A DNA stretch of 64,000 bases, taken from an uncultured Paraburkholderia sp. (GTDB taxonomy: Bacteria; Pseudomonadota; Gammaproteobacteria; Burkholderiales; Burkholderiaceae). Location of the stretch: the NCBI GenBank assembly GCA_940746715.1, contig CALNWN010000002.1:496001-560000 (forward strand), read 5' to 3'. The notes under the pieces are model-generated. The model was not told where the DNA came from. It made no database searches and worked only from the letters and a program-made list of their open reading frames with translations. Positions 1-64,000 of this stretch are shown in pieces. Positions within the stretch are counted from its first letter, which is position 1. Each line of letters begins with the position of its first letter. The position numbers and the translations under genes were made by a program.

Positions 1-251
1 CTGAAGCCGTCCACGTTGACGACCAGCATCGCGATGCATGCGGCCTGCGCGGATCTCAGCCACTGCTGGGCGCGCCCTGTCGCGTATGCGCGGTTATAGA
101 CGCCGGTGAGCGAATCGATAAACGAACCATGTGCAGAGTGGGCCTGGACACGCGTTTGCACAGCCACTGCCTGCAATGACGCGTCGCCGCACGCCGGATG
201 GAGTCGCACATCCGATTGAGTTGGCGGCAGCACGGAAACTTGCTCAGTCAT
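1..251 (-). CDS. GGDEF-domain protein (diguanylate cyclase-like), 3' part outside window
   Basis: Reading leftward from an ATG at 249-251, an open frame continues past base 1 for 83 codons. An AGGAG ribosome site sits about 8 bases upstream. After a roughly 44-residue N-terminal stretch without signal peptide, residues 46-56 read DSLTGVYNRAY and residues 75-83 read MLVVNVDGF. These match the first two conserved blocks of GGDEF domains, with the Mg-binding Asp of the second block. The GGDEF/GGEEF active-site loop lies beyond the window, so catalytic competence cannot be judged. It is probably a soluble cyclic-di-GMP enzyme and is divergent from the LysR gene at 507. Confidence 0.8.
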   Translation of the reverse strand, partial: MTEQVSVLPPTQSDVRLHPACGDASLQAVAVQTRVQAHSAHGSFIDSLTGVYNRAYATGRAQQWLRSAQAACIAMLVVNVDGF

Positions 252-506
252 CGTTACACTCCTATGCTAAGCATTACACACGAACCGGACGACAGTCCGT
301 TTTATGCACTCAGCCAACCTTTAATAACCTTCAGGACTACGGAGGTAAGCGCCTTTATCACACGAGGGAAGAACAGGCACCGCGACGCCGTAGCCGTGCC
401 TCCACGATATGCCGGCATAGGCCTCTTGAGAACGGGTCACGTTGGTAAACGCGTAAAGCAACGTCAAACGCTTCGCCGCATGCCGCACAAACCGCTGGGC
501 CACACA
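252..506. promoter_or_regulatory. Divergent intergenic region between GGDEF and LysR genes
   Basis: This 255-base spacer separates two divergently transcribed genes and must hold both promoters. I see a short inverted repeat (GGAC/GTCC) near 287-298, but no convincing -35/-10 pair and no RNA gene. A LysR regulator often binds such a spacer, but no T-N11-A box stood out clearly. Confidence 0.3.
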
Positions 507-1457
507 ATGAAAATCCACCCACTGCGCGTCCTGATCGCAATTGCCGATGCAGGCAGTGTCAGAGGCGCCGCGCGCATGCTCGATTCGTCGCCGGCCACCG
601 TTACGCAAAATATCCAGCAACTGGAAGAAACCGTGCGCATGCAGCTCGTCGTGCGTACATCGTCGGGCGTGACGCTTACGGCATGCGGGCAAACCCTGCT
701 TGCGCATGCGCGGCTCGTCGCTGCGCAAATGACGCGGGCGCACCAGGCCATAGATGCCATGCGCGGCGAACCGAGCGGGCGTCTTTCCATTGCGGTGACT
801 GCTTGGGTCGCGCTGACGTTTCTGCCCGAAACCGTGGCGCGCTTTCGCACCCGAATGCCGGCAATTCAGCTGGAACTGTTCGAAGGCTTGCTGGCCATCG
901 CGACACCGCGTCTACGCGACGGCAGCCTGGACATTTATGTCGGACGGCAAGCGCCAGGCGCAACGACTTGCGACTTCAACTGTCAGCCGCTGTTCGCCAC
1001 GAGCCGTGCGGTGGTCGCACGGCGAGGTCATCCCTGTGCGGATTCGCGTTCGCTCGCGGACTTGCTCGAGAACGACTGGCTCGTCGCGCCCGATCCGCAG
1101 ACAAAAGGTCAGGCTTCCTATCAGATGTTTGCCCGCCACGGACTGCCGGTGCCGCGCAGCATTCACTTTCTGCACTCGCTCACCGTCGCGGTTGCGCTGC
1201 TCAAGCGCACGGACATGCTCAGCATTTTTCCGTGGCCGCTCGTCGAGCTGTGCGCCGCGCGCGACGGTTTGTGCGCGATCCCGCTGCGGGAAGAACTCGA
1301 AGACTCGACGGTTGGCATCATAATGCGCACGGGTGAGCCTGCCGACGCGGCGTCGCGATGTTTTATCGACTGCCTGATCGAAACGATCCGCGACGAATCC
1401 TGGGGCCGCACAATGGATATTCGCCGGGCCATGCAATCGGTGGAAGTGCTGGTGTAA
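507..1457 (+). CDS. LysR-family transcriptional regulator
   Basis: This is a 316-residue LysR-type regulator. The N-terminus MKIHPLRVLIAIADAG leads into a winged HTH at about residues 15-60 (SVRGAARMLDSSPATVTQNI). It is followed by the linker helix and a LysR substrate-binding domain at about 90-300. I chose the ATG at 507 because LysR proteins begin only a few residues before this motif. The frame stays open upstream to 198 without LysR similarity. No strong ribosome site is visible. The ligand is unknown. Its target may be the divergent GGDEF gene or itself, which is inference from position only. Confidence 0.88.
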   Translation: MKIHPLRVLIAIADAGSVRGAARMLDSSPATVTQNIQQLEETVRMQLVVRTSSGVTLTACGQTLLAHARLVAAQMTRAHQAIDAMRGEPSGRLSIAVTAWVALTFLPETVARFRTRMPAIQLELFEGLLAIATPRLRDGSLDIYVGRQAPGATTCDFNCQPLFATSRAVVARRGHPCADSRSLADLLENDWLVAPDPQTKGQASYQMFARHGLPVPRSIHFLHSLTVAVALLKRTDMLSIFPWPLVELCAARDGLCAIPLREELEDSTVGIIMRTGEPADAASRCFIDCLIETIRDESWGRTMDIRRAMQSVEVLV

Positions 1458-1493
1458 TGCGCTCGTTGCAAGAGCCTCGCCTGGCGTGAGGCT

Positions 1494-1531
1494 CAAATAA
1501 AAAACGCCGCGAGCGCAACGGCTCGCGGCGT
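1494..1531 (-). terminator. Rho-independent terminator of the symporter gene
   Basis: An 11-bp perfect stem (1504-1514 with 1521-1531) closes a 6-base loop. On the minus strand it is followed by a T-rich run (complement of the A tract at 1494-1504). It sits just after the minus-strand symporter stop. It may also stop plus-strand LysR transcripts, but there is no T tract on that side. Confidence 0.85.
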
Positions 1532-1558
1532 CAGTAACACTCTCTCCTTCAGGAGCGA

Positions 1559-3040
1559 TCAGGCGGTCACCGCTACCCGCCGCGGCGACACGGCAGATAC
1601 GACAAACGCGACCACGATGTTCACCACGAGCGCGATCAGGCCAATATAAATCGGGTAGACCGCATCGCCGAGATGCAGCGCGAACACCGGCTTGAGCCCT
1701 TGCGAAATGGCGAGCGAGGTGCCGAGCACGATGCCGACCAGCCAACCGCTGAACAGGCCCGGCGTATTCAGGCGCCGCGTGTACAGCGAAAAGACGATAG
1801 CCGGGAAAATCTGCAGGATCCACACGCCGCCAAGCAATTGCAGGTCGATTGCATACTGAGTCGGCAGGAACACGATGAACAGCAGCGCGCCGAACTTGAC
1901 GACGAGCGAGACGATCTTTGCATTTGCCGCCTCAGCCTCGGGCGTGATGTTCGGCGAAACCAGCGGACGCCACAAGTTGCGCGTGAACAGATTTGCCGCG
2001 CCGATCGACATGATTGCTGCCGGAACCAGTGCGCTGATGGCAATCGCGGCGGCCGAGAAACCGACGAACCACGACGGGAACAGCGTGTTAAAGAGTGCAG
2101 GCACCATGTCTGACGCCGACTTCACATGCACGCCCGCTGCAATAGCCATGTAGCCGAGCAACGCAATCAGGCCAAGCAGCAGCGTGTAAGCCGGCAGGAA
2201 GATCGCGTTCTTGCGGACCGTCTTCGCCGACGAAGACGACAGCACTGCCGTCATCGTGTGCGGGTACATGAAGGCCGCGAGCGCCGAACCCAGCGCGAGC
2301 GATGCATACGCGGTGAATTGCGTCGGTTTGAGGATGATCCCGGTCGCGCCGCCCTTCGCCTTGAAGTACGTATCCGCTGCGTCGAATACATGCGCATAGC
2401 CGCCGAGTCTTGCAGGAATCAGCCACACCGCCGCGATCACGACGATGTAGATCATGATGTCCTTCACGAACGCGATCATCGCCGGTGCGCGCAGGCCGCT
2501 CGCGTACGTGTACAGCGCAAGAATCACGAAAGCGACGATCAACGGCAATTCGCCGCTCACGCCGAGCCCTTTGATCACCACTTGCATGCCGACCAGTTGC
2601 AGCGCGATATACGGCATCGTCGCCACAATACCGGTCAGCGCGACCGCGGCCGGAAACCACTTGCCGCCGTATTCGCCGTGCACATAGTCCGCTGCCGTAA
2701 TGTGATGCTTCGCATGCGCGACCTTCCACAGTTTCGGCATGACGGCAAAGACAAAGGGATAAACGATGATCGTGTACGGCAGCGCGAAGAAGCCATACGC
2801 GCCGACGGAATAGACCAGCGCCGGCACTGCGATCACCGTGTACGCGGTGTAAAAGTCGCCGCCTACGAGGAACCAGGAAATGATTGTTCCGAATTGCCGG
2901 CCGCCCAGACCCCATTCATGCAACTGCGTGAGATCGCCACGTTTCCAGCGAGCGGCAAAGAAGCCGATCACTGTGACAAGAGCAAAGAATGCGATGAAGA
3001 CGGTCATCGCCACCGGATTGACGGGATTCAGATCGCTCAT
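1559..3040 (-). CDS. Sodium:solute symporter family permease, monocarboxylate (MctP)-like
   Basis: This is a 493-residue inner-membrane protein with about 13 hydrophobic segments and the SSF fold. Near the N-terminus it has HEWGLGGRQFGTIISWFLVG, a typical start of the SSF core. I place the start at 3040 (MSDLNPVNPV). The ATGA there overlaps the DUF3311 stop by four bases and a GAGGTG site precedes it; the longer open frame only adds DUF3311-overlapping residues. SSF proteins preceded by a DUF3311 protein resemble the rhizobial MctP lactate/pyruvate/alanine permease. The substrate here is inferred from that, not shown. Confidence 0.88.
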   Translation of the reverse strand: MSDLNPVNPVAMTVFIAFFALVTVIGFFAARWKRGDLTQLHEWGLGGRQFGTIISWFLVGGDFYTAYTVIAVPALVYSVGAYGFFALPYTIIVYPFVFAVMPKLWKVAHAKHHITAADYVHGEYGGKWFPAAVALTGIVATMPYIALQLVGMQVVIKGLGVSGELPLIVAFVILALYTYASGLRAPAMIAFVKDIMIYIVVIAAVWLIPARLGGYAHVFDAADTYFKAKGGATGIILKPTQFTAYASLALGSALAAFMYPHTMTAVLSSSSAKTVRKNAIFLPAYTLLLGLIALLGYMAIAAGVHVKSASDMVPALFNTLFPSWFVGFSAAAIAISALVPAAIMSIGAANLFTRNLWRPLVSPNITPEAEAANAKIVSLVVKFGALLFIVFLPTQYAIDLQLLGGVWILQIFPAIVFSLYTRRLNTPGLFSGWLVGIVLGTSLAISQGLKPVFALHLGDAVYPIYIGLIALVVNIVVAFVVSAVSPRRVAVTA

Positions 3041-3234
3041 TTGACACCTCGATACACGATGTAAATCAGCAGCGAGGTCAACGGCACCCACAGGAACTGA
3101 TACCAGTAGAAGAACGGAAAACCGGCAAACGACGGACGTGTGTCGTTATAGAACGGTAGCCACAACAGCGCGATATACGGGAGCAAAAGAATGAGCCAGA
3201 GCCATGACCGGCTGGCGGATGGGGAGGTCTCCAT
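3037..3234 (-). CDS. DUF3311 small membrane protein
   Basis: This 65-residue protein has two hydrophobic helices (about 10-28 and 42-60) and the DUF3311 signature around FPFFYWYQFLWVPLTS. It has a clear AGGAGAA ribosome site and its stop overlaps the start of the SSF permease (ATGA). DUF3311 proteins are regularly encoded just before SSF symporters and are assumed to be accessory subunits. Their exact job is not known to me. The gene start lies only about 20 bases from the truncated histidine kinase on the other strand, so its normal promoter may have been altered by the deletion that removed the kinase 5' end. Confidence 0.9.
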   Translation of the reverse strand: METSPSASRSWLWLILLLPYIALLWLPFYNDTRPSFAGFPFFYWYQFLWVPLTSLLIYIVYRGVK

Positions 3235-3255
3235 ATACTTCTCCTAGGTCTATTA

Positions 3256-4146
3256 TTGACACCGCTCATCTATCTCGACGACGTCGACACGACGCTCGCG
3301 CATATCGATGAACGGGCGGCGAGCAATATCGATCGCACCATGATGTGGATCGACGCCATTGCACTCGCCGGGCTCGCCGCCATCGCGCTGTGCGCGCTCG
3401 TGCTGAATGTCACCGAGTATCGCAGCGCGGACGCAAAACTGAAGCGGCTCGCGCAGCAGGTTGTCGAATCGCAGGAGAACGAACGCGCGCGGCTCTCGCG
3501 CGAACTGCATGACGGCATCAGTCAGATGATGGTGTCGGTGAAACTGCTGCTGGAATCGGCGCTCGCCCGTTTCGAGCGCAGCGAGACGCGCGTGCCCGCC
3601 GCCGAAGCCGCCCTCTCCACCAGTCTTACGCGGCTCGGCGACACACTGCGTGAAGTGCGGCGTATTTCTCATGCACTGCGTCCGTCGATGCTCGACGACC
3701 TGGGCGTCGCAGCAGCAATCGAGCAACTCACGCGCGAGCTCAGCGAACAGTCGGGCATTGAAATCAGCTTTACCCAGATCACCCACACTCATGCCGCCGT
3801 GCTCACCGATGCGGTCAACACCGTCCTGTTCCGCATCGCGCAGGAAGCTTTGACGAACATCGTGCGGCATGCGTACGCGTCGAGCGCAGCGCTGGCGCTC
3901 GAAGTCTCGAACGATGCGGTCACGCTCAGCATCGCCGACAATGGCTGCGGGTTTGACGTCGCGCACGCGTTTGTGGGCCGCCGCTCGGGCGTGGGACTGC
4001 GCAACATGCGTGAACGCGTGGAAGCGCTCGGCGGCACGCTCGAACTCAGTTCACAGCCTGGCCACACGCTCGTCACTGCGCGCGTGCCGCCTGGCCTCGG
4101 CGCAACGAATCTGATCAAGCCGAGTCTGCAGGGGACCTCTTCATGA
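3256..4146 (+). pseudogene. NarL-type sensor histidine kinase, 5'-truncated
   Basis: The frame opens at a TTG with no ribosome site and starts inside what looks like the end of an extracytoplasmic sensor domain. One membrane segment follows at about residues 31-52. The kinase core is complete: HisKA_3 H-box with His85 in ARLSRELHDGISQMM, an N-box (FRIAQEALTNIVRHA), IADNGCGFD and a GVGLRNMRERV G-box. Related kinases carry a full periplasmic sensor and a first membrane helix, both missing here. The upstream sequence is immediately the divergent DUF3311 gene, so I infer a deletion at about 3250. The stop overlaps the response regulator start (ATGA). Confidence 0.75.
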
Positions 4147-4789
4147 ACCACACATCACACGTAACTGCCCGGCTGATTCTGGTCGACGACCACCCGCTCG
4201 TCCGCGACGGTTTGCGTGCGCGACTCGAAGCGGTGCGTAATCTAGAAGTGGTGGGCGAAGCAGGTAATGCGCAAGAAGCACTCGCGCTCGCTGCGAGTCA
4301 CGAACCTCACCTCGTGCTGATGGACGTCGGCATGAACGGAATGAACGGTATAGTGCTTGCCGGCATGTTTCATGAGCGTTTTCCGGGCATTTGGGTGCTG
4401 ATGCTGTCGATGCACGACAACCTCGAATACGTCACGCAGGCCGTGCGCGCGGGCGCCAGTGGGTATGTATTGAAGGACTCGCCGGCGACCGAAATCATTC
4501 AGGCCATTGGCGCGGTGCTCGACGGCAAGACCTATTTCAGCGCCGGACTCGGCGCGCGATTGATTCAGGCCTCGGCGATGCAATCGCCGGTTGAATGGCT
4601 CACGCCGCGCGAGCGCGATATCTCGATGCGCTCGCCGAAGGTCTGTCGAGCAAACAGATTGCGCAACGCAATGATCTTTCGGTGCGCACCGTCGAGACAC
4701 ATCGCCTGAATTTAAAGCGCAAGCTGGACATTGAAGGCCAGGCGGAACTGATTAAGTTCGCAGTGGAAAACCGGCGCACGAGCCGTTAA
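4143..4789 (+). pseudogene. LuxR/NarL-type response regulator, frameshifted
   Basis: The receiver domain (residues 1-125) is intact, with Asp15/Asp16 and phospho-acceptor Asp61 in HLVLMDVGM and Lys in YVLKDS. The GerE-type HTH begins with LTPRERDI. Then one base is missing at 4620-4622 and the rest (LDALAEGLSSKQIAQRN, SVRTVETHRLNLKRKLDI) continues in another frame to 4789. As written, translation ends at 4709 without a DNA-binding domain. It is coupled to the truncated kinase by an ATGA overlap, so both halves of this two-component system look disabled. Confidence 0.85.
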
Positions 4790-4831
4790 TGCCGCGAGTG
4801 TCTCGCTGTGCAACGAGTGGAGACAATAAGA

Positions 4832-5191
4832 ATGAGACGATCGATGTGCGGGCCAGCAAGTGCCTTTAAAGGTGCCGCTTTATGCCTATGCGTGTCGCTG
4901 TTTTCAGCTGTTTTTCCGGCTCACGGCGAAGAACAGCGAGTGAATCGCGGACACGATCCGTTCTTCCAGATCTCCCAAGCGATTGACGCGTGCCCCGTGC
5001 CGCTCGGCCCACTCGAAACCGAAACGGAATGGCTCGCCGACAGTCATTACCGCATTGAACGCGGCAACAGCTGCTGGATAGAAGGCCGTTGCCGTTTATC
5101 GAACGCCTATCTGTACGCGATTGGATACGCGAGAATCACGCGACGGTCGCTGGCGACAATAAACGGTTCGGCAGCGTCGGCTGCCGGATGA
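4832..5191 (+). CDS. Secreted hypothetical protein
   Basis: The 119-residue product has an N-terminal signal peptide (hydrophobic stretch LCLCVSLFSAVFPAHG, likely cleavage after AHG). The acidic mature part carries three Cys (CPVPLG, NSCWIEGRC) that could form disulphides. I start at the ATG at 4832, preceded by GGAG; a GTG at 4808 would add eight residues. The last about 20 residues (RRSLATINGSAASAAG) are low complexity and may arise from a frameshift, so the natural protein could be longer. I do not recognise a function. It lies after the response regulator, with about 40 bases between. Confidence 0.5.
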   Translation: MRRSMCGPASAFKGAALCLCVSLFSAVFPAHGEEQRVNRGHDPFFQISQAIDACPVPLGPLETETEWLADSHYRIERGNSCWIEGRCRLSNAYLYAIGYARITRRSLATINGSAASAAG

Positions 5192-5201
5192 GGAACTGAG
5201 T

Positions 5202-5230
5202 CCAGCAGGAGAACCTGATCCTCCTGCTGG
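5202..5230. terminator. Hairpin between convergent genes
   Basis: A perfect 10-bp stem (CCAGCAGGAG at 5202-5211, CTCCTGCTGG at 5221-5230) with a 9-base loop lies between the plus-strand secreted protein and the minus-strand H-NS gene. There is no T tract, so it is a possible bidirectional terminator rather than a textbook one. Confidence 0.5.
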
Positions 5231-5275
5231 GACGATTCAAGCGCGCTCGTCATGTACTTCGCTATTCCCGTACGC

Positions 5276-6058
5276 TTATGCGCTCGCTGCCGTTGAGGCC
5301 AGCGGTGCCGCCGCGCTCGTTGTCGATTCAGAAGCTGCGGCTTTCTTGCGGCCGGGCGCTTTTGCTGCGGCTTTTTTCGCGGTAACTTTTCGCGCCGCAG
5401 CTTTCTTTGCAGCGGGCTTGACGACAGCCTTTTTAGTCGCCGCCGATTGGCTGCGTGCCTTGGCCTTTTTCGCCACCACTTTTTTCGCGGCAGCTTTTTT
5501 GCTGACCGCGCCGCTCGCGGCCGCGGACGTCGCTTTGCCGTCGATCAGGAACCTGGTGCGGTCTTTCACCGCTGCGAGCCAGCGAGGCGCCGGACCGCGT
5601 CCGCTCCACGTTGCGCCGGTGGCGGGGTCGCGATACTTGGGCGGTTGTGCGCCTTTCGGCTGACCTTTGCGTTTTGCGCCAGTCGCGACACCGCTCGCAG
5701 ACGGCTTTGATTCGCTCACGCCGTCAATGAGAAACACGCTGCGGTCTTTTGCACCGGCAATCCAGCCAGGCGCACGGCCATGTCCAGTCCAGGTCGCGCC
5801 CGTTTTATGGTCGCGGTACTTCGGTATCTTCTGTCCGGCCGCCGAGGCCTTTGATTTGCCGCTTGCGGCATGGCCATTCAGGCCATTGGCTGCGCGGCGT
5901 GCTTTGGCTTGTGCTTCGATATCCGCGGTGGTCAGGCCGTGCTTGAGCATCAACTCGCGAATCTGGTCGATTGCGATTTGCGCTTTCCTTGCAATAAGGG
6001 CGTCAGCTTGTGCCTGGAGCTTCTTAAGCTTTGCCTGGATCTGCTCTAACGTGGGCAT
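5276..6058 (-). CDS. H-NS family protein with two DNA-binding domains and a histone-like tail
   Basis: This 260-residue nucleoid protein starts at MPTLEQIQAKLKKLQAQAD, preceded by AAGGAG. Residues 1-50 form the coiled-coil oligomerisation region (LMLKHGLTTADIEAQAKA). Two H-NS C-terminal domains follow in tandem, at about 78-100 (KYRDHKTGATWTGHGRAPGW) and about 140-162 (KYRDPATGATWSGRGPAPRW). The last about 90 residues are a Lys/Ala-rich tail with repeated KKAAAKK-type motifs, like eukaryotic H1. H-NS proteins silence AT-rich foreign DNA. The second domain has GRGPAP where the first has GHGRAP, so AT-hook-like contacts may differ. Intact. Confidence 0.9.
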   Translation of the reverse strand: MPTLEQIQAKLKKLQAQADALIARKAQIAIDQIRELMLKHGLTTADIEAQAKARRAANGLNGHAASGKSKASAAGQKIPKYRDHKTGATWTGHGRAPGWIAGAKDRSVFLIDGVSESKPSASGVATGAKRKGQPKGAQPPKYRDPATGATWSGRGPAPRWLAAVKDRTRFLIDGKATSAAASGAVSKKAAAKKVVAKKAKARSQSAATKKAVVKPAAKKAAARKVTAKKAAAKAPGRKKAAASESTTSAAAPLASTAASA

Positions 6059-6336
6059 TGAATTGCTCCTTATGTGGTAATCGATCGAACTATGCCATGA
6101 ATAGCGTGAGAAGGGCATACCCGGCTGGCCGTAAACACCCCAATCTGTTTGTGCTATGCGTGCCGGAGTACGAAATTTTTCCTTGATGCAGTCGAAAGAC
6201 GCCTTTTGCGCGCCTTGCTCCTGTCTCGCCTTTTCCTTTTCTCGCCTTCTTTTCCGCTCTCGCTATCGCGCTGCTTCTTTGTACTTCTTTCTGACTTATT
6301 CGCTTCTCCTCATCTTTCCGATTGTTTCACCGTAGC

Positions 6337-6675
6337 TCACGTCGGCGTAAAAACGACAACCTGACGATCGGCAATGTATCTCACGCTGCGCAAAAAGCGG
6401 TACTGCTGGTCATCGGCGGTAATACGGTTGAGCCCTATTCGGGTCAGCGCAAGAATCTCGTCGGCTAGCTGCGCCTGTACCACGCCCTCGTCGCGCAGAT
6501 CTTCCAGAGAGCAGGACGGATCGCCGACATAAACGCTGCGCACGTGCGCGCCTATTCTCATCAGAACGACGCTTTCGCCCTCGTCGAGCGCCCGTTCCAG
6601 GTATGCCGCCAGCGTTCGCAACGACTCGGGCGTGCAACTCTGAGCCTGATAGATCGCAGCATTCGATGGCGTCAT
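6337..6675 (-). CDS. Conserved hypothetical protein, 112 residues
   Basis: This is an intact small soluble protein, rich in Leu, Asp and Glu, with no signal peptide or membrane segment. It ends in RFLRSVRYIADRQVVVFTPT. GGGGA lies about 10 bases before the ATG. Two overlapping frames exist, but this one has the more protein-like composition and codon use. I do not recognise a family. The 278 bases between it and the H-NS gene are pyrimidine-rich and hold no gene I can support. Confidence 0.55.
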   Translation of the reverse strand: MTPSNAAIYQAQSCTPESLRTLAAYLERALDEGESVVLMRIGAHVRSVYVGDPSCSLEDLRDEGVVQAQLADEILALTRIGLNRITADDQQYRFLRSVRYIADRQVVVFTPT

Positions 6676-6848
6676 GTCCGTTCCCCGTCACCGGTATGGA
6701 GAGAAGTTGGCTACCCCGCGCTGCGGCAATAGCCGCTTCTACTATAGGCAAGCATTGGGAGATAAAGCTTTCCAGTTCTTTTTTTAACGCGGCGTTGGCC
6801 GGTAATCGTGCGTTTCCACCTTCACGCGAATGTGCCGCGCCCAACGTG

Positions 6849-7922
6849 TCACGCAATTCGCAGGCCATAAGCCGGCAGAACTTCTTGAGTCGTCACGAAA
6901 CGGTGCTGTTTTACCGCGTCGTGAAAGAGCCGGTAGTCGCTCTTCTCGAATGCCTCAGTCCATACCGGCCTGTCGCCGGAATCGTCTTCCGCGCGAAGAC
7001 CGGTGGCCTTGTACTTCCATGAGCCGACTCCTTTCGGCACATAGTCCGGAATCGGCTCTTTCAGGCCGGGAATACCGCCCTCTCTGACGAATTCACAGAT
7101 CGCGCGCAAGCGCTCGTTGTCGTCCATGATCCGGTTGTTATCGAGCAAGTCGGTCAGCACCGTTTTCACATGGTCCGGCATTCCTTCTTCGTTTTCGAAG
7201 TCTTCGCGCCCGGCCACGTAGGCTCGCACCGCGCGGCACGCCATGTCAGCAGCCTCGACGAATTCGGGCAAGTTATGCCTCTGTATGAACATATTCCTGC
7301 CGTCGATGTAATGCCATTTCGCCCACGGCTGATCCGGATAGTGCAACGCGGCGCCGTGGCCAACAGGGAGTGCGAGGGTCAGCACGTCTTCCTCCACGTG
7401 CTGGACCAGGTGCTGCATCGCGAGCGTGAGGTTCTCGAGCCAGCCGGTGCGGGTGCAATCTTGCGCTTCGAGAGAATGAACCCGATTGCCCGGACTTTCG
7501 ATGCCGGCAAACCCCTGATGCGCCCACGTATCCACATACGTATGCAGCGTCACGCCGAGGCGATGCAAGCCCGTGTCCGTGCCGCGCTGCCGGATGGCGC
7601 GCCGCACCACCTCGCGCGCCACTGCGCTGTCCGCCCGGCACACGGCCTTTTCGTCGAGCGTTGCGCCCTCGCCGGCAGGCAGGAAATGAAACGGCGCCCA
7701 CACGAGCCGGTTCTGGTCGTTCTCGGTGTTGGCGTAGTCGAACGTCTTGTGCGCAGTGGCGAAGCGTTCGAACGTTTCGCCACCCTCGAAACGCAGGATG
7801 CCCGGCGTGGTTGCGTCATCGACATACTGGCAGGCATGGGCGACGGTCAGCGCCTGGGCAGGCGCCATTCCGCCCACTCGCGCGACGATATAAACCACGC
7901 CGTAATGAAAGTCGATATTCAT
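6849..7922 (-). CDS. DUF6765 family protein
   Basis: The intact 357-residue protein begins MNIDFHYGVVYIVAR and continues with AHACQYVDDAT and a pattern of conserved His and Asp residues (HKTFDY, FHFLP, LHTYVDTWAHQGF). That layout matches DUF6765. The His/Asp spacing resembles zinc-dependent phospholipase C/nuclease-like helical folds, so a metal-dependent hydrolase is plausible but unproven. There is no signal peptide. It is transcribed alone. The 210 bases upstream hold no recognisable gene. Confidence 0.8.
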   Translation of the reverse strand: MNIDFHYGVVYIVARVGGMAPAQALTVAHACQYVDDATTPGILRFEGGETFERFATAHKTFDYANTENDQNRLVWAPFHFLPAGEGATLDEKAVCRADSAVAREVVRRAIRQRGTDTGLHRLGVTLHTYVDTWAHQGFAGIESPGNRVHSLEAQDCTRTGWLENLTLAMQHLVQHVEEDVLTLALPVGHGAALHYPDQPWAKWHYIDGRNMFIQRHNLPEFVEAADMACRAVRAYVAGREDFENEEGMPDHVKTVLTDLLDNNRIMDDNERLRAICEFVREGGIPGLKEPIPDYVPKGVGSWKYKATGLRAEDDSGDRPVWTEAFEKSDYRLFHDAVKQHRFVTTQEVLPAYGLRIA

Positions 7923-8080
7923 GGCAGACGCTCCTCATGCACGATGAATGACAACAACAGCATTGGTAAACGAGCGGGCAGGCGGCGAGTTAAAAAAGAT
8001 CTCGTTGTTGAAGACCGAACGCAATGCCCTTCCGTTTTATTCCTTCCCCGATCCGGCTGGCTGCCGGTGTAATGCCATAA

Positions 8081-8110
8081 CAACCCCGCTGCGTTTCCGG
8101 AGCGGGGTTG
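8081..8110 (-). terminator. Terminator-like hairpin of the interrupted FKBP gene
   Basis: A perfect 10-bp stem (8081-8090 with 8101-8110, CAACCCCGCT and its complement) with a 10-base loop lies 24 bases past the FKBP stop on the minus strand. A short TT follows. It belongs to the gene's original context, outside the mobile element. Confidence 0.7.
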
Positions 8111-8134
8111 TGTTTCAGCGCAAGCCGCGCCGCC

Positions 8135-8284
8135 TTATTTGACGATGTCGATCAGCTCGACTTCGAACGTCAAGTCGCTGTTCGGCGGAATGGTGCCCAC
8201 AGCGCGGCTGCCGTAAGCGGTGGCAGCCGGGCACGTCAGTTTGGCGTTGCCGCCCACTTTCATGGTCTGGACGCCTTGCGTCCA
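8135..8284 (-). pseudogene. FKBP-type peptidyl-prolyl isomerase, C-terminal fragment
   Basis: Reading leftward from 8284, the frame gives WTQGVQTMKVGGNAKLTCPA, then YGSRAVGTIPPNSDLTFEVE and a TAA stop at 8135. This is the C-terminal half of an FKBP domain, including the conserved WTQGVQTM and IPPNSDLTFEVELIDI core strands. Its N-terminal half lies more than 9 kb away at 17488-17736. Joining base 17488 to 8284 restores an uninterrupted FKBP (VIPC-WTQGV). It has no start of its own. Confidence 0.93.
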
Positions 8285-8311
8285 GTAGCGTTATTTTACG
8301 AAATTTTCTGC

Positions 8312-8505
8312 GTAAACCGACAACTGAGTGAGTGGCTGCGAGAATTGCCAGATATAGCGTGCGTAGCGCAGCTTCCAACCTGACACACGTGATTCATCAA
8401 CGGCCTCCGTCTTCCGAACGTAAACTTGCATCAACCGGTTCGAACAGGCAAAAATGTAAACGTAGCCTGTCGCCCTTCCCCGTTGGTTAGAGGCAAAGTG
8501 TAAAC
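8312..8505. repeat. GTAAAC direct repeats at the left end of the mobile element
   Basis: Four copies in the same orientation lie at 8312-8317, 8420-8425, 8456-8461 and 8500-8505, within 220 bases of the left junction. The third shares the longer AATGTAAAC with the right end. A TTTACG/CGTAAA inverted pair flanks 8295-8316 directly at the junction. They look like recombinase arm or core sites. Confidence 0.6.
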
Positions 8506-8554
8506 CACACCAAGTCTAGATGAACGGCAAAAGCGCACAAGCCTGCTCGCCGCA

Positions 8555-8593
8555 GGGCAGTCGGGGCCGGGTTCCACCCGGCCCCGACTGCCC
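8555..8593 (-). terminator. Perfect 18-bp hairpin at the end of the element operon
   Basis: The arms 8555-8572 and 8576-8593 are perfectly complementary over 18 GC-rich bases with a 3-base loop. It lies about 100 bases after the helicase stop and between the last gene and the left end. No long T tract follows, so it may act as a transcription block, an RNA 3' end stabiliser or a recombination-related structure. Confidence 0.7.
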
Positions 8594-8689
8594 AGAGCAT
8601 AGGGTCGCTTCAGCCAGTCAAAGTCCCTTTCGCGACATAAAAGCGGCTTCGCCGCATTTATTCCACGGTGGGCTTGACAGTCTTCCGCT

Positions 8690-10983
8690 CTATGCCGAGT
8701 CGAGTATCGCCAATGTCCTTCCAGCTTCAGTCTCTTTCAACAGGACTGGCAATGTAACGTACCGCCGTGTCGCTGAAGCGGGCGCCTGAATTGCCCAGCA
8801 GACAACATCCATGTCACCGACTAAGACAACCTGTTCAACACCTCGCGTAATTGCCGTATATATCAACGTCTGGTCCAACAGGCGAGTGGCTCGCAACGGC
8901 ACAATGACGCGCTTGAACTGGCTCCCTTGACTCTTGTGCACTGTAATCGCATAGGCATGGGTCAGCGCGTGCAGTTGCTTCGCGTTGAGAGCATATTCTT
9001 GACCCTCGAAAGAGCACAGACAACAAACATCATCGAAACTGGAAGCTTCGACGGCACGCGTGACCTTCCGAGCGCCCCATTTCTTAAACCCAAGTCATAG
9101 TCGTTTCGGTGAACATCACGAGGTCACCAACGCGGATTGACAGACGGTCAAGCGTCCTGGCATTCACTCGACCAAATTCAGCATCCAGATAGCTGACGCA
9201 ATCCGCATCCTTGTGATACCTGCCATGCAGCAACATATTCAATCCGATGACGCCGCCGTCGCCATTACGAGTGACAGAGAGCACTTGCACATCGCCATTT
9301 GTCCCGTCGCCACCGAGCTGCTCGTATAACTCACGAACGAAATCATCTATCTGTGCATCCGGACAGCGTACGAACGAGACACCTGAGCCATACCCGGAGA
9401 ACTCTGCCCACGTGGCCAGAATGTGACTATGGATGGCGGCTGCAACTTGCGGAATGCCACCCGCCGAGCTCTGCCGTGTGACAACCTTTAGCTCGACCTG
9501 TGGAATCGAGGGAATGTCGACCAAGGCATGCAGCACGAGCCCTGGGCCAATAGGCGGCAGTTGCGACGGGTCCCCGACCAACACCAGTCTGATGCCGTTT
9601 GGCAAATGCTTGAGAAGACGGTACATGAGCACAACGTCAATCATCGAAACCTCGTCGACGACCACTACCGACCCCAGCGCGATGTCGGAGCTCTGAAACT
9701 TCGTCGTGAAGGCGGCGATTGTCATGCTCTCCCGCCCGGTAGCCTCGCTCATCCGCTGTGCAGCGCGTCCAGCCAAAGCCAGTTGGTAAATCGGCGTGCC
9801 CGGTTGAACGGAATCCAGCATTGAATACACCGCTTTCAGCACCGTTGTCTTCCCGGTGCCCGCGCCACCCAATATCACGCATAGGCTCGAGGTTGCGCAC
9901 GCGACTACAGCGTCGCGTTGCTCGTCGGTCAATCGAATGCCGTTGCCGCTCTCATAATCAGTCAGCAAGCCTTCGATGCCCGAATGGACTTGACCTGCCT
10001 TGGCGAAGAGGGATGTTTGACCGTGCGCGTCCTCGCCGGAAGCCAACTGACGGAAACGCTGTACCAAATACCCCTCGATGATAAACATTCCGGTTGGTTG
10101 GTACAGGTCCACTGTTCACACATATTGCGAGGAGGTGGCCGCAGAATCGAGCGCTTCATCAATGAGCTCCGTCGACCCGAGAAGACGGCGCAGATACTGC
10201 CGTAAGTCGCTTTCAGGAAGACATGTGTTGCCGTTCTTCAAGCAACGATAGAGAGACTCTTCGATAGCTGCTTCAAGTCTACAAGGGTCGCTCTCAGCAA
10301 TTCCAAAACGCTTCGTGGCGATATCATCGACGAGGGACCAGCTCGCTTCGAATGACAGCAGCACATACGGATTCTCTTCGATTCTCGCTTGTGCCGTGTC
10401 CTTGTAGAAGCTCAACACCTTTGCGCCAATTCTTCGAGGTATCGCAAGGGCGTCCAGCCAAAGGAGCACGCTTGCGACTGCATGCTTTCTGAACGCCAGG
10501 CAAAGAACTTCAGCAACCTGAGCGCGCTCACGACCTTGCTGAGTTCGTCCAGATTGTGCCCTTCGATAAGCTGCACAAGCTCAGGGCCGAAACGTGAGTA
10601 CAGCTTCGACGCTTTGACGACGCCGATACCCTGGCAGTCTGGACACTCTGCAATCCAGGATATCAGGTTCCTGCCAGATGGTTTAACCAGTTGCGCGTGT
10701 GTAGCCTCGATTTGCAGCTCGAAGGCCACTTGTCCGTTTCTTGTCGTAATCTTCGCCTCTTCGTCGCACCTGCTACGAGCCAACGCTGCCCCTTTTCGAC
10801 AAGACTCGAATCCGAAATCAGCTGGTAACCACAGACCACCACGTACGTGTCGTTATCGTCCGTACGTGCAGTAAATATGACGCCGCTGTTCCTTCGCGAC
10901 TTCGGATTGCGATGACACGCAACTCGTATGATGGGGCGCTCATGGGCGAATGAATCTACCGGTACTAGCCAGATGCTAGTCAA
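8690..10983 (-). pseudogene. RecD2-like superfamily 1B helicase, frameshifted
   Basis: The sequence encodes about 765 residues once four single-base losses (near 10770, 10450, 9100 and 9065) are repaired; an in-frame TGA is at 10116. The start is a TTG at 10983, overlapping the preceding gene. Order: N-terminal domain, helix-hairpin-helix region (GIGVVKASKLYSRFGPE), RecD2-type middle (IEENPYVLLSF), Walker A GGAGTGKTT, Walker B VVVDEVSMID, motif III LVGDPSQLPPIGPG, then HKSQGSQFKRVIV and motif VI YTAITRGVEQVVLVG. RecD2 enzymes are 5'-3' DNA helicases. As cargo or core gene of a mobile element, it might act in DNA processing or defence (inference). Confidence 0.85.
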
Positions 10984-11433
10984 TCATCTTGTACTGCGCG
11001 AGTTGAGCTTTCAACTCGGCCACCTCTGCTCGCAGTGCGGTTGCTTCCGCTCTCAATGCCGCGTTCTGTTCCTCCACCGCTTTCAAACGCTGTTCGACTT
11101 TGCCCTTTGTCGACATGATGCGTTTTACGGTGGCCTCATCGGTCCGAGCCGCCTCCGCGTCAGCGGCGTCGTAGCCGCCCCGAGGGCGTGACAATATCCC
11201 GTCATCAGCTAGCTGCTTCTCGGTAGCGTCCAACAACTTGGCGAGGTTTGAGTTTTGTCGGAATGCTGCTCGGTCAAAGCCGCATTCCATAGCGATTTCA
11301 GAGCGGTTTAGCTTACCTGCACGAACATAGTCGTCCCAGTCGTGCGCTGTATTGCGCTCAGTAATCCACGACGCAAAGCGCTTCGCACTTTCTTCACCCT
11401 GCTGTTTTCCGTTGAGATTCTCAGTCTTCGTCA
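10976..11433 (-). CDS. Small coiled-coil protein of the recombinase operon (VPA1267-like)
   Basis: The intact 152-residue protein starts at the ATG at 11433, inside the end of the recombinase gene and 10 bases after GGAGGT. Residues 15-75 (RFASWITERNTAHDWDDYVR, KLNRSEIAMECGFDRAAFRQ) look like a small DNA-binding helical domain. The last 50 residues are a heptad coiled coil (EQNAALRAEATALRAEVAEL). From memory this resembles the VPA1267-type proteins encoded beside mobile-element integrases; the match is unverified. Its role may be to assist the recombinases. Confidence 0.65.
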
Positions 11434-12735
11434 TCGTCGACCTCCACAGGGACATCGCTATCTAGATTTAGACGGCCGATAAAGTCGTCGACTGACTCGC
11501 CGGCTTCCACCACAAGCTCGTTCACCATGCCTTTGTGGGCCATGAGAACAACCCGTGCAAGGTCGATGTAATGCTTGTACGTAGTGTCCAGGCTCTCATG
11601 CCCCATCTGGTTCCGCAAGACTTCAGCGCAAGCCGCGAACAGGACATCGGTGGTTTCGCTCAACAACTGCTCGCCGAAGAAGTTGATGAGGAACTGTGTG
11701 GGCCACCAATGGCGAGCGTCGTAAAAGGAGATTGATTCGCGGAAATTCGGGTTTCGCGACATTGCAGCGACTTTCGCGGCGTGCGTGCGCACAGCAACAT
11801 TCTCCGGGTGACAGGCGTTCCTTTTTTGTCAGAAAAAGCTGGGATAAGGGACACTTGGTCCCGAACCGCGCCCCGTATCTTTCCGCGCGCTCGCGATAGT
11901 AGGGTTTAATGTAGTTCCGCTCGAGCGCCTGTAGGTCTTTTGCATTCACACGTATTGTGCGTGATTTATTGCCTTTGCCAACCGTCGTGTACTCAAATGT
12001 TCGAGCCCCCTTGTCCATCGACGTGTACGGCATGATGTGAGCGTTCTTGCCGCTGCCATAATAAGGAAAGCCACACAGTTCAATGGGCCTCAACGCAGTT
12101 CCCCGCGACAGTCGAAACATCTCCGCGTAAACCGGGTCAGAGAACACTTCCATCAGTTCACGAATTTCTTCCTTCATTATAAGCGATTTCGCGGCTTTCT
12201 GTCAACGCTCTTTATCTAGCACTCGTATCGAGCTTGAGTCAATTTTCTCGGTCTCGTGCGACTGAAGATAGTGCAACATGTCGTCGCTCTTGAAGTTAGC
12301 TACCCACGTCTTCAGACTCACATTGACGTTGGTGACATAGCTGTTGCGATTCAGCCAATGAAACATGTTGAGAACGACTTTCGCGTCCTCGAAGATAGTG
12401 TGGGATGTGGGCCCTGCACTGACGGTCGCCAGTCGAGCCTGCTGCCGTGCAACCTGCCAACGCTTGATATCGTCGTTATCGACGATAGAGTGATACTGAG
12501 AAACCGAAATTTTTCGATACTTCTCCTGTCCAGACAAGAAGCGGTAAAACATCGCAACCAGTCCGCTGTATCGCATGGAGGTCTTTATCGATGCACCAGT
12601 CGTTTTGCTCAGATAGACGTTCGGGTGACTCAACAGGACGCGTTGTCCGGCCTCCTCGGCGATAAGGATGTAGTGAGACGCGTCCTTGCCCAAATGGTCA
12701 ACGTACGAGATGACTTCTCGACTGATATCTAGCAT
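11421..12735 (-). pseudogene. Tyrosine recombinase D (third recombinase), frameshifted
   Basis: This is the most classical integrase of the three: 439 codons after repair. The N-terminal SAM-like core-binding part is at 1-180. Catalytic motifs follow: RGTALRPIEL (Arg I), FYDARHWWPTQF (second Arg/His block), NQMGHESLDTTYKHYI (His and nucleophile Tyr). An in-frame TGA at 12202 stands where a Trp would fit (DKER-stop-QKAAK). Two single-base losses near 11813 (A run) and 11802 (G run) shift the frame. It begins by a TGATG overlap with the HTH/coiled-coil gene. Confidence 0.85.
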
Positions 12736-13727
12736 CACTCACCCTGCGTAATCCTGTACGTCACAATCTCATCAACACGCGGGTCAGATATCGACATCCC
12801 TTGTATCTTGTCCGCTATCGCTATCTCATGTTCAGGCACATATGGGAAATAGAAAGCGCGCTGCGCTTTCGCCACACTCTTCGACTCACAGTACGGCAGG
12901 AATATCTTGACCGGCGAGTCCACGCTGAGCTTCGAAAGTACGAGAGTCTTCAACTGCAGTGCGTTGAATATCGGCGTGCGCACAATAACGAAGTTCCCGC
13001 TGCGTCTCCCATGGAAGTTTTTGCAAAAAAATTCGAACGAACACAGATATCGCTCGATGAATACCACGATTGTCGCATCGGCAGGCCCCACCTTTTTTGC
13101 ACGTGCGAATGCTTCCAGAACGGCTTTGAGCTTCTCCTCCTCAAATTTCGTTGTGTCGTCGGAACCCTGGTATGCGGTAAAAATCTTCTTGAGGTTGACG
13201 TCACACGCCATCACAGTGCCCAACGCTGCGTTCTGCGCGGGCGCGGCATCCCGTCTCGCTAGCTTGAGTGCTGTCAGCTCGGCCTCAAGCGATTTGATTT
13301 GATTTATCAGGATATCGTTGTGTAGGCTTTGAGCCTCAAGTCGGGCTCGCAATCCGTCGACGTCATGTAAAGCCAAATCCGATTTCATGAGCGAGGTGAC
13401 ATACTCCGCGCGTACACGAGCAATCTCCTTGTCCTTGCCCGCCTTTAGCGACACAAGTTCTGCTTCAAGAATTTTCAGTCTTTCGATGCCTGTCGAAAGT
13501 GCCGTATTCTTACCGTCGTCATCCAGCTCCTCAGACACTGACTTCTCACCGGAAATATAGGGTTCCAGGTGACCGTAATAGCGATGCAAAGCCTGTCGCG
13601 TGATTCCCGCTGCGGCAGCCAACTCCCACTTGAGTAGCTTCTTGCCCGGATGCTTTATTGCGTGGCTGGCAATTATCTGCATCAACCGCTGCTCGGTATC
13701 AATACTTCCTTTGCTGTGCTCGCTCAT
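12735..13727 (-). CDS. HTH/coiled-coil protein of the recombinase operon
   Basis: The intact 330-residue protein is the only long undamaged gene of the element. Residues 25-60 form an HTH (LLKWELAAAAGITRQALHRY), as in KfrA/TetR-type DNA-binding heads. A long coiled coil spans about 75-160. A globular C-terminal domain (170-330) contains IVVFIERYLCSFEFFCKNFH and I do not recognise it. It overlaps recombinase B by ATGA and recombinase D by TGATG, so the three are surely co-translated. It may bind element ends or regulate the operon; a similar position is held by GmtX-type proteins in Gamma-Mobile-Trio islands (unverified). Confidence 0.75.
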   Translation of the reverse strand: MSEHSKGSIDTEQRLMQIIASHAIKHPGKKLLKWELAAAAGITRQALHRYYGHLEPYISGEKSVSEELDDDGKNTALSTGIERLKILEAELVSLKAGKDKEIARVRAEYVTSLMKSDLALHDVDGLRARLEAQSLHNDILINQIKSLEAELTALKLARRDAAPAQNAALGTVMACDVNLKKIFTAYQGSDDTTKFEEEKLKAVLEAFARAKKVGPADATIVVFIERYLCSFEFFCKNFHGRRSGNFVIVRTPIFNALQLKTLVLSKLSVDSPVKIFLPYCESKSVAKAQRAFYFPYVPEHEIAIADKIQGMSISDPRVDEIVTYRITQGE

Positions 13728-15202
13728 GGCTGGGCCTTTCGCGCAAAACTTGCAATCTCATAGAGCGAAGCTGAACGCGTCTCAAGCTCCACGAGCCGTC
13801 GCTCCGACAACTCGACCTTCTTCGCTATCGTGCCGAGTGTGCGCTCTTTCAATTGGCCCGAGGCGACCAGATTCGAATAAAAGACGATGTTTTGCCGTAG
13901 CCCCGTCTTTGCCGCGTCAAGCAAAATGAGATTTCTACATTCGATGTGGCAATTGTTGGGATTAGGCAGACTTCCTCCTGCCAGCGAATGCGAATCGATA
14001 CAAGGGGGCTTCGGTCCATCGATATGGTTGTCGTGAGTGAGACAGTAGGCGCCTGCTCCCAACGATGTTCGGTGAATATAAATGGGCTCACCGGAGCGCA
14101 CGAGATGTGACACGTAATCGTGAATTTCGGCGCGTATGACCTCGCCAGCAAATAGCGTTTCACGGCTTGCCAACTTTCCGGCAAGTTCATCTGCGAGAGA
14201 ACCCGCATAAACTCCGGACCGTAGTCCGGATATGATTGCAGTGAAATCTTCCGTAAAGCTGACCTCGATTGCCTGTACCACGCTGCGCACCAGGTACGGG
14301 TTACGCGCGATATATTTCAGTGTCATCGCGTAACTGGTGTGGCCAAACAAAAGTCGGATGATGTCGATATTTCGCTCGTCCCTGTTAATCAGAATCTCCG
14401 CAATCGTTTTACGGAAGCGATGGCAGTGAACTCCTTCAAGGCCGAGTCCATCTTCTAGCTGTTCAATGATTGCTCCGAGCGTCGCATACGCGTTACGGGA
14501 GCTTTTCGCTGTTTCTATTTGGCTATGATTGTGTGAGCCGAGTGCTCAACGATATCGGCTCGACGTTCCTTGGTGATAACGCGATTGGCGGCGACATTCA
14601 ATCGGAATGACTCGGGTATAAGTTTCTGAGCAGATAGTTGTAACCACAGGTTCAAGAAGAAATACACATGTTTGTATCTGGTCACAAAGCCGCTATCCCT
14701 CGCCTTATCCAGTGCGTCGTTAGCTTGGTCGCGTCAACCGCAGCAATCTGCTCAGCTGTGGCGTTCAGCTTGTTATCAGAAAAAACATAGGTTTCTATTA
14801 GACCGAATGCATAGCCAGTTACTCGTGTTGTACTATGGCTCCGGGACCAGCCCCACGGATTGTATTCCGGGAGCACGTGGAACATGATGGCGCGTTTAAG
14901 GTCGTTAATGCCAGCGACTTCACCCTCAAACGTGACGATGTTATTCTCCGTCAGCCTCCACGTTGCATCTCGATAGAGTGAGTCATCCGAAACCGGGAAA
15001 TCTCCGGCTGGGCAGGCTGCTAGCTTCATCAGCAAGACGCTTCTTGCACCTCGGAGCAGCTCGCTTTCCGAGTCACGCAAATCCAGGCCCAGCTCTTCCT
15101 CGGCAGCATCAATTTCGTCTTCGTCGTATTCGTCGCGCGAGATGGCGACATCGACTCCTGCAACTCATCAAAGCCGCTCTCCCCGATTTCCTTGATGCGC
15201 AT
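13724..15202 (-). pseudogene. Tyrosine recombinase B, frameshifted
   Basis: Starts at ATG 15202 behind GGGGAG, 11 bases after recombinase A. After repair of three single-base losses (near 15150, 14725 and 14520) it is 494 codons. The C-terminal half has the recombinase signature VHCHRFRKTIAEIL (H-x-x-R), LFGHTSYAMTLKYI (His and candidate nucleophile Tyr). A Cys/His-rich segment follows (CLTHDNH, CIDSH, CHIEC) that could bind zinc, then a C-terminal helix-rich tail. The N-terminus is acidic (DEYDEDEIDAAEEEL). The first catalytic Arg block is not obvious. Confidence 0.8.
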
Positions 15203-15212
15203 AGAATCTCCC

Positions 15213-17410
15213 CTAGCTGACGGTTAGCTCTGAATCGTCAAACAGCACCTCGAACACTGCACGGTCGACGGGAAACAGTGGGCTGTGTCGCTGTTGATAC
15301 CCAAACGCCCGTTGAACAGCCCGGTCGTCATCCCAGTTAGCGAGCAGCCAATCGATGACATCACGCTCTGCGTTGAGAGACGAGCTGAAGTCTGATTCCT
15401 CAGCGTTAGACAACGACTCTTCAATTTGAGCGTGCCGGTCAATCAAATATGGCAGAGAGTCTTCAAAGACACAGCATTGACTGCAGAACAGGCAGTTGGT
15501 AGAGGGGACGCATTTTCGTCCCATTGTGAATCTCTGTTCGAAGCCGGGCCAATCGGGCGCGAGTCGATTTCGGCAGCCCCAAAGACCCTTTTCGTGCCCT
15601 GGAATGAAGAATATAGTCAGGCCGTCGCTGACTTGCGCGGGCGTTGGAGCTTGCCCCATCAATCCTGTGAACTGGCGCGTTCGCAGAAGCCCAGCGACGG
15701 TTTCCAGCTCGGCGCGAAGACGTGCACGACGCTCCTTCATGGCCAAGCCGGAGCTGTCGTAGTAAATGTCCGTCGTTTCCGTGCTGGCGTGGCCCTGAAG
15801 AAGCGAAATAACGCTGAGCGGCTTCTCTTTGCGATGCATCAGCATCCAGGTCGGGCGCAATCTCGGCGAGAGTTCTCATGTATGGGATATTGTTTCAGGA
15901 ATTCGCTGACTCCTGCAGTGAAGAGGGATACTGCCGACAAACTGTAGAAGCGCCCAAACTGTACCCAGTTGCCCGGATGTCGAAGGCAAAGAAACAGCTG
16001 GCTCGTTGAGGCCACGTCATCTTTTACGGTGATAGCGTCAAGGGGTCGAGCGGCTAGGGGCTGAGATAGCGCTTCCGCTAGTTTGATTAGATTGTAGGCT
16101 GAGTATCTGTTCGTCCTGCTGCTCGTCGCCTTGTAGAGTTTCGGACTGTAATACGGAAGTTCATTTCCTTGACTTCGGTTTTTCTCGGAAAAAATTGTCA
16201 TTTGGCCCTCTGCCAAGAAACCCGACAACTTTGCCTCGAAGCTCTTCGAGTCAATGGCAAGGACTGTTTCCTTATTCCACCCCGTTTGCACCATCAGAAA
16301 AAGTATCAACGCAGTCATATCGGTGGCGCTTGGATAATACTTATTCAACAGCTCTGCAACCGTTGGGCGAACCTCTTCTCGCGCTCTGTAACGCTGGCAA
16401 TAGAAGGGCAACAAACAACGAAGCACATCGCCATCCTTCTCGTACCAGGACTCCTTCATCCTAGTATCGTACCTTTCTCCCAGCTCTTCGAGGTCCATTT
16501 CCAGCGGGTACCCGTGCTGGAGGAGCGTTTTTAACACCCGGAATTCGTCGAGACGGAGAGTCGACACCTTGGTCGCAAATGGGTTAACGGGGATGTCCAA
16601 CTTGAATACCGCCCCCTCACCTGCGTAATACGCTTTCCAGGCGTTGCCAAGATGTCCTCCCGTGGTTGGCAGCTTGTGCATCGAAATCAGCAGCGGGTCC
16701 TCGCTTCTGCTGAGATAGTCCCTCACCGTGTAAATGCTTGGAGGCTTAACGTTATGTGCAAGGGCGTATTGATACCAGCGAACGACACTCTCACAGGTTA
16801 CCGCCGGATTTACGATGTTACTGAGTTCGACGAAGGTATAAGGCGTTGCCTCCTCAACCCTCACACGGTTCTGGAGGATGGCTCGAAGTTTATCGACATG
16901 CCTTTTCAGTGCACTTTCCAACTCCGCGAAAGTGCTTTCGTCTAGCGGCTCAGTCTTGTTGCCCCGGTCATAACTGATGCGGGGCATCTCGAGCACAGGG
17001 ATGGCGCCGGTTTGTTTTGCAACATAATTTAATGCGCCCTTTAACCGAGCAAGCGGTGTCTCGGCGCGCACTGTCAAGTTGCCCAGCTTGCTTTCTTTCT
17101 GCAGATACCGTTCGAACTGGCGCGTCACGTCACCAGTCAAATCTGAGAGGAAATTGAGGTGCAACCCAATCGGATTGAGCCGATGATACTTTTGTCGGAA
17201 ATCGAGGAATGTCACCACCGCCTGTCGCACTTCAAGGCCTTTGCTTTGGCTGCGATTCGGGGCGTAGTGAAGGAAGGTGTAATGCAACTGAGCGCAGAGC
17301 TCGTCGGCGTGCAAAAACTGAGGGTGAGTGAGGTAGGGCTCGCATGACAGGCGAGTGCCGGAGGCGGTTGCTACGTCGGTTACGCTTGCGTACGCCCTAG
17401 TATCAGCCAT
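15213..17410 (-). pseudogene. Tyrosine recombinase A, large form, frameshifted
   Basis: First gene of the element operon, beginning 78 bases inside the right junction. With one base restored near 15865 it has 733 codons. It consists of a long N-terminal region, a core at about 400-600 (TGWNKETVLAI, where classical integrases have Arg), then LRPTWMLMHRKEK, LLQGHASTETTDIYY carrying His and Tyr candidates. A Cys cluster (CLFCSQCC) lies in the C-terminal 200 residues. The lack of a clear first catalytic Arg suggests a divergent or partner-dependent recombinase. The right-end repeats at 17423-17484 overlap its promoter region. Confidence 0.82.
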
Positions 17411-17422
17411 CTCGACCCTGAC

Positions 17423-17484
17423 GTTTACGTTACGGTAAAATGTAAACTATCATAGTCTGGTTTACATTACAATCCATCGTAAAC
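17423..17484. repeat. GTAAAC/GTTTAC inverted repeats at the right end of the mobile element
   Basis: AATGTAAAC (17439-17447) and its exact complement GTTTACATT (17460-17468) form a 9-bp inverted repeat with a 12-base spacer. Further copies are at 17423-17428 (GTTTAC) and 17479-17484 (GTAAAC, three bases from the junction). Paired inverted sites around a spacer are the geometry of tyrosine-recombinase binding sites. They also cover the probable operon promoter, so the recombinases may autoregulate. Confidence 0.6.
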
Positions 17485-17487
17485 TAA

Positions 17488-17736
17488 GCACGGAATCACG
17501 CGGTTGAGCGGAAACGTTGCCGGACCGCCGTGTTTCGCGGACGCGTCGAATTCAGTGCCGTTTGCAAGCGTGCCGCGATAATTGACCTTGACGACATCGG
17601 TGGCGGCCGGCTGCGCGCCGGTGCCCTGCACCAGATGCTCGACCACGACGCCCGAAGGCAGCTTCTCCGTGGAAGCGGCAGCCATTGCCGTCGAGGAAAG
17701 AACAGTAGCGGCGAGCAAAGCAACGATAGATTTCAA
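17488..17736 (-). pseudogene. FKBP-type peptidyl-prolyl isomerase, N-terminal fragment
   Basis: Starts with a TTG at 17736, nine bases after GGAGG. A signal peptide (KSIVALLAATVLSSTAMAAA) directs it to the periplasm. The FKBP domain begins with VKVNYRGTLANGTEFDAS and runs to PLNRVIPC at 17488, where the mobile element enters; five foreign codons follow to a stop at 17467. The catalytic pocket is split, so no functional isomerase can be made. Confidence 0.93.
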
Positions 17737-17768
17737 AACGGGCCTCCAGATGGGTAGTACAGCTCATT

Positions 17769-18654
17769 CTAGCGCAACGATAGTCGCGCGCCGTCAATCG
17801 AGCCGCAGTACGGAAACGCCGCCCGCCCGGGCATCGCCCGCGCGATGAAATCGGCGAGCGCCGCTTCGCGTTCGCGGACCCCGGCCAGCGCCACGGGGTC
17901 GAGCAGCGCGGTGATCACTTCTTCGCGCTCGCGGCTGGCCTGCGCGATCACATCGCCATAGGGACTCCAGATCGCGCTCGCGCCACAGGTGTCCCAGCCG
18001 CCCGTCGTGCCGGCGTGATTTGAGAGCAATACATATAGCGTATTGTCGAACGCCCGCGCCGGGAACCAGATGCGCGACTGGTGATAGCCGGACTTGACGC
18101 TGAAGAGCCCGCTCACGAGATAAGCGTGCGCATCGTCGATTGCAGCGTTGCGCGCGTGCTCGGGAAAGCCCGAGTCATAACACACGCCGAGCGCGAGCCG
18201 CCATCCGTCCAGTTCGAGGATGCAGCCTCGCGTGCCCGGCCGGTAGATTTCCGCTTCGCTTCTATCTATATAGATACTGCTTGTGATAGGGCTCGACGTC
18301 CTCGCCGCGGCAATCGAACACGAGCGAGGAAATATGCAGGCCGTGCGCCGCGCGCGTGGCCGCGCCCACGACGACGGAAATGCCACGCCGGCAACACACC
18401 TCGCGGATTGGATCGAGGCGTGTATCCGACGCGTCGAATGCGTACCTTGCAGGGTCGCCGGCAATCAGGCCGGGCTCGTAGCCGCTCAGGAATTTCTCGG
18501 GAAAAACCACCAGTCTGGCGCCGCGGTCGGCGGCAACACCGGTCAATTCGACCGTCTTCGCGATGTTCGCTGTCACATCTCCGCAAACCGGCTGCGCCTG
18601 AGCAGCCGCGATTTGCAGGGTCACTCGAGGCAACGCTGCGAGCTTGTTATCCAC
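17769..18654 (-). pseudogene. Carbon-nitrogen hydrolase (nitrilase superfamily), frameshifted
   Basis: Catalytic residues are all present across two frames: Glu in VVFPEKFLSGYEPG, Lys in PYHKQYLY, Cys in LGVCYDSGFPE. A TAGA TAGA tandem duplication (18261-18268 on the plus strand) adds four bases, giving a stop right after KQYLYR; removing it restores one 294-codon frame. I start at GTG 18654; an ATG at 18696 is possible. The family hydrolyses amides or nitriles through Glu-Lys-Cys. The substrate is unknown. Confidence 0.85.
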
Positions 18655-18879
18655 GTAAACTCCGTTATGAATCGAACCGCGGGTTGAGCGCCACACGGTT
18701 GCCGACGGCAGGTGCCGACGGCTCAGCTAGGTGTCGTTTGAAGCCTCGGCATTTAAACACGGACCGCTGCGGCGTGTCAGCGCGATTTGGTGAACCAGCG
18801 CCTTGCGCGCAGAGTCCATCAGAAAATGCGCCGCGAAGAATCGCCGGCCGCCTGATCCGATGTTAACGAGCGCTTGTCA

Positions 18880-21520
18880 ATGAACGAACCCGTCGACCCC
18901 GACAAACAGGACGTTCTGCCGCCTCCCGCCGCGCCTGAGCGGCGCCGCGCGCCTCGACGCTCGCGAGCCGGCCTTCGAGCCGCAGCCCTTCGTCATCGAC
19001 GAAGAAGCGGCGCGCCGCCCTTTTGCCGCGAAGCTCGAGGAGTGGTTCGAACAACGCGGTTGGCAGCCGTTCGACTTCCAGAGGGAAGTCTGGCGGGAAA
19101 TGGAAAGAGGCGCGAGCGGCTTGCTGCATGCAACCACGGGCGCGGGCAAGACGTGGGCCGTGTGGTTCGGTGCGCTCGCCGCATTTGGCCGGAACGGCTC
19201 GTCCAGCGCCAGTTCCAGGTCCACGCCCGTGTCCAGTTCCGCGCCCACGCGCAAGCAGGCGGCACCCACGCAGCCCGAGCCGCTCACGGTTCTGTGGATT
19301 ACGCCGATGCGCGCCCTCGCTGCCGACACGGCGCGCGCATTGCAAAGCTCGGCCACCGAACTGGCCGTGCCGTGGACAGTCGGTTTGCTAACCGGCGACA
19401 CCTCCCCGGCCGAACGCGCGCGCCAGAACCGGCGCATGCCGTCCGCGCTGCTTACGACACCCGAGAGCCTGACGCTCATCCTCACAAGGCCCGATGCGCG
19501 GGAAGTGCTCTCCCATGTGAGGCTCGTGATTGTCGACGAATGGCACGAATTGCTCGGCAACAAGCGCGGCACGCATACGCAGCTGGCGCTCGCGCGACTC
19601 GCGCACTGGCGGCCCGGCTTGCAGGTGTGGGGTTTGTCGGCGACGCTCGGCAATCTTGCCTTCGCAGCCGAGGTACTGCTCGCGCCGGTCAGGACACCGC
19701 GCGTGAGCGTGCACGGCAAGTTGCCGAAAGCGTTGATCGTCGATACGGTCATTCCGGAGACCATCGAGCGGTTCCCGTGGGGCGGTCATATGGGCTGCGC
19801 CAGGTCCCGGCCGTGGCCGCTGCAATCGGCGAGGCGAGCACCTCGCTCGTATTCACGAACACCCGCTCGCAATGCGAAGTCTGGTATCAGGCGCTGCTCG
19901 AAGCGCGGCCCGACTGGGCCGGCGCGATCGCTTTGCATCACGGCTCGCTCGATCAGGAAGTGCGCGAGTGGGTCGAGCGCGGCCTGAAGAGCGGCCTTCT
20001 GAAAGTGGTTGTGTGCACATCGAGTCTGGATCTCGGCGTCGACTTTCTGCCGGTTGAACGCGTCTTCCAGATCGGCTCGCCGAAAGGCGTCGCGCGTTTG
20101 ATGCAGCGTGCGGGCCGCTCAGGCCATGCGCCCGGCCGGCCGTCGCGCGTGACGATCGTGCCCACGCACGCGCTCGAACTCGTCGAAGCGGCGGCCGCGC
20201 GAAGCGGTCGAAAAGCGGCAAATAGAAGGCCGCGACACGCCTGAAAAACCGTTCGACGTTCTGGTCCAGCATCTGGTGACGGTCGCCATCGGCGGAGGCT
20301 TCGAGGCGCGCGCTCTATGACGAAGTTCGCAGCGCCTACGCGTACCGCAATCTGACGCAGCAGGAATTCGACTGGGCGTTAGGCTTCGTGGAAGGCGGCG
20401 GCACCGCGCTGCGCGCCTATCCGGACTACCACCGCGTGGTGCGCGAAAACGACGGCATGTACCGCGTGCCCCGCGAAGACTGGTGCGCCGGCATCGCAAC
20501 AACGTCGGCACCATCGTCGCGAACGGCACGCTCAATGTCGCCTATCTGGCGGGCGGGCGCATCGGCGCAATCGAGGAGTCGTTTATTTCACGCCTGAAAC
20601 CGGGCGCTATCTTTACCTTCGGCGGACGCGCGCTCGAATTGATTCGCGTGCAGGACATGACCGCGTGGGTGAAACGCGCGACGTCCGCGCGCGGCGCGAT
20701 GCCGCAATGGGCCGGCAGCCGCATGCCGCTCTCCTCCGAACTCGCGGAAGCGACCTTAACGATGCTGGCGCGCGCCGCCGACGGCATCTATGAGGAACCG
20801 GAAATGCGCGCGGTCCGGCCGCTGCTCGAATTGCAGCAGAAATGGTCGGCGTTGCCGGAGCCCGGCGTGCTGGTCGCCGAAGTACTCAAATCGCGCGAAG
20901 GCCATCACTTCTTCTGTTATCCATTTGCGGGGCGAACTGCACATCGATCGGTTTGGGCGCATTGCTGGCATGGAGAGTCGCGCGAGAAAAGCCGGGTACT
21001 TTTTCCATTTCAATGAACGACTATGGTTTCGAATTGTTGTCCGCGCAACCATTCGACTGGGTCGCGGAATTGCAGCGCGGGTTGCTGTCGGCGGAAGAAC
21101 TGGATCGCGACATTCTCGCGAGCCTGAATTCTTCGGAATTATCGAGGCGCCGCTTTCGTGAAATTGCGCGCGTGTCCGGACTCGTGTTTCAGGGGCACCC
21201 CGGGCAGCAGAAGAGCGCGCGGCAATTGCAGGCGTCGAGCGGCCTTTTCTACGAGATATTCCGCAATCACGACAGCGGCAATCTGTTACTCGACCAGGCG
21301 GACGCGGAGGTGCTTTTGCAGGAACTCGACGCCAAACGCATTCGCACCGCGCTGCAGCGGATGAACGCGAGCCGCCTCGTTCTCACGCAGCCGAAAAAAA
21401 CCGACTCCGTTTGCGTTTCCGCTCATCGTCGGACGGCTGCGCGAGAAAGTCAGCACGGAGAAGCTCGCGGATCGCGTGGAGCGGATGCTCGCGGAGCTGG
21501 AAAAGGCGGCCCGCGTATGA
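18880..21520 (+). pseudogene. Ligase-associated DEXH-box helicase (Lhr-like), multiply frameshifted
   Basis: Fragments in all three frames together encode about 870 residues. Motifs: Walker [34 protein letters not shown] (DEAH-like), LSATLGN, then [36 protein letters not shown], and the Lhr-type winged-helix C-terminus ending [10 protein letters not shown]. Frameshifts lie near 18935, 19795, 20215, 20310, 20492, 20930-20950 (including an ATCG duplication at 20943-20950) and 21400 (an extra A in an A run). In complete clusters this helicase works with an exonuclease, an ATP-dependent ligase and PdeM; the first two are absent here. The stop overlaps pdeM (ATGA). Confidence 0.88.
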
Positions 21521-22180
21521 AGCCTGCTGCGCTGCCGGTCGACATTGCGGGCCACCCGCTCGTGCTATCGAGTTTGCGCGCGGCCTTCGATCCTGCGCTG
21601 CGCTGCCTGCTCGTCGCCGATGCGCATTTCGGCAAGGACGCGGTATTCCGTGCGCGCGGCGTGCCGGTGCCGGTTGGTTCCACCGGGGACAACCTGATGC
21701 GCCTCGACATACTCATCGCCAAATTCGAACCGGCCATGCTGGTCTTTCTCGGTGACCTGCTGCATGCGCGCGAGGCGCACGCCGAAGAAACGCTCGATGC
21801 GTTGCAAGTCTGGCGCACGCGGCACGCGAGTTTGCGGATCGTGCTGGTGGAAGGCAATCATGACCGGCACGCGGGCGCCTTACCTGAGGCGCTTCGCGTC
21901 AACTATGTGCAGGAGCCGTGGCGCATCGGACCGTGGGCGCTGTGTCATCACCCGCAGACCGCCGATGGTGCCTATGCACTAGCCGGCCATCTGCATCCCG
22001 TCTATCGGATCGCAACGCGTAACGACTCCGTCCGCGTGCCATGCTTTCGTTTCGGCGGGCAATGCGGCGTGCTGCCGGCGTTCGGCAGCTTTACCGGCGG
22101 CGCGCGCGACGACGGCCGCATGAACGGAGAAAAGGGTTTTCGTCGTGGCTCACGACAAGATCATTGAAGTGCCGGGCTAG
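21517..22180 (+). pseudogene. pdeM: Ligase-associated endonuclease PdeM, 3' frameshift
   Basis: A metallophosphoesterase of about 220 residues with motifs LLVADAHFGKDA, LVFLGDLLHAR, VEGNHDRHAG, CHHPQ and LAGHLHPVY, matching PdeM of the ligase-associated DNA damage response cluster. The catalytic domain is intact. One extra G near 22133 (AAGGGTTTTC) shifts the final residues, so the natural end VFVVAHDKIIEVPG is lost and the frame ends at 22167. This truncation is mild and activity might remain. It starts inside the helicase stop. Confidence 0.82.
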
Positions 22181-22294
22181 GCCGTCACACCGAGCACGGC
22201 AGCGCGTTTTCCTCATACCAGTCGCAACAGACCACGCGGATTCGCGGCCAGCCAACACATTCGCACGCGATCTTTTCCGCAAGCGCATGCACCA

Positions 22295-23569
22295 TTGCCC
22301 GCGCTCGGCGCCGCACTGTTTGACAGCCAGGCCCGCGCAAGCCCGCCGCGCGGGCGTCGCGGCATACGCGGGCAGCTGGTGCTGCCCGAAGACGCCGGCT
22401 TCAACGAAGCGCGCAGCATCTGGAATGCGATGATCGACCGCCGCCCGGCGATGATCCTGCGCTGCGCGGGAGTCGCCGACGTGCGCCGCGGCATCGCCTT
22501 CGCGCGCGCCAACAACCTGCCGCTCGCAGTGCGCGGCGGCGGCCATAACATTGCCGGCAGCGCGCTTTGCGAAGACGGCCTCGTGATGGATTTCTCGCGG
22601 ATGAAATCCGTGCGGATTGACCCCGTGGCAAGACGCGCGTATGTCGAACCCGGCGCGACGCTCGCGGACTTCGATCATGAAGCGCAGGCCTTCGGGCTCG
22701 CGACGCCGCTCGGCATCAATTCGACCACCGGCGTTGCGGGCTTGACGCTTGGCGGCGGCGGCAACTTCGGCGTCGTCACTTCGTTCGAGTTTGCGCTGCA
22801 TCCGGTCGGACCGATGGTGTACGGCGGGCTCGTCGTTTTTCCGCTCGCTCAGGCCAGGGACGCACTCGTCAAATATCGCGCGGCATCCACGCAGATGCCC
22901 GACGATCTGTCCGTATGGGCGGTGCTGCGGCTCGCGCCGCCGCTGCCGTTCCTGCCCACCGACGTCCACGGTCAGCCGGTCATCATCTTCGCGAACTACT
23001 ACACGGGACCGACCGCCAACGGTCCTTCGGCGGTCGCACAAGTGAAGACGTTCGGCACGCCGGTCGGCGAACATCTCGGCGAAATGCCGTTCGTGATGTG
23101 GCAGCAGGCGTTCGACCCGCTGCTCACGCCGGGATCGCGCAACTACTGGAAGTCGCACAATCTTGCCGGCATCGACGACGGCCTCATCGACGCACTACTT
23201 CAGTCGATCGAGAATCTGCCTTCGCCGCAGTGCGAGATTTTCTTCGGCCAGATCGGCGGGCAAACGCAGCGCGTGCCCGTGAACGCGACCGCTTATTCGA
23301 ACCGCGATACGCACTACGCGATGAACGTGCATGGCCGCTGGGAAAATCCCGCCGACGACGATCGTTGCATCGGTTGGGCTCGCGCATTTTTCGACGCCGC
23401 GGTGCCCTTCTCGCTCGGCAGCGTCTACGTGAACTTCATGACCCAGGAAGAAGGAGGCCGCGTTGCCGATGCATACGGCCCGAACTACGAACGGCTCGTC
23501 GCTGTGAAGAGCCGCTACGATCCGCATAACCTCTTCCGTCATAACCAGAACATTCGTCCCGCCATGTAA
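22295..23569 (+). pseudogene. FAD-linked oxidoreductase (berberine bridge enzyme-like) with internal deletion
   Basis: The product has the VAO-type FAD domain: AVRGGGHNIAGSA (covalent-FAD His region), GLATPLGINSTTGVAGLTLG, then a C-terminal BBE domain (NYERLVAVKSRYDPHNLFRH). In relatives, GLTLGGG is followed by about 43 residues before GGGGNFGVVTSFEF; here the two join directly at 22751-22765 in a GGC repeat. This indicates an in-frame loss of about 130 bases that removes part of the FAD site. The N-terminus is also irregular (SPPRGRRGIRG), and the TTG start is only formal. Predicted inactive. Confidence 0.72.
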
Positions 23570-23580
23570 CGGCGACCATT

Positions 23581-23615
23581 GAGGAATCCGCGCCGCTCGC
23601 CCGCGCGGATTCCTC
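23581..23615. terminator. Hairpin after the FAD oxidoreductase gene
   Basis: A 13-bp perfect stem (23581-23593 with 23603-23615, GAGGAATCCGCGC and complement) and a 9-base loop begin 11 bases after the stop codon. There is no T tract. It is a likely transcription end for the upstream gene. Confidence 0.6.
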
Positions 23616-23775
23616 GCCTCCCATGCATTCATGCCTCTCTGCGCGCGCAGCATGGGGTCAGGCACGGCACATGCTTCTTTATCATTGATCCCGGTCTATA
23701 TGGCCCGGTGTCACGGCATTACCCTTTTGATCGATAAAGAAAAACCGCCTCGATAAACGTAAAAGGACAACTATC

Positions 23776-24366
23776 ATGCGCAGACGACAATTCATCACGA
23801 CGGCCGGCGCGGCTTTTGCAACCGCGGGTCTCGGCCTCGCCGGTTGCACCACCACGTCCTCGTCTTCGAACGCGTCGGCGTCCGCCAACGCCAACAAGCG
23901 CGACACGATCAACGCCGGAGTCGACTCCACGCTTTCGCGTCTGTACGCGAATGTCGGCGGCTCGCGCGAACTCGTGGCGAAAGCGCGCGGCGTGCTGGTG
24001 TTCCCGTCGGTGATTTCGGCGGGCTTCTGGGTCGGCGGCCAATACGGCGAAGGCGCGCTGCGCGTGGGCGGTCGCACGACCGGCTACTACAGCACCGTGG
24101 CAGGATCGTTCGGCTTGCAGATCGGCGCGCAGTCGAAGGCGCTGATTTTCCTCTTCATGACGCAGGAAGCGCTCGACAAATTCCTCAATAGCCAGGGCTG
24201 GGCAGCAGGCGCGGACGCAACCGTTGCGGTGCTCAAGGTCGGCGCGAACGGCGCGATCGATACGTCGACGGCGACGAGCCCCGTCGAGGCGTTCGTGTTG
24301 ACGAACGGCGGGCTGATGGCCGGCGTATCGCTGGAAGGCACGAAGGTGTCGCGCCTCGTCATCTGA
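23776..24366 (+). CDS. SYLF (YSC84-related) lipoprotein
   Basis: This intact 196-residue protein has an N-terminal RRRQF Tat-like motif and a lipobox LAGC (Cys at about 25). A Ser/Ala/Asn-rich linker follows. The SYLF lipid-binding domain has VLVFPSVISAGFWVGGQYGE and GGLMAGVSLEG. It matches the BPSL1445-type lipoproteins of Burkholderia, outer-membrane or periplasmic proteins that bind lipids. It is transcribed alone after a 200-base spacer. Confidence 0.88.
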   Translation: MRRRQFITTAGAAFATAGLGLAGCTTTSSSSNASASANANKRDTINAGVDSTLSRLYANVGGSRELVAKARGVLVFPSVISAGFWVGGQYGEGALRVGGRTTGYYSTVAGSFGLQIGAQSKALIFLFMTQEALDKFLNSQGWAAGADATVAVLKVGANGAIDTSTATSPVEAFVLTNGGLMAGVSLEGTKVSRLVI

Positions 24367-24457
24367 GCGTTGATCATCTGATCTTGCTGGAAGCCGCGCG
24401 GCCGCCTCGCGGACCGCGTGGCAATCGCGCCTGGCCCTTCCGCCCGGCGGCTGGCAG

Positions 24458-24997
24458 TCACTCCGCCGGGAGCGTCATCTCTGCAATTTCGCAGCGCGGC
24501 CACTGGCGCAGCACGTCCGGTGCGAGCAGCAGTTTGGCTGCGCGGATACCGGCTCCCATCACAATCTGTGCGCGCTCGATCACGGCCGCATCGACGAGAA
24601 TGCGCCAGTCATCCGGCAAGCCGAAAGCCGTAATGCCGCCGAACTCCATTCCGCTCAGTTCGACCGCGACCTCGCGCTTCGCGAACGAGAGCCGCTGTGC
24701 GCCGAGCGCCGCCTTGACCGCGCCGTTGATGTCGAGCCGCAACGAGCCGAGCGAAACGAGCGCCGCGTAGTGCTCGCCGCCGTCTTTCTTGTAGCGCACC
24801 ACGATCGTATTCGCGCAGTCTTCCAGACCGAAGCCGTAGCGCGCGCTGAAGGCGGCAGTGTCCGAGGCGTCGTCGGTGACGGAGAAAACCGTGACGCCCT
24901 GCCGCGGAAGTTGTGCGAGCACAGGTGCGGGCAACGACGTGGCGAGTTCTCCGGCGGGAACCACGTCCAACTGCTTCAGGGCTTCGTGCGAATGCAT
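24458..24997 (-). CDS. YbaK/EbsC-type aminoacyl-tRNA deacylase
   Basis: The 179-residue protein starts at ATG 24997 (MHSHEALKQLD). The YbaK fold shows KREVAVELSGMEFGGITAFG, containing the conserved GGxxPxG-like loop (here GGITAFG) used for substrate binding in trans-editing enzymes. Proteins of this family hydrolyse mischarged Pro- or Cys-tRNA; this one also resembles ProX-like stand-alone editors. Intact and monocistronic. Confidence 0.8.
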   Translation of the reverse strand: MHSHEALKQLDVVPAGELATSLPAPVLAQLPRQGVTVFSVTDDASDTAAFSARYGFGLEDCANTIVVRYKKDGGEHYAALVSLGSLRLDINGAVKAALGAQRLSFAKREVAVELSGMEFGGITAFGLPDDWRILVDAAVIERAQIVMGAGIRAAKLLLAPDVLRQWPRCEIAEMTLPAE

Positions 24998-25191
24998 GGC
25001 TGATATTGGAAACGATGAGGAAAGCCTTCGCCATTCTAGCGGCATGCGCGCGGCGCCGGGCGGGGCGCGCGCAGAGCGCGCTTGCTATAGTCACAGGCAC
25101 AAGGTTTGCGAAAGTCAGCGATACAAAGGCTGCGCCCCGCCGAGCGGCTCGCGCATGCCAACCGGCGCCCGTACCCATCGAGACTTCGACC

Positions 25192-26527
25192 ATGGACATC
25201 GACACGCTTTCCGCCGAAAACCTCCAGCACGTGGCGCGCGCGCAGGCGAACTGGGCGATCGGAGCACTCAGGAAGTTTTCCGACGACCGCTGCTCCGCGA
25301 TGACGGCGAGCATCGCGTTCTACGCCGCGTTTTCCCTTGCGCCGACACTCGTCATGGTGATTGCAGTGGCCGGCTGGTTCTTCGGTGCCGAGGCCGCGCG
25401 CGGCGAACTGTTCGACCATATCCACGGACTGCTCGGCGACCAGGCGGCGGCGGGCGTGCAGACCATCGTCGAGAACGCGCATCACAGCGGCAGCGCGGGG
25501 GGCGGCATCTCGGCCATCATCTCGTTCACGATGCTGGCGATCGGCGCGTCTGCCACGTTTTCATCGCTGAACAGCGCGCTCAACGTCGTCTGGCCGTACA
25601 GCGGGCCGCGCACCTCCAGCGTGATCGCGCTCGTGCGCGTGCGGCTGATTTCGTTCGGACTCGTGCTCGGCGTCGCTTTTCTGCTGATCGTTTCGCTCGT
25701 GCTGGACACGGTGATTACCTTCATCGGCAAATGGCTGTGGGGCGACTCGCCTTATGTGGTGATCGGCAATCTGCTGCAGCTCGGCGTGGGCTTGCTGGTG
25801 CTCGCGTTTGCGTTTGCCGGCCTGCTCAAGTTCCTGCCCGACGCAAGCGTGCGTTGGCGCGTGCGCTCGTCGGCGCAAGCGTGCGTTGGCGCGTGCGCTC
25901 GTCGGCGGCGTCGTGGCGGCCGTGCTGTTTTCGGCGGGCAAGAAGCTGTTTGCGCTGTACCTCGCGCACGCGGGCATGGCCAGTTCGTTCGGCGCGGCGG
26001 GATCGCTCGCAGTGCTGCTCATGTGGCTGTATTTCTCGGCCGCGGTGCTGCTGCTCGCCGCGGAATTTTCGGCGGCCCGCGGCCGGCTCAACGATCCGCG
26101 CGGCGGCTGGGGCATCCAGGGCGATTCGCCGCCGGGAAGCCGCGCCAAGCTGGCGTCGGTGCTGGCGGCGTCGACGGTTCCGGCGAGTGTGGCTTTGCAC
26201 GCGGAAAAGCACGCGTTCGGTGCCGAAGACCACGCGCAACGCGCCGGGTTATCTGCTTTTGGTGGGCGGCGGTCGCGAGCGCGCGAGAAAGCATCGGTCG
26301 CGGCGACCGCGCTCAAGGTCGGACGCTCGGTGATTTCCGCTGAGGCAGAAGCCACGCATCTGGCCGCGGTGACGCTGCTGGGCGCAAGCCGCAAAGCGGC
26401 CGCCGCGAATCGCTACGTGCGCGCACACCCGTGGAAGTCTGTCGCCCTCGCCGCCGCGGGCCTCGCGGCAGCAAGCATGGCGCGGCACGCGCGACGAGAA
26501 CACCTCGACCCGATAGCGCGGCAGTGA
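25192..26527 (+). pseudogene. YihY/BrkB-family membrane protein with DUF883-like tail, frameshifted
   Basis: The first part (MDIDTLSAENLQHVARAQAN) and six predicted membrane segments (such as SIAFYAAFSLAPTLVMVIAV, LISFGLVLGVAFLLIVSLVL) match the YihY family. A 32-bp perfect tandem duplication at 25843-25906 plus a probable one-base loss throws the frame off at about residue 220. The remainder (GGVVAAVLFSAGKKLF, LLMWLYFSAAVLLLAAEF) continues in another frame to 26527. Its last about 60 residues (RYVRAHPWKSVALAAAGLAA) look like the C-terminal anchor of DUF883/ElaB proteins, an unusual end for YihY. Confidence 0.8.
25843..25906. repeat. 32-bp perfect tandem duplication
   Basis: Bases 25843-25874 and 25875-25906 are identical. 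The unit length is not a multiple of three and the duplication sits inside the YihY gene, so it shifts the reading frame. Exact identity suggests a recent event. Confidence 0.95.
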
Positions 26528-26907
26528 AGCGCCGCACCTTATTGGTGCGCTTGGATCACAATCGCTGAGACCTGTCTAGTCCGCTTTTCGGCCAATCCGC
26601 ATCGCGCTGCCTGAACAGGTGCCGGGCGGCGCCCCACCCGTTAGACGAGTTGTTTACGTATAACTTACAAATTAATGCCAAAAGGACATCAGTGGAAACG
26701 TTCGTCGTCAACAAAACAACAATAATGCGAGGGCAACGAAACAATATTGCAAAAAAGGAAACAATCGCGAACAGGCTTTAAATACAAGGCTTTGCGACGA
26801 TTGTCAGTTTTTGGCGACACTCTTTTTTTTCCAGTTCTTACCGATTGACGCGGTGAGCTATTCTCCTTTCCGCAACAAGTAAACTAATCATCTGCGTGGA
26901 GAAATGG
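26528..26907 (+). promoter_or_regulatory. Leader region of the porin gene
   Basis: This is a 380-base AT-rich spacer without a gene I can support. It contains several T- and A-tracts (26770-26835), which suit H-NS or OmpR-type regulation of a porin, but I cannot name a precise promoter. A GGAGAA ribosome site ends it, 5 bases before the porin ATG. Confidence 0.4.
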
Positions 26908-28092
26908 ATGAAACGAATCGCACTGTCTACCCTCTCGCTGGCGCTTCTCGGCGCTACCGGCGTCGCACACGCTCAAAGCAGCGTGACCCTGTATGGTTTG
27001 ATCGATGAATCGATCCAGTTCGCGCACAACACCGTCGACGCGACGGGCGCGAACAAGAACCAGCTCGGCCTAGTCGCCGGCAACCTGCAAGGCAGCCGTT
27101 GGGGCTTGAAGGGCACGGAAGATGTGGGCGGCGGTCTGAAGGCGCTGTTCCAGTTGGAAAACGGCTTTGATCCGAATAGCGGCCGTCTGAACCAGGGCGG
27201 TCGTATGTTCGGTCGTCAGGCTTACGTCGGTTTGACCGGCGGCCAGTGGGGTACGGTCACGCTGGGTCGCCAGTATGACCCGGTCGTCGACCTGGTCCAG
27301 CCGCTGACGGCAGACAACTACTTCGGTTCGACGTTCACGACGCCGGGCGACGTGGACAACAACGACAACACGTCGCGCACGAACAACGCTGTCAAGTACA
27401 CCTCGCCGGTGTGGGGCGGCTTCCAGTTCGAAGGCATGTACGCATTCGGCGGCGTCGCAGGTTCGACGGGCGCAGGCCAGACGTGGTCGGGCGCGGCAAC
27501 GTATGCAACGGGTCCGTTCAGCATTGCTGCCGGCTACTTCCGCGCAGACAACCCGCACACCACGGTTCCGACCCGCACGGGCTGGGCCGGCACGTCCGAC
27601 GGCACGTCGGGCGACAACCAGATCAACCCGTACGTGACCGCCAAGTCGATCGGCATCGCTTCGGTTGCTGTTCAATACGTCGCGGGCCCGTTCACGGCCA
27701 ACCTGCGTTACAGCAACGCACAGTACAAGCCGGACGCACAGTCGGGCTTCGGTTCGACCGAGAAGTACAACGTCGCAGGTGCGTACCTGGGCTACCAGGC
27801 AACGCCGGCACTGCTGGTTGGCTTGGGCTACATCTACACGAAGGCTAGCGGCGACGCGAGCGCAACGTACCACCAGGTTTCGCTGGGCGGCGACTACAAC
27901 CTGTCGAAGCGCACGGACATCTACCTGGTCGGCGCATACCAGCACGCGAAGGGCGATCAGCGCTCTGTGAACAGCGCCGGTATCCCGAACGGTCCGCTGG
28001 TCAGCGCAGGCGCCGCAGTCGGTTCGTACGGCTACAACTCGGCTTCCGCTTCGCAAGAAGTGGTCAGCCTGGGTATCCGCCACAAGTTCTAA
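26908..28092 (+). CDS. OmpC-type outer-membrane porin
   Basis: The 394-residue product has a 19-20-residue signal peptide (MKRIALSTLSLALLGATGVA, cut after AHA) and starts its barrel with QSSVTLYGLIDESIQ. Repeated amphipathic beta strands, GGRMFGRQAYVGLTGGQWGT near the pore loop, and a C-terminal aromatic end (VVSLGIRHKF) match Burkholderia/Bordetella trimeric porins. Final Phe is the assembly signal. I start at the ATG at 26908; the longer GTG start at 26896 would disrupt the signal peptide. Codon use is strongly biased, as in highly expressed genes. Intact. Confidence 0.95.
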   Translation: MKRIALSTLSLALLGATGVAHAQSSVTLYGLIDESIQFAHNTVDATGANKNQLGLVAGNLQGSRWGLKGTEDVGGGLKALFQLENGFDPNSGRLNQGGRMFGRQAYVGLTGGQWGTVTLGRQYDPVVDLVQPLTADNYFGSTFTTPGDVDNNDNTSRTNNAVKYTSPVWGGFQFEGMYAFGGVAGSTGAGQTWSGAATYATGPFSIAAGYFRADNPHTTVPTRTGWAGTSDGTSGDNQINPYVTAKSIGIASVAVQYVAGPFTANLRYSNAQYKPDAQSGFGSTEKYNVAGAYLGYQATPALLVGLGYIYTKASGDASATYHQVSLGGDYNLSKRTDIYLVGAYQHAKGDQRSVNSAGIPNGPLVSAGAAVGSYGYNSASASQEVVSLGIRHKF

Positions 28093-28128
28093 TGGGACTT
28101 GACGGACTGCTGAAGCTTACGCAGTTCG

Positions 28129-28167
28129 AAACCAGCCACCGGCTTCACGCCGGTGGCTGGTTTTTTT
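28129..28167 (+). terminator. Rho-independent terminator of the porin gene
   Basis: A 15-bp stem (28129-28143 with 28149-28163) with a 5-base loop is followed by an unbroken T run to 28167. It lies 36 bases after the porin stop. Confidence 0.95.
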
Positions 28168-28335
28168 CGTCCGCAGCATTGGGCTCTGCAGCGAGGAGCG
28201 GTCAGATCGCGCACAAAAAATAAGGCCGCCGACTCACCCCGCAAGGGGTTCATGGCGACCTTCATTTTCCTGATGCATGGTGTTCCGCCCGCCGGCGACG
28301 CGGCTAACCCGATCCACGGCGAAACGCCTGAACGC

Positions 28336-29208
28336 CTACCGCCGCTGCGCTTTGCCCTTCTCCGCCTGGGCCAGCGTCTGCGCCGGTTTCATATCGAGTT
28401 CATGTTCGACGCCGTCCGCGCCCACCGGCGCGCGGTACAGCACCAGCGCCCGCTCGCGCTGCAGCGTCGGCACTTCGGGCGACGCCTGCCAGTCGGGATC
28501 CGGAATCTCGCCGAACACCTGACGCAGCCGCTCGCCCCACGTGCGATGAATCATTTCGAAGTAGACATTGTCGTGATCGATCGAGACGAAGCGCGTGACG
28601 CGCAGCGAGTCTTTCTCGTAGACCAGCAAGTCGAGCGGCAACCCCACCGAGAGGTTGGAGCGCAGCGTCGAGTCCATTGAGATGAGCGCGCATTTTGCGG
28701 CTTCGTCGAGCGGCGTGGACGGCGTGAGCACCCGGTCGATGATCGGCTTGCCGTACTTCGCCTCGCCGATCTGGAAGTACGGATTCACCGCGGATGCCTC
28801 GATGAAATTGCCCGCCGCATAGATCATGAACAGACGCGGCCGGTTCCCGGCAATCTGTCCGCCGAGAATGAAGCTGCAATTGAAGTCGACGCCGAATTCC
28901 TGCAGCGTCGCCGCCTCCCGCTGATGCACCGAGCGCACCGCCTCGCCGATCACGCGCGCTGCGTCCGCCATGGTTGGCGCGGTCCACAGCGTGGGCTTCG
29001 CGGCATCCGCCGGCTCCGACAGTTCGTGCAGCACGGCTTGCGTGAGCGACAGATTGCCCGCGCCCAGCAGCACGAGCATGCGCTCGCCGGGCTGCTCAAA
29101 CACCGACATCTTGCGCGCGGTGCTGATGTGATCGACGCCCGCATTGGTCCTCGTGTCGGAAAGAAACACGAGACCTTCGTCGACGGTCATCGCTACGCAG
29201 TAGGTCAT
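28336..29208 (-). CDS. Anbu proteasome-like peptidase
   Basis: The 290-residue protein begins MTYCVAMTVDEGLVFLSDTR. Removal of Met exposes Thr as the N-terminal nucleophile, as in the Anbu (ancestral beta-subunit) family of Ntn hydrolases. Other family landmarks are MLVLLGAGNLSLTQ, FILGGQIAG and MDSTLRSNLSVG. I chose ATG 29208 because the nucleophile must follow it. It is the last gene of the transglutaminase/alpha-E/ATP-grasp cluster, an association known in many bacteria and proposed to act in peptide ligation or tagging and turnover. Intact. Confidence 0.9.
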   Translation of the reverse strand: MTYCVAMTVDEGLVFLSDTRTNAGVDHISTARKMSVFEQPGERMLVLLGAGNLSLTQAVLHELSEPADAAKPTLWTAPTMADAARVIGEAVRSVHQREAATLQEFGVDFNCSFILGGQIAGNRPRLFMIYAAGNFIEASAVNPYFQIGEAKYGKPIIDRVLTPSTPLDEAAKCALISMDSTLRSNLSVGLPLDLLVYEKDSLRVTRFVSIDHDNVYFEMIHRTWGERLRQVFGEIPDPDWQASPEVPTLQRERALVLYRAPVGADGVEHELDMKPAQTLAQAEKGKAQRR

Positions 29209-29345
29209 AGGGAAAAGTACCCGCAAAAAACAACTGAACGGCGCTATTGTAATGCGGCGCGAATGCGCCTCTTCACCGTATTACGGCCTTTGCGGGTTTG
29301 TACTTGATAGCAGTGGCGACTCGCGCGACGAGAGACCCGGCGCCG

Positions 29346-30146
29346 CTACTGCGACATCTGCGCAGTGACGTTGACGGACACCTTCAACTGCTCCTCCCTG
29401 CCGCCGATGCGCCGGCCGCGCACCGGCGCCGCCGCCTCGTAATCGCGCGCAACGGCCTGCCTGCAGTACATTTCGCTGGCGAACGCGGCATGCGTGACGT
29501 CGATCGACACCCAGCCCGTGCCGTCGAGCCACACGTCCACCCACGCGTGACTCGCCGCGTGTGCGACCCCGCCGGGTTCGATATAGCCGCTCACGTAGCG
29601 CGCCGGGACGCCGCGGGTCCGGCAGCATGCGAGCATCAGATGCGCATGGTCCTGACACACGCCATTGCCGAGCGCGAGCGCCCGCGCCGCCGTACTGGTC
29701 ACCTCGGTCACGCCGGGGTTGTACCTGACCTGTTCGACGATCCGCTCGGACAGTGCGATCAGACCCGACGCGCTCGCGAGGCTCGGCACCGACCCGGCCA
29801 GTTCGCGAATCGCCGCGTCGGCCTCCGTGAGGCGCGTCGCGCAGGTGAAATGTTCGAGCGGAATCGGACCGGCATCGTCGGGAAGACGGCCGTCCCGCAG
29901 CACAATCGTGTCGACTTCGCCGGATACGTGCAGGCGAATCTCGCTGTGCGGCTTGTTGATGACGAGCGTATGCAGCACGTTGCCGTAGGCGTCGAACGCG
30001 GCGTCGAGCTTGCCCGGCGCGTCGATGCTCCAGCGCCGCACGACCTGCGAGGCGCCGCTTGCGGGCGTGAGCCGCAATTGCTGGATCGAGTAATGGACAG
30101 TCGCTTCGTAACGATAGGACGTCTCGTGGCGGATCGTCAGGTACAT
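29346..30146 (-). CDS. Transglutaminase-like cysteine protein of the Anbu cluster
   Basis: 266 residues, starting MYLTIRHETSYRYE. An N-terminal beta-rich domain is followed by a transglutaminase-like catalytic core with the triad Cys in GNGVCQDHAHLML, His in SHAWVDVW and Asp in SIDVTH. It is cytoplasmic (no signal). It starts 11 bases after the alpha-E stop and sits before Anbu, forming the usual cluster. In relatives it is predicted to be an amidase or transpeptidase acting on isopeptide-like bonds. Intact. Confidence 0.9.
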   Translation of the reverse strand: MYLTIRHETSYRYEATVHYSIQQLRLTPASGASQVVRRWSIDAPGKLDAAFDAYGNVLHTLVINKPHSEIRLHVSGEVDTIVLRDGRLPDDAGPIPLEHFTCATRLTEADAAIRELAGSVPSLASASGLIALSERIVEQVRYNPGVTEVTSTAARALALGNGVCQDHAHLMLACCRTRGVPARYVSGYIEPGGVAHAASHAWVDVWLDGTGWVSIDVTHAAFASEMYCRQAVARDYEAAAPVRGRRIGGREEQLKVSVNVTAQMSQ

Positions 30147-30156
30147 GGAAACTCCG

Positions 30157-31107
30157 TCAGGCGACTGGCAGCATGAGATAGGTACGCGCGACGAGATTGC
30201 CGAGCTCGAACACGCGAGCAAGGAATTGCGTCAGGTACGCGTGCAGGCCGGCTTCGAAAATCTGCCGGATATCCGAATAGAGGAGTTCGGCGCGCAGCTT
30301 GCCGGCGAACCGTTCGCACTGGTTCGAGCCCGAGGTGCGCAGCATCGCCAGATTCGCGCAGACGCCTTCGAGCGAAGCCAGCAGCGAGCGCGGCATCTGC
30401 TGGTTGAGGATCATCAATTCGACGACCCGGGCCGGCGTGACGACGTCGCGATACACCTTGCGATAGATTTCCAGCGCCGACACGGAGCTCAGAATCGAAG
30501 TCCAGTAATAGAAGTCTTCGAGCTGGCGCGCCGCGTCGCGCGAGTTCGGCTCCACGTCGGCAAAGCGTACGTCGAGAATGCGCGCCGTGTTGTCGGCGCG
30601 CTCCAGAAACGTGCCGAGCTGCGTGAAGAAGAACGCGTCGTCCTGCAGCGCGGTGCCGATCGTCACGCCGCGCGACAGGTGCGAGCGAAACTTGACCCAT
30701 TCGAACAGCGCGCCCGGATTCGCCGCGGCCTGGCCGGACGAAATACGCTCGTTGAATTCGAGCCAGGTGTCGTTGATCGTCTCCCACCATTCGGTCGTCA
30801 AGGTGCCGCGAACGGCACGCGCATTTTCGCGCGCGGCATGCAGGCACGAATGAATACTCGACGGGTTCGTCGCGTCGGCCACCATGAAGTCGAGCACGTG
30901 TTCGCGCGTCGGCTCGTCATAGCGCTGCGCGAAGGCAGACTCGAGTTCGGAGATGCGCAGCACCGAACGTTGCGCGCGCGCCTCCTGGTCGGGCGTCTGC
31001 GGCAGCAAAAGCGCCTCGAGGTTGATGTCGAGCATGCGGGCGGTGTTCTCCGCGCGCTCCATGTAGCGGGCCATCCAGAAGAGGTGATCGGCGGTGCGGC
31101 TTAGCAT
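30157..31107 (-). CDS. Alpha-E domain protein of the Anbu cluster
   Basis: The 316-residue all-helical protein starts MLSRTADHLFWMARYMERAE, the diagnostic start of the alpha-E (DUF403) family, and repeats a similar motif later (FFFTQLGTFLERADNTARIL). The conserved Arg and Glu residues of both repeats are present. It is always linked with circularly permuted ATP-grasp proteins and is thought to work with them in peptide-bond formation; no enzyme activity is proven. Intact, between ATP-grasp and transglutaminase genes. Confidence 0.9.
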   Translation of the reverse strand: MLSRTADHLFWMARYMERAENTARMLDINLEALLLPQTPDQEARAQRSVLRISELESAFAQRYDEPTREHVLDFMVADATNPSSIHSCLHAARENARAVRGTLTTEWWETINDTWLEFNERISSGQAAANPGALFEWVKFRSHLSRGVTIGTALQDDAFFFTQLGTFLERADNTARILDVRFADVEPNSRDAARQLEDFYYWTSILSSVSALEIYRKVYRDVVTPARVVELMILNQQMPRSLLASLEGVCANLAMLRTSGSNQCERFAGKLRAELLYSDIRQIFEAGLHAYLTQFLARVFELGNLVARTYLMLPVA

Positions 31108-31246
31108 GACGGCGTTCCGTATCTGATGACGCGAGGTCTCTTGAAGTAAAGCTCGCGCTGGTTATCCGTATGCGCCGGCGGCTTTCAATGAGCGCCCCGG
31201 CGCGCTGGGTTGCGGGCGCGGCCAGGGTAGCCGCGCGGCAACCGCG

Positions 31247-32651
31247 TCAGTCGACCATCCACGTGTCTTTGGTCCCGCCTCCCTGCGACGAATTGACGAC
31301 GAGCGAGCCCTCCTGCGACGCGGGTCAGTCCGCCCGCGACCATCGTGACCGTCTTGCCCGACAGCACGAACGGACGCAGGTCGATATGGCACGGCGCAAT
31401 GCCGGATTCGACGAAGGTCGGGCAAGCGGAAAGCGCCAAGGTGGGTTGCGCGATATAGCCCGCCGGGCGCGCGATCAGACGCTCGCGGAACGCTTCGATT
31501 TCGGCCTTCGTCGAGGCGGGTCCGACGAGCATGCCGTAGCCGCCCGCGCCGTGCACTTCCTTGACGACGAGTTCCGGCAGATGCGCGAGCGTGTACGCAA
31601 GATCGTCCGGCTTGGGGCACTGGAACGTGGGCACGTTGTTCAGGATCGGCTTCTCGCCCAGGTAGAACTCGATCATGTCCGGCATGTACGGGTAGATCGA
31701 TTTGTCGTCGGCGATGCCGGTGCCCATCGCATTGGCCAGCGCGACACGCCCCGCCCGATACGCGGTCAGCAGGCCCGGTATGCCGAGCGCCGAGTCGTTG
31801 CGGAACGCGAGCGGATCCGGAAAATCGTCGTCGACCCGGCGATAGATCACGTCCACCCGCTTCGGCCCCCGCGTCGTGCGCATGAACACATAGTTGTTGT
31901 CGACGAAAAGGTCCTTGCCTTCCACCAGCTCGACGCCCATCTGTTGCGCGAGGAACGTGTGCTCGAAATACGCTGAGTTGTACATGCCCGGCGTCAGCAC
32001 GACCACGACCGGATCGTCGACGCCTTCGGGCGCGACCGAGCGCAGCGTATCGAGCAGGAGATAGGGATAATGCGCGACCGGCGCAATGCGGTTCTGCACG
32101 AACAGCTCGGGGAAAAGCCGCATCATCATCTTGCGGTTTTCGAGCATATAGGACACGCCCGACGGAACCCGCAGGTTGTCTTCGAGCACATAGAACTCGC
32201 CGTCGTCGCCGGCGCGCACCACGTCGACGCCGGCAATATGCGCGTAAACACCGAGCGGCACATTGACGCCCTGCATTTCCGGCCGGTATTGCGCGTTGGT
32301 ATAAACCTGCTCCGCGGGCACGATGCCGGCGCGCACGATCTTGCGATCGTGATACACGTCGTGGATAAACAGATTGAGCGCCTGGACGCGCTGACGCAGG
32401 CCAGCTTCCAGCGTCTGCCATTCGCCGTGCGGAATGATGCGTGGAATGAGATCGAAGGGAATCAGCCGCTCGGTGCCGGAGAGGTCGCCGTTCACGGCGA
32501 ACGTAATGCCGACCCGGCGAAACAGCAGGTCGGCTTCCGCACGTTTGCGTGCGATCGCTTCATTGCCATGCTTCGAGAGCCACCGCTCAAAGCGCGCGTA
32601 GTGTGGCCGCACGGCATCGTCATGATGACGCATCTCGTCATAGCATCGCAT
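31247..32651 (-). pseudogene. Circularly permuted ATP-grasp protein (DUF404/407), C-terminal frameshift
   Basis: The protein begins MRCYDEMRHHDDAVRPHYAR and contains EFYVLEDNLRVPSGVSYMLE, VVLTPGMYNSAYFEH and VVKEVHGAGGYGMLVGP, all typical of the family. After GGLTRVA the expected end (EGSLVVNSSQGGGTKDTWM) is in another frame, because about five bases are missing near 31313-31320; the natural stop would be at 31247. In this state the frame runs to 31185. The lost tail holds the conserved Asn used for metal-ATP in ATP-grasp enzymes, so the first enzyme of the cluster is probably impaired. The start at 32651 is favoured over an upstream ATG. Confidence 0.8.
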
Positions 32652-32919
32652 GTCACGCCCCGCTCTTGTTGTCGGATAGAAGGCGAATGCGCTGCGCATT
32701 CGGTGTTCGACTTCATTCAAGCAAGCGCTATGCCATTGAGCTTTTAGCGCGCCAAACCGGCAGACATGCACATGAAGCGCGCATCGCAAAGCGTCGCGCT
32801 TCGCTGCCATCGTACTGCTGCCGCACACGATGCGCTAGTACAGTGCATGAGCGGCACCGACGATGCACCGCGTCGTATTTTGGGGCACGCCGCGCGGGAG
32901 AGTCGCGGCAGAGAGAAGC

Positions 32920-32955
32920 CAAAAAAATCCCCGTGGAGTTGCATCCACGGGGATT
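32920..32955 (-). terminator. Rho-independent terminator of the HU gene
   Basis: A 12-bp stem (32926-32937 with 32944-32955) and a 6-base loop are followed on the minus strand by a T7 run (A tract at 32921-32927). It is located 55 bases after the HU stop. Confidence 0.92.
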
Positions 32956-33009
32956 CTGACGGCTTGCAATGCCTAGAGCGGAGCGCCCTGAGCAAAGCGT
33001 GAAGCGGGC

Positions 33010-33462
33010 TTAGCCTGCTGCAGCGTCCTTCAGCTTCTTCAGCGCACGTGCCTTGATGCGCACGCTAGCCGGCTTGGCCGGGAACCAGCGCTCTTCGCCC
33101 GTGAACGGGTCTTTGCCGAAGCGCTTTTTCTTGGCCGGCACGGCTTGCACGACGATCTTCAGAAGACCCGACAGCGCGAATTCGCCGGCGCCCTTCTTAT
33201 GCACTGCGCCGAGGATCGTGTCTTCGAGCGCGGCCAGAACGGCCTTGGCAGCCTTCGGTTCGACCGCTGCGCGTTCAGTAACGTGTGCAGCCAGCGAGGC
33301 CTTCGTGAAGGTGTCCTTGATCGGCGACGGTGCGCCGGATGCCTTCACGGCGACCTTCTTAGCTGCGGGAGCTTTCTTCGCAGGGACTTTCTTTGCAGCA
33401 ACCTTCTTGGTCGGTACCGGGGCAGCAGCCTTCTTGGCCAACTTTTTTGCGGAAGTCGGCAT
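33010..33462 (-). CDS. HU-family DNA-binding protein with Lys/Ala-rich N-terminal tail
   Basis: 150 residues from ATG 33462, preceded by AGGAGAA. Residues 1-45 are a histone-like tail of KKAAAP and AKKVPAKK repeats. The HU fold follows from TKASLAAHVTER, with the DNA-clasping beta arm RFGKDPFTGEERWFPAKPAS. HU proteins bend and compact DNA. N-terminal tails of this type are typical of Burkholderia and Bordetella. Intact, monocistronic and flanked by its own terminator. Confidence 0.92.
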   Translation of the reverse strand: MPTSAKKLAKKAAAPVPTKKVAAKKVPAKKAPAAKKVAVKASGAPSPIKDTFTKASLAAHVTERAAVEPKAAKAVLAALEDTILGAVHKKGAGEFALSGLLKIVVQAVPAKKKRFGKDPFTGEERWFPAKPASVRIKARALKKLKDAAAG

Positions 33463-33878
33463 GTTTCTCCTACTTGTTGTGGTCAGTGAATTGCACGAAG
33501 CGCACACCGTATGCACACGCTTCAACGCCGGATTCTACAAGCGCTCATGCGATTTGCGCGACTCTTTTGTGTATAAGAGCGCAGGTTTGTTGCGCGGCGC
33601 AGACTGCCGAACTCATTTTGAGCCTTGTTTCAGGGGCTAAACTGCTTCCGCGCACCCGGCAACACCGATTCGTAAAGTGCGTTACAAGCGGTTTCAACCC
33701 CTGTATAGCGGCACATTCTGCGCGGCGGTGACTGCTCCGTTTACGCTACGCGTGAGCCCTTTGCGCGCGATGTCGCTCGCTCGTGAGGCGGCCTACCAGC
33801 GAGCCTTCGGGTAACTCCGCATTGGCCGCGCCACATGAGCCGTTGCAACGTCATGACGCCGGGCGCACTTGCATGCGG
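33463..33878. other. Intergenic region between HU and MocR genes
   Basis: These 416 bases contain no ORF with protein-like composition, no RNA gene and no clear repeat. The right part (33700-33860) may contain degraded coding sequence, but I could not match it to anything. Confidence 0.4.
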
Positions 33879-35356
33879 CTATGAAGGGAGTCGCGGCAGG
33901 ATGTCCGCGAGCTTCTGCAAGGCAGCGTCGATATGTTGCCCAGCAATGTTGCCATAGCCGAAGATCAGACTCGCCTGCGGTTTCGCGCGCTGGTAGAACG
34001 GCGAGAGTCCATACAGACCGATCGACGCGTCGCGCGCCGCCGTCACCACGGCCTGTTCCGTGAGCGGCGCCCTCAGGCGCGCGGCGAGGTGGATGCCGGC
34101 CGTCGGCACGATCGGCTCGAACCACGGCGCGAGCGGGCCTTGCAGATGCGAGAGCAGCGTAGCGCGCCGCGCCGCATAGGTCTTGTGCATGCGCCGCAGG
34201 TGCTTGGCGAAATCGCCGTTCAGCATGAACGAGGCAAGCGCGGTTTGCGTGAGCGTGCAGCCGTGCCAGTCCGCGATCTGGCGGGCCTTGAAAAGCGGCC
34301 TGAATAGCGATGCCGGTGGCACTACATAGCCGACTCGCAGCTCGGGGAAAATGGTTTTGGAAAACGTGCCCACATAGGCGACGAGTCCTGCACGGTCGAG
34401 ACTTTTCAGCGGCTCCATCGGCCGGCCTTCAAAACGGTACTCGCAGTCGTAGTCGTCCTCGATAATCACGGCGCCGCGTTTTTGCGCCCATTCCAGCAGT
34501 TCGACGCGGCGCTCAAGACTCATCGGCATGCCGAGCGGAAACTGATGCGACGGCGTCACGTAGACGAGCCGCGCATTGTCCGGCAATTTACCGACGATCA
34601 AACCCTCGCGGTCGACCGGCACGCGCGCCACGCGCGCGTGCCGGTTGCCGTGAAGCACGCATGCGCGGGCGGATAACCGGGATCTTCGATGGCGGCCACT
34701 TCGCCGGGCCCGAGCGTGACGCGCGCGAGCAGGTCGAGCGCGTGCTGCGCGCCTTGCGTCACGATCACTTCTTCCCAGTTGCTGGACACCGCGCGATTGA
34801 ACGCGAGGTAGCGCGAAATCGCGAGCCGCAATTCCTGTTCGCCAGCCGCGTCGCGATAAGTGCCGGAGCCGCGCGCCTGCGTACGCAGCGCGTGATTCAC
34901 GCAACGGCGCCAAGCGTCGAACGGGAACAATGCCTTGTCGGTCGCCCCGCCAACGAAATCGTGCGGCGACGCCACGGAAGGCCGCGGCATCGGCAGGCTG
35001 TCGGGCATCTGCTCCCACAGCGGTTGTGCGCGCGCCGTGTCGCTCTTCGTCTTCGCAGGTTCGCGCGATGAATCGGCCGCGCGCACATGAGGCGAGCGCT
35101 CGGCCGGCAGGCGCTCCAGACCGTCGGCCACGAAGGTGCCCGAACCGGCCCGCGCGGTGAGATAACCCTCGGAAAGAAGCCGCTCGAAAACATCGAGCGT
35201 GGTCTTGCGTGAGACGCCGAGTTGCGCGGCGAGATCGCGCGTGGACGGCAAACGCGTGCCCCCGGCGAGGCGCCCCTCCAGGATGCCGGCGCGCAACTGC
35301 CGATAGATCTGCCCGGAGAGGTCGTGATGCCCTTCGACGGCGATGTGGATTTCCAT
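33879..35356 (-). pseudogene. MocR-family (GntR-aminotransferase) regulator, frameshifted
   Basis: The N-terminal GntR winged helix is clear (GTRLPSTRDLAAQLGVSRKT), followed by a linker and a fold-type I aminotransferase domain. PLP-binding Lys lies in YVGTFSKTIFPELRVGYVV, with Asp in IIEDDYDCEYRF. One base is lost in a CG-rich run near 34630, so the written protein stops after the ACFTATGTRA region and the remaining 240 residues are in another frame. MocR proteins use PLP to sense amines or amino acids and usually regulate a divergent gene. Confidence 0.85.
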
Positions 35357-35823
35357 TCTGGCTGGCTACCTGTTATGTCCACGCCATGACACTTCCGCGT
35401 GGCCAATGGCAGCGGCCAGCTTGACGCGTCGCCGCGGGCGGTGCGGGCGGTGCGCGGGCGCAATGGTCCTCGATTCACAGCGCCACGCGGCAGACCGTGC
35501 GCGTGCTGATCATCGCGTGCTTCCTGCGCGAACCGGCGCATCGCTAAAGGCAAGCCCGGTTGCTATGGCCGCCCGCCTACCCACAGCGCATAGACACAGA
35601 CACCGCCCAATCTTGTCGCGTCTTTTTCCGAAGAAAGCCGCGGCATTTCCGCATTGCCGGCCGGATCGGCTGAGCGTCCTGTAGCTTCTGGCAACATAGC
35701 GTGTTGTCTCGAAAATGGCGGTGGGTTTGAAGCCGGGGTCTCAGGCCCGCAGCCCCGGCAAGGCCGGATCAAACCATATTTGCTTATATCAAACAAATTT
35801 TGACGGGCTAATTTCCTCCTGCT
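35357..35823. promoter_or_regulatory. Divergent region between MocR and XRE-cupin genes
   Basis: A 467-base spacer. The left two thirds hold no recognisable gene and look like decayed coding DNA. Near the right end, 35780-35794 reads TTTG-N7-CAAA inside an AT-rich patch just before the XRE-cupin ATG, a plausible operator or promoter. Evidence is by eye only. Confidence 0.35.
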
Positions 35824-36395
35824 ATGGTCACGACAATTCATAAGAGCAATGCGGCACTCGAACTAGGCAGCAAGATCCGCGCGCTGCGGCAACGGCTGAA
35901 GCGCACGCTGGACGACACGGCAACCGCGGCGGGCATTTCCAAGCCGTTTTTGTCGCAGGTGGAACGGGGCCTCGCCTCGCCCTCCATCACGTCGCTGGCC
36001 GGCATCGCTCAGGCGCTTGGCGTGACGGTGCAGTATTTCGTCGACACACCGAGCGAAGAGCGCTCGGTGAGCCGCGGCGATCAGCTGAAGTTTTTCGGTT
36101 TCGCGGACTCGGCCAATCTGTTCGCGCGCCTGACCAACGTGACGGGCGGGCGGCAGCTCGAGGCGATCCTCTGAAGATGCCGCCGGGGCAAAAGCGTTCG
36201 GAGGTCACGACGCATGCCGGTGAAGAGTTTTTGTATGTGATCGACGGCGAAGTGTCGTTGACGCTGGAAGGCAAGACGTTCGTGCTGCGTGCAGGAGACA
36301 GCGCGCATTACGAATCGACGGTGCCGCATAGCTGGATGAACACCGCGCACGTGGAGTCGGCGGTGGTCTGGGTGGGCACACCGAGACTGTTTTAA
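35824..36395 (+). pseudogene. XRE-family regulator with cupin domain, frameshifted
   Basis: The Cro/C1-type HTH is at residues 15-70 (DDTATAAGISKPFLSQVERG, SPSITSLAGIAQALGVTVQY). The C-terminal cupin (HAGEEFLYVIDGEVSLTLEG, ESTVPHSWMN) continues in another frame because one base is missing at about 36172 (CTC-TGAAG, probably CTCCTGAAG). The written frame ends at 36174. Such HTH-cupin proteins sense small metabolites (the PuuR-like type). A weak start context is present. Confidence 0.85.
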
Positions 36396-36567
36396 AGAAG
36401 CAGGCTACTTTCCCGGTTCATCCGGCAGGGGCAGCCTGCATTACCAAATGTAAGGATTCCTGCATGTCGGACAAACAACAAGGGCCGCCCGGGCCTGAAC
36501 AAAGCAGATAGCCAGGCGCATTGACGCCGGCGCTTTCTTCTCTCGACCTTTCCTGCGATCTGAACCG

Positions 36568-37992
36568 ATGAAAACCCCGTTTGCCTACGCGACGGCGCTG
36601 AGTGCGCTCGTCCTCAGCTTTGCCTCGCCCTTTGCCCCTTCCGCTTTTGCCGTCACCGTGCCGGCCGGCGTCACGCTCGCGGCCAGCTAGGAAATGACCC
36701 GGCAGGTGCCGGGGGAAACAGAGTCGCTCGACCCGGCGCACATCGAATCGTGGACCGGCAATACGATCGCGCTCGACCTCTTCGAGGGCCTCACGCGTAT
36801 CGACGCCGCCGGCGCAATCGTGCCCGGCGTCGCGCAATCGTGGACGCGCACCGGCCCCGACACGTGGGTGTTCAAGCTGCGCCATGACGCCCGCTGGAGC
36901 AATCGGCAGCCCGTCACCGCAAACGATTTCGTGTACGCGTGGCAGCGCGTGCTCGACCCGAAAACCGGCTCCAAATACACCGTGCTGGTCGAATTCGTGA
37001 AGAACGCCAAGGCGATTCTCGCCGGCAAGGCGCAGCTCTCGAGTCTGGGCGTTCGCGCCGCCGACCCGTACACGCTGGAAGTTACCACCAAGGTGCCCGC
37101 CGCCTTCTTCCCGCAGCTCACCGCCATGACGACCATGGCCCCGGTCAACCGCGACGTCGTGACGAAATTCGGCGGCGACTGGACGCGGCCGGGCAACTTC
37201 GTCGGCAATGGTCCCTATGCGCTCGCCGACTGGCAGCCGGGCAACCGGCTCGTCGGCACGAAGAGCAAGACGTACTGGAACGCCAGCAAGGTCGTGATCA
37301 CCAAAGTGACCTATCTGCCGATCGACAGCGACTGGTCCGCAATCAGCCTGCCGCCGACATGGCAGAACGTGCACTGGTTCGGCACCGACGAACTCGGCCG
37401 CGACCTGCTCGCGCGCACGCTGCAAAGCGGGCGCGTGTCGCTCGAAGTCGGGCTGCTCGGCACGCTCGTTTCCGGGCTGATCGGCGTCGCGTATGGCGCA
37501 ACCGCCGGTTATCTCGGCGGTCGCGTCGACGCGGTGATGATGCGCATCGTCGACATGATGTACGCGATTCCCTACATGCTGATCGCCATTCTGATGATGA
37601 CCATGTTCGGCCGCGCGTTCTATCTCGTCGTGCTGACCATCAGCGCGTTCTCGTGGCTCGACATGGCGCGGGTGGTGCGCGGTCAGACGCTGTCGCTGCG
37701 TTCGCGCGAATTCATCGATGCCGCGAAAGCCATCGGCGTGAGTTCGCGCTCGATCATCGCGCGTCATATCGTGCCGAACATCGTGCTCACCGAATCCGTG
37801 CTGTCGTTCCTCGGCCTCGGCGTGCAGGAACCCATGACCAGCTGGGGCGTGCTGATTCAGGACGGCGCGCAGAAACTCGAGTCCATGCAGTGGCTGCTGC
37901 TCTGCCCGGCTGTGATGTTGTGCGTCACGCTCTACTGCGTGAATTTCGTCGGCGACGGTCTGCGCGACGCATTCGATCCCAAGGACCGCTGA
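36568..37992 (+). pseudogene. OppA-OppC chimera: peptide-binding protein fused to permease by deletion
   Basis: The first part is a peptide-binding protein: signal peptide (MKTPFAYATALSALVL), then an in-frame TAG at 36688 where Gln is expected, then EMTRQVPGETESLDPAHIES, typical for OppA. At about 37330 (VTYLPIDSD) the frame enters the C-terminal 215 residues of an inner-membrane permease (WSAISLPPTWQNVHWFGTDE, then LGRDLLARTLQ), typical of OppC, ending at 37992. The rest of OppA, all of OppB and the start of OppC are missing, about 2.5-3 kb. OppD and OppF follow, so the transporter is not functional. Confidence 0.9.
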
Positions 37993-37993
37993 C

Positions 37994-38991
37994 ATGCCGC
38001 TACTCGAAGTCAAAGATGTCGGCGTGCGCTTCACGCGCCGCGAAGGCGCGCCCGTCGACGCGGTGCAACGCGTGTCGTTTTCGCTGGAAGCGGGCCGCAC
38101 CCTCGGCATTGTCGGCGAATCGGGTTCGGGCAAGAGCCAGACGGTGATGGCTCTGCTCGGTCTGCTCGCGGGCAACGGCCAGGTGTCGGGCGAAGCGCTC
38201 TATCGCGGCGAGAATCTGCTCGCCATGAATGAAGCCGCGCTCAACAGGATTCGCGGCGACCGCATCGGCATGATCTTTCAGGACCCGATGACCTCGCTCA
38301 ATCCGTTCCTGACGATCGAGCGGCAAATGACGGAAACGCTGCAGCTGCATCGCAAGACGTCGCGGCGCGAGGCGCGCCGCCGCGCGATCGAAGCGCTCGA
38401 GTCGGTGCGCATTCCCGATGCCGCATGCCGCATCGGCATGTATCCGCACGAGTTTTCCGGCGGCATGCGGCAACGCGTGATGATCGCCATGGCGCTGCTG
38501 TCGGAGCCCGAAATCCTGATCGCCGACGAGCCCACCACCGCGCTCGACGTCACCGTGCAGGCGCAGATCATCGAGTTGCTGCGCGAGCTGAATCGCGAGC
38601 GCGGCACCGCGATCATTCTGATCACGCACGACATGGGCGTCGTCGCCGGTCTATGCGACGACGTGATGGTGATGTACGCCGGCCAGGCCGTCGAGCAGGC
38701 GAGCGCCGCCACGCTCTTTGCCGCGCCGACGCATCCGTACACGCGCGGGCTGCTCAACGCACTGCCGCGCCTGACCGATGACAGCGACGACGAACGCCCC
38801 CTGCAAACCATTCCCGGCAATCCGCCGCTGCCCGGCGAAGTGGGCGCGGGCTGCGCCTTCGCGCCGCGCTGCACGTATTGCAGCGACGCATGCCGCGAGT
38901 CGCGTCCCGCGCTCGTTGCAACGGCGAACGACCCGCAGGCATGGCGCGCCTGCCATCGTCCGGCGGGCGAAATCCTGGAGGCACAACACGT

Positions 38992-38995
<4 letters not shown>
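37994..38995 (+). CDS. oppD: Peptide ABC transporter ATP-binding protein OppD
   Basis: The intact 333-residue ATPase has Walker A GESGSGKSQT, signature SGGMRQRVMIAMAL, Walker B LIADEPTTALDV and switch His in ILITHDMG. The C-terminal oligopeptide_HTP domain carries the Cys cluster (CAFAPRCTYCSDAC) typical for OppD/DppD, which can hold an iron-sulphur cluster. It begins one base after the chimera stop and overlaps oppF by ATGA. With oppB absent it has no intact membrane partner in this operon. Confidence 0.9.
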
Positions 38996-39988
<993 letters not shown>

Positions 39989-40161
39989 AGCCAGCCGCCT
40001 TTAACAGAAACACAAGCACAACCCTAACGACCCGATTCGCCGGCGCGGTGGTCTCGCCGCGCCGTTGGATTCGCTCGTCCTGCAATCCGCAAGACGGGCG
40101 ATTAGCGTGGACTGGCTAACCGCCGGCCAAAGTTTCATCACAATTGCCGAGACATCTTTTA

Positions 40162-40569
40162 ATGAAAAACAACACACCAGGAACCCGGTCGAAAAAGTCC
40201 GGAGTCACCGCCGCGATCTGCTGTGCCTTCACCGTTCCCGCGCTGGCTATCGCCGCGAACGCCTACGCCGACGACAGCGTGACGCAGCCCGCGCCCGAAG
40301 CGAGCAACGCTGCGCCCGCCGCGCAAGGGTTGTCGTCACCCGCGCAAGTGTCGCAGGCTCAACCCGCGAACAAGCGCCGCGCGGATCAGGGCGGCCAGAT
40401 CCGCAACGATCAGCCGGACACGACGAACGCCCTCGTCAACGCCGAGGCTTCGCAAACCGTCACGCCGCCCGAGCCGCCGTCGAGCCAGGCCGCGAGCAAG
40501 GGCTTTATCGCGGATAGCCATTTGAATCTGCAATTGCGCAATTACGCGGATTACTTTCAGGCGCCGCCC
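40162..40569 (+). pseudogene. OprD-family porin, N-terminal fragment
   Basis: From ATG 40162 the frame has a signal peptide (CAFTVPALAIAANAYA), a Pro/Ala-rich spacer, and then KGFIADSHLNLQLRNYADYF, the start of the OprD barrel. Immediately afterwards (about 40570) the sequence becomes the reversed C-terminal coding region of the IclR gene. The remaining about 350 residues of the porin are gone. OprD porins often accompany peptide transporters, fitting the opp operon upstream. Confidence 0.75.
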
Positions 40570-41269
40570 TCCCTCACCGCCACGCCGGTGCGGTCGAGAA
40601 TCGGCACGGCCACACCGGCCATGCCGTCGAGCACGCCGCTATTGCGGCCCGCGTACCCCAGCTGCCGCACGCGTTCTATCTCCGTGCGCAAATACACTTC
40701 GTCGAGCACGCCATAGCCGCGAATACGCGGCACATTGAAGCGAATGATCTCTTCCCGCTCGGCCTCGGGCAGGAACGCGAGAATCGCGAGACTCCCTGCC
40801 CCACGCCGAGCGCGACGCGTCCGCCAATATCGCCCGTGAACGAGCGAATCGGAAACGGCCCTTCGCAGATGTCGAGACACACTGCGTCGAAACTACTTTT
40901 GACGAGCAGGAAAATCGTATCGCCGAGGCTCGCGCAGAGTCTCAGCAACGCCGGACGGCATAGCGTGCGCATGCCGCTCGGATTGCCCGCCTGCGCCGCG
41001 AGCGCGAAGAAATTCACGCTCAGCCGGTAAAGCTTCGAATTCTCGTCCTGTTCGACGATGCCCTCTGCAATCAGCGCATGCAGGATGCGATGCACCGTGC
41101 CCTGCGTCAGACCGACCGCCTTCGCAAGACGCGTAACGCGGCTGCCGTCGGATTGCGTTTCGGCTAACGCGCGGATCACGGCGAAGGCGCGTTCCAGCAT
41201 TCCGGTGCCGGGCGCGGCGCCGGCTTCGGCGGCGTCGCTGTCGGTATGTCGTTTGGCGGCAGCATTCAT
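40557..41269 (-). pseudogene. IclR-family regulator, frameshifted and C-terminally truncated
   Basis: The N-terminal winged helix is complete (VTRLAKAVGLTQGTVHRILH), followed by the IclR effector domain (FTGDIGGRVALGVG). One base in a G run is missing near 40797, so GSLAILAFLPEAEREEIIRF continues in another frame. The last roughly 50 residues after VPILDRTGVAV are absent, replaced by the OprD fragment junction. Three TTCC-N7-GGAA-like sites lie just upstream, suggesting it controlled the divergent ABC operon. Confidence 0.85.
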
Positions 41270-41287
41270 TGTTCAGAGTCGCAATTA

Positions 41288-41478
41288 TTCCATTGATCGG
41301 AACACCATAAGGTGTTTTGTCCGGTTCGTGAATCATGCATGAGTTTCACCGTGCGCGCGATGCCTGCGGCGGGATATAGGGATTGTCCGGAGAACATGGA
41401 GCGGAACGATTGACCGTTGCCGGACGCACTATATTCCGATAAATGGAATTCTTTCGAAACTTATACCGGCAAACGGAA
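41288..41478. promoter_or_regulatory. Three IclR-type operator-like repeats and a possible promoter
   Basis: TTCC-N7-GGAA occurs at 41288-41302 and 41434-41448, with spacers ATTGATC and GATAAAT; in opposite orientation the first spacer is GATCAAT, one base from the second. A related TACC-N7-GGAA is at 41464-41478. A TTGACG (41486-41491) with TAGAGT 18 bases later could be the promoter of the plus-strand operon. The sites flank both divergent starts. Confidence 0.55.
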
Positions 41479-41546
41479 TTTGCAATTGACGCCTCGTAAT
41501 TTGGCTAGCTAGAGTCGGCTCCATCGAGGCATTCAAAGGCCACACC

Positions 41547-42577
41547 ATGTCGTTCCTCACACTCACCGACGTCGCTAATCGTTCGGCGAGCTTCAGGCCG
41601 TCGCAGACGTCAACCTGTCGGTGGAAAAAGGCGAGTTCGTCTCACTGCTGGGGCCGTCCGGTTGCAGCAAGACGACTACGCTGCAGATGATCGCCGGCTT
41701 CCTCGAAACGACACGCGGGCGCATCACGCTCGACGGCCGCGACATCACGCATATGAAGCCGAACAGGCGCGGCCTCGGCGTGGTGTTTCAGAGCTACGCC
41801 CTGTTCCCGCACATGAGCGTGGCCGACAACGTCGGCTTCGGGCTTGAAATGCGCAATGTCGACAAGGCCGAGCGCAAGGAGCGCGTGCGCGAAGCCCTGT
41901 CGCTCGTGCGGCTCGATCAGCTCGCGCATCGTTTTCCGCGCGAGCTGTCGGGCGGTCAGCGGCAGCGCGTCGCGATTGCGCGCGCGGTCGTGATTGCGCC
42001 GCCGGTGCTGCTGCTCGACGAACCCATGTCGAACCTCGACGCAAAGCTGCGTGAGGACATGCAGTTCGAGCTGCGCGGCATTCAGCGCAAGATCGGCACG
42101 ACGACCATCATGGTCACGCACGACCAGTCCGAAGCGCTGTCCATCAGTGACCGCGTCGTCGTCATGGAAGCGGGCCGCATCACGCAGATCGATACGCCGT
42201 ATGAAGCCTACGAGCGGCCCGAGAACCGCTTTGTCTCGCAGTTCATCGGCAAGGCGAACATGCTGCCCGGCACGGTGATCGCGCGCGACGGCGACGCGAT
42301 CCGCGTCGACCTCGGACACGATCTGTGCGAAACGGGCCGTACCGCACAAACTGCCGACGCGCGAGCGCGCGCCGGACGCGGGACGCGTGCCCGCGACGGT
42401 GACGAGCTGCTTCTTCCTCGGCAGCCAGTGGTTGTATCGCCTCGACAGCCGGCTCGGCGAAGTGCTCGTGTGTTGCCAGAACGAAGGCAACGAGCCGTTG
42501 CCGGAAGGTGCCGCCGTGGGCGTCGACTGGAACAGGAGGCAATCCGCTTCATTCAACGGGACGCGCACCATGGATAG
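41547..42577 (+). pseudogene. ABC transporter ATP-binding protein (PotA-like), frameshifted
   Basis: From ATG 41547 (MSFLTLTDVA) one base is missing near 41578. Then GPSGCSKTTTLQMI (Walker A, with Ser where Gly is usual), SGGQRQRVAIARAV, LLLDEPMSNLDA and TIMVTHDQSEAL follow in a clean frame. The TOBE-type C-terminus shifts frame near 42325 and again near 42528, where the natural end EQEAIRFIQRDAHHG is recovered at 42577. Walker A GPSGCSKTT is itself a Gly-to-Ser change. Overlaps the permease start. Family: polyamine, iron or opine uptake. Confidence 0.85.
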
Positions 42578-44087
42578 CACGCTGCCCGCCACGGAAAACG
42601 GCAAGGCGGATTCCGCTAGCGCGCGGCGCGCGCCGTGGGGTGCATTCGTGCCGCTCTGGCTGATGTGCCTGCCCGCGTTTCTGCTATTCGTCGCGCTCGT
42701 GCTGGTGCCGCTTCTGATGACCCTGGTGCTGAGCTTTTACCGCTTCGACGCGACAAGCGGCCCGCTCGCCGCGTTCCAGCTCGGCAATTACGTGGAAGTG
42801 CTCGGCTCCTCGTATTTCCACACCATCTTTCTGCGCACCTTCGGCATTGCGTTTCTCGTCACGCTGCTGTGCGTCGTCATCGGCACGCCCGAGGCTTACG
42901 TGTTGTCTCGCATGCGCGGTCCCTACCGCTCGATGTTTCTGCTCGTGATTCTCGCGCCGCTGCTCGTGTCCGTCGTGGTCCGCGCGTTCGGCTGGAGCAT
43001 GCTGCTTAACAGCAACGGTCTCGTGAATCAGGCCTTCGCACTGGTCGGCCTCGGCCCGTACAAGCTTGAGTACACCACCTTCGCGATTGTGATTGCCCTC
43101 GTGCACGTCATGCTGCCGTTCATGGTGATTCCCGTCTGGACGGCGTTGCAGAAGCTCGATCCGCAAACAGAAAACGCCGCGCTTTCGTTGATGGCCTCGC
43201 CCGCGACGACGCTGCGCCGCATCGTCCTGCCGCAACTCACGCCGGGCATTCTGTCGGGCAGCCTGATGGTGTTCGGCCTCTCTGCGAGCGCGTTTGCCAT
43301 TCCGGGCCTGCTCGGCGGGCGGCGCCTTAAAGTCGCCGCGACCGCTGTCTACGACGAATTCCTCGGCTCGCTGAACTGGCCGCTCGGCGCGACGATTGCG
43401 CTTTTGCTGCTGCTCGCGAATCTTATCGTGATGCTCACCTACTACCGGGTTCTGGAGCGCAGGTACGCCAGAAGTCTGGGTTGCCGCTTCCGCTTCGACG
43501 CGCTCAACCGTTGCTGGCTGCCCGAGCTGGACTCGGGCGGACGCAGCTCCGTGCGCGGTATCTACCTGGCCGGCGACGGCGCCGGCATTGCGGGCGCGGA
43601 CGCGGCGGAACTCGCCGGGCGCCGCGTCGCGCTCGCCGTCCTCGACGACCTCGGCATCCGACATCCCCGCGGGCCCGGCATGCCCGACGCGGCATCGCTC
43701 GAATGCAGCCTGCAGCGTATCGCCGTGTTTCGCGCGGGCATCGAAACCGCGTTCGCGCCGCCCGCCCACTGCGCCGCCCAATGGCCCGATCACATGACCG
43801 TGTGCCGCTGCGAAGAAATCGACGCGGGCGAACTGCGGCGCTGCATCCGTGCCGGCGAAGCTAACGAGATCAATCGCCTGAAGGCGCTCACTCGCGTGGG
43901 CATGGGACGCTGCCAGGGCCACCTGTGCGGCGAAGCGGCGCTGCAACTGCTCGCCGAGGAGACCGGGCGGCCGCTCGAAGCCGTGGGCCGCCTGCGCAGC
44001 CAGCTGCCGGTCAAGCCGATTCCGCTGTCGCCCGCGCTGTATGCGGAGGATGTTGCCGAGATTCCCGAGGAGGCCCGCGATGAATGA
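42570..44087 (+). pseudogene. ABC permease fused to the C-terminus of a 2Fe-2S/FAD oxidoreductase by deletion
   Basis: Residues 1-300 are a PotB-type permease with six membrane helices and the EAA loop (NAALSLMASPATTLRRIVLP). At about 43475 the frame passes directly into the C-terminal half of an NAD/FAD oxidoreductase subunit (IYLAGDGAGIAGADAAELAG). It ends with a BFD-like [2Fe-2S] Cys motif (MTVCRCEEIDAG, GMGRCQGHLCG). The second permease and the oxidoreductase N-terminus are missing. Operons of this type (ABC uptake plus opine or amino-acid oxidase subunits) are known. The fusion protein cannot serve either function. Confidence 0.88.
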
Positions 44088-45209
44088 CACCGTGCACTAC
44101 GACGTGGCGCGATTGCGGGCGGCGGGCTCGTCGGATCGTCGGCGGCTTTGGCGCTTGCGAAGCGCGGTTTGCGCGTGGGTCTTTTCGAGCGGCGTTTTTG
44201 CGGCGCGCAGGCGAGCGGCATGAACTACGGTGGCGTGCGCTGTCAGGGCCGCCCCGTCGAGCAGATGCCGCTCGCCATGCGCGCGCGGCGCATCTGGGAC
44301 CGCTTGCCTGAGCTGATCGGCGTCGACGGCGAGTTCACCGTGTCAGGACATTTGCGCCTTGCACGCAGCGACGGCGATCTCGCCGCGCTTCAGCAATGGG
44401 CCGACATGGCGCGCGAATACGGCCTGCACGCGCAACTGCTTCATGGCGAGCCGTTTCGCCGGCACTACCCGTGGCTTGGCGCGGCGGCTATCGGCGGCTC
44501 GCTGTGTGCCAGCGACGGTCATGCCAATCCGCGTCTCGTCTCTCCCGCGTTTGCGCGCGCCGCGCGTGCCGCGGGCGCGGACGTGCGCGAGCAAACGGAA
44601 CTCAGCGACATACATCACGACGGAAAACGCTTTCAGATGCGCGCTGGCGCCACGCAAATCAGCGTGGACTGGCTCATCAATTCCGCCGGCGCGTGGGCGA
44701 ACACGGTGGCCGGTTACTTCGGCGAACGCGCGCCGATGAAGCCGATCTACCCGAACATGTGGGTCACCGAGCCGCTGCCGCTTTTCATCACTCACAACCT
44801 GGGCGTGTATGGCGGTGGCATCTATGCACGGCAAGTGGCGCGCGGCAACTGCGTCATCGGCGGCGGACGGGGAAGCGGCGACGGCGAGTACGGCCGGCCG
44901 TCGACGGAAACCACGCGGGCCGTGATGCGCGACGCGTGCGCGCTGCTGCCCGCGCTGCGCGAGGCGTTGCTGATCCGCACGTGGAGCGGCGTCGAGGGCG
45001 AGACGCCCGACAGCAATCCGATCATCGGGCCGAGCCGCACCGTGCCGCGGCTTCTCCATGTATTCGGTTTTTCGGGCGGGGGGTTTCTGCTTGCGCCCGG
45101 TGTCGGCGAAGTGCTCGCCGATCTCGTCATCGACGGCGCCACGGCCACGCCTCTCGACGCTTTTTCGATTGGCCGCTTTGCGCAGGTCGCTGCGTCATCC
45201 GTCGCTTAG
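44080..45209 (+). pseudogene. FAD-dependent amino-acid/opine oxidase subunit (DAO family), frameshifted at the N-terminus
   Basis: ATG 44080 has a GGAGG site. MNDTVHYDVA leads to the Rossmann GxGxxG motif, but two extra bases (a CG repeat near 44106) shift it; the motif GGGLVGSSAALALAKRG is in the frame that continues to 45209. The rest is clean: FCGAQASGMNYGG, DWLINSAGAWAN, VEGETPDSNPIIGPS and FGFSGGGFLLAPGVG, all typical of DAO-fold oxidases. The expected partner is the truncated oxidoreductase upstream. Confidence 0.83.
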
Positions 45210-45253
45210 CAACACACCTCAAAACCCACACTCACGAAGACAGGAGATCATCG

Positions 45254-46305
45254 ATGAAACTGTTCAAGACGATCGCGGCACTCGCCGCATTCTGTGCATT
45301 CGGCGCCGCCGCACCGGCCTGGTCGCAGACGAAGACGATTTACATCGGCATGAATGGCGGCCCGATGGAGAAGGCGTATACCAGCCAGGTGCTGCCCGAC
45401 TTCGAGAAAGCGAACAACGTGAAAGTGGTGGTGGTGCCGGGCACGTCGTCGGATATTCTCGCGAAGCTGCTCGCGAACAAGGCTAACCCGCAGATTCACG
45501 TGGTGTTTCTCGACGACGGCGTCATGGCGCGCGCGGTCAGCATGGGCGTGTGCAAGAAGCTCGACGACTCGCCGGTGCTCAAGGAGCTCTACCCGTTTGC
45601 GCGCATGAAGGACGACATGGGCGCGGGCGTACAGCTCGGCATGACCGGCATTGCATACAACAAGAAGCTGTTCACCGAGAAAGGCTGGGCGCCGCCCACT
45701 TCGTGGATGGATTTCGCCGATCCCAAGTACAAAGGCAAGGTGGTGTTCCAGTCGGCGTCGAGCAGCACGTTCGGCCTGCACGGTTTTCTCGCCGTCAACC
45801 GTTTGATGGGCGGCAGCGAGCAGAACGTCGAGCCCGGCTTCACGAAGTGGGCGAGCACGGTGGGCCCGAACGTCGTCGAATACGTCCCGAATTCCGCGAA
45901 GATTTCCGAAATGGTGCAGACCGGCGAAGCAGGACTCTTTCCGTTGACGCCCACTGCCGTGGGCGATCTGGCCGACAAGGGCATTCCGGTCGGCTATGTG
46001 AATCCGAAGGAAGGTCCGGTGCTGCTGCTCGTCGACCTGTGCGTGGTCAACAACAACCCCGATCCGCAGCTTGCGCAAAAGCTCGCGCAATTCCTGCTGT
46101 CGGCGCCCGCGCAAACCAAAGCCGCCGAAGCGGGCAAGCAGATTCCGACCAACCGTCTCGCGAAGATGACGCCCGCCATGCAGCAAAGCCTCGGCAACGT
46201 GGAAGACCTCGTGCGCAAAGTCACGGTGGTGGATTGGGACACGATCAACGCACACCGCGCGCAGTGGGGTGGGACACGCGCTGGAATCGTCAAATCGAGC
46301 GCTGA
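45254..46305 (+). pseudogene. ABC transporter substrate-binding protein (family 1), 3' frameshift
   Basis: Start at ATG 45254 with AGGAG. Signal peptide (FKTIAALAAFCAFGAAAPAW, cut after SQT region), then a PotD-like binding fold (IYIGMNGGPMEKAYTSQVLP, GMTGIAYNKKLF, PTAVGDLADKG). Only the last about 10 residues are affected: GTGGG is duplicated in tandem at 46264-46273, moving the stop from 46305 to 46603. The domain is otherwise whole, so the protein may still fold with a long extra tail. Last gene of the operon. Confidence 0.83.
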
Positions 46306-46383
46306 ACGCAGGCTTTCGGGCTGGATGAAATCGCGCGCCTTGTTGCAGCGAGGCGCGTTTTTTTCGCTTATTTTGCGCGCGGC

Positions 46384-46683
46384 TCAAAAGATCACCGAAA
46401 CCGCCACGGCGAGCCAGATCGCCGATACGCCTGCGAGAAAGAGATGCCGCGCAATGCGTATCCTCGCGTCGCTGGTTTCAGGCTCGACGGGCGTCGTGGC
46501 CATCCACGGCACGAGCCCGAGGCAGCCGAAGCCGATCAGCGCGAGGATGAACACAATGACGTCCACTGCGCGCCAGCCGGTCGGCTCATACATTCCCCAG
46601 TAGCCGAGAAACGCAATACCGATCGAAAAGATGGTGGCCGACGCCGCGCTCAGCGCGGGGACCGATCCGATTGGAGCCGCCAT
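46384..46683 (-). CDS. Small integral membrane protein
   Basis: This 99-residue protein has three hydrophobic helices (about 15-32, 41-61 and 80-98) and a strong GGAGGT site. I know no function for it. It is convergent with the extended tail of the binding-protein gene, which overlaps it if the frameshifted stop is used. Intact. Confidence 0.7.
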   Translation of the reverse strand: MAAPIGSVPALSAASATIFSIGIAFLGYWGMYEPTGWRAVDVIVFILALIGFGCLGLVPWMATTPVEPETSDARIRIARHLFLAGVSAIWLAVAVSVIF

Positions 46684-46735
46684 GTTGACCTCCGGTCATG
46701 GGCCTACGACTCACGACGTACGCGTTTGCCTCGCT

Positions 46736-47576
46736 TCATATGCCTTCAGGTGGGCTATACGCGATACGCAGCAACGACAAAGCCTGCTCGGTCTGCTGCG
46801 CCTCGCCGCCGCGCGCGATCAGATCGCCGAGAATATGATCCGCCTCGGTATGCGAGTGGTTTTCCACGTCGCGCAACATGGAAGCGGTGAGCTGCGACGG
46901 CGAAAACAGCATTTGCGTCGCGCGCGCATCGAAGTCCGGCGCCATGGTGAAACCGTTATGCTGCGCGACCGCGCGGGCCTCGCCGAGCAGGGTTTCGATT
47001 ACATGCCGGCCGTCCGGCGTGGAAAGATATCGCCGATTGAGCCGCGCATCAAACACGTGCTGGCCGCGAGCGTGGCGAGAAACACCCACTTTTCCCACAT
47101 GCGCAACAGGATGTTGTCGCTGACAAACACGTCGAAATTCGCATCGGCCATGGCGTCGGCAATAGACTGCACGCGCTCGGACACGCCGCCCGCCAGTTCG
47201 CCTAGCGTGAGCGCGTGCGTGTCGTTCAGATGCACGATCTGCTGATCGGCGTTGAGCGTGGCAGCAATCACGCATTGGCCGCCGAGCACGCGCGCTTCGC
47301 CGAACTTCTGCGTCAGCACGTCGATATGGCGCATGCCGTTAAGCATCGGCAGGATCAGTGTCGATTCGCCGACGAGCGGCGCGAACGAATCGATGGCGTC
47401 GTCGAGACTGTAGGCCTTGCAGCTCAGCAGCACGACGTCGAATGGTTCGGCGCTCACGCCCGCCAGAATCGTTTTGACGTCATGCAGCGTGAGATCGCCG
47501 CGCGAACTTCTGATCACCAGCACGTCGCGCCGAAGTAGCCGCCCACGGCGCCCGCCCCTACAACCAGAATTCGCAT
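46736..47576 (-). pseudogene. Ketopantoate reductase family (PanE/ApbA) protein, internal deletion and frameshift
   Basis: The N-terminal MRILVVGAGAVGGYFGA carries the NADPH Rossmann motif. The next about 25-30 residues of relatives are missing: at about 47530 the sequence jumps to VLVIRSSRGDLTLHDV in another frame. The C-terminal domain shows the catalytic Lys region (NILLRMWEKWVFLATLAAST). One base is missing near 47020, so LSTPDGRHVIETLLGEA is in a third frame, ending at 46736. Family enzymes reduce 2-dehydropantoate or similar 2-oxo acids; activity is lost here. Confidence 0.82.
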
Positions 47577-47715
47577 CTTTGGCCTCTCGAGTGAATGTCG
47601 TCGCTCGAAGCAATGTAGCAAAGATTGGCGCAATGCTCGGACAAGCACGCAGGCGCGGCGCGGCTCAGGCACGACGTGCGTCGAGCCGGCGACTCGCCGC
47701 CCCACCCTCAGGCGC

Positions 47716-48681
47716 TCACGGCTTCGCGCAGAGCGTTTGCTCGTACAGCGCGAGCATGCCGGGCACGTCGACGCCCACGCACACCTTGCACTCGGGGCGC
47801 CCGTCCCACGCGGGCGCGGGCACCGGCATGGCGGAAGGCTTCTGTAGGGTCTGACCGACGGCGATGCCCTCCGTCAACACCCGCACAGGGCCGCTGCGTG
47901 TGGTGTACAGATGCGGCGCGAGCACATAGGCTACCGCGGACGAGTCGTGCACGTAAATACCCTTCAGCTGCGCGCTTTCCTGATGGAACGCCTCGTAATG
48001 GCGCGACACGTCCCAGACAAACCGCCCGGCTGCGCCGCCGCGATCGCGAATCGACGCAAGATAGTCCTGGCTCATGATGGTGCGCTGCGTGACGTCCAGA
48101 CCGACAATAGCGACGGGCCAGGCCGCGCCGAACACGATGTCCGCGGCGTCGGGGTCGCCGAGAATGTTGGCTTCGGCCGCGGGCGTGACGTTGCCGAGCA
48201 CGCCGTCGGTGCCGAACGCGCCGCCCATGACCACCACCTGCTTCACGAGCGCGGCGATCTGCGGATCGTCGGCGAGCGCGAGCGCGAGATTCGTCAGCGG
48301 GCCGACGGCCAGCAACGTGACCTCGCCAGAATGCGCGCGCACCGTGTCGATGATGAATCTGTGCGCGGGCCGCGAATCCAGCGGTGCAGCGGGTGACTCC
48401 TCGACCATGATGTTGCCGAGCTCGTTGTCGCCGTGAATCCACGCGAGCGGCTCTGGCGCGGCGCGCCTGAGCGGCGCGGCGGCCCCCCGCGCGACCGGCA
48501 CACCAGGCACGAAGCGCCCTGCGAGAAAGCGCGCGTTATGCGTGGTCGTTTCGATCGTCGCGTTGCCGAATACGCTTGTGAGTCCGAGCAGTTCGATGTC
48601 CGGATGCAGCACCTGGAACACGAGGGCCATCGCGTCGTCCACACCGGGGTCGGTGTCGTAGATCAGCGTGTGCTTGCTCAT
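47716..48681 (-). CDS. Inosine-uridine-preferring nucleoside hydrolase
   Basis: 321 residues with the family signature at the N-terminus, IYDTDPGVDDAMAL (Asp cluster that binds Ca2+), plus GNATIETTTHNA, LLAVGPLTNLALAL and ANILGDPDAAD. It hydrolyses ribonucleosides to base and ribose. It overlaps the cytidine deaminase stop by four bases (ATGA), so the two are co-translated and act in nucleoside salvage after uptake by the CNT transporter. Intact. Confidence 0.92.
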   Translation of the reverse strand: MSKHTLIYDTDPGVDDAMALVFQVLHPDIELLGLTSVFGNATIETTTHNARFLAGRFVPGVPVARGAAAPLRRAAPEPLAWIHGDNELGNIMVEESPAAPLDSRPAHRFIIDTVRAHSGEVTLLAVGPLTNLALALADDPQIAALVKQVVVMGGAFGTDGVLGNVTPAAEANILGDPDAADIVFGAAWPVAIVGLDVTQRTIMSQDYLASIRDRGGAAGRFVWDVSRHYEAFHQESAQLKGIYVHDSSAVAYVLAPHLYTTRSGPVRVLTEGIAVGQTLQKPSAMPVPAPAWDGRPECKVCVGVDVPGMLALYEQTLCAKP

Positions 48682-49067
48682 AAATAGAACGCGTCCGGCA
48701 ATTGTTCACGCGCGGTCGTGTCGCGCGTCGCCCCCTGCAGGTTGCCGAGACGAATCGGCAAATCGGGCCCGCCCAGTTCGATGATCACCTGGCGGCACGC
48801 GCCGCACGGCGCAATCGGACCTTCGGTATCGCCGATCACTGCCAGCGCCGCAAACTGGTCGCGCTGATAGCCCGCTGCGATCGCGCTGAAAAACGCGGTA
48901 CGTTCAGCGCAATTGCACAAACCGTACGACGCGTTCTCCACATTGCAGCCGTCGAATACGCGGCCGTCATGAGTCAGCAAGGCCGCGCTGACCTTGAATT
49001 TCGAATACGGCGCATACGCCTTTTCTCGCGCCACGCCCGCGCGCGCCAACAGTTGTTCCATGTTCAT
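48678..49067 (-). CDS. cdd: Cytidine deaminase
   Basis: The 129-residue homotetrameric-type enzyme has zinc ligands and proton shuttle Glu in NCAERTAFF and PCGACRQVI, and substrate residues in NVENASYG. It converts cytidine to uridine. ATG 49067 is chosen because GAGGA lies eight bases upstream; alternative starts exist at 49061 and 49076. Located between transporter and nucleoside hydrolase in one operon. Intact. Confidence 0.93.
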   Translation of the reverse strand: MNMEQLLARAGVAREKAYAPYSKFKVSAALLTHDGRVFDGCNVENASYGLCNCAERTAFFSAIAAGYQRDQFAALAVIGDTEGPIAPCGACRQVIIELGGPDLPIRLGNLQGATRDTTAREQLPDAFYL

Positions 49068-49083
49068 GCAAGACATCCTCGAA

Positions 49084-50289
49084 TCAATTGAGCGTAATGA
49101 ACATGCCCGCGATGGTCGCGCTCATCAGGTTGGAGAGCGTTGCCGCGAGCACCACACGCAAGCCGTAGCCGCGACTTCGGCGCGGCGTTCCGGCGCGACG
49201 GCGCTAAAGCCGCCCGTCAGCACCGCGATCGACGCAAAGTTCGCAAAGCCGCATAACGCAAACGACAGGATAGCAAGTGTGCGCGGATCGAGCGTCTGCA
49301 GACCGGCCGCAGTCACGCTCGCCGCGTCCTTCAGATACGGCGACAAAGATGCGTACGCAACGAACTCGTTGAGGATGATTTTCTGCCCGAGAAAATTACC
49401 GGCAATCGCGGCCTCGCTCCACGGCACGCCGATCAGCCACGCGAGCGGTGCGAACACCATGCCGAGGATCGATTGCATGGACAGATCCGGCCGCCCGAAC
49501 CAGCCGCCGATGCCGCCCACGACTCCGTTGAGCAGCGCAATCAGCCCGACGAATGCGATCAGCATGGCGCCCACCATCACCGCGATTTTCAGGCCGACGG
49601 TGGCGCCCGAGCTCGCGGCTTCGATCACGTTCGCGGGACGCTTCTCGTCGAAGTTCAGGTTCTCGAGATGGACGCAGCTTGCTTCCGTGGACGGGTGAAT
49701 GATCTTGGCAAACAGCAAGCCGCCGGGCACGGCCATGAACGACGCCGCGAGCAGGTATTCGATTCGCACGCCCAGTCCCGCATAACCCGCGAGCACGGAG
49801 CCGGCGACGGCCGCCATGCCGCTCGACATCACCGCGAAGAGTTCGGCGCCCGTCATGTCGCGTGTGAATGGCTTGACGAACGCGGGCATTTCGCTTTGAC
49901 CGAGAAAGATGGTCGTGACGGCGGAAAACGATTCGAGCTTCGACACGCCGAGCAGCTTCTGGAACACCGTGCCGAGCACGATCACGATCCACCGCATGAC
50001 GCCCAGGTAGTACAGCACGGAAATCAGCGCGGTCACGAAAATGATGGCCGGCAGCACGCGCACCGCGAACACAAAGCCGCCGTTGCCGAATACCTGGAAC
50101 ATCTTCGCCTGCACGAGGCCGCCGAACAGGAATTCGATGCCCGCATTGCCGTAGCCGAGCACGCTGTTCACGCCGGCCGCCGCGGCCGCGAGAATCGTCT
50201 TGCCAAGCGGCACGAACAGAATGAATGCGCCGATACGGATCTGCGCGAGCTACGGCGATGCCGAGTACGTTGCGAGCGATAAGTGCCAT
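49084..50289 (-). pseudogene. nupC: NupC-family concentrative nucleoside transporter, frameshifted at both ends
   Basis: The main body is in one frame: GYGNAGIEFLFGGL, FFAV-like helices, TIFLGQSEMPAFVKPF (conserved G-Q-S-E nucleoside site) and FALCGFANFASIAVLTGGFS. The N-terminus (MALIARNVLGIAVA) is one frame away, joining LAQIRIGAFILFV near 50245. The C-terminus shifts near 49170, with the natural end TIAGMFITLN at 49084. First gene of the salvage operon, 17 bases before cdd. Na+ or H+ driven uptake of nucleosides, probably lost. Confidence 0.85.
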
Positions 50290-50365
50290 GTCTCATGTTC
50301 TTCATATGAATGTGGCACTGATGCTAAACGAAACTGCTGTGCGAGAGAAATGTTTGAGGGGCGAA

Positions 50366-50572
50366 TCAGTGTGATTTGGAGAAAAACACAACAGCGCCTT
50401 CTTGCGGTGTAAGGCCGAGGCTGAAGTAACCTTCGAGCCGCTCGGCGTCGGCGTCTTTCAGTTCGAACGGCGCGCGAATGAAACCGGACACGACCGCATG
50501 GTCTTACCACACGCTCATCCACATGCGCAGTGCCAGGACTTCCGGCGACACCAAACCCCATTCGTGGGTCAT
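50366..50572 (-). pseudogene. Small hypothetical protein with in-frame TAA
   Basis: A 69-codon gene starts at ATG 50572 (GGAG eight bases upstream). It reads MTHEWGLVSPEVLALRMWMS, then a TAA at 50504-50506 where Tyr would fit. It continues in the same frame to FIRAPFELKDADAERLEGYF and ends with GAVVFFSKSH. The composition on both sides is alike, so I treat it as one gene broken by a nonsense change. Function unknown. Confidence 0.6.
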
Positions 50573-50601
50573 GATTCTGTCTCCGTCACGCAACTCGCCG
50601 C

Positions 50602-50845
50602 TTACGCGGCCATCATGGTTACCCTCATGGCCGGCCGCTCGACAGGCGGAAACACGTGCCAGAAGCCGTCGTCGTGTCGAAAGAAAAACAGTTTCAGCAC
50701 GCCGGTCTCGCGCTGTGCCTCGACACACACAGCGCCTGATGCCTCGACGCGGGGAGGGCTGCAACTGAATACGGACCGAGGCTGCGCCGCTCGCATCCAG
50801 CCACTTCTCGATGAGTTCGCGCAATGATCGCTCTGACGCTGCCAT
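50602..50845 (-). pseudogene. Small hypothetical protein, frameshifted
   Basis: The frame begins MAASERSLRELIEKWLDASG at 50845 and changes near 50780 to VEASGAVCVEAQRETGVLKL, then FFFRHDDGFWHVFPPVERPA, ending at 50602. The second half has regular beta-strand-like composition. It lies 30 bases before the other small gene and is probably its operon partner. No family recognised. Confidence 0.55.
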
Positions 50846-50969
50846 AGGTCCTCCGCCGGTTCCCATCATGCATCGTAGGATGGCGGTGGCAGCGGCTCCA
50901 TCGGCGGCGGAATGTAAGTTCAGGAATGCCTGTTTTGCGATTCAGATTTTCTTGACGCGCCAGAATTAC

Positions 50970-51602
50970 CTATTCTGCGACGAGTCCGTGCCTGATTGCA
51001 TAGCGAATCAGGTCCGCATTGTTGGCGAGTCCGAGCTTCTGCATGAGCCGCATTTTGTGCGTGCTGATTGTCTTGGCGCTGAGCACGAAAGCGTCGGCTA
51101 TTTCATTCAGGCTTTTGCCGAGCGCGAGCATTTGCAGCACCTGAAATTCGCGGTCTGAAAGGATTTCATGCGGCGGGGCATCGCCCGAATAGGTTTCGAA
51201 CACAATGCCTTCCACCAGCTTCGGGTCGATGAAGCGCCCGCCTTCCGCCAGCTTGCGAATCGCCGCAAGCAGCACGTCGGGGTTGCTGTCCTTCGTGACA
51301 TAACCGGTTGCGCCCGCACGCAGCGCGCGGGAGACGACCTGGGCCTCGTTACGGATGCTCAGCACGAGCACCGGCAGCGACGGGCGCTCTGCCCGCACGC
51401 GCCGGATCAGATCCACACCGCTAATGCCGGGCATCGTCATGTCGAGCAACAGCAGATCGACCTGGCAGCTACGCAGCTTTTCGATGACTTCGGAGCCCTG
51501 GGCTGCTTCGCCGGCCACCACGATATCCGGAGTGGTTTCGATTATCTGCTTGAGGCCTCCGCGCACCAGCGGGCGATCGTCGGCAATCAAAAGGTTGATC
51601 AT
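50970..51602 (-). CDS. NarL/FixJ-type response regulator of the phosphorelay operon
   Basis: Intact, 210 residues. The receiver domain begins MINLLIADDRPLVRGG, with phospho-acceptor Asp54 in DLLLLDMTMPG and Lys in YVTKDSNPD. A GerE HTH follows (LSDREFQVLQMLALGKSLNE, AKTISTHKMRLMQKL). It is the only undamaged member of the three-gene system; the preceding kinase ends three bases before its start. It is probably a transcription factor phosphorylated by that kinase; targets unknown. Confidence 0.92.
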   Translation of the reverse strand: MINLLIADDRPLVRGGLKQIIETTPDIVVAGEAAQGSEVIEKLRSCQVDLLLLDMTMPGISGVDLIRRVRAERPSLPVLVLSIRNEAQVVSRALRAGATGYVTKDSNPDVLLAAIRKLAEGGRFIDPKLVEGIVFETYSGDAPPHEILSDREFQVLQMLALGKSLNEIADAFVLSAKTISTHKMRLMQKLGLANNADLIRYAIRHGLVAE

Positions 51603-51604
51603 GT

Positions 51605-53230
51605 TTAAAGCCCATCCTGAAGCGGTATATGGATCGAAACCGAAGTGCCTGTGCCCGGCGCGCTGTCGATCAGCAAGGACCCGCCAATCAGACGCGCCCG
51701 CTCGCTCATGCCGAGCAGTCCGTATGAATAGTCTCTGCGCGCCGCCTCCTGGTCGAAGCCGCAGCCGTCGTCGCTCACATGCAGATCCAATGCAGTCGGC
51801 GTGCTCGTGAGCGTGACGTCCGCGCGCGTCGCGCAGGCGTGACGTGCAACATTGGTCAGCGAAGCCTGCACGATGCGAAACATCGCCGTGGCGTGCGCAT
51901 CGGAAAGCACCGGCTCGTTGCCGTTGAGCCGGAACTGGCAGGCAAGCCCGCTGCGCCGCCCGAAATCGTCGACGAGCCATTCGAGCGCCGACACGATACC
52001 GTAATTGAGCGCAGCCGGCCGCAAATGACTCGCCACATTGCGCACCATCCAGATGGTTCTCTCGACCAGCTCGCGCATGTCGTCGGCCCGCTTTGCCACT
52101 TCCTGATCGCCGGGAAGCCGCATTTTGAGCAGCGACACGTCCATCTTGAGCGCCGTCAGCAACTGGCCCAGTTCGTCGTGAATTTCCATCGCGATGCGCT
52201 TTCGCTCTTCTTCGCGAATGGCTTACATATACGCGGACAATTCGCGCAGTTGCTCACGCGACTCCACCAGTTCCTGCTCGATGCGCTTGCGCTCGGTAAT
52301 GTCGTTCAAACCGACGAAGATGGCGGGCGCGTCGTCGTAAGTCGCCACGCGCACGGTCGCGATGGCCCAGAACACCGTGCCGTCCGGCCGCCTGAACCTG
52401 ACCTCGGTGTTGCGGAAACTGCCCTCATGTCGCAGCTGTTCGACAAGCCGGTCGCGGTCCGCAAGGTCCGCATACAGCTCGGCGATGTTGGCGACGTGCG
52501 TCGTCACATAGTCGACGCCGAACAGCTCGCGCAATGGCTTGTTGGTGTACAGAATGTGCCCTTCCGGCATCGACGTGATGCACAGCGGCACAGGACTCGT
52601 CTCGGCGATCGTGCGAAAGCGGAACTCGCTGGCAAGGAGCCGCGCTTCGGCGCGCCTGCGTTCCTCTATCTGCGATTGCAGCGTCGCATTGGCCCGCGCG
52701 AGTTCGTCGGTGCGCTGCGCGCCGCTCGCTTCCAGCCCGTCGCGCACGCGCGACAACGCGGCTTCCGCCTGCTGACGCACCAGCACTTCCTCCTGCAGCT
52801 GGCGGTTCTGCGCGATCAGCTTCTGGTGCATGCCGCGCAGCGCAAGGTGCGTGCTGATGCGCGCCATCATTTCGTCGACGTGAACGGGCTTCGTGAGGTA
52901 ATCGACACCGCCCGCCGAGAAACCTTCCACCATGACCTCGCTGCCCGTCAGCGAGGTCATGAAGATCACGGCGATGTTGCGGGTGCGTTCGTCCGACTTC
53001 AGGCGCCGGCAGGTTTCAAAACCGTCGATGCCCGGCATGCGCACGTCGAGCAGAATCAGATCGGGCTGCGAGAATTGCGCCCGTTGGATCGCCTCCGGGC
53101 CGTCGAGCGTGACCAGCACCCTGAAGCCGCGCGCCACCAGGCTCTCGACAACAATGGCGAGATTCGCGGGGTTGTCGTCCGCGATCAGTACGGTGGGCGA
53201 CTCGTCGTCGGGCAAGGACATCTCGTTCAT
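51605..53230 (-). pseudogene. REC-PAS-HisKA_3 histidine kinase with in-frame TAA
   Basis: 541 codons from ATG 53230. The receiver domain has Asp62 in DLILLDVRMPGIDGF. A coiled-coil linker (RQLQEEVLVRQQAEAALSRV), a PAS domain (FRTIAETSPVPLCITSMPEG) and then AIREEERKRIAMEIHDELGQ with the phospho-accepting His follow, and a HATPase_c domain (VSDDGCGFD). A TAA at 52223-52225, just before the kinase core (LRELSAYM-stop-AIREEE), cuts it in frame; Glu would fit. The kinase half might still start internally. It starts in an ATGA overlap with the hybrid kinase. Confidence 0.88.
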
Positions 53231-55389
53231 CGTACCGCCCTGGCTTCGAGCTGCTCCTCGACGAGATGCAGCAGCGCCTTCGACTGATAGCCCTTTGCGA
53301 GAGCAAGAATCCGCGTGGTGAACGCCTGGTAATGCGGGTTGTGTCTCGCGACGCGCTCGGCCCACAGCGTGATTTCCTGCATGTCGCCAAGACGGGCGAG
53401 CAGATGCAATTGCTGCAGTTCCTTGTCCGGCACGACGACGAGCGGTTCAGCGGAGGCTTCCAATGCGACTCGCGGATCGTCCGCCGGCGCGTAGATCCAT
53501 TCGAGGTCGAGCAAACGCGCGATCTGCGCGAGCAGTTCGTCGAAGTCGACCGGCTTCGAGAGAAACGCATTGGCGCCGGCCTCGAGGCTGCGCTCTTCGT
53601 CGGCGCCCGAGGGGCTCGCGGAGGTGGCAATCACCGGGACCTCGGCGAAGCCTTGGACCTAGCGCAATCTGCGCGTCGCTTCGAGTCCGTCCATATCCGC
53701 CATCACGATGTCGGTCACGATCAGCGCCGGGCGCTCGCTCAAGGTTTTGGCGAGGCCCTGGCGGCCGCCGGTTGCCTCGACGATCTCGAAGCCGAGCCGG
53801 CTGAGAAACTCCACCATCACCGCGCGGTTCATCGGGACGTCGTCGATCACGAGCACCTTGCGGCGCGACCCTTTGTAGCCCGTCGCGATGCGCGCACCGG
53901 AAGCAGCGGCGGGCGCGGCCAGCGGCGCCCCTAGCGCTGCCTCCAGCTCGAACCAGAATGCGCTGCCGCGGCCAGGCAGGCTCTGCACGTGGATCTCGCT
54001 GCCCATCGCGCGCAAAAACTGCTGACTGATCGTGAGGCCGAGCCCGGTTCCACCGGTGCCGCGTTCCGTATGCATGATCTGTTCGAAAGGCTCGAAGATA
54101 GTCTGCAGTTTATCCGGATCCATGCCGATGCCGGTATCGCGCACCTCGAAACAAACCCTGCCCATTGCGCTCATTTCGATGAGCAGGCTCACGCTGCCCT
54201 GATCGGTAAAGTTGAACGCATTCACGAGCAGATTCAGCAACACCTGACGCAAGCGCCGTTCGTCAGCGCGCACGGCCTCCGGCACGTCGGGCGCCACACG
54301 CCAAATGAAGTCGACGTGTTTCTGCGCCACCTTCACTTCAATGATCTCGCGGATGGCGTCGAGCGTGCCCGCGAGCGGCACATCGTCCATCTCGATGCGC
54401 AAACGGCCCGCTTCGACGCGTACAAAATCGAGTGCATCGCCGATCAGTGCGAGCAGATGTTCGCCGCTGCGTTGAATCACGCCGATGCCTTCGCGATGCT
54501 GCTCGCTCAGGCTCGCGCCACGCCGCAATATCTGCGCATAACCGAGAATGGCGTTCAGCGGCATGCGCAATTCGTGGCTCATGTTCGCCAGAAATTCGCC
54601 TTTCGCGCGGTTTGCCGCCTCCGCCGAGCGGCGTGCCTCGCGCTCCACCGCCGCGTCGCGTTCGTCGAGATATCCGCGATGCAGCCGCGCGCCCATCGAG
54701 TTAAAGGCGCTCACCACGCGCTCGAGTTCGTCGGGCTCGCGGGGCGCGCGCCGGTTCAGCTTCAGGGGTTGGGCGGGCTTGCGAAAGTCGTACTCTTCGA
54801 CAGTTTGCGCGAGCACCATGAGATGACGCGTCACGAGCCGCGTCAAAATGTAGAAGATGAAAAGAGAAACCAGGAAGATGTTCGCGGCTTGCGTGACGAG
54901 AATGGTCAGCGCCGTGTGGGTGAGATCGCCGTAGAGATCCCTTAACGTCGCCTGCACGTAGAGCGTGCCGATGCGTTGTTCCTTGTCGAGCACGCGATAC
55001 ACGAGCGGGTACTCACGTGTGATAGCCGGGCCGCTTGCCGGCTCGCCGGCGGACACGATCAACGGTGCAGTGCCGCTTCCCGACTGGCGCACCCGCGCCG
55101 TACTGGTGTCCGGGAGGCGCACAATGCCGCCGAGTTCGAGCCGTAGTTGCGCGTCGTCGAGCCGCCAAAGCGCCTCGCCGAGGCTGTCGCGGTAGCTTTT
55201 GTCGATGTCCGAGAGGCGGTTTTCGATCAGCGCGATGCCTGCGCTGTAGTCGCGCTCAATCTGCAGCGCGGTCAACAACAAGGTGAGCACGCAACTAAAC
55301 AGAATCATGATGGCGAGAAGCCTGAGCACGACACTGTGCCGCAACCGCCTGAGCGGATACCTCCACTCCCCCATGAGGTTGACAGCCAT
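53227..55389 (-). pseudogene. Hybrid sensor histidine kinase with in-frame TAG in the receiver domain
   Basis: 720 codons. Membrane helix 1 at about 20-45 (LRLLAIMILFSCVLTLLLTA), a periplasmic sensor, helix 2 at about 170-192, HAMP, HisKA (ANMSHELRMPLNAILGYAQI), HATPase_c (LNLLVNAFNFTDQG, GGTGLGLTISQQFL) and a receiver (KVLVIDDVPMNRAV, LIVTDIVMADMDGLEATRRL). A TAG at 53659-53661 stands where Gln would fit, and the same frame continues (VQGFAEVPVIATSAS, FLSKPVDFDELLAQI) to 53227. The kinase core remains, but the receiver is incomplete, so phosphotransfer to the next protein would fail. Confidence 0.88.
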
Positions 55390-55550
55390 ATTGCCCCCGC
55401 AAGCATGGTGATGTCAGTTCGTGTTGCGCTCGTGCGGCGACTGCAGTTTGTGGGCGCCTGCGTCAAAGAGGCATTTTTTGCCAGTTATTGCCCGTTATGA
55501 CGCCATGCGAGAGCGTTGCCCGTTTCCGTGCCCAATCTGCTGCATTCGAT

Positions 55551-55871
55551 TCACGACGACAGCCGGATTCCCCTCACCGCCGGCGGCTCATGGACGACGC
55601 AAAGCAGCAGGTCGTCTACGCAATCCGCGAGTTCCCGGAGCATGGCCGCGGCGTCGCCATCCAGTTCCGTGTAATGCGATTTGCACAATTCCCGCAGCGT
55701 TTCGCCAACCCGCCTGATCGCCTTCGGTCCGCTGTCAACGAGCGGCCAGCAATGCATCAGGTACCCGAGCGGCGTAATGCAGCGCCGTTCGCACCAGATA
55801 TCGAATAGCCGGAAGCAGATCGAATTGATATGCTCCACTTCGTTTTCGCGCTGCGACAGATACGGAATCAT
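55551..55871 (-). CDS. Conserved hypothetical protein, 106 residues
   Basis: Intact and largely helical. It has an aromatic- and Cys-rich middle (FRLFDIWCERRCITPLGYLM) and a C-terminal helix (LRELADCVDDLLLCVV). There is no signal peptide or membrane segment. It precedes the hybrid kinase gene on the same strand with a 160-base gap. Family not recognised. Confidence 0.6.
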   Translation of the reverse strand: MIPYLSQRENEVEHINSICFRLFDIWCERRCITPLGYLMHCWPLVDSGPKAIRRVGETLRELCKSHYTELDGDAAAMLRELADCVDDLLLCVVHEPPAVRGIRLSS

Positions 55872-56046
55872 TTCTGCTCATCCGGTTGGGCCATTTTGAC
55901 CCGCCCATCATAGAACGAAGGCCGGCGTACAACAGTCAGGCGGCGCGGAGAATCCGCCAGGGGTATCCTGATTCACGGGTAGGGAAATCCTGACCCCGGC
56001 TCGCGCCCCGCGCGCACGGGCGTTTCCGCCTCGCGTGAAGCCCCCG

Positions 56047-56939
56047 TTAGCGGCTTCGCGTCGTAGCGGGCCACTGCATCCAGTACTCTGCCGGAATCTT
56101 TCTATCCGCTGAGGAAAGATACCGGTTGTCCAGTTCGATCACCCTCCGCTCGTGCAAATTGGCTTGCGCCAGCGCGTTCTGAATGTACGGATGCGAATTG
56201 AACAGGCGCATATACGAGCCGTTTTTATAAGCCCCCGCGAACCCGCGCTCGATGGTCGACGCCAACGCGGGATCGCGGCGGGCGACATAAAAAAGGAAAT
56301 CCGACCGGTACTTCAACAGCAAACGTTTTTCCACCGTCAATTCCGGGCCGGTCTCGCTGCGCGCTTCCATTTCGGGGAAGGCCTCGATCAGGCCCCTCGG
56401 GTAATAATCTACCCGCCCGGCACGGGTCATCGCGAGCAGCGTGTCGGTGCTGGACGTTTCGACCTTCAGACCAGCGTCGCGCAGAATGTCCGTATCGACC
56501 CAACCGAGCCCTTGGCCCGCCGTCAAACGCCGCAGGTCGGCAAGGTCCTGCACGCGGTCGAATTCGGCCTGCCGGTCTTTCCGTATGACGAACAGGCGAT
56601 AGCCGATCAGCCCGCGATTCACCGGAATATGCACGACGTTGAGGCCGCTTTCCGCGCGGCTGTCCATGCTGGTCCATAAAAGATTGATGGATGAGCCGTC
56701 CGCCAGTTCGGCGAGCGCGCGGCCGCGCTCCATCGCGACATCGGCCTCGCGAATCGTATAGGTCGCGTTGGCCGTCTTCATGGCCAGGTCCAACACGGCT
56801 AGGGCAAAGGCGGCGTGCACCTCGCCGCCCGTGCGGATACGCGGATGCACGATCTCGAAGTCGGCGGTCGACATGGGGCGCGGGCGTTGGGCATGCCGGC
56901 CATGCCCAACGCCGCGAGTACAAAGGTCCTGCGCTGCAT
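56047..56939 (-). pseudogene. Periplasmic solute-binding protein (family 3-like), frameshifted after the signal peptide
   Basis: The signal peptide MQRRTFVLAALGMAGMPNAR starts at 56939. One base is missing near 56885, and the mature part (MSTADFEIVHPRIRTGGEVH) is in the next frame through to 56047. The body resembles SBP_bac_3 proteins (FADGS-type ligand loop ELADGSSINLLWTS, VNRGLIGYRLFVIRKD). It may be a sensor-like receptor for the neighbouring phosphorelay (inference from position only). A cytoplasmic product could still start at the internal ATG. Confidence 0.72.
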
Positions 56940-57289
56940 GATGTGTCGACGTCTAATGGAATGTGCCGGACGTCCCCGTCGGCGCCTGGCATGGGTAAGC
57001 ATCGTGTCACTGCAGTGAAAGCTTTGCAATCGGGGAAAGACAGGCTGAAGAGCAGCCTCTCGTTGCAAGTACAACGTCGTCCGTCGCTCTCCATGGCCTG
57101 TTCACGACAATGGAAAACCCTGAGACGCATGAGGCTTGCGCCGTCGGTGAAGATCCGGATAGCTAAGTGTTATCGCCGCGTCTACTGATTGAACTGCGCG
57201 GCACGCTGATCCTGGTCGCCAACAGATAGGCTTTCGCGGCATGAATGATGCTCAGCCAACGCACTGACGCTTTTGAAGGAGTCGACGCC
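56940..57289. promoter_or_regulatory. Divergent region between binding-protein and cfa genes
   Basis: A 350-base spacer. I see no gene and no clear promoter consensus. An AAGGAG site ends it, just before the cfa start. Confidence 0.35.
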
Positions 57290-58636
57290 ATGACGCTCTG
57301 GAGCCTTTTGCGTTCGCCCGCGGAACAACAGATCGCCGGCATGCCGGTGCCCTGCTCTGTCTCGCTGCCTGACGGCCAGCGCATCGGCGCGCGAGAGCCG
57401 AGTCTGTCGTTCGAAATCCGCGATATGCGCGCATTGCTGCATCTGCGGCAGGGTGCGATTGGCCGGCTGGCGGAAGACTATGTGGAAGGCCGGCTTGAAA
57501 TCGAAGGCGACCTGCATGACCTCATGGCCGCGGCGCCCACTTTGCTGCGCGGCGATCCTACGCACGAAACGCACGGATGGCTGCTTGAGCGCGTGAGCCG
57601 CACGCGCCGCGCGATCTGGGAGCGCACGCATCATAGCCGCGCGAAGGACGCCGCCCAAATCCAGCATCATTACGATATCTCCGACGATTTCTACGCGCTG
57701 TGGCTCGATCCACTGCGAGTGTACTCGTGCGCCTATTTTTCGTCGCCGGATATGTCGCTTGCTGAAGCACAGCAGGCCAAGCTCGATCACATCTGCAAGA
57801 AACTGATGCTCCGCTCGGGCGAGCGCTTTCTCGATGTGGGTGCAGGCTGGGGCGCGCTGTTGCTGTGGGCTGCTGAACACTACGGTGTGGCCGCCACGGG
57901 CATCACGCTGTCGAAGAACCAGCACGCTTACGTCAACCGGTTGATCGAGGAAAAAGGACTGCAAGGCCGGGTAAAAATGCTGCTGCAGGACTATCGCGAT
58001 GTGGATGAATCGGCGCCGTTTGACAAGATCGCTTCGGTAGGCATGTGCGAGCACGTCGGCCGTCCGAATCTGCCCGCCTATTTTGCAAAGATGCGGCGAC
58101 TGCTTAGACCCGGCGGTCTGATGATGAACCACAGCATCACGGCCGGCGGCGTCGAAAACGGCGAAGTGGGCGGCGGCATGGACGAGTTCATCGACAGGTA
58201 TATCTTTCCGGGCGGCCAACTCGTCCATGTGAGCGTGATGATGGACGCCATGACGCGCGGCAATCTCGAACCGGTGGACGCGGAGTGCCTGCGGCCGCAT
58301 TACGCGCGCACGCTGTGGCATTGGGCCGATGCGCTCGAGGCGCATCTCGACGAGGCGCGCCGCATTCTCGGCAACGACGCGGAAAAGGTCATTCGCGCTT
58401 ACCGGCTCTATCTTGCAGGATCGGCCATGGGATTCGAGCACGGCTGGACGTCGCTGTTCCAGATCGTCGCTTCGCGTCCCGCAGAGTCCGTGACAACGGA
58501 CGACAGTGCGACCGGCCACATGCCATGGGCTCGCAGCGACTATCCCTACAATCGCACGTACATGTATGCCCGTAACGCGGCGATCGATCAGGTCAACGAA
58601 GTTGAACACGCCAACGGCGGCCAGGACATCGGCTGA
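57290..58636 (+). CDS. cfa: Cyclopropane-fatty-acyl-phospholipid synthase
   Basis: 448 residues from ATG 57290, with AAGGAG nine bases upstream. The methyltransferase domain has the SAM-binding motif FLDVGAGWGALLLWAAEHYG, and catalytic landmarks ITLSKNQ, SVGMCEHVG and FPGGQLVHVS. It methylenates unsaturated acyl chains of membrane phospholipids using S-adenosylmethionine. This modification protects against acid and solvent stress. Intact; a long antisense frame over it is a coding shadow. A universal stress gene converges from the right. Confidence 0.95.
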   Translation: MTLWSLLRSPAEQQIAGMPVPCSVSLPDGQRIGAREPSLSFEIRDMRALLHLRQGAIGRLAEDYVEGRLEIEGDLHDLMAAAPTLLRGDPTHETHGWLLERVSRTRRAIWERTHHSRAKDAAQIQHHYDISDDFYALWLDPLRVYSCAYFSSPDMSLAEAQQAKLDHICKKLMLRSGERFLDVGAGWGALLLWAAEHYGVAATGITLSKNQHAYVNRLIEEKGLQGRVKMLLQDYRDVDESAPFDKIASVGMCEHVGRPNLPAYFAKMRRLLRPGGLMMNHSITAGGVENGEVGGGMDEFIDRYIFPGGQLVHVSVMMDAMTRGNLEPVDAECLRPHYARTLWHWADALEAHLDEARRILGNDAEKVIRAYRLYLAGSAMGFEHGWTSLFQIVASRPAESVTTDDSATGHMPWARSDYPYNRTYMYARNAAIDQVNEVEHANGGQDIG

Positions 58637-58683
58637 ACTGTGCTGCTTGCTTCTATCTTTGCAGCGCGGCACCGCGGCACGCC

Positions 58684-59199
58684 TCACGAATGCTCGACTC
58701 GGGGCCCTGCTGCGCCGGATTCCGCGTGTTCGGCGTTTTCCGCCTGTTCCTCGCGGGATTCGATTTCCGGCCCCATCGTAACGAGCACGCTGCAACTCAC
58801 GCGGTCGAGCAGCAGGCCATCGGTCCGCCCTCCCCACCATCGCGCGAGCCTGCCGGCTTTGTGGTGTCCCACCACGATCAGATCGACGTTGAGCTCTTTG
58901 GCGAAGTGAGGAATCTGGTCGAGCGGATCGCCTATCGCAAAGTGCCCTGTCGCGTGAATGCCCGTCGCGGCCAGCTTTTTCAGGCCTTCGTCGAGCACGC
59001 TTTTGACCGAGTCGCTGACCAGGTTCGCCGGTATGGCGGATGTGATATCCGCGCCCTGCACCCACGTGGAATTGTTGATCACGGAAAGCACGTGGACTTG
59101 CGCGGCGAGTTCGCGCGCGAGCCGGGCGCCGTCTGCCAGCGCGTGCTGCCCTTCGCGCGTTCCGTCATAACAGAGAAGAATGCGGTTGAAGGCCGACAT
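58684..59199 (-). CDS. Universal stress protein (UspA family)
   Basis: 171 residues, from ATG 59199 (MSAFNRILLCYDGTREGQHA). ATP-binding motif near the end, LIVVGHHKAGRLARWWGGRT, corresponds to the G-x2-G-x9-G(S/T) loop. The C-terminal 20 residues are Glu/Ala-rich. A G-rich ribosome site precedes the ATG. Convergent with cfa, 48 bases away. Intact. Confidence 0.9.
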   Translation of the reverse strand: MSAFNRILLCYDGTREGQHALADGARLARELAAQVHVLSVINNSTWVQGADITSAIPANLVSDSVKSVLDEGLKKLAATGIHATGHFAIGDPLDQIPHFAKELNVDLIVVGHHKAGRLARWWGGRTDGLLLDRVSCSVLVTMGPEIESREEQAENAEHAESGAAGPRVEHS

Positions 59200-59335
59200 G
59201 CCGTTCCCCCCTATCTCTATGCGCGGCAATGCGCTTAATGCAATCAACGCATGCAGGAAGACAGATCCAGCCCGCACAATTCAGTATATGTCGCTGATCG
59301 AGGCGGTGCCGCCCTTCACCTGAGCAAACAGCAAA

Positions 59336-59365
59336 GCCGGTTGGCCTTTCACCACGCCAACCGGC
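59336..59365 (-). terminator. Hairpin after the DUF1840 gene
   Basis: Perfect 10-bp stem, GCCGGTTGGC (59336-59345) with 59356-59365, and a 10-base loop. It starts 10 bases after the DUF1840 stop. On the minus strand a T-rich but interrupted run follows. Confidence 0.65.
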
Positions 59366-59374
59366 AACAACCGC

Positions 59375-59683
59375 CTACAGTCCCCAGATGATGTCTGCGC
59401 CGCGCGTGCGGGCTTCGCGCAACATGTCCAGAAACGGCCATGCGCGCTGCGACAGACCATTGCCCGGCTCAAGCCGATTACCCGGCGAACGATGCAACGC
59501 CTCAAGCGCGACTTCCGCGCTGGTGTCTTCCGGTGATTGCCGTTTCCAGCCGGTCGATCGCAGCCGGCAGTTCGTCGTGCATGATCACGCCCCGCTCGCT
59601 CAGACGCTTACCGATCAGGCCCAGTAGAGGTCCCGAAGCATCACAACGTCCGGTGATGCAGTGGATTGAAAAGTGATCAGCAT
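59375..59683 (-). pseudogene. DUF1840 protein, two frameshifts
   Basis: From ATG 59683 (AGGAG upstream) the sequence reads MLITFQSTASPDVVMLRDLY. After a one-base loss near 59620 it continues with GLIGKRLSERGVIMHDELPA. After a one-base gain near 59540 it reads AWPFLDMLREARTRGADIIW and ends GL. These are the start, middle and end of DUF1840, so 103 codons are recovered. The two shifts compensate in length but the middle frame has its own stop. Function of the family is unknown. Confidence 0.82.
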
Positions 59684-59769
59684 GATGGCTCCTTTTCTTA
59701 TGCACCGCGTCGCGCCACGTGATCAGATATGGCCATGACGCGCCCGCCGCGCGGTCAGCTTGCCTTTGA

Positions 59770-59935
59770 ATATTTATATCACAATATGATTTACACAAAA
59801 CAGGTGCGATCTACCCGGACCCTGCGCCGCGCAACGCCCCGAAGCCCTACCCATGCGCTTGGAGCCTGGTCCCCGGCGGCCCGCCGCCCTCCGCGTGCCG
59901 GCCGTTTATATCATATTGAAATATAATTATGACCA
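59770..59935. promoter_or_regulatory. AT-rich operator-like sites upstream of the HPP-CBS gene
   Basis: In GC-rich DNA, two AT islands stand out. ATCA-N5-TGAT is at 59778-59790, and TTATAT-N9-ATATAA is at about 59906-59926 with ATATAATTAT at 59921-59930. The same two elements appear together just before the MarR gene at 61224-61244. MarR proteins bind AT-rich palindromes, so these are candidate MarR sites covering the promoter. Confidence 0.55.
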
Positions 59936-60025
59936 GACGGTATTCGCGTTCACCGGGGTTTCCCTGGTATCGTCGCACTCCAGCACAATCGGCTCACTCC
60001 CTTTTTTCGCAGCTTTTCCCGCACC

Positions 60026-61311
60026 TTGTCCCGCACTCTCGTCCTGCGCTGGTTCTCCAGCTTTATTCCCGTCCCCGTCACAGTGCAATGGCAGGAGCGC
60101 GCGCGTTCATGTCTGGGCGCGCTGCTCGGCATCGCATTTACCGGTGGCTCGATGTATCTGCTGTTGGGGCCCGGCACGAACATTCCGCTGCTGGTTGCGC
60201 CCATGGGCGCTTCGGCCGTGTTGCTGTTCGCGGTGCCGGCAAGTCCGCTCGCGCAGCCCTGGTCGATCATCGGCGGAAATCTGGTTTCGGCGATGATCGG
60301 CGTAACGTGCGCGAACGTGATTGCCGACGCGACACTGGCGGCCGCAATGGCGGTCGCGCTGGCGATCTGCGGCATGTTCGCGCTTCGCTGCGTGCACCCG
60401 CCGTCGGGCGCGGTGGCGCTGACCGCCGTGCTCGGCGGCCCCGCCATTCATGCGCTCGGCTACCGTTTCGTAATCGAGCCAATCTTCATACAGTCGGCTG
60501 CGCTGCTTGCCGCCGCCATCGCCTATCACGCGGCCACGGGCCACCGCTATCCGCATTCGGCCCGCACGGCACACGGCGCGCCGGCTTCACGCGCGCCGAT
60601 CTCGAAGCGGTGCTCAAGCGCCGCAGCGAAATGCTCGACATCGATCCGGACGACCTCGAATCCCTGCTGCGCGAAACGCAGCTCCAGGCCTTCTCCCGCA
60701 GCTTCAACGAGTTGACCTGCGAAGACATCATGTCGCGCCACGTCGTATCGGTGTCGGCCGGCACGCGTGCGGTCGCGGCCTGGGCGCTGCTCAAACGCAA
60801 CAAGATCAAAGCGCTGCCGGTGATCGACGAGGAGCGCACTTTGGTCGGTATCGTGACGCGTGCCGACCTTGTCGATAAACGAATCTTCGGCCAATTCGCG
60901 CCTTTCATCGCTTATTTCGACGGCTGGCTGCGCGGCGACGCACTACGCGCGCCAAACGTGGGCAACGTGATGACGACCGACGTCTGCACAGTCAAGGCGA
61001 ACGCGCCGATCACCGACCTCGTACCCATGTTCGCGAACTACGGGCACCACCATATTCCTTTACTCGATTTCACCGGACATGTGGTCGGCATGATTACGCA
61101 GGTGGACCTGATCTCCGGACTGTATCGGCAGACCGTCGTGAAGGCACAGCAGGCCGCTAAGTACCCTTGGCCCTGTGAGAGCGCAACGAGCCATCCGCGC
61201 GTGGACCAAATGCTGCTGATTACATCATTCTATGATATAATTATCGTTTATCCACGCTGGCGAACGAACAATGAAAGAACGGGCTCGCGGGCTGCGCAAA
61301 GCCGACTTTGA
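60026..61311 (+). pseudogene. HPP-family membrane protein with CBS domains, frameshifted
   Basis: The N-terminal HPP domain has several helices and the motif RCVHPPSGAVALTAVLGGPA that names the family. Frame shift near 60585 (HSARTAHG region), then RAGFTRADLEAVLKRRSEML and two CBS domains (EDIMSRHVVSVSAGTRAV, NVMTTDVCTVKANAPITD). Such proteins occur as nitrite-transport-like (Nar1-type) carriers. The start is a TTG at 60026 with poor context. The frame passes the expected end near 61165 and stops at 61311 inside marR, so the 3' end is also uncertain. Confidence 0.78.
61220..61246. promoter_or_regulatory. Operator-like site before the MarR gene
   Basis: ATCA-N5-TGAT at 61224-61236 overlaps ATATAATTAT at 61235-61244, the same pair seen upstream of the HPP-CBS gene. 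It lies 25-45 bases before the MarR start, fitting autorepression. Confidence 0.55.
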
Positions 61312-61684
61312 GCAACTGTCGGAATTCCGCTATCAGATGCGGCGCTTCGAGCGCTTCTCGGAGCAGGCTGCGCAGAGCGAAGGCATCACGCCGCTGCAAT
61401 ATCTGCTGCTGCATATCAAGGGATATCCGGAGCGCGACTGGGCGACCGTCGGCGAGTTGGCGGAGCGGCTGCAGGCTCAGCATCATGGCGTGGTCGCGCT
61501 GGTATCGCGCTGTGAGGCGCTCAATCTCGTGCGCCGCCAGCCTAGCGAAATCGACCGCCGTCAGGTTGAAGTGCACATTGAAAAAGCCGGCGAACGTGTG
61601 CTCGCGAGACTGGCGGAGCTGCATCGCGCCGAGCTGAAATCGCTGAAAGGCGCATTCCAGGTTCCTCAGATCGACCTCGACTAA
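61271..61684 (+). CDS. MarR-family transcriptional regulator
   Basis: Intact, 137 residues. The winged helix shows VGELAERLQAQHHGVVALVS and the wing LVRRQPSEIDRRQVEVHIEK with the Asp-Arg-Arg motif typical of MarR. Ligand unknown. AT-rich repeats occur upstream of it and of the HPP-CBS gene, suggesting one regulator for the cluster, including the ClC gene two bases downstream. The start context is weak. Confidence 0.9.
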   Translation: MKERARGLRKADFEQLSEFRYQMRRFERFSEQAAQSEGITPLQYLLLHIKGYPERDWATVGELAERLQAQHHGVVALVSRCEALNLVRRQPSEIDRRQVEVHIEKAGERVLARLAELHRAELKSLKGAFQVPQIDLD

Positions 61685-61686
61685 CT

Positions 61687-63484
61687 ATGACCATGGACTC
61701 CCACAAGCGGGACTTTTCCGCGAACGCAAGGCTACCGGGCATTTTCGCGCTGGCTGCATGCATCGGCGCGGTGAGTACGCTGGCAGCGTTCGTGCTGCTG
61801 AATCTGATTCATCTGTTCACGAACCTGTTCTTCTTCGGCACGCTGTCGCTCGTCGAACATTCGCCGGCGCATAACAACCTGGGTTCGTGGGTGATTGGGG
61901 TGCCGGTCGTGGGCGGCCTTATCGTCGGATTGATGGCCCGCTTCGGTTCGGAAAAAATTCGCGGCCATGGCATTCCGGAGGCGATCGAAGCCATCCTGTT
62001 CGGCAAGAGCAAAATGTCGCCGAAAGTGGCGGTACTGAAGCCGTTGTCATCGGGCATCGTGATCGGCAGCGGCGGGCCGCGGCGCCGAGGGGCCGATCAT
62101 CATGACGGGCGGCGCGCTCGGTTCGCTGATCGCGCAATGCTTCAAGGTGACGGCGGCGGAACGCAAGACGCTGCTCGTGGCCGGCGCCGCCGCGGGCATG
62201 ACCGCTGTGTTCGGCACACCGCTCGCGGCGGTGCTGCTCGCGGTGGAATTGCTGCTGTTCGAATGGCGGCCCCGCAGTTTCCTGCCGGTGGCGGTGGCCT
62301 GCGCGGTGGCCGGTTTTGCGCGCGCGGCATTCTTCGGCACAGGTCCGCTGTTTCCGCTCGAAACCGCCGCGCCCGATGGCTGGTCGCTGTTTTCCTGCCT
62401 GATTGCAGGGCTTTTATCCGGTGCGCTCGCGTCGGGACTGTCCGCCTCGCTCTACAAGACCGAAGATCTGTTCGGCAAATTGCCCGTCCACTGGATGTGG
62501 TGGCCTGCTCTCGGCGCAATAGTAGTCGGAATCGGCGGATGGCTCGAGCCGCGTGCGCTCGGCGTGGGCTATGACGTGATCGGCGATCTGCTGCATCAGC
62601 ACATCGCGCTGCAGATTGCTATCGTGCTGCTCGCGGTGAAGGCCGTCATGTGGGTCGTCGCGCTGGGGTCCGGCACATCAGGCGGCGTGCTCGCCCCGTT
62701 GCTCATGCTCGGCGCGGGACTCGGCACCGTGCTGTCGCACTGGCCGCCGGGCAATCAACCTGCTTTGTGGCCGCTCGTGTGCATGGCCGCGACGCTCGGC
62801 GCCACGCTTGGCGCGCCGCTGACCGCAATCGTGTTCGCGTTCGGCCTTACGCACGACGCCAACGCGCTGCTGCCGCTCCTCACCGCGACGCTGGTCGCGC
62901 ACGGCTTCGCCACAGTGACCATGCGCCGCTCGATCATGACCGAAAAAATCGCGCGACGCGGCTATCACATCTACCGCGAATATGGCGTGGATCCGCTGGA
63001 ACGCCATCATGTGGACGAGGTGATGACCGCCTCGGTCGATTCCATCGATGCAGGCATGACGGTCGGCGCGGTGCTGGACAAATTCTTCGGCGCGAAGCAG
63101 ACCCGGCGCGCGTATCCTGTGGTGCGTGACAGCGTGGTGGTCGGTGTGGCCGATCGCGCACTGCTCGAACAGTTCCGCGACGCAAACCCCGAACTGCGGA
63201 TTGCGATGAGTGTGGCGAACGTGTTCGATCAGCGCTCGCTTGCATTTGCTTTGCCATCCGAAACATGTCGCCTCGTTGCGACAAGACTCGCGGTACACGG
63301 CCTCGAGCGGCTGCCTGTTGTCGCCGACGCCAGGTCCATGCGCCTCGTCGGCATCGTCTCGCGCAGCGACCTCGTCAAGCCGTCGCTCAATTATTTCGAA
63401 GAAGAACACAAGAAAGAGCGGTTCCGCCGTCTCACACCGGCGCGCACCAAACGTCGCTTTGCGCCGGTCGGAAAGGCCGGCTAG
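61687..63484 (+). pseudogene. ClC-type chloride channel/antiporter with CBS domains, frameshifted
   Basis: Ten or more membrane helices. The frame ends early at the selectivity region: GIVIGSGGP is followed by a two-base loss near 62080, after which GAEGPIIMTGGALGSLIAQ and the rest continue in another frame. Later motifs include GTSGGVLAPLLMLGAGLG and two C-terminal CBS domains (VDEVMTASVDSIDAGMTV, LVGIVSRSDLVKPSLNY). The gating Glu (GAEGP) is retained but the Phe codon of GPFG is lost. Repaired, the protein is 599 residues. Two bases after marR. Confidence 0.88.
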
Positions 63485-63511
63485 GCTTAACCGGTCGCTG
63501 TCCCATCCGCT

Positions 63512-64000
63512 TCACGGCGAAGCGGATTCGGCAGGATAGACCACCCGTCCGTCCGGCTGCGCCTGTGCGGCCGGCGTGGCGGTTGCGGCGTCAACATGAT
63601 GCGGGCCCATGATGTGACGTACCGTTTCGCCGCACATCAAGAGATAATCGGTAATGATGCGCCGGTGACAACGCCACCATACGGCTTCCGAGCACATGAT
63701 CGCGCAGCGACGGCGATGGCCCAGCTCACGCAGCTCCGCAAGCCCCTTTTGAAAAGCCTCCGTCATGGCGTAATCGGCATAGTTGCGAAACGCGGGATGC
63801 GTCCAGTAGCCGTTCACGGACGGCCCTTCGTCTTTGCGGCGGCTACGCCGTCCACCCAGCTCCGCCAGGTGCACATAGTCGATATGCGCGGGTGCCAGCG
63901 AATCCGGCAACGTATCGCGGTTGAATTGAGGATTGGTCCGCGAGCGCGGAATGCTGCGCACGTCGACCAATAATTCGACCTCCGAATCTTTCAGTAGATC
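63512..64000 (-). CDS. DUF488 family protein, 5' end outside window
   Basis: The frame is open through the right edge: DLLKDSEVELLVDVRSIPRS, then RTNPQFNRDT, HLAELGGRRS and CSEAVWWRCHRRII with the Cys-containing C-terminal motif of DUF488. The first about 15-20 residues (usually a TIGHS-type start) lie beyond base 64000. DUF488 proteins are small, cytoplasmic and of unknown function; many have a conserved Asp-Val-Arg core (LVDVRSIP). No damage seen. Confidence 0.88.
   Translation of the reverse strand, partial: DLLKDSEVELLVDVRSIPRSRTNPQFNRDTLPDSLAPAHIDYVHLAELGGRRSRRKDEGPSVNGYWTHPAFRNYADYAMTEAFQKGLAELRELGHRRRCAIMCSEAVWWRCHRRIITDYLLMCGETVRHIMGPHHVDAATATPAAQAQPDGRVVYPAESASP

Follow-up and report, generated by a model that had tools for sequence, protein, structure and literature searches.

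The window, a stretch of 64,000 nucleotides from an uncultured Paraburkholderia sp., contains an insert of 9.2 kb inside a gene that we take, from its motifs, to be of the FKBP type. The 3' half of this gene (8135..8284) and its 5' half (17488..17736, with an assumed TTG start) are both on the minus strand and give one open frame when position 8284 is joined to 17488. The 5' half was matched in 52 of the 58 genomes of the genus that were searched, and the junction was uninterrupted in all 29 FKBP-type loci returned (the window's own locus excluded), 16 of which read TGCGTCCAGCACG. The GC content of the insert is 0.53 vs 0.62 for the window. In a nucleotide search with 15 kb of the window, the top-ranking matches were Paraburkholderia records, with 82% identity across 27% of the query. 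A split FKBP gene, as given in the original prediction, was thereby found, but its boundaries were not exact to the base: since the dinucleotide AG is present at both ends (8284-8285 and 17487-17488), the boundary of the island is certain only within two bases.

One operon of six genes on the minus strand fills the insert. The first gene, rec1 (15213..17410), begins some 77 bases away from the island's right end and encodes a long recombinase-like protein of 747 aa in the same-genus relative at locus L005; it is broken once in the window, lacks the first catalytic arginine, and looks catalytically degenerate. The second gene, rec2 (13724..15215), encodes a long tyrosine recombinase of 692 aa in L005, and its broken window copy has lost about 190 to 200 central codons, including the first arginine motif, as placed by eye. 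It is followed by htcc (12735..13727), an open gene for an HTH/coiled-coil protein of 330 aa with a probably architectural role, and by rec3 (11421..12738) for a short tyrosine recombinase of 438 aa in L005, which is broken and contains an in-frame stop in the window copy. Judged by catalytic motifs, Rec2 and Rec3 are tyrosine recombinases of the active type. The fifth gene (10976..11461) is open, extends into the beginning of the helicase frame, and encodes a VPA1267-family coiled-coil protein of about 160 aa, which reached 87 bits with the family model in one search and 93 bits in another (cut-off of 90). The last gene, for a RecD2-like SF1B helicase (8690..10983), is broken into open pieces in different frames, of which the piece at 9087-10115 matched TIGR01448 at 1.3e-56. 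An operon of three recombinases, an HTH/coiled-coil protein, a small coiled-coil protein, and a RecD2-like helicase had been predicted and is present, with the genes in the order described above, and the family profile check assigned the small protein to VPA1267; the predicted size of about 494 codons for rec2 is not the native one. AlphaFold models of the htcc protein (mean pLDDT of 76, pTM of 0.47) and of Rec1 (pLDDT of 66, pTM of 0.46) gave no PDB match at an E value of 0.001 or better. The matches of the Rec1 model include lambda Int, XerA, and Cre, all with E values above 0.5.

The left, operon-distal junction (8279..8289, plus strand) consists of the core CGTCCAG followed by the non-host tetramer TAGC, at the position of which most empty sites have CACG. 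At the right junction (17487..17492, plus strand), the host hexamer AGCACG is retained. The hexamers of the window copy are AGCACG at the operon-proximal and AGTAGC at the distal end. This pattern at the single copy with both junctions fits the 6-base rule of the SE elements, which places the host 6-mer at the operon-proximal end and the donor 6-mer at the distal end (Idola et al. 2023, PMC10214605). An 11-bp core, CGTCCAGCACG, is common to the empty FKBP-type site and to an empty fimbrial-usher-type site (L140), which reads ACGTCCAGCACGACG. This core inside coding sequence is the predicted target of the element. The relative in L005, which is decayed at its end, resides in a fimbrial-usher-type gene, and the left element end GTTATTTTACGAAATTTTC (8290..8308, plus strand) is identical in both copies. 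The distal tetramer of L005 is that of its host, and the SE rule can apply there only if the core of its donor site was identical. A search over 59 kb for the missing C-terminal part of the usher-type gene, intended to locate the right end of the L005 element, was without result, and both junctions are therefore known for one copy only. Four GTAAAC motifs are located near the left end (8312, 8420, 8456, and 8500; 8312..8505) and another four, GTTTAC or GTAAAC, at 17423..17484 near the right, operon-proximal end, so that 8 of the 17 such sites of the window fall into the two ends of the island. Those at the left end are possibly binding sites for a recombinase or an accessory protein.

The same gene order occurs in L005 and in the window at different insertion sites, one gene being usher-type and the other FKBP-type, as would have been anticipated for a distinct element family. 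A second relative, L121, from another proteobacterial genome, has rec1, rec2, htcc, VPA1267, helicase, and rec3, all of them open, with the helicase preceding rec3. Searches of viral contigs gave no close relative (none in one search, six distant ones in the other), and no match resulted from tblastn of plasmids with the 330-aa htcc protein or of phages with the VPA1267 protein of L121.

An isolated new family, which had been considered for the element, is not what the profiles indicate. Rec1 matched the second gene of GInt-like operons (97.7%), Rec2 the third (99.2%), and Rec3 the first (96.6%), whereby the GInt rows L065, L066, L067, and L069 were assigned by architecture and not from published GInt sequences. 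Like a GInt, the window element has three genes for proteins with a tyrosine-recombinase fold, that of Rec1 by profile homology only, in one operon starting at one island end. The order ginA-ginB-ginC-ginD was not found, however; judged by homology, the window genes are arranged B-C-(HTH)-A, and the element differs further by the extra HTH/coiled-coil gene, VPA1267, and the helicase. The htcc and VPA1267 proteins gave nothing over 40% with the GinD profile, which was built from three rows. GInts are flanked by imperfect direct repeats of 10 to 17 nt (Bardaji et al. 2017, PMC5385486), and the window ends share AG within a hexamer that differs at other positions.

An SE likewise combines two recombinases of the active type with a degenerate recombinase-like protein and small proteins, in a gene order different from that of the window element. 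With the SE core intA-tfp-intB-srap, only Rec3 matched, weakly (67% and 81%) and to the short integrases of the SE type, in a comparison of low sensitivity because the references were single sequences. The core in L093, assigned as SE-6945 by its layout and the neighboring blaGMA-1, lists no helicase. Membership among the RIT (recombinase in trio) elements was considered as well; these are described as small and as consisting of just three recombinases, and have three tyrosine recombinases in a row in common with the window element.

The GMT islands (Mahata et al. 2024) are described here as cited in PMC12715929 and PMC12039261 and by NCBIfam names. A VPA1267-family protein is a companion in some GMT islands, and in the GMT islands L135 and L137 VPA1267 is likewise followed by a RecD2-like helicase. 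The GMT islands that were examined list gmtY, one gmtZ-type gene, and gmtX, whereas the window element has three recombinases. The models for GmtX, GmtY, and GmtZ, named in the original prediction for such a search, hit neither the window pieces (E up to 1) nor the intact L005 proteins (E up to 10), and membership in the GMT islands was rejected. In a different locus, L051, the GmtY model touches only the N terminus of Rec3, with an E value of 0.0013.

Among the NCBIfam models, TIGR01448 ranked first for each of four scanned element helicases (the window piece, L065, L097, and L098), all of which remained below its equivalog cut-off of 500 bits. The closest solved sequence to the L121 helicase was 3e1s, which we take to be Deinococcus RecD2. 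In the tree, six generic helicases formed one clade in 100 of 100 bootstraps with no element-type helicase inside. The element-type helicases did not form one clade: with L125 labelled "other," the label needed 3 changes vs a shuffled mean of 6.9, and no bootstrap tree had just one change. An orphan helicase open reading frame, L123, is located inside an element-type branch, which speaks against the interpretation preferred below.

Pairs of VPA1267 and helicase are also located behind other recombinase operons and behind annotated GMT trios, and the two genes mostly overlap by 1 to 8 bases. An element-helicase query returned 16 other places, 7 of them with a VPA1267-like open reading frame directly upstream and an eighth (L125) with such a frame 1.5 kb upstream of the helicase. 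Further pairs are present in L101, L098, and the GMT islands L135 and L137; the GMT island L136 keeps a helicase piece. The helicase, regarded as unplaceable in the original prediction, can now be placed as half of a VPA1267-coupled pair in GMT islands, other recombinase operons, and L121. In L065 and L100, an in-operon helicase is present and the preceding gene had no VPA1267 match.

These data are probably, if by no great measure, best explained by an integrative element, site-specific and now decayed, that belongs to the broad GInt/GMT/SE class and carries an exchangeable VPA1267-helicase module, perhaps performing strand-biased copy-out. The architecture, the shared target, the recurrence of the module, and a junction pattern fitting the SE rule at one copy are the observations in this interpretation. 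Alternatively, the helicase and VPA1267 may be conserved cargo, for instance for anti-phage defense or DNA repair, captured beside the last recombination gene. The helicase is an optional part of the element: it was not found in any of 15 Pseudomonadaceae loci, although the contigs of L054 and L062 end soon after rec3. By clade, neither VPA1267 nor the helicase was detected in any of the 10 clade-A Pseudomonas loci, and no helicase was detected in any of the 5 clade-B genome loci. The incomplete gene table of the GMT islands L082-L085 lists neither, and L138 lists VPA1267 without the helicase. Moreover, GInt cargo begins directly ahead of the ginD stop codon or just behind it (PMC5385486), and in the window, L065, L101, L135, and L137 the helicase is the last gene of the operon. 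Its absence from related copies, expected earlier to reduce it to cargo, was thus found in part, but "cargo only" does not follow because the helicase of the intact relative L121 sits inside the operon, between VPA1267 and a recombinase gene. In L097 and L100, it is likewise flanked by a small gene on one side, with an integrase gene and gmtX, respectively, on the other, and in L098 it lies upstream of integrase genes. These positions weaken the notion of a random cargo helicase, and the overlap of 1 to 8 bases with the preceding gene recurs across loci, with L125 and L126 (about 30 bases of distance in the latter) as exceptions. It is unlikely that the helicase is random cargo, and conserved cargo is an improbable explanation as well.

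A GInt with a rearranged operon, the helicase of which aids ordinary cut-out and paste-in excision, such as by clearing of proteins or resolution of Holliday junctions, is to be judged with similar doubt. The homology of the three recombinases to GInt-like genes 1, 2, and 3 and the empty site seen in some GInt strains (PMC5385486) agree with it; the gene order unlike ginABCD, the GinD profile unmatched by htcc or VPA1267, and the SE polarity of the junction hexamers at the one copy do not. With respect to the decay itself, the window copy looks dead because only the third and fifth genes, htcc and VPA1267, are open, the other four being broken by frame changes or stops. An intact and active copy disguised by sequencing errors is improbable: the neighboring gene at 17769-18696 is likewise split across two frames and frames overlap at 18874-20244, so that errors could be general, but the central loss in rec2 and the in-frame stop in rec3 go beyond frame errors alone, and the damage is uneven, with two of six genes open.

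For an integrative element with an exchangeable module, a sequence of events may be proposed. The recombinases would carry out a single-strand exchange between the two ends of the element, and the VPA1267 coiled-coil protein would then recruit the helicase to the 5' end set free by the cut. The helicase, by analogy with RecD2 unwinding 5'-to-3', would peel off the exchanged strand, after which host replication would make a circular copy and the donor copy would stay, as in an SE-like copy-out. The strand bias, the recruitment of the helicase, and its role are inferred. Recombination in GInts and in SEs relies on four genes, with no mention of a helicase in either text (PMC5385486, PMC10214605), which counts against a mechanistic need for one. 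It is a tentative and rather doubtful extension that VPA1267 and the RecD2-like helicase are a dedicated "copy-out" module, swapped among unrelated GMT, GInt-like, and B-C-HTH-A operons, which converts strand exchange by tyrosine recombinases into replicative, donor-retaining transposition.

The VPA1267-helicase module can be read from the sequences, and its recurrence in operons from other types of mobile island suggests that the helicase helps such islands to move. To explain SE copying without an empty site, its authors invoke replication and a further clean-up step, for which their text names no helicase (PMC10214605). A helicase that recurs in these operons, is often paired with VPA1267, and is sometimes located inside the operon would be a concrete candidate for the copying step of the islands, and the pair of coiled-coil protein and helicase joins separately described island classes via common parts.

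The 9.2-kb island of the window is a decayed, well-anchored relative of multi-recombinase islands. It occupies positions 8285 to 17487 and splits a gene on the minus strand, which we take from its motifs to be FKBP-type. As the original prediction had it, joining the flanks without the insert restored a single frame, and all 29 same-genus loci returned besides the window's own were uninterrupted at the junction (52 of 58 searched genomes matched). The empty site reads TGCGTCCAGCACG in 16 of the 29, with 1 or 2 base differences in the other 13. The boundaries, predicted to be exact, are so only up to an AG common to both ends. The host hexamer AGCACG adjoins the operon-proximal end and a different hexamer, AGTAGC, the distal end, a polarity that at this copy, the one with both junctions located, fits feature (iii) of the SE elements (PMC10214605); choosing which six bases form the spacer is our own reading.

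The left junction of the window reads CGTCCAGTAGC-GTTATTTTACGAAATTTTC and that of L005, a same-genus relative locus in genome G026, CGTCCAGCACG-GTTATTTTACGAAATTTTC. The L005 target is presumably a fimbrial usher gene, and an uninterrupted usher-type gene (L140) has the site ACGTCCAGCACGACG. Both junctions and this empty site indicate an 11-base core at the junction common to two unrelated genes. Among 12 comparison loci, 8 of which failed to align in the script used, the site was present with differences in L142, L144, and L150. The right end of the L005 element was looked for and not found. GTAAAC/GTTTAC motifs are concentrated at the island ends, with 8 of the window's 17 sites in the two end stretches. 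Two genes adjoining the FKBP-type gene, presumably nitrilase-like (17769 to 18696) and helicase-like (18874 to 20244), are each spread over two frames, reflecting either decay or base-call errors in the window genome.

All six island genes are on the minus strand, in the order rec1, rec2, HTH/coiled-coil gene, rec3, VPA1267-type gene, helicase gene, and the island is poor in GC (0.53 versus 0.62 for the window). The first recombinase gene, rec1, is open for 523 codons with the remainder in another frame, rec2 has lost its central part, rec3 is broken into three pieces, and the helicase gene is in at least five; the HTH/coiled-coil gene (330 aa) and the VPA1267-type gene are open. One rec2 piece matched the phage integrase family over the gathering score (1.7e-6), the remaining recombinase pieces weakly or not at all. 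A helicase piece matched RecD2 (1.3e-56), and the small gene matched VPA1267 (1.3e-24) with 87 bits versus a cut-off of 90, or 93 bits in a six-frame search. A palindrome 3' of the helicase gene, at about 8555 to 8593, which matched itself inverted in the genome search, is probably a terminator.

Compared as profiles with GInt-like genes, rec1 corresponded to gene 2 (97.7%), rec2 to gene 3 (99.2%), and rec3 to gene 1 (96.6%); no GMT protein exceeded 40% against the island proteins. With catalytic positions placed according to integrase motifs, all 11 aligned rows of rec2 and all 12 of rec3 keep both the tyrosine and the first arginine; in rec1 this arginine was replaced by Asn in 10 of 11 rows and by Ser in L121. 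Two active-type recombinases, a degenerate one, and small proteins parallel SE and GInt. We could not file the arrangement under GInt, GMT, or SE.

Close relatives are few. The rec1 gene was found in 2 of 98 related genomes, the window's own included, and rec3 in 2 of 144 genomes of the genus; in a recombinase-gene survey of 399 genomes drawn from the order, the own genome was the sole carrier. L005 keeps the window's gene order with intact rec1 (747 aa), rec2 (692), HTH gene (about 330), and rec3 (438), and with VPA1267 and helicase as degraded remnants. Scanning a GTDB species set with the rec2 alignment gave 19 loci. Ten of these, Pseudomonas clade A (L051 to L060; 37 to 39%), keep the order rec1-rec2-HTH-rec3, with a separate rec1 in all except L059. 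BLAST and profiles found neither VPA1267 nor an island-type helicase in these ten, the L054 contig ending soon after rec3; one large ORF of L060 had a weak score (2.9e-5). Whole-genome searches of eight clade A genomes gave no VPA1267 match in seven and one match in G1264, outside the L058 stretch. A gene of 276 to 300 aa shortly upstream of rec1 recurs in L051 to L054, L056, and L059, starting like a P-loop kinase (IIGLAALARSGKDTVASMLL; close variant in L055); NCBIfam gave no clear match for the single copy that was scanned.

Clade B (L061 to L064 and L068; four Pseudomonas, one Stutzerimonas) has the order rec1-rec2-HTH, a 128-aa VPA1267-like gene, and rec3. Two of these small genes were scanned and scored 40 to 42 bits, below the cut-off; none of the five loci had a helicase BLAST match, the L062 contig ending soon after rec3. 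In the last four loci (L065, L066, L067, and L069) the genes run short-long-long-small, as in GInt. The same recombinases occur in plasmid islands L038 and L039; in L039, on a Pseudomonas megaplasmid, the recombinase operon is followed (18287 to 22590) by a restriction system and by an ATPase paired with a UvrD-type helicase, which we regard as defence-like cargo.

All six genes of the window are open in L121: rec1 (607 aa), rec2 (650), HTH (360), VPA1267 (145; 132.6 bits), helicase (712), and rec3 (418), so that the helicase precedes the last recombinase gene. This operon begins ten bases after an ORF (L121:3816-4409) that looks to us like an HD hydrolase and is a possible insertion site.

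The helicase recurs in differently built operons. Plasmid searches gave L097 (Alteromonas), in which it is overlapped on one side by a small gene, unmatched in NCBIfam and 51% in profile comparison with VPA1267, and on the other by an integrase gene; L098 (Rhodovastum), with VPA1267 (3.8e-11, below cut-off), then helicase, and integrases downstream; and L099, with a helicase piece only. A reverse transcriptase, a HEPN protein, and a type I restriction system follow the L097 operon (14954 to 24870). In L100, an Acidiphilium plasmid with GMT genes, the helicase lies between gmtX and a small gene without a VPA1267 match; recA (15003 to 16043) is directly 3' of this GMT-like operon. The GInt-like operon of L065 ends with a helicase, with no VPA1267 match before it. 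VPA1267 as query matched 45 plasmid records, four of which were opened: L135 and L137 have the order gmtY, gmtZ-type gene, gmtX, VPA1267, helicase; L136 has VPA1267 and then a 501-aa helicase piece near IS26; and L138 has no helicase listed after VPA1267. Neither VPA1267 nor the helicase is listed in GMT islands L082 to L085. VPA1267 was rare in an even draw from the class: at 1e-3 it was matched in 4 of 369 genomes, and only the window's own exceeded the cut-off.

The window's helicase piece found 2 of 300 genomes of the order at 1e-25, its own and that of L101. The L101 helicase found 16 of 398 genomes of the phylum at 1e-40, its own included. All 16 other places were fetched. A VPA1267-like ORF was directly upstream of the helicase in seven (L119 to L122, L124, L126, and L130); in L125 such a stretch lay at least 1.5 kb upstream, together with three stretches resembling L126 operon genes. 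The other eight (L123, L127 to L129, and L131 to L134) gave no VPA1267 match; L129 and L134, a 5.4-kb contig, had weak distant recombinase matches, and an ORF scan of L128 found no helicase. These counts are not unbiased rates, since few candidates were scored per genome and the query was an element helicase. Pfam recognized three upstream recombinase genes in L119, two below the gathering score, and a single one, the first, in each of L120, L124, and L126; for L122 and L130 it was NCBIfam that recognized the first of the genes.

When 24 helicases were placed in a tree, the six generic sequences (L127, L129, and L131 to L134) formed one clade (100/100), outside which fell the 16 labelled element-type together with L123 and L125, the latter then labelled "other." The element label required 3 changes, compared with a mean of 6.9 after shuffling, where 2 of 500 runs went that low, and 0% of the bootstrap trees had a single change. 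The tree therefore does not show the element-type helicases as one clade; L097, L098, and L101 are long branches, with L097 and L101 placed, weakly, nearer the generic clade.

A word search found no "helicase" in the main texts on GInt (PMC5385486) and SE (PMC10214605), and the searched titles and abstract openings, which did not cover the GMT paper, did not describe a VPA1267-helicase pair. The analysis also drew on PMC12715929, PMC12259885, PMC1464126, PMC10734457, and PMC12039261. In Vibrio parahaemolyticus, a 1.9-kb PCR product is reported from inside VPA1266, whose number adjoins that of VPA1267; this is a hint that the island of the prototype may have a gene of such a size at that place.

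RecD2 unwinds DNA 5' to 3'. Such a helicase could load on the 5' end left by a tyrosine recombinase and then peel the strand. Its presence is optional across the relatives, which argues that the host can supply a substitute. The operon genes are experimentally required in SE and GInt (PMC10214605 and PMC5385486). SEs do not produce an empty site, and a strand-exchange intermediate has been proposed to be replicated in them (PMC10214605). The main interest of the window island is the recurrence of its helicase module.
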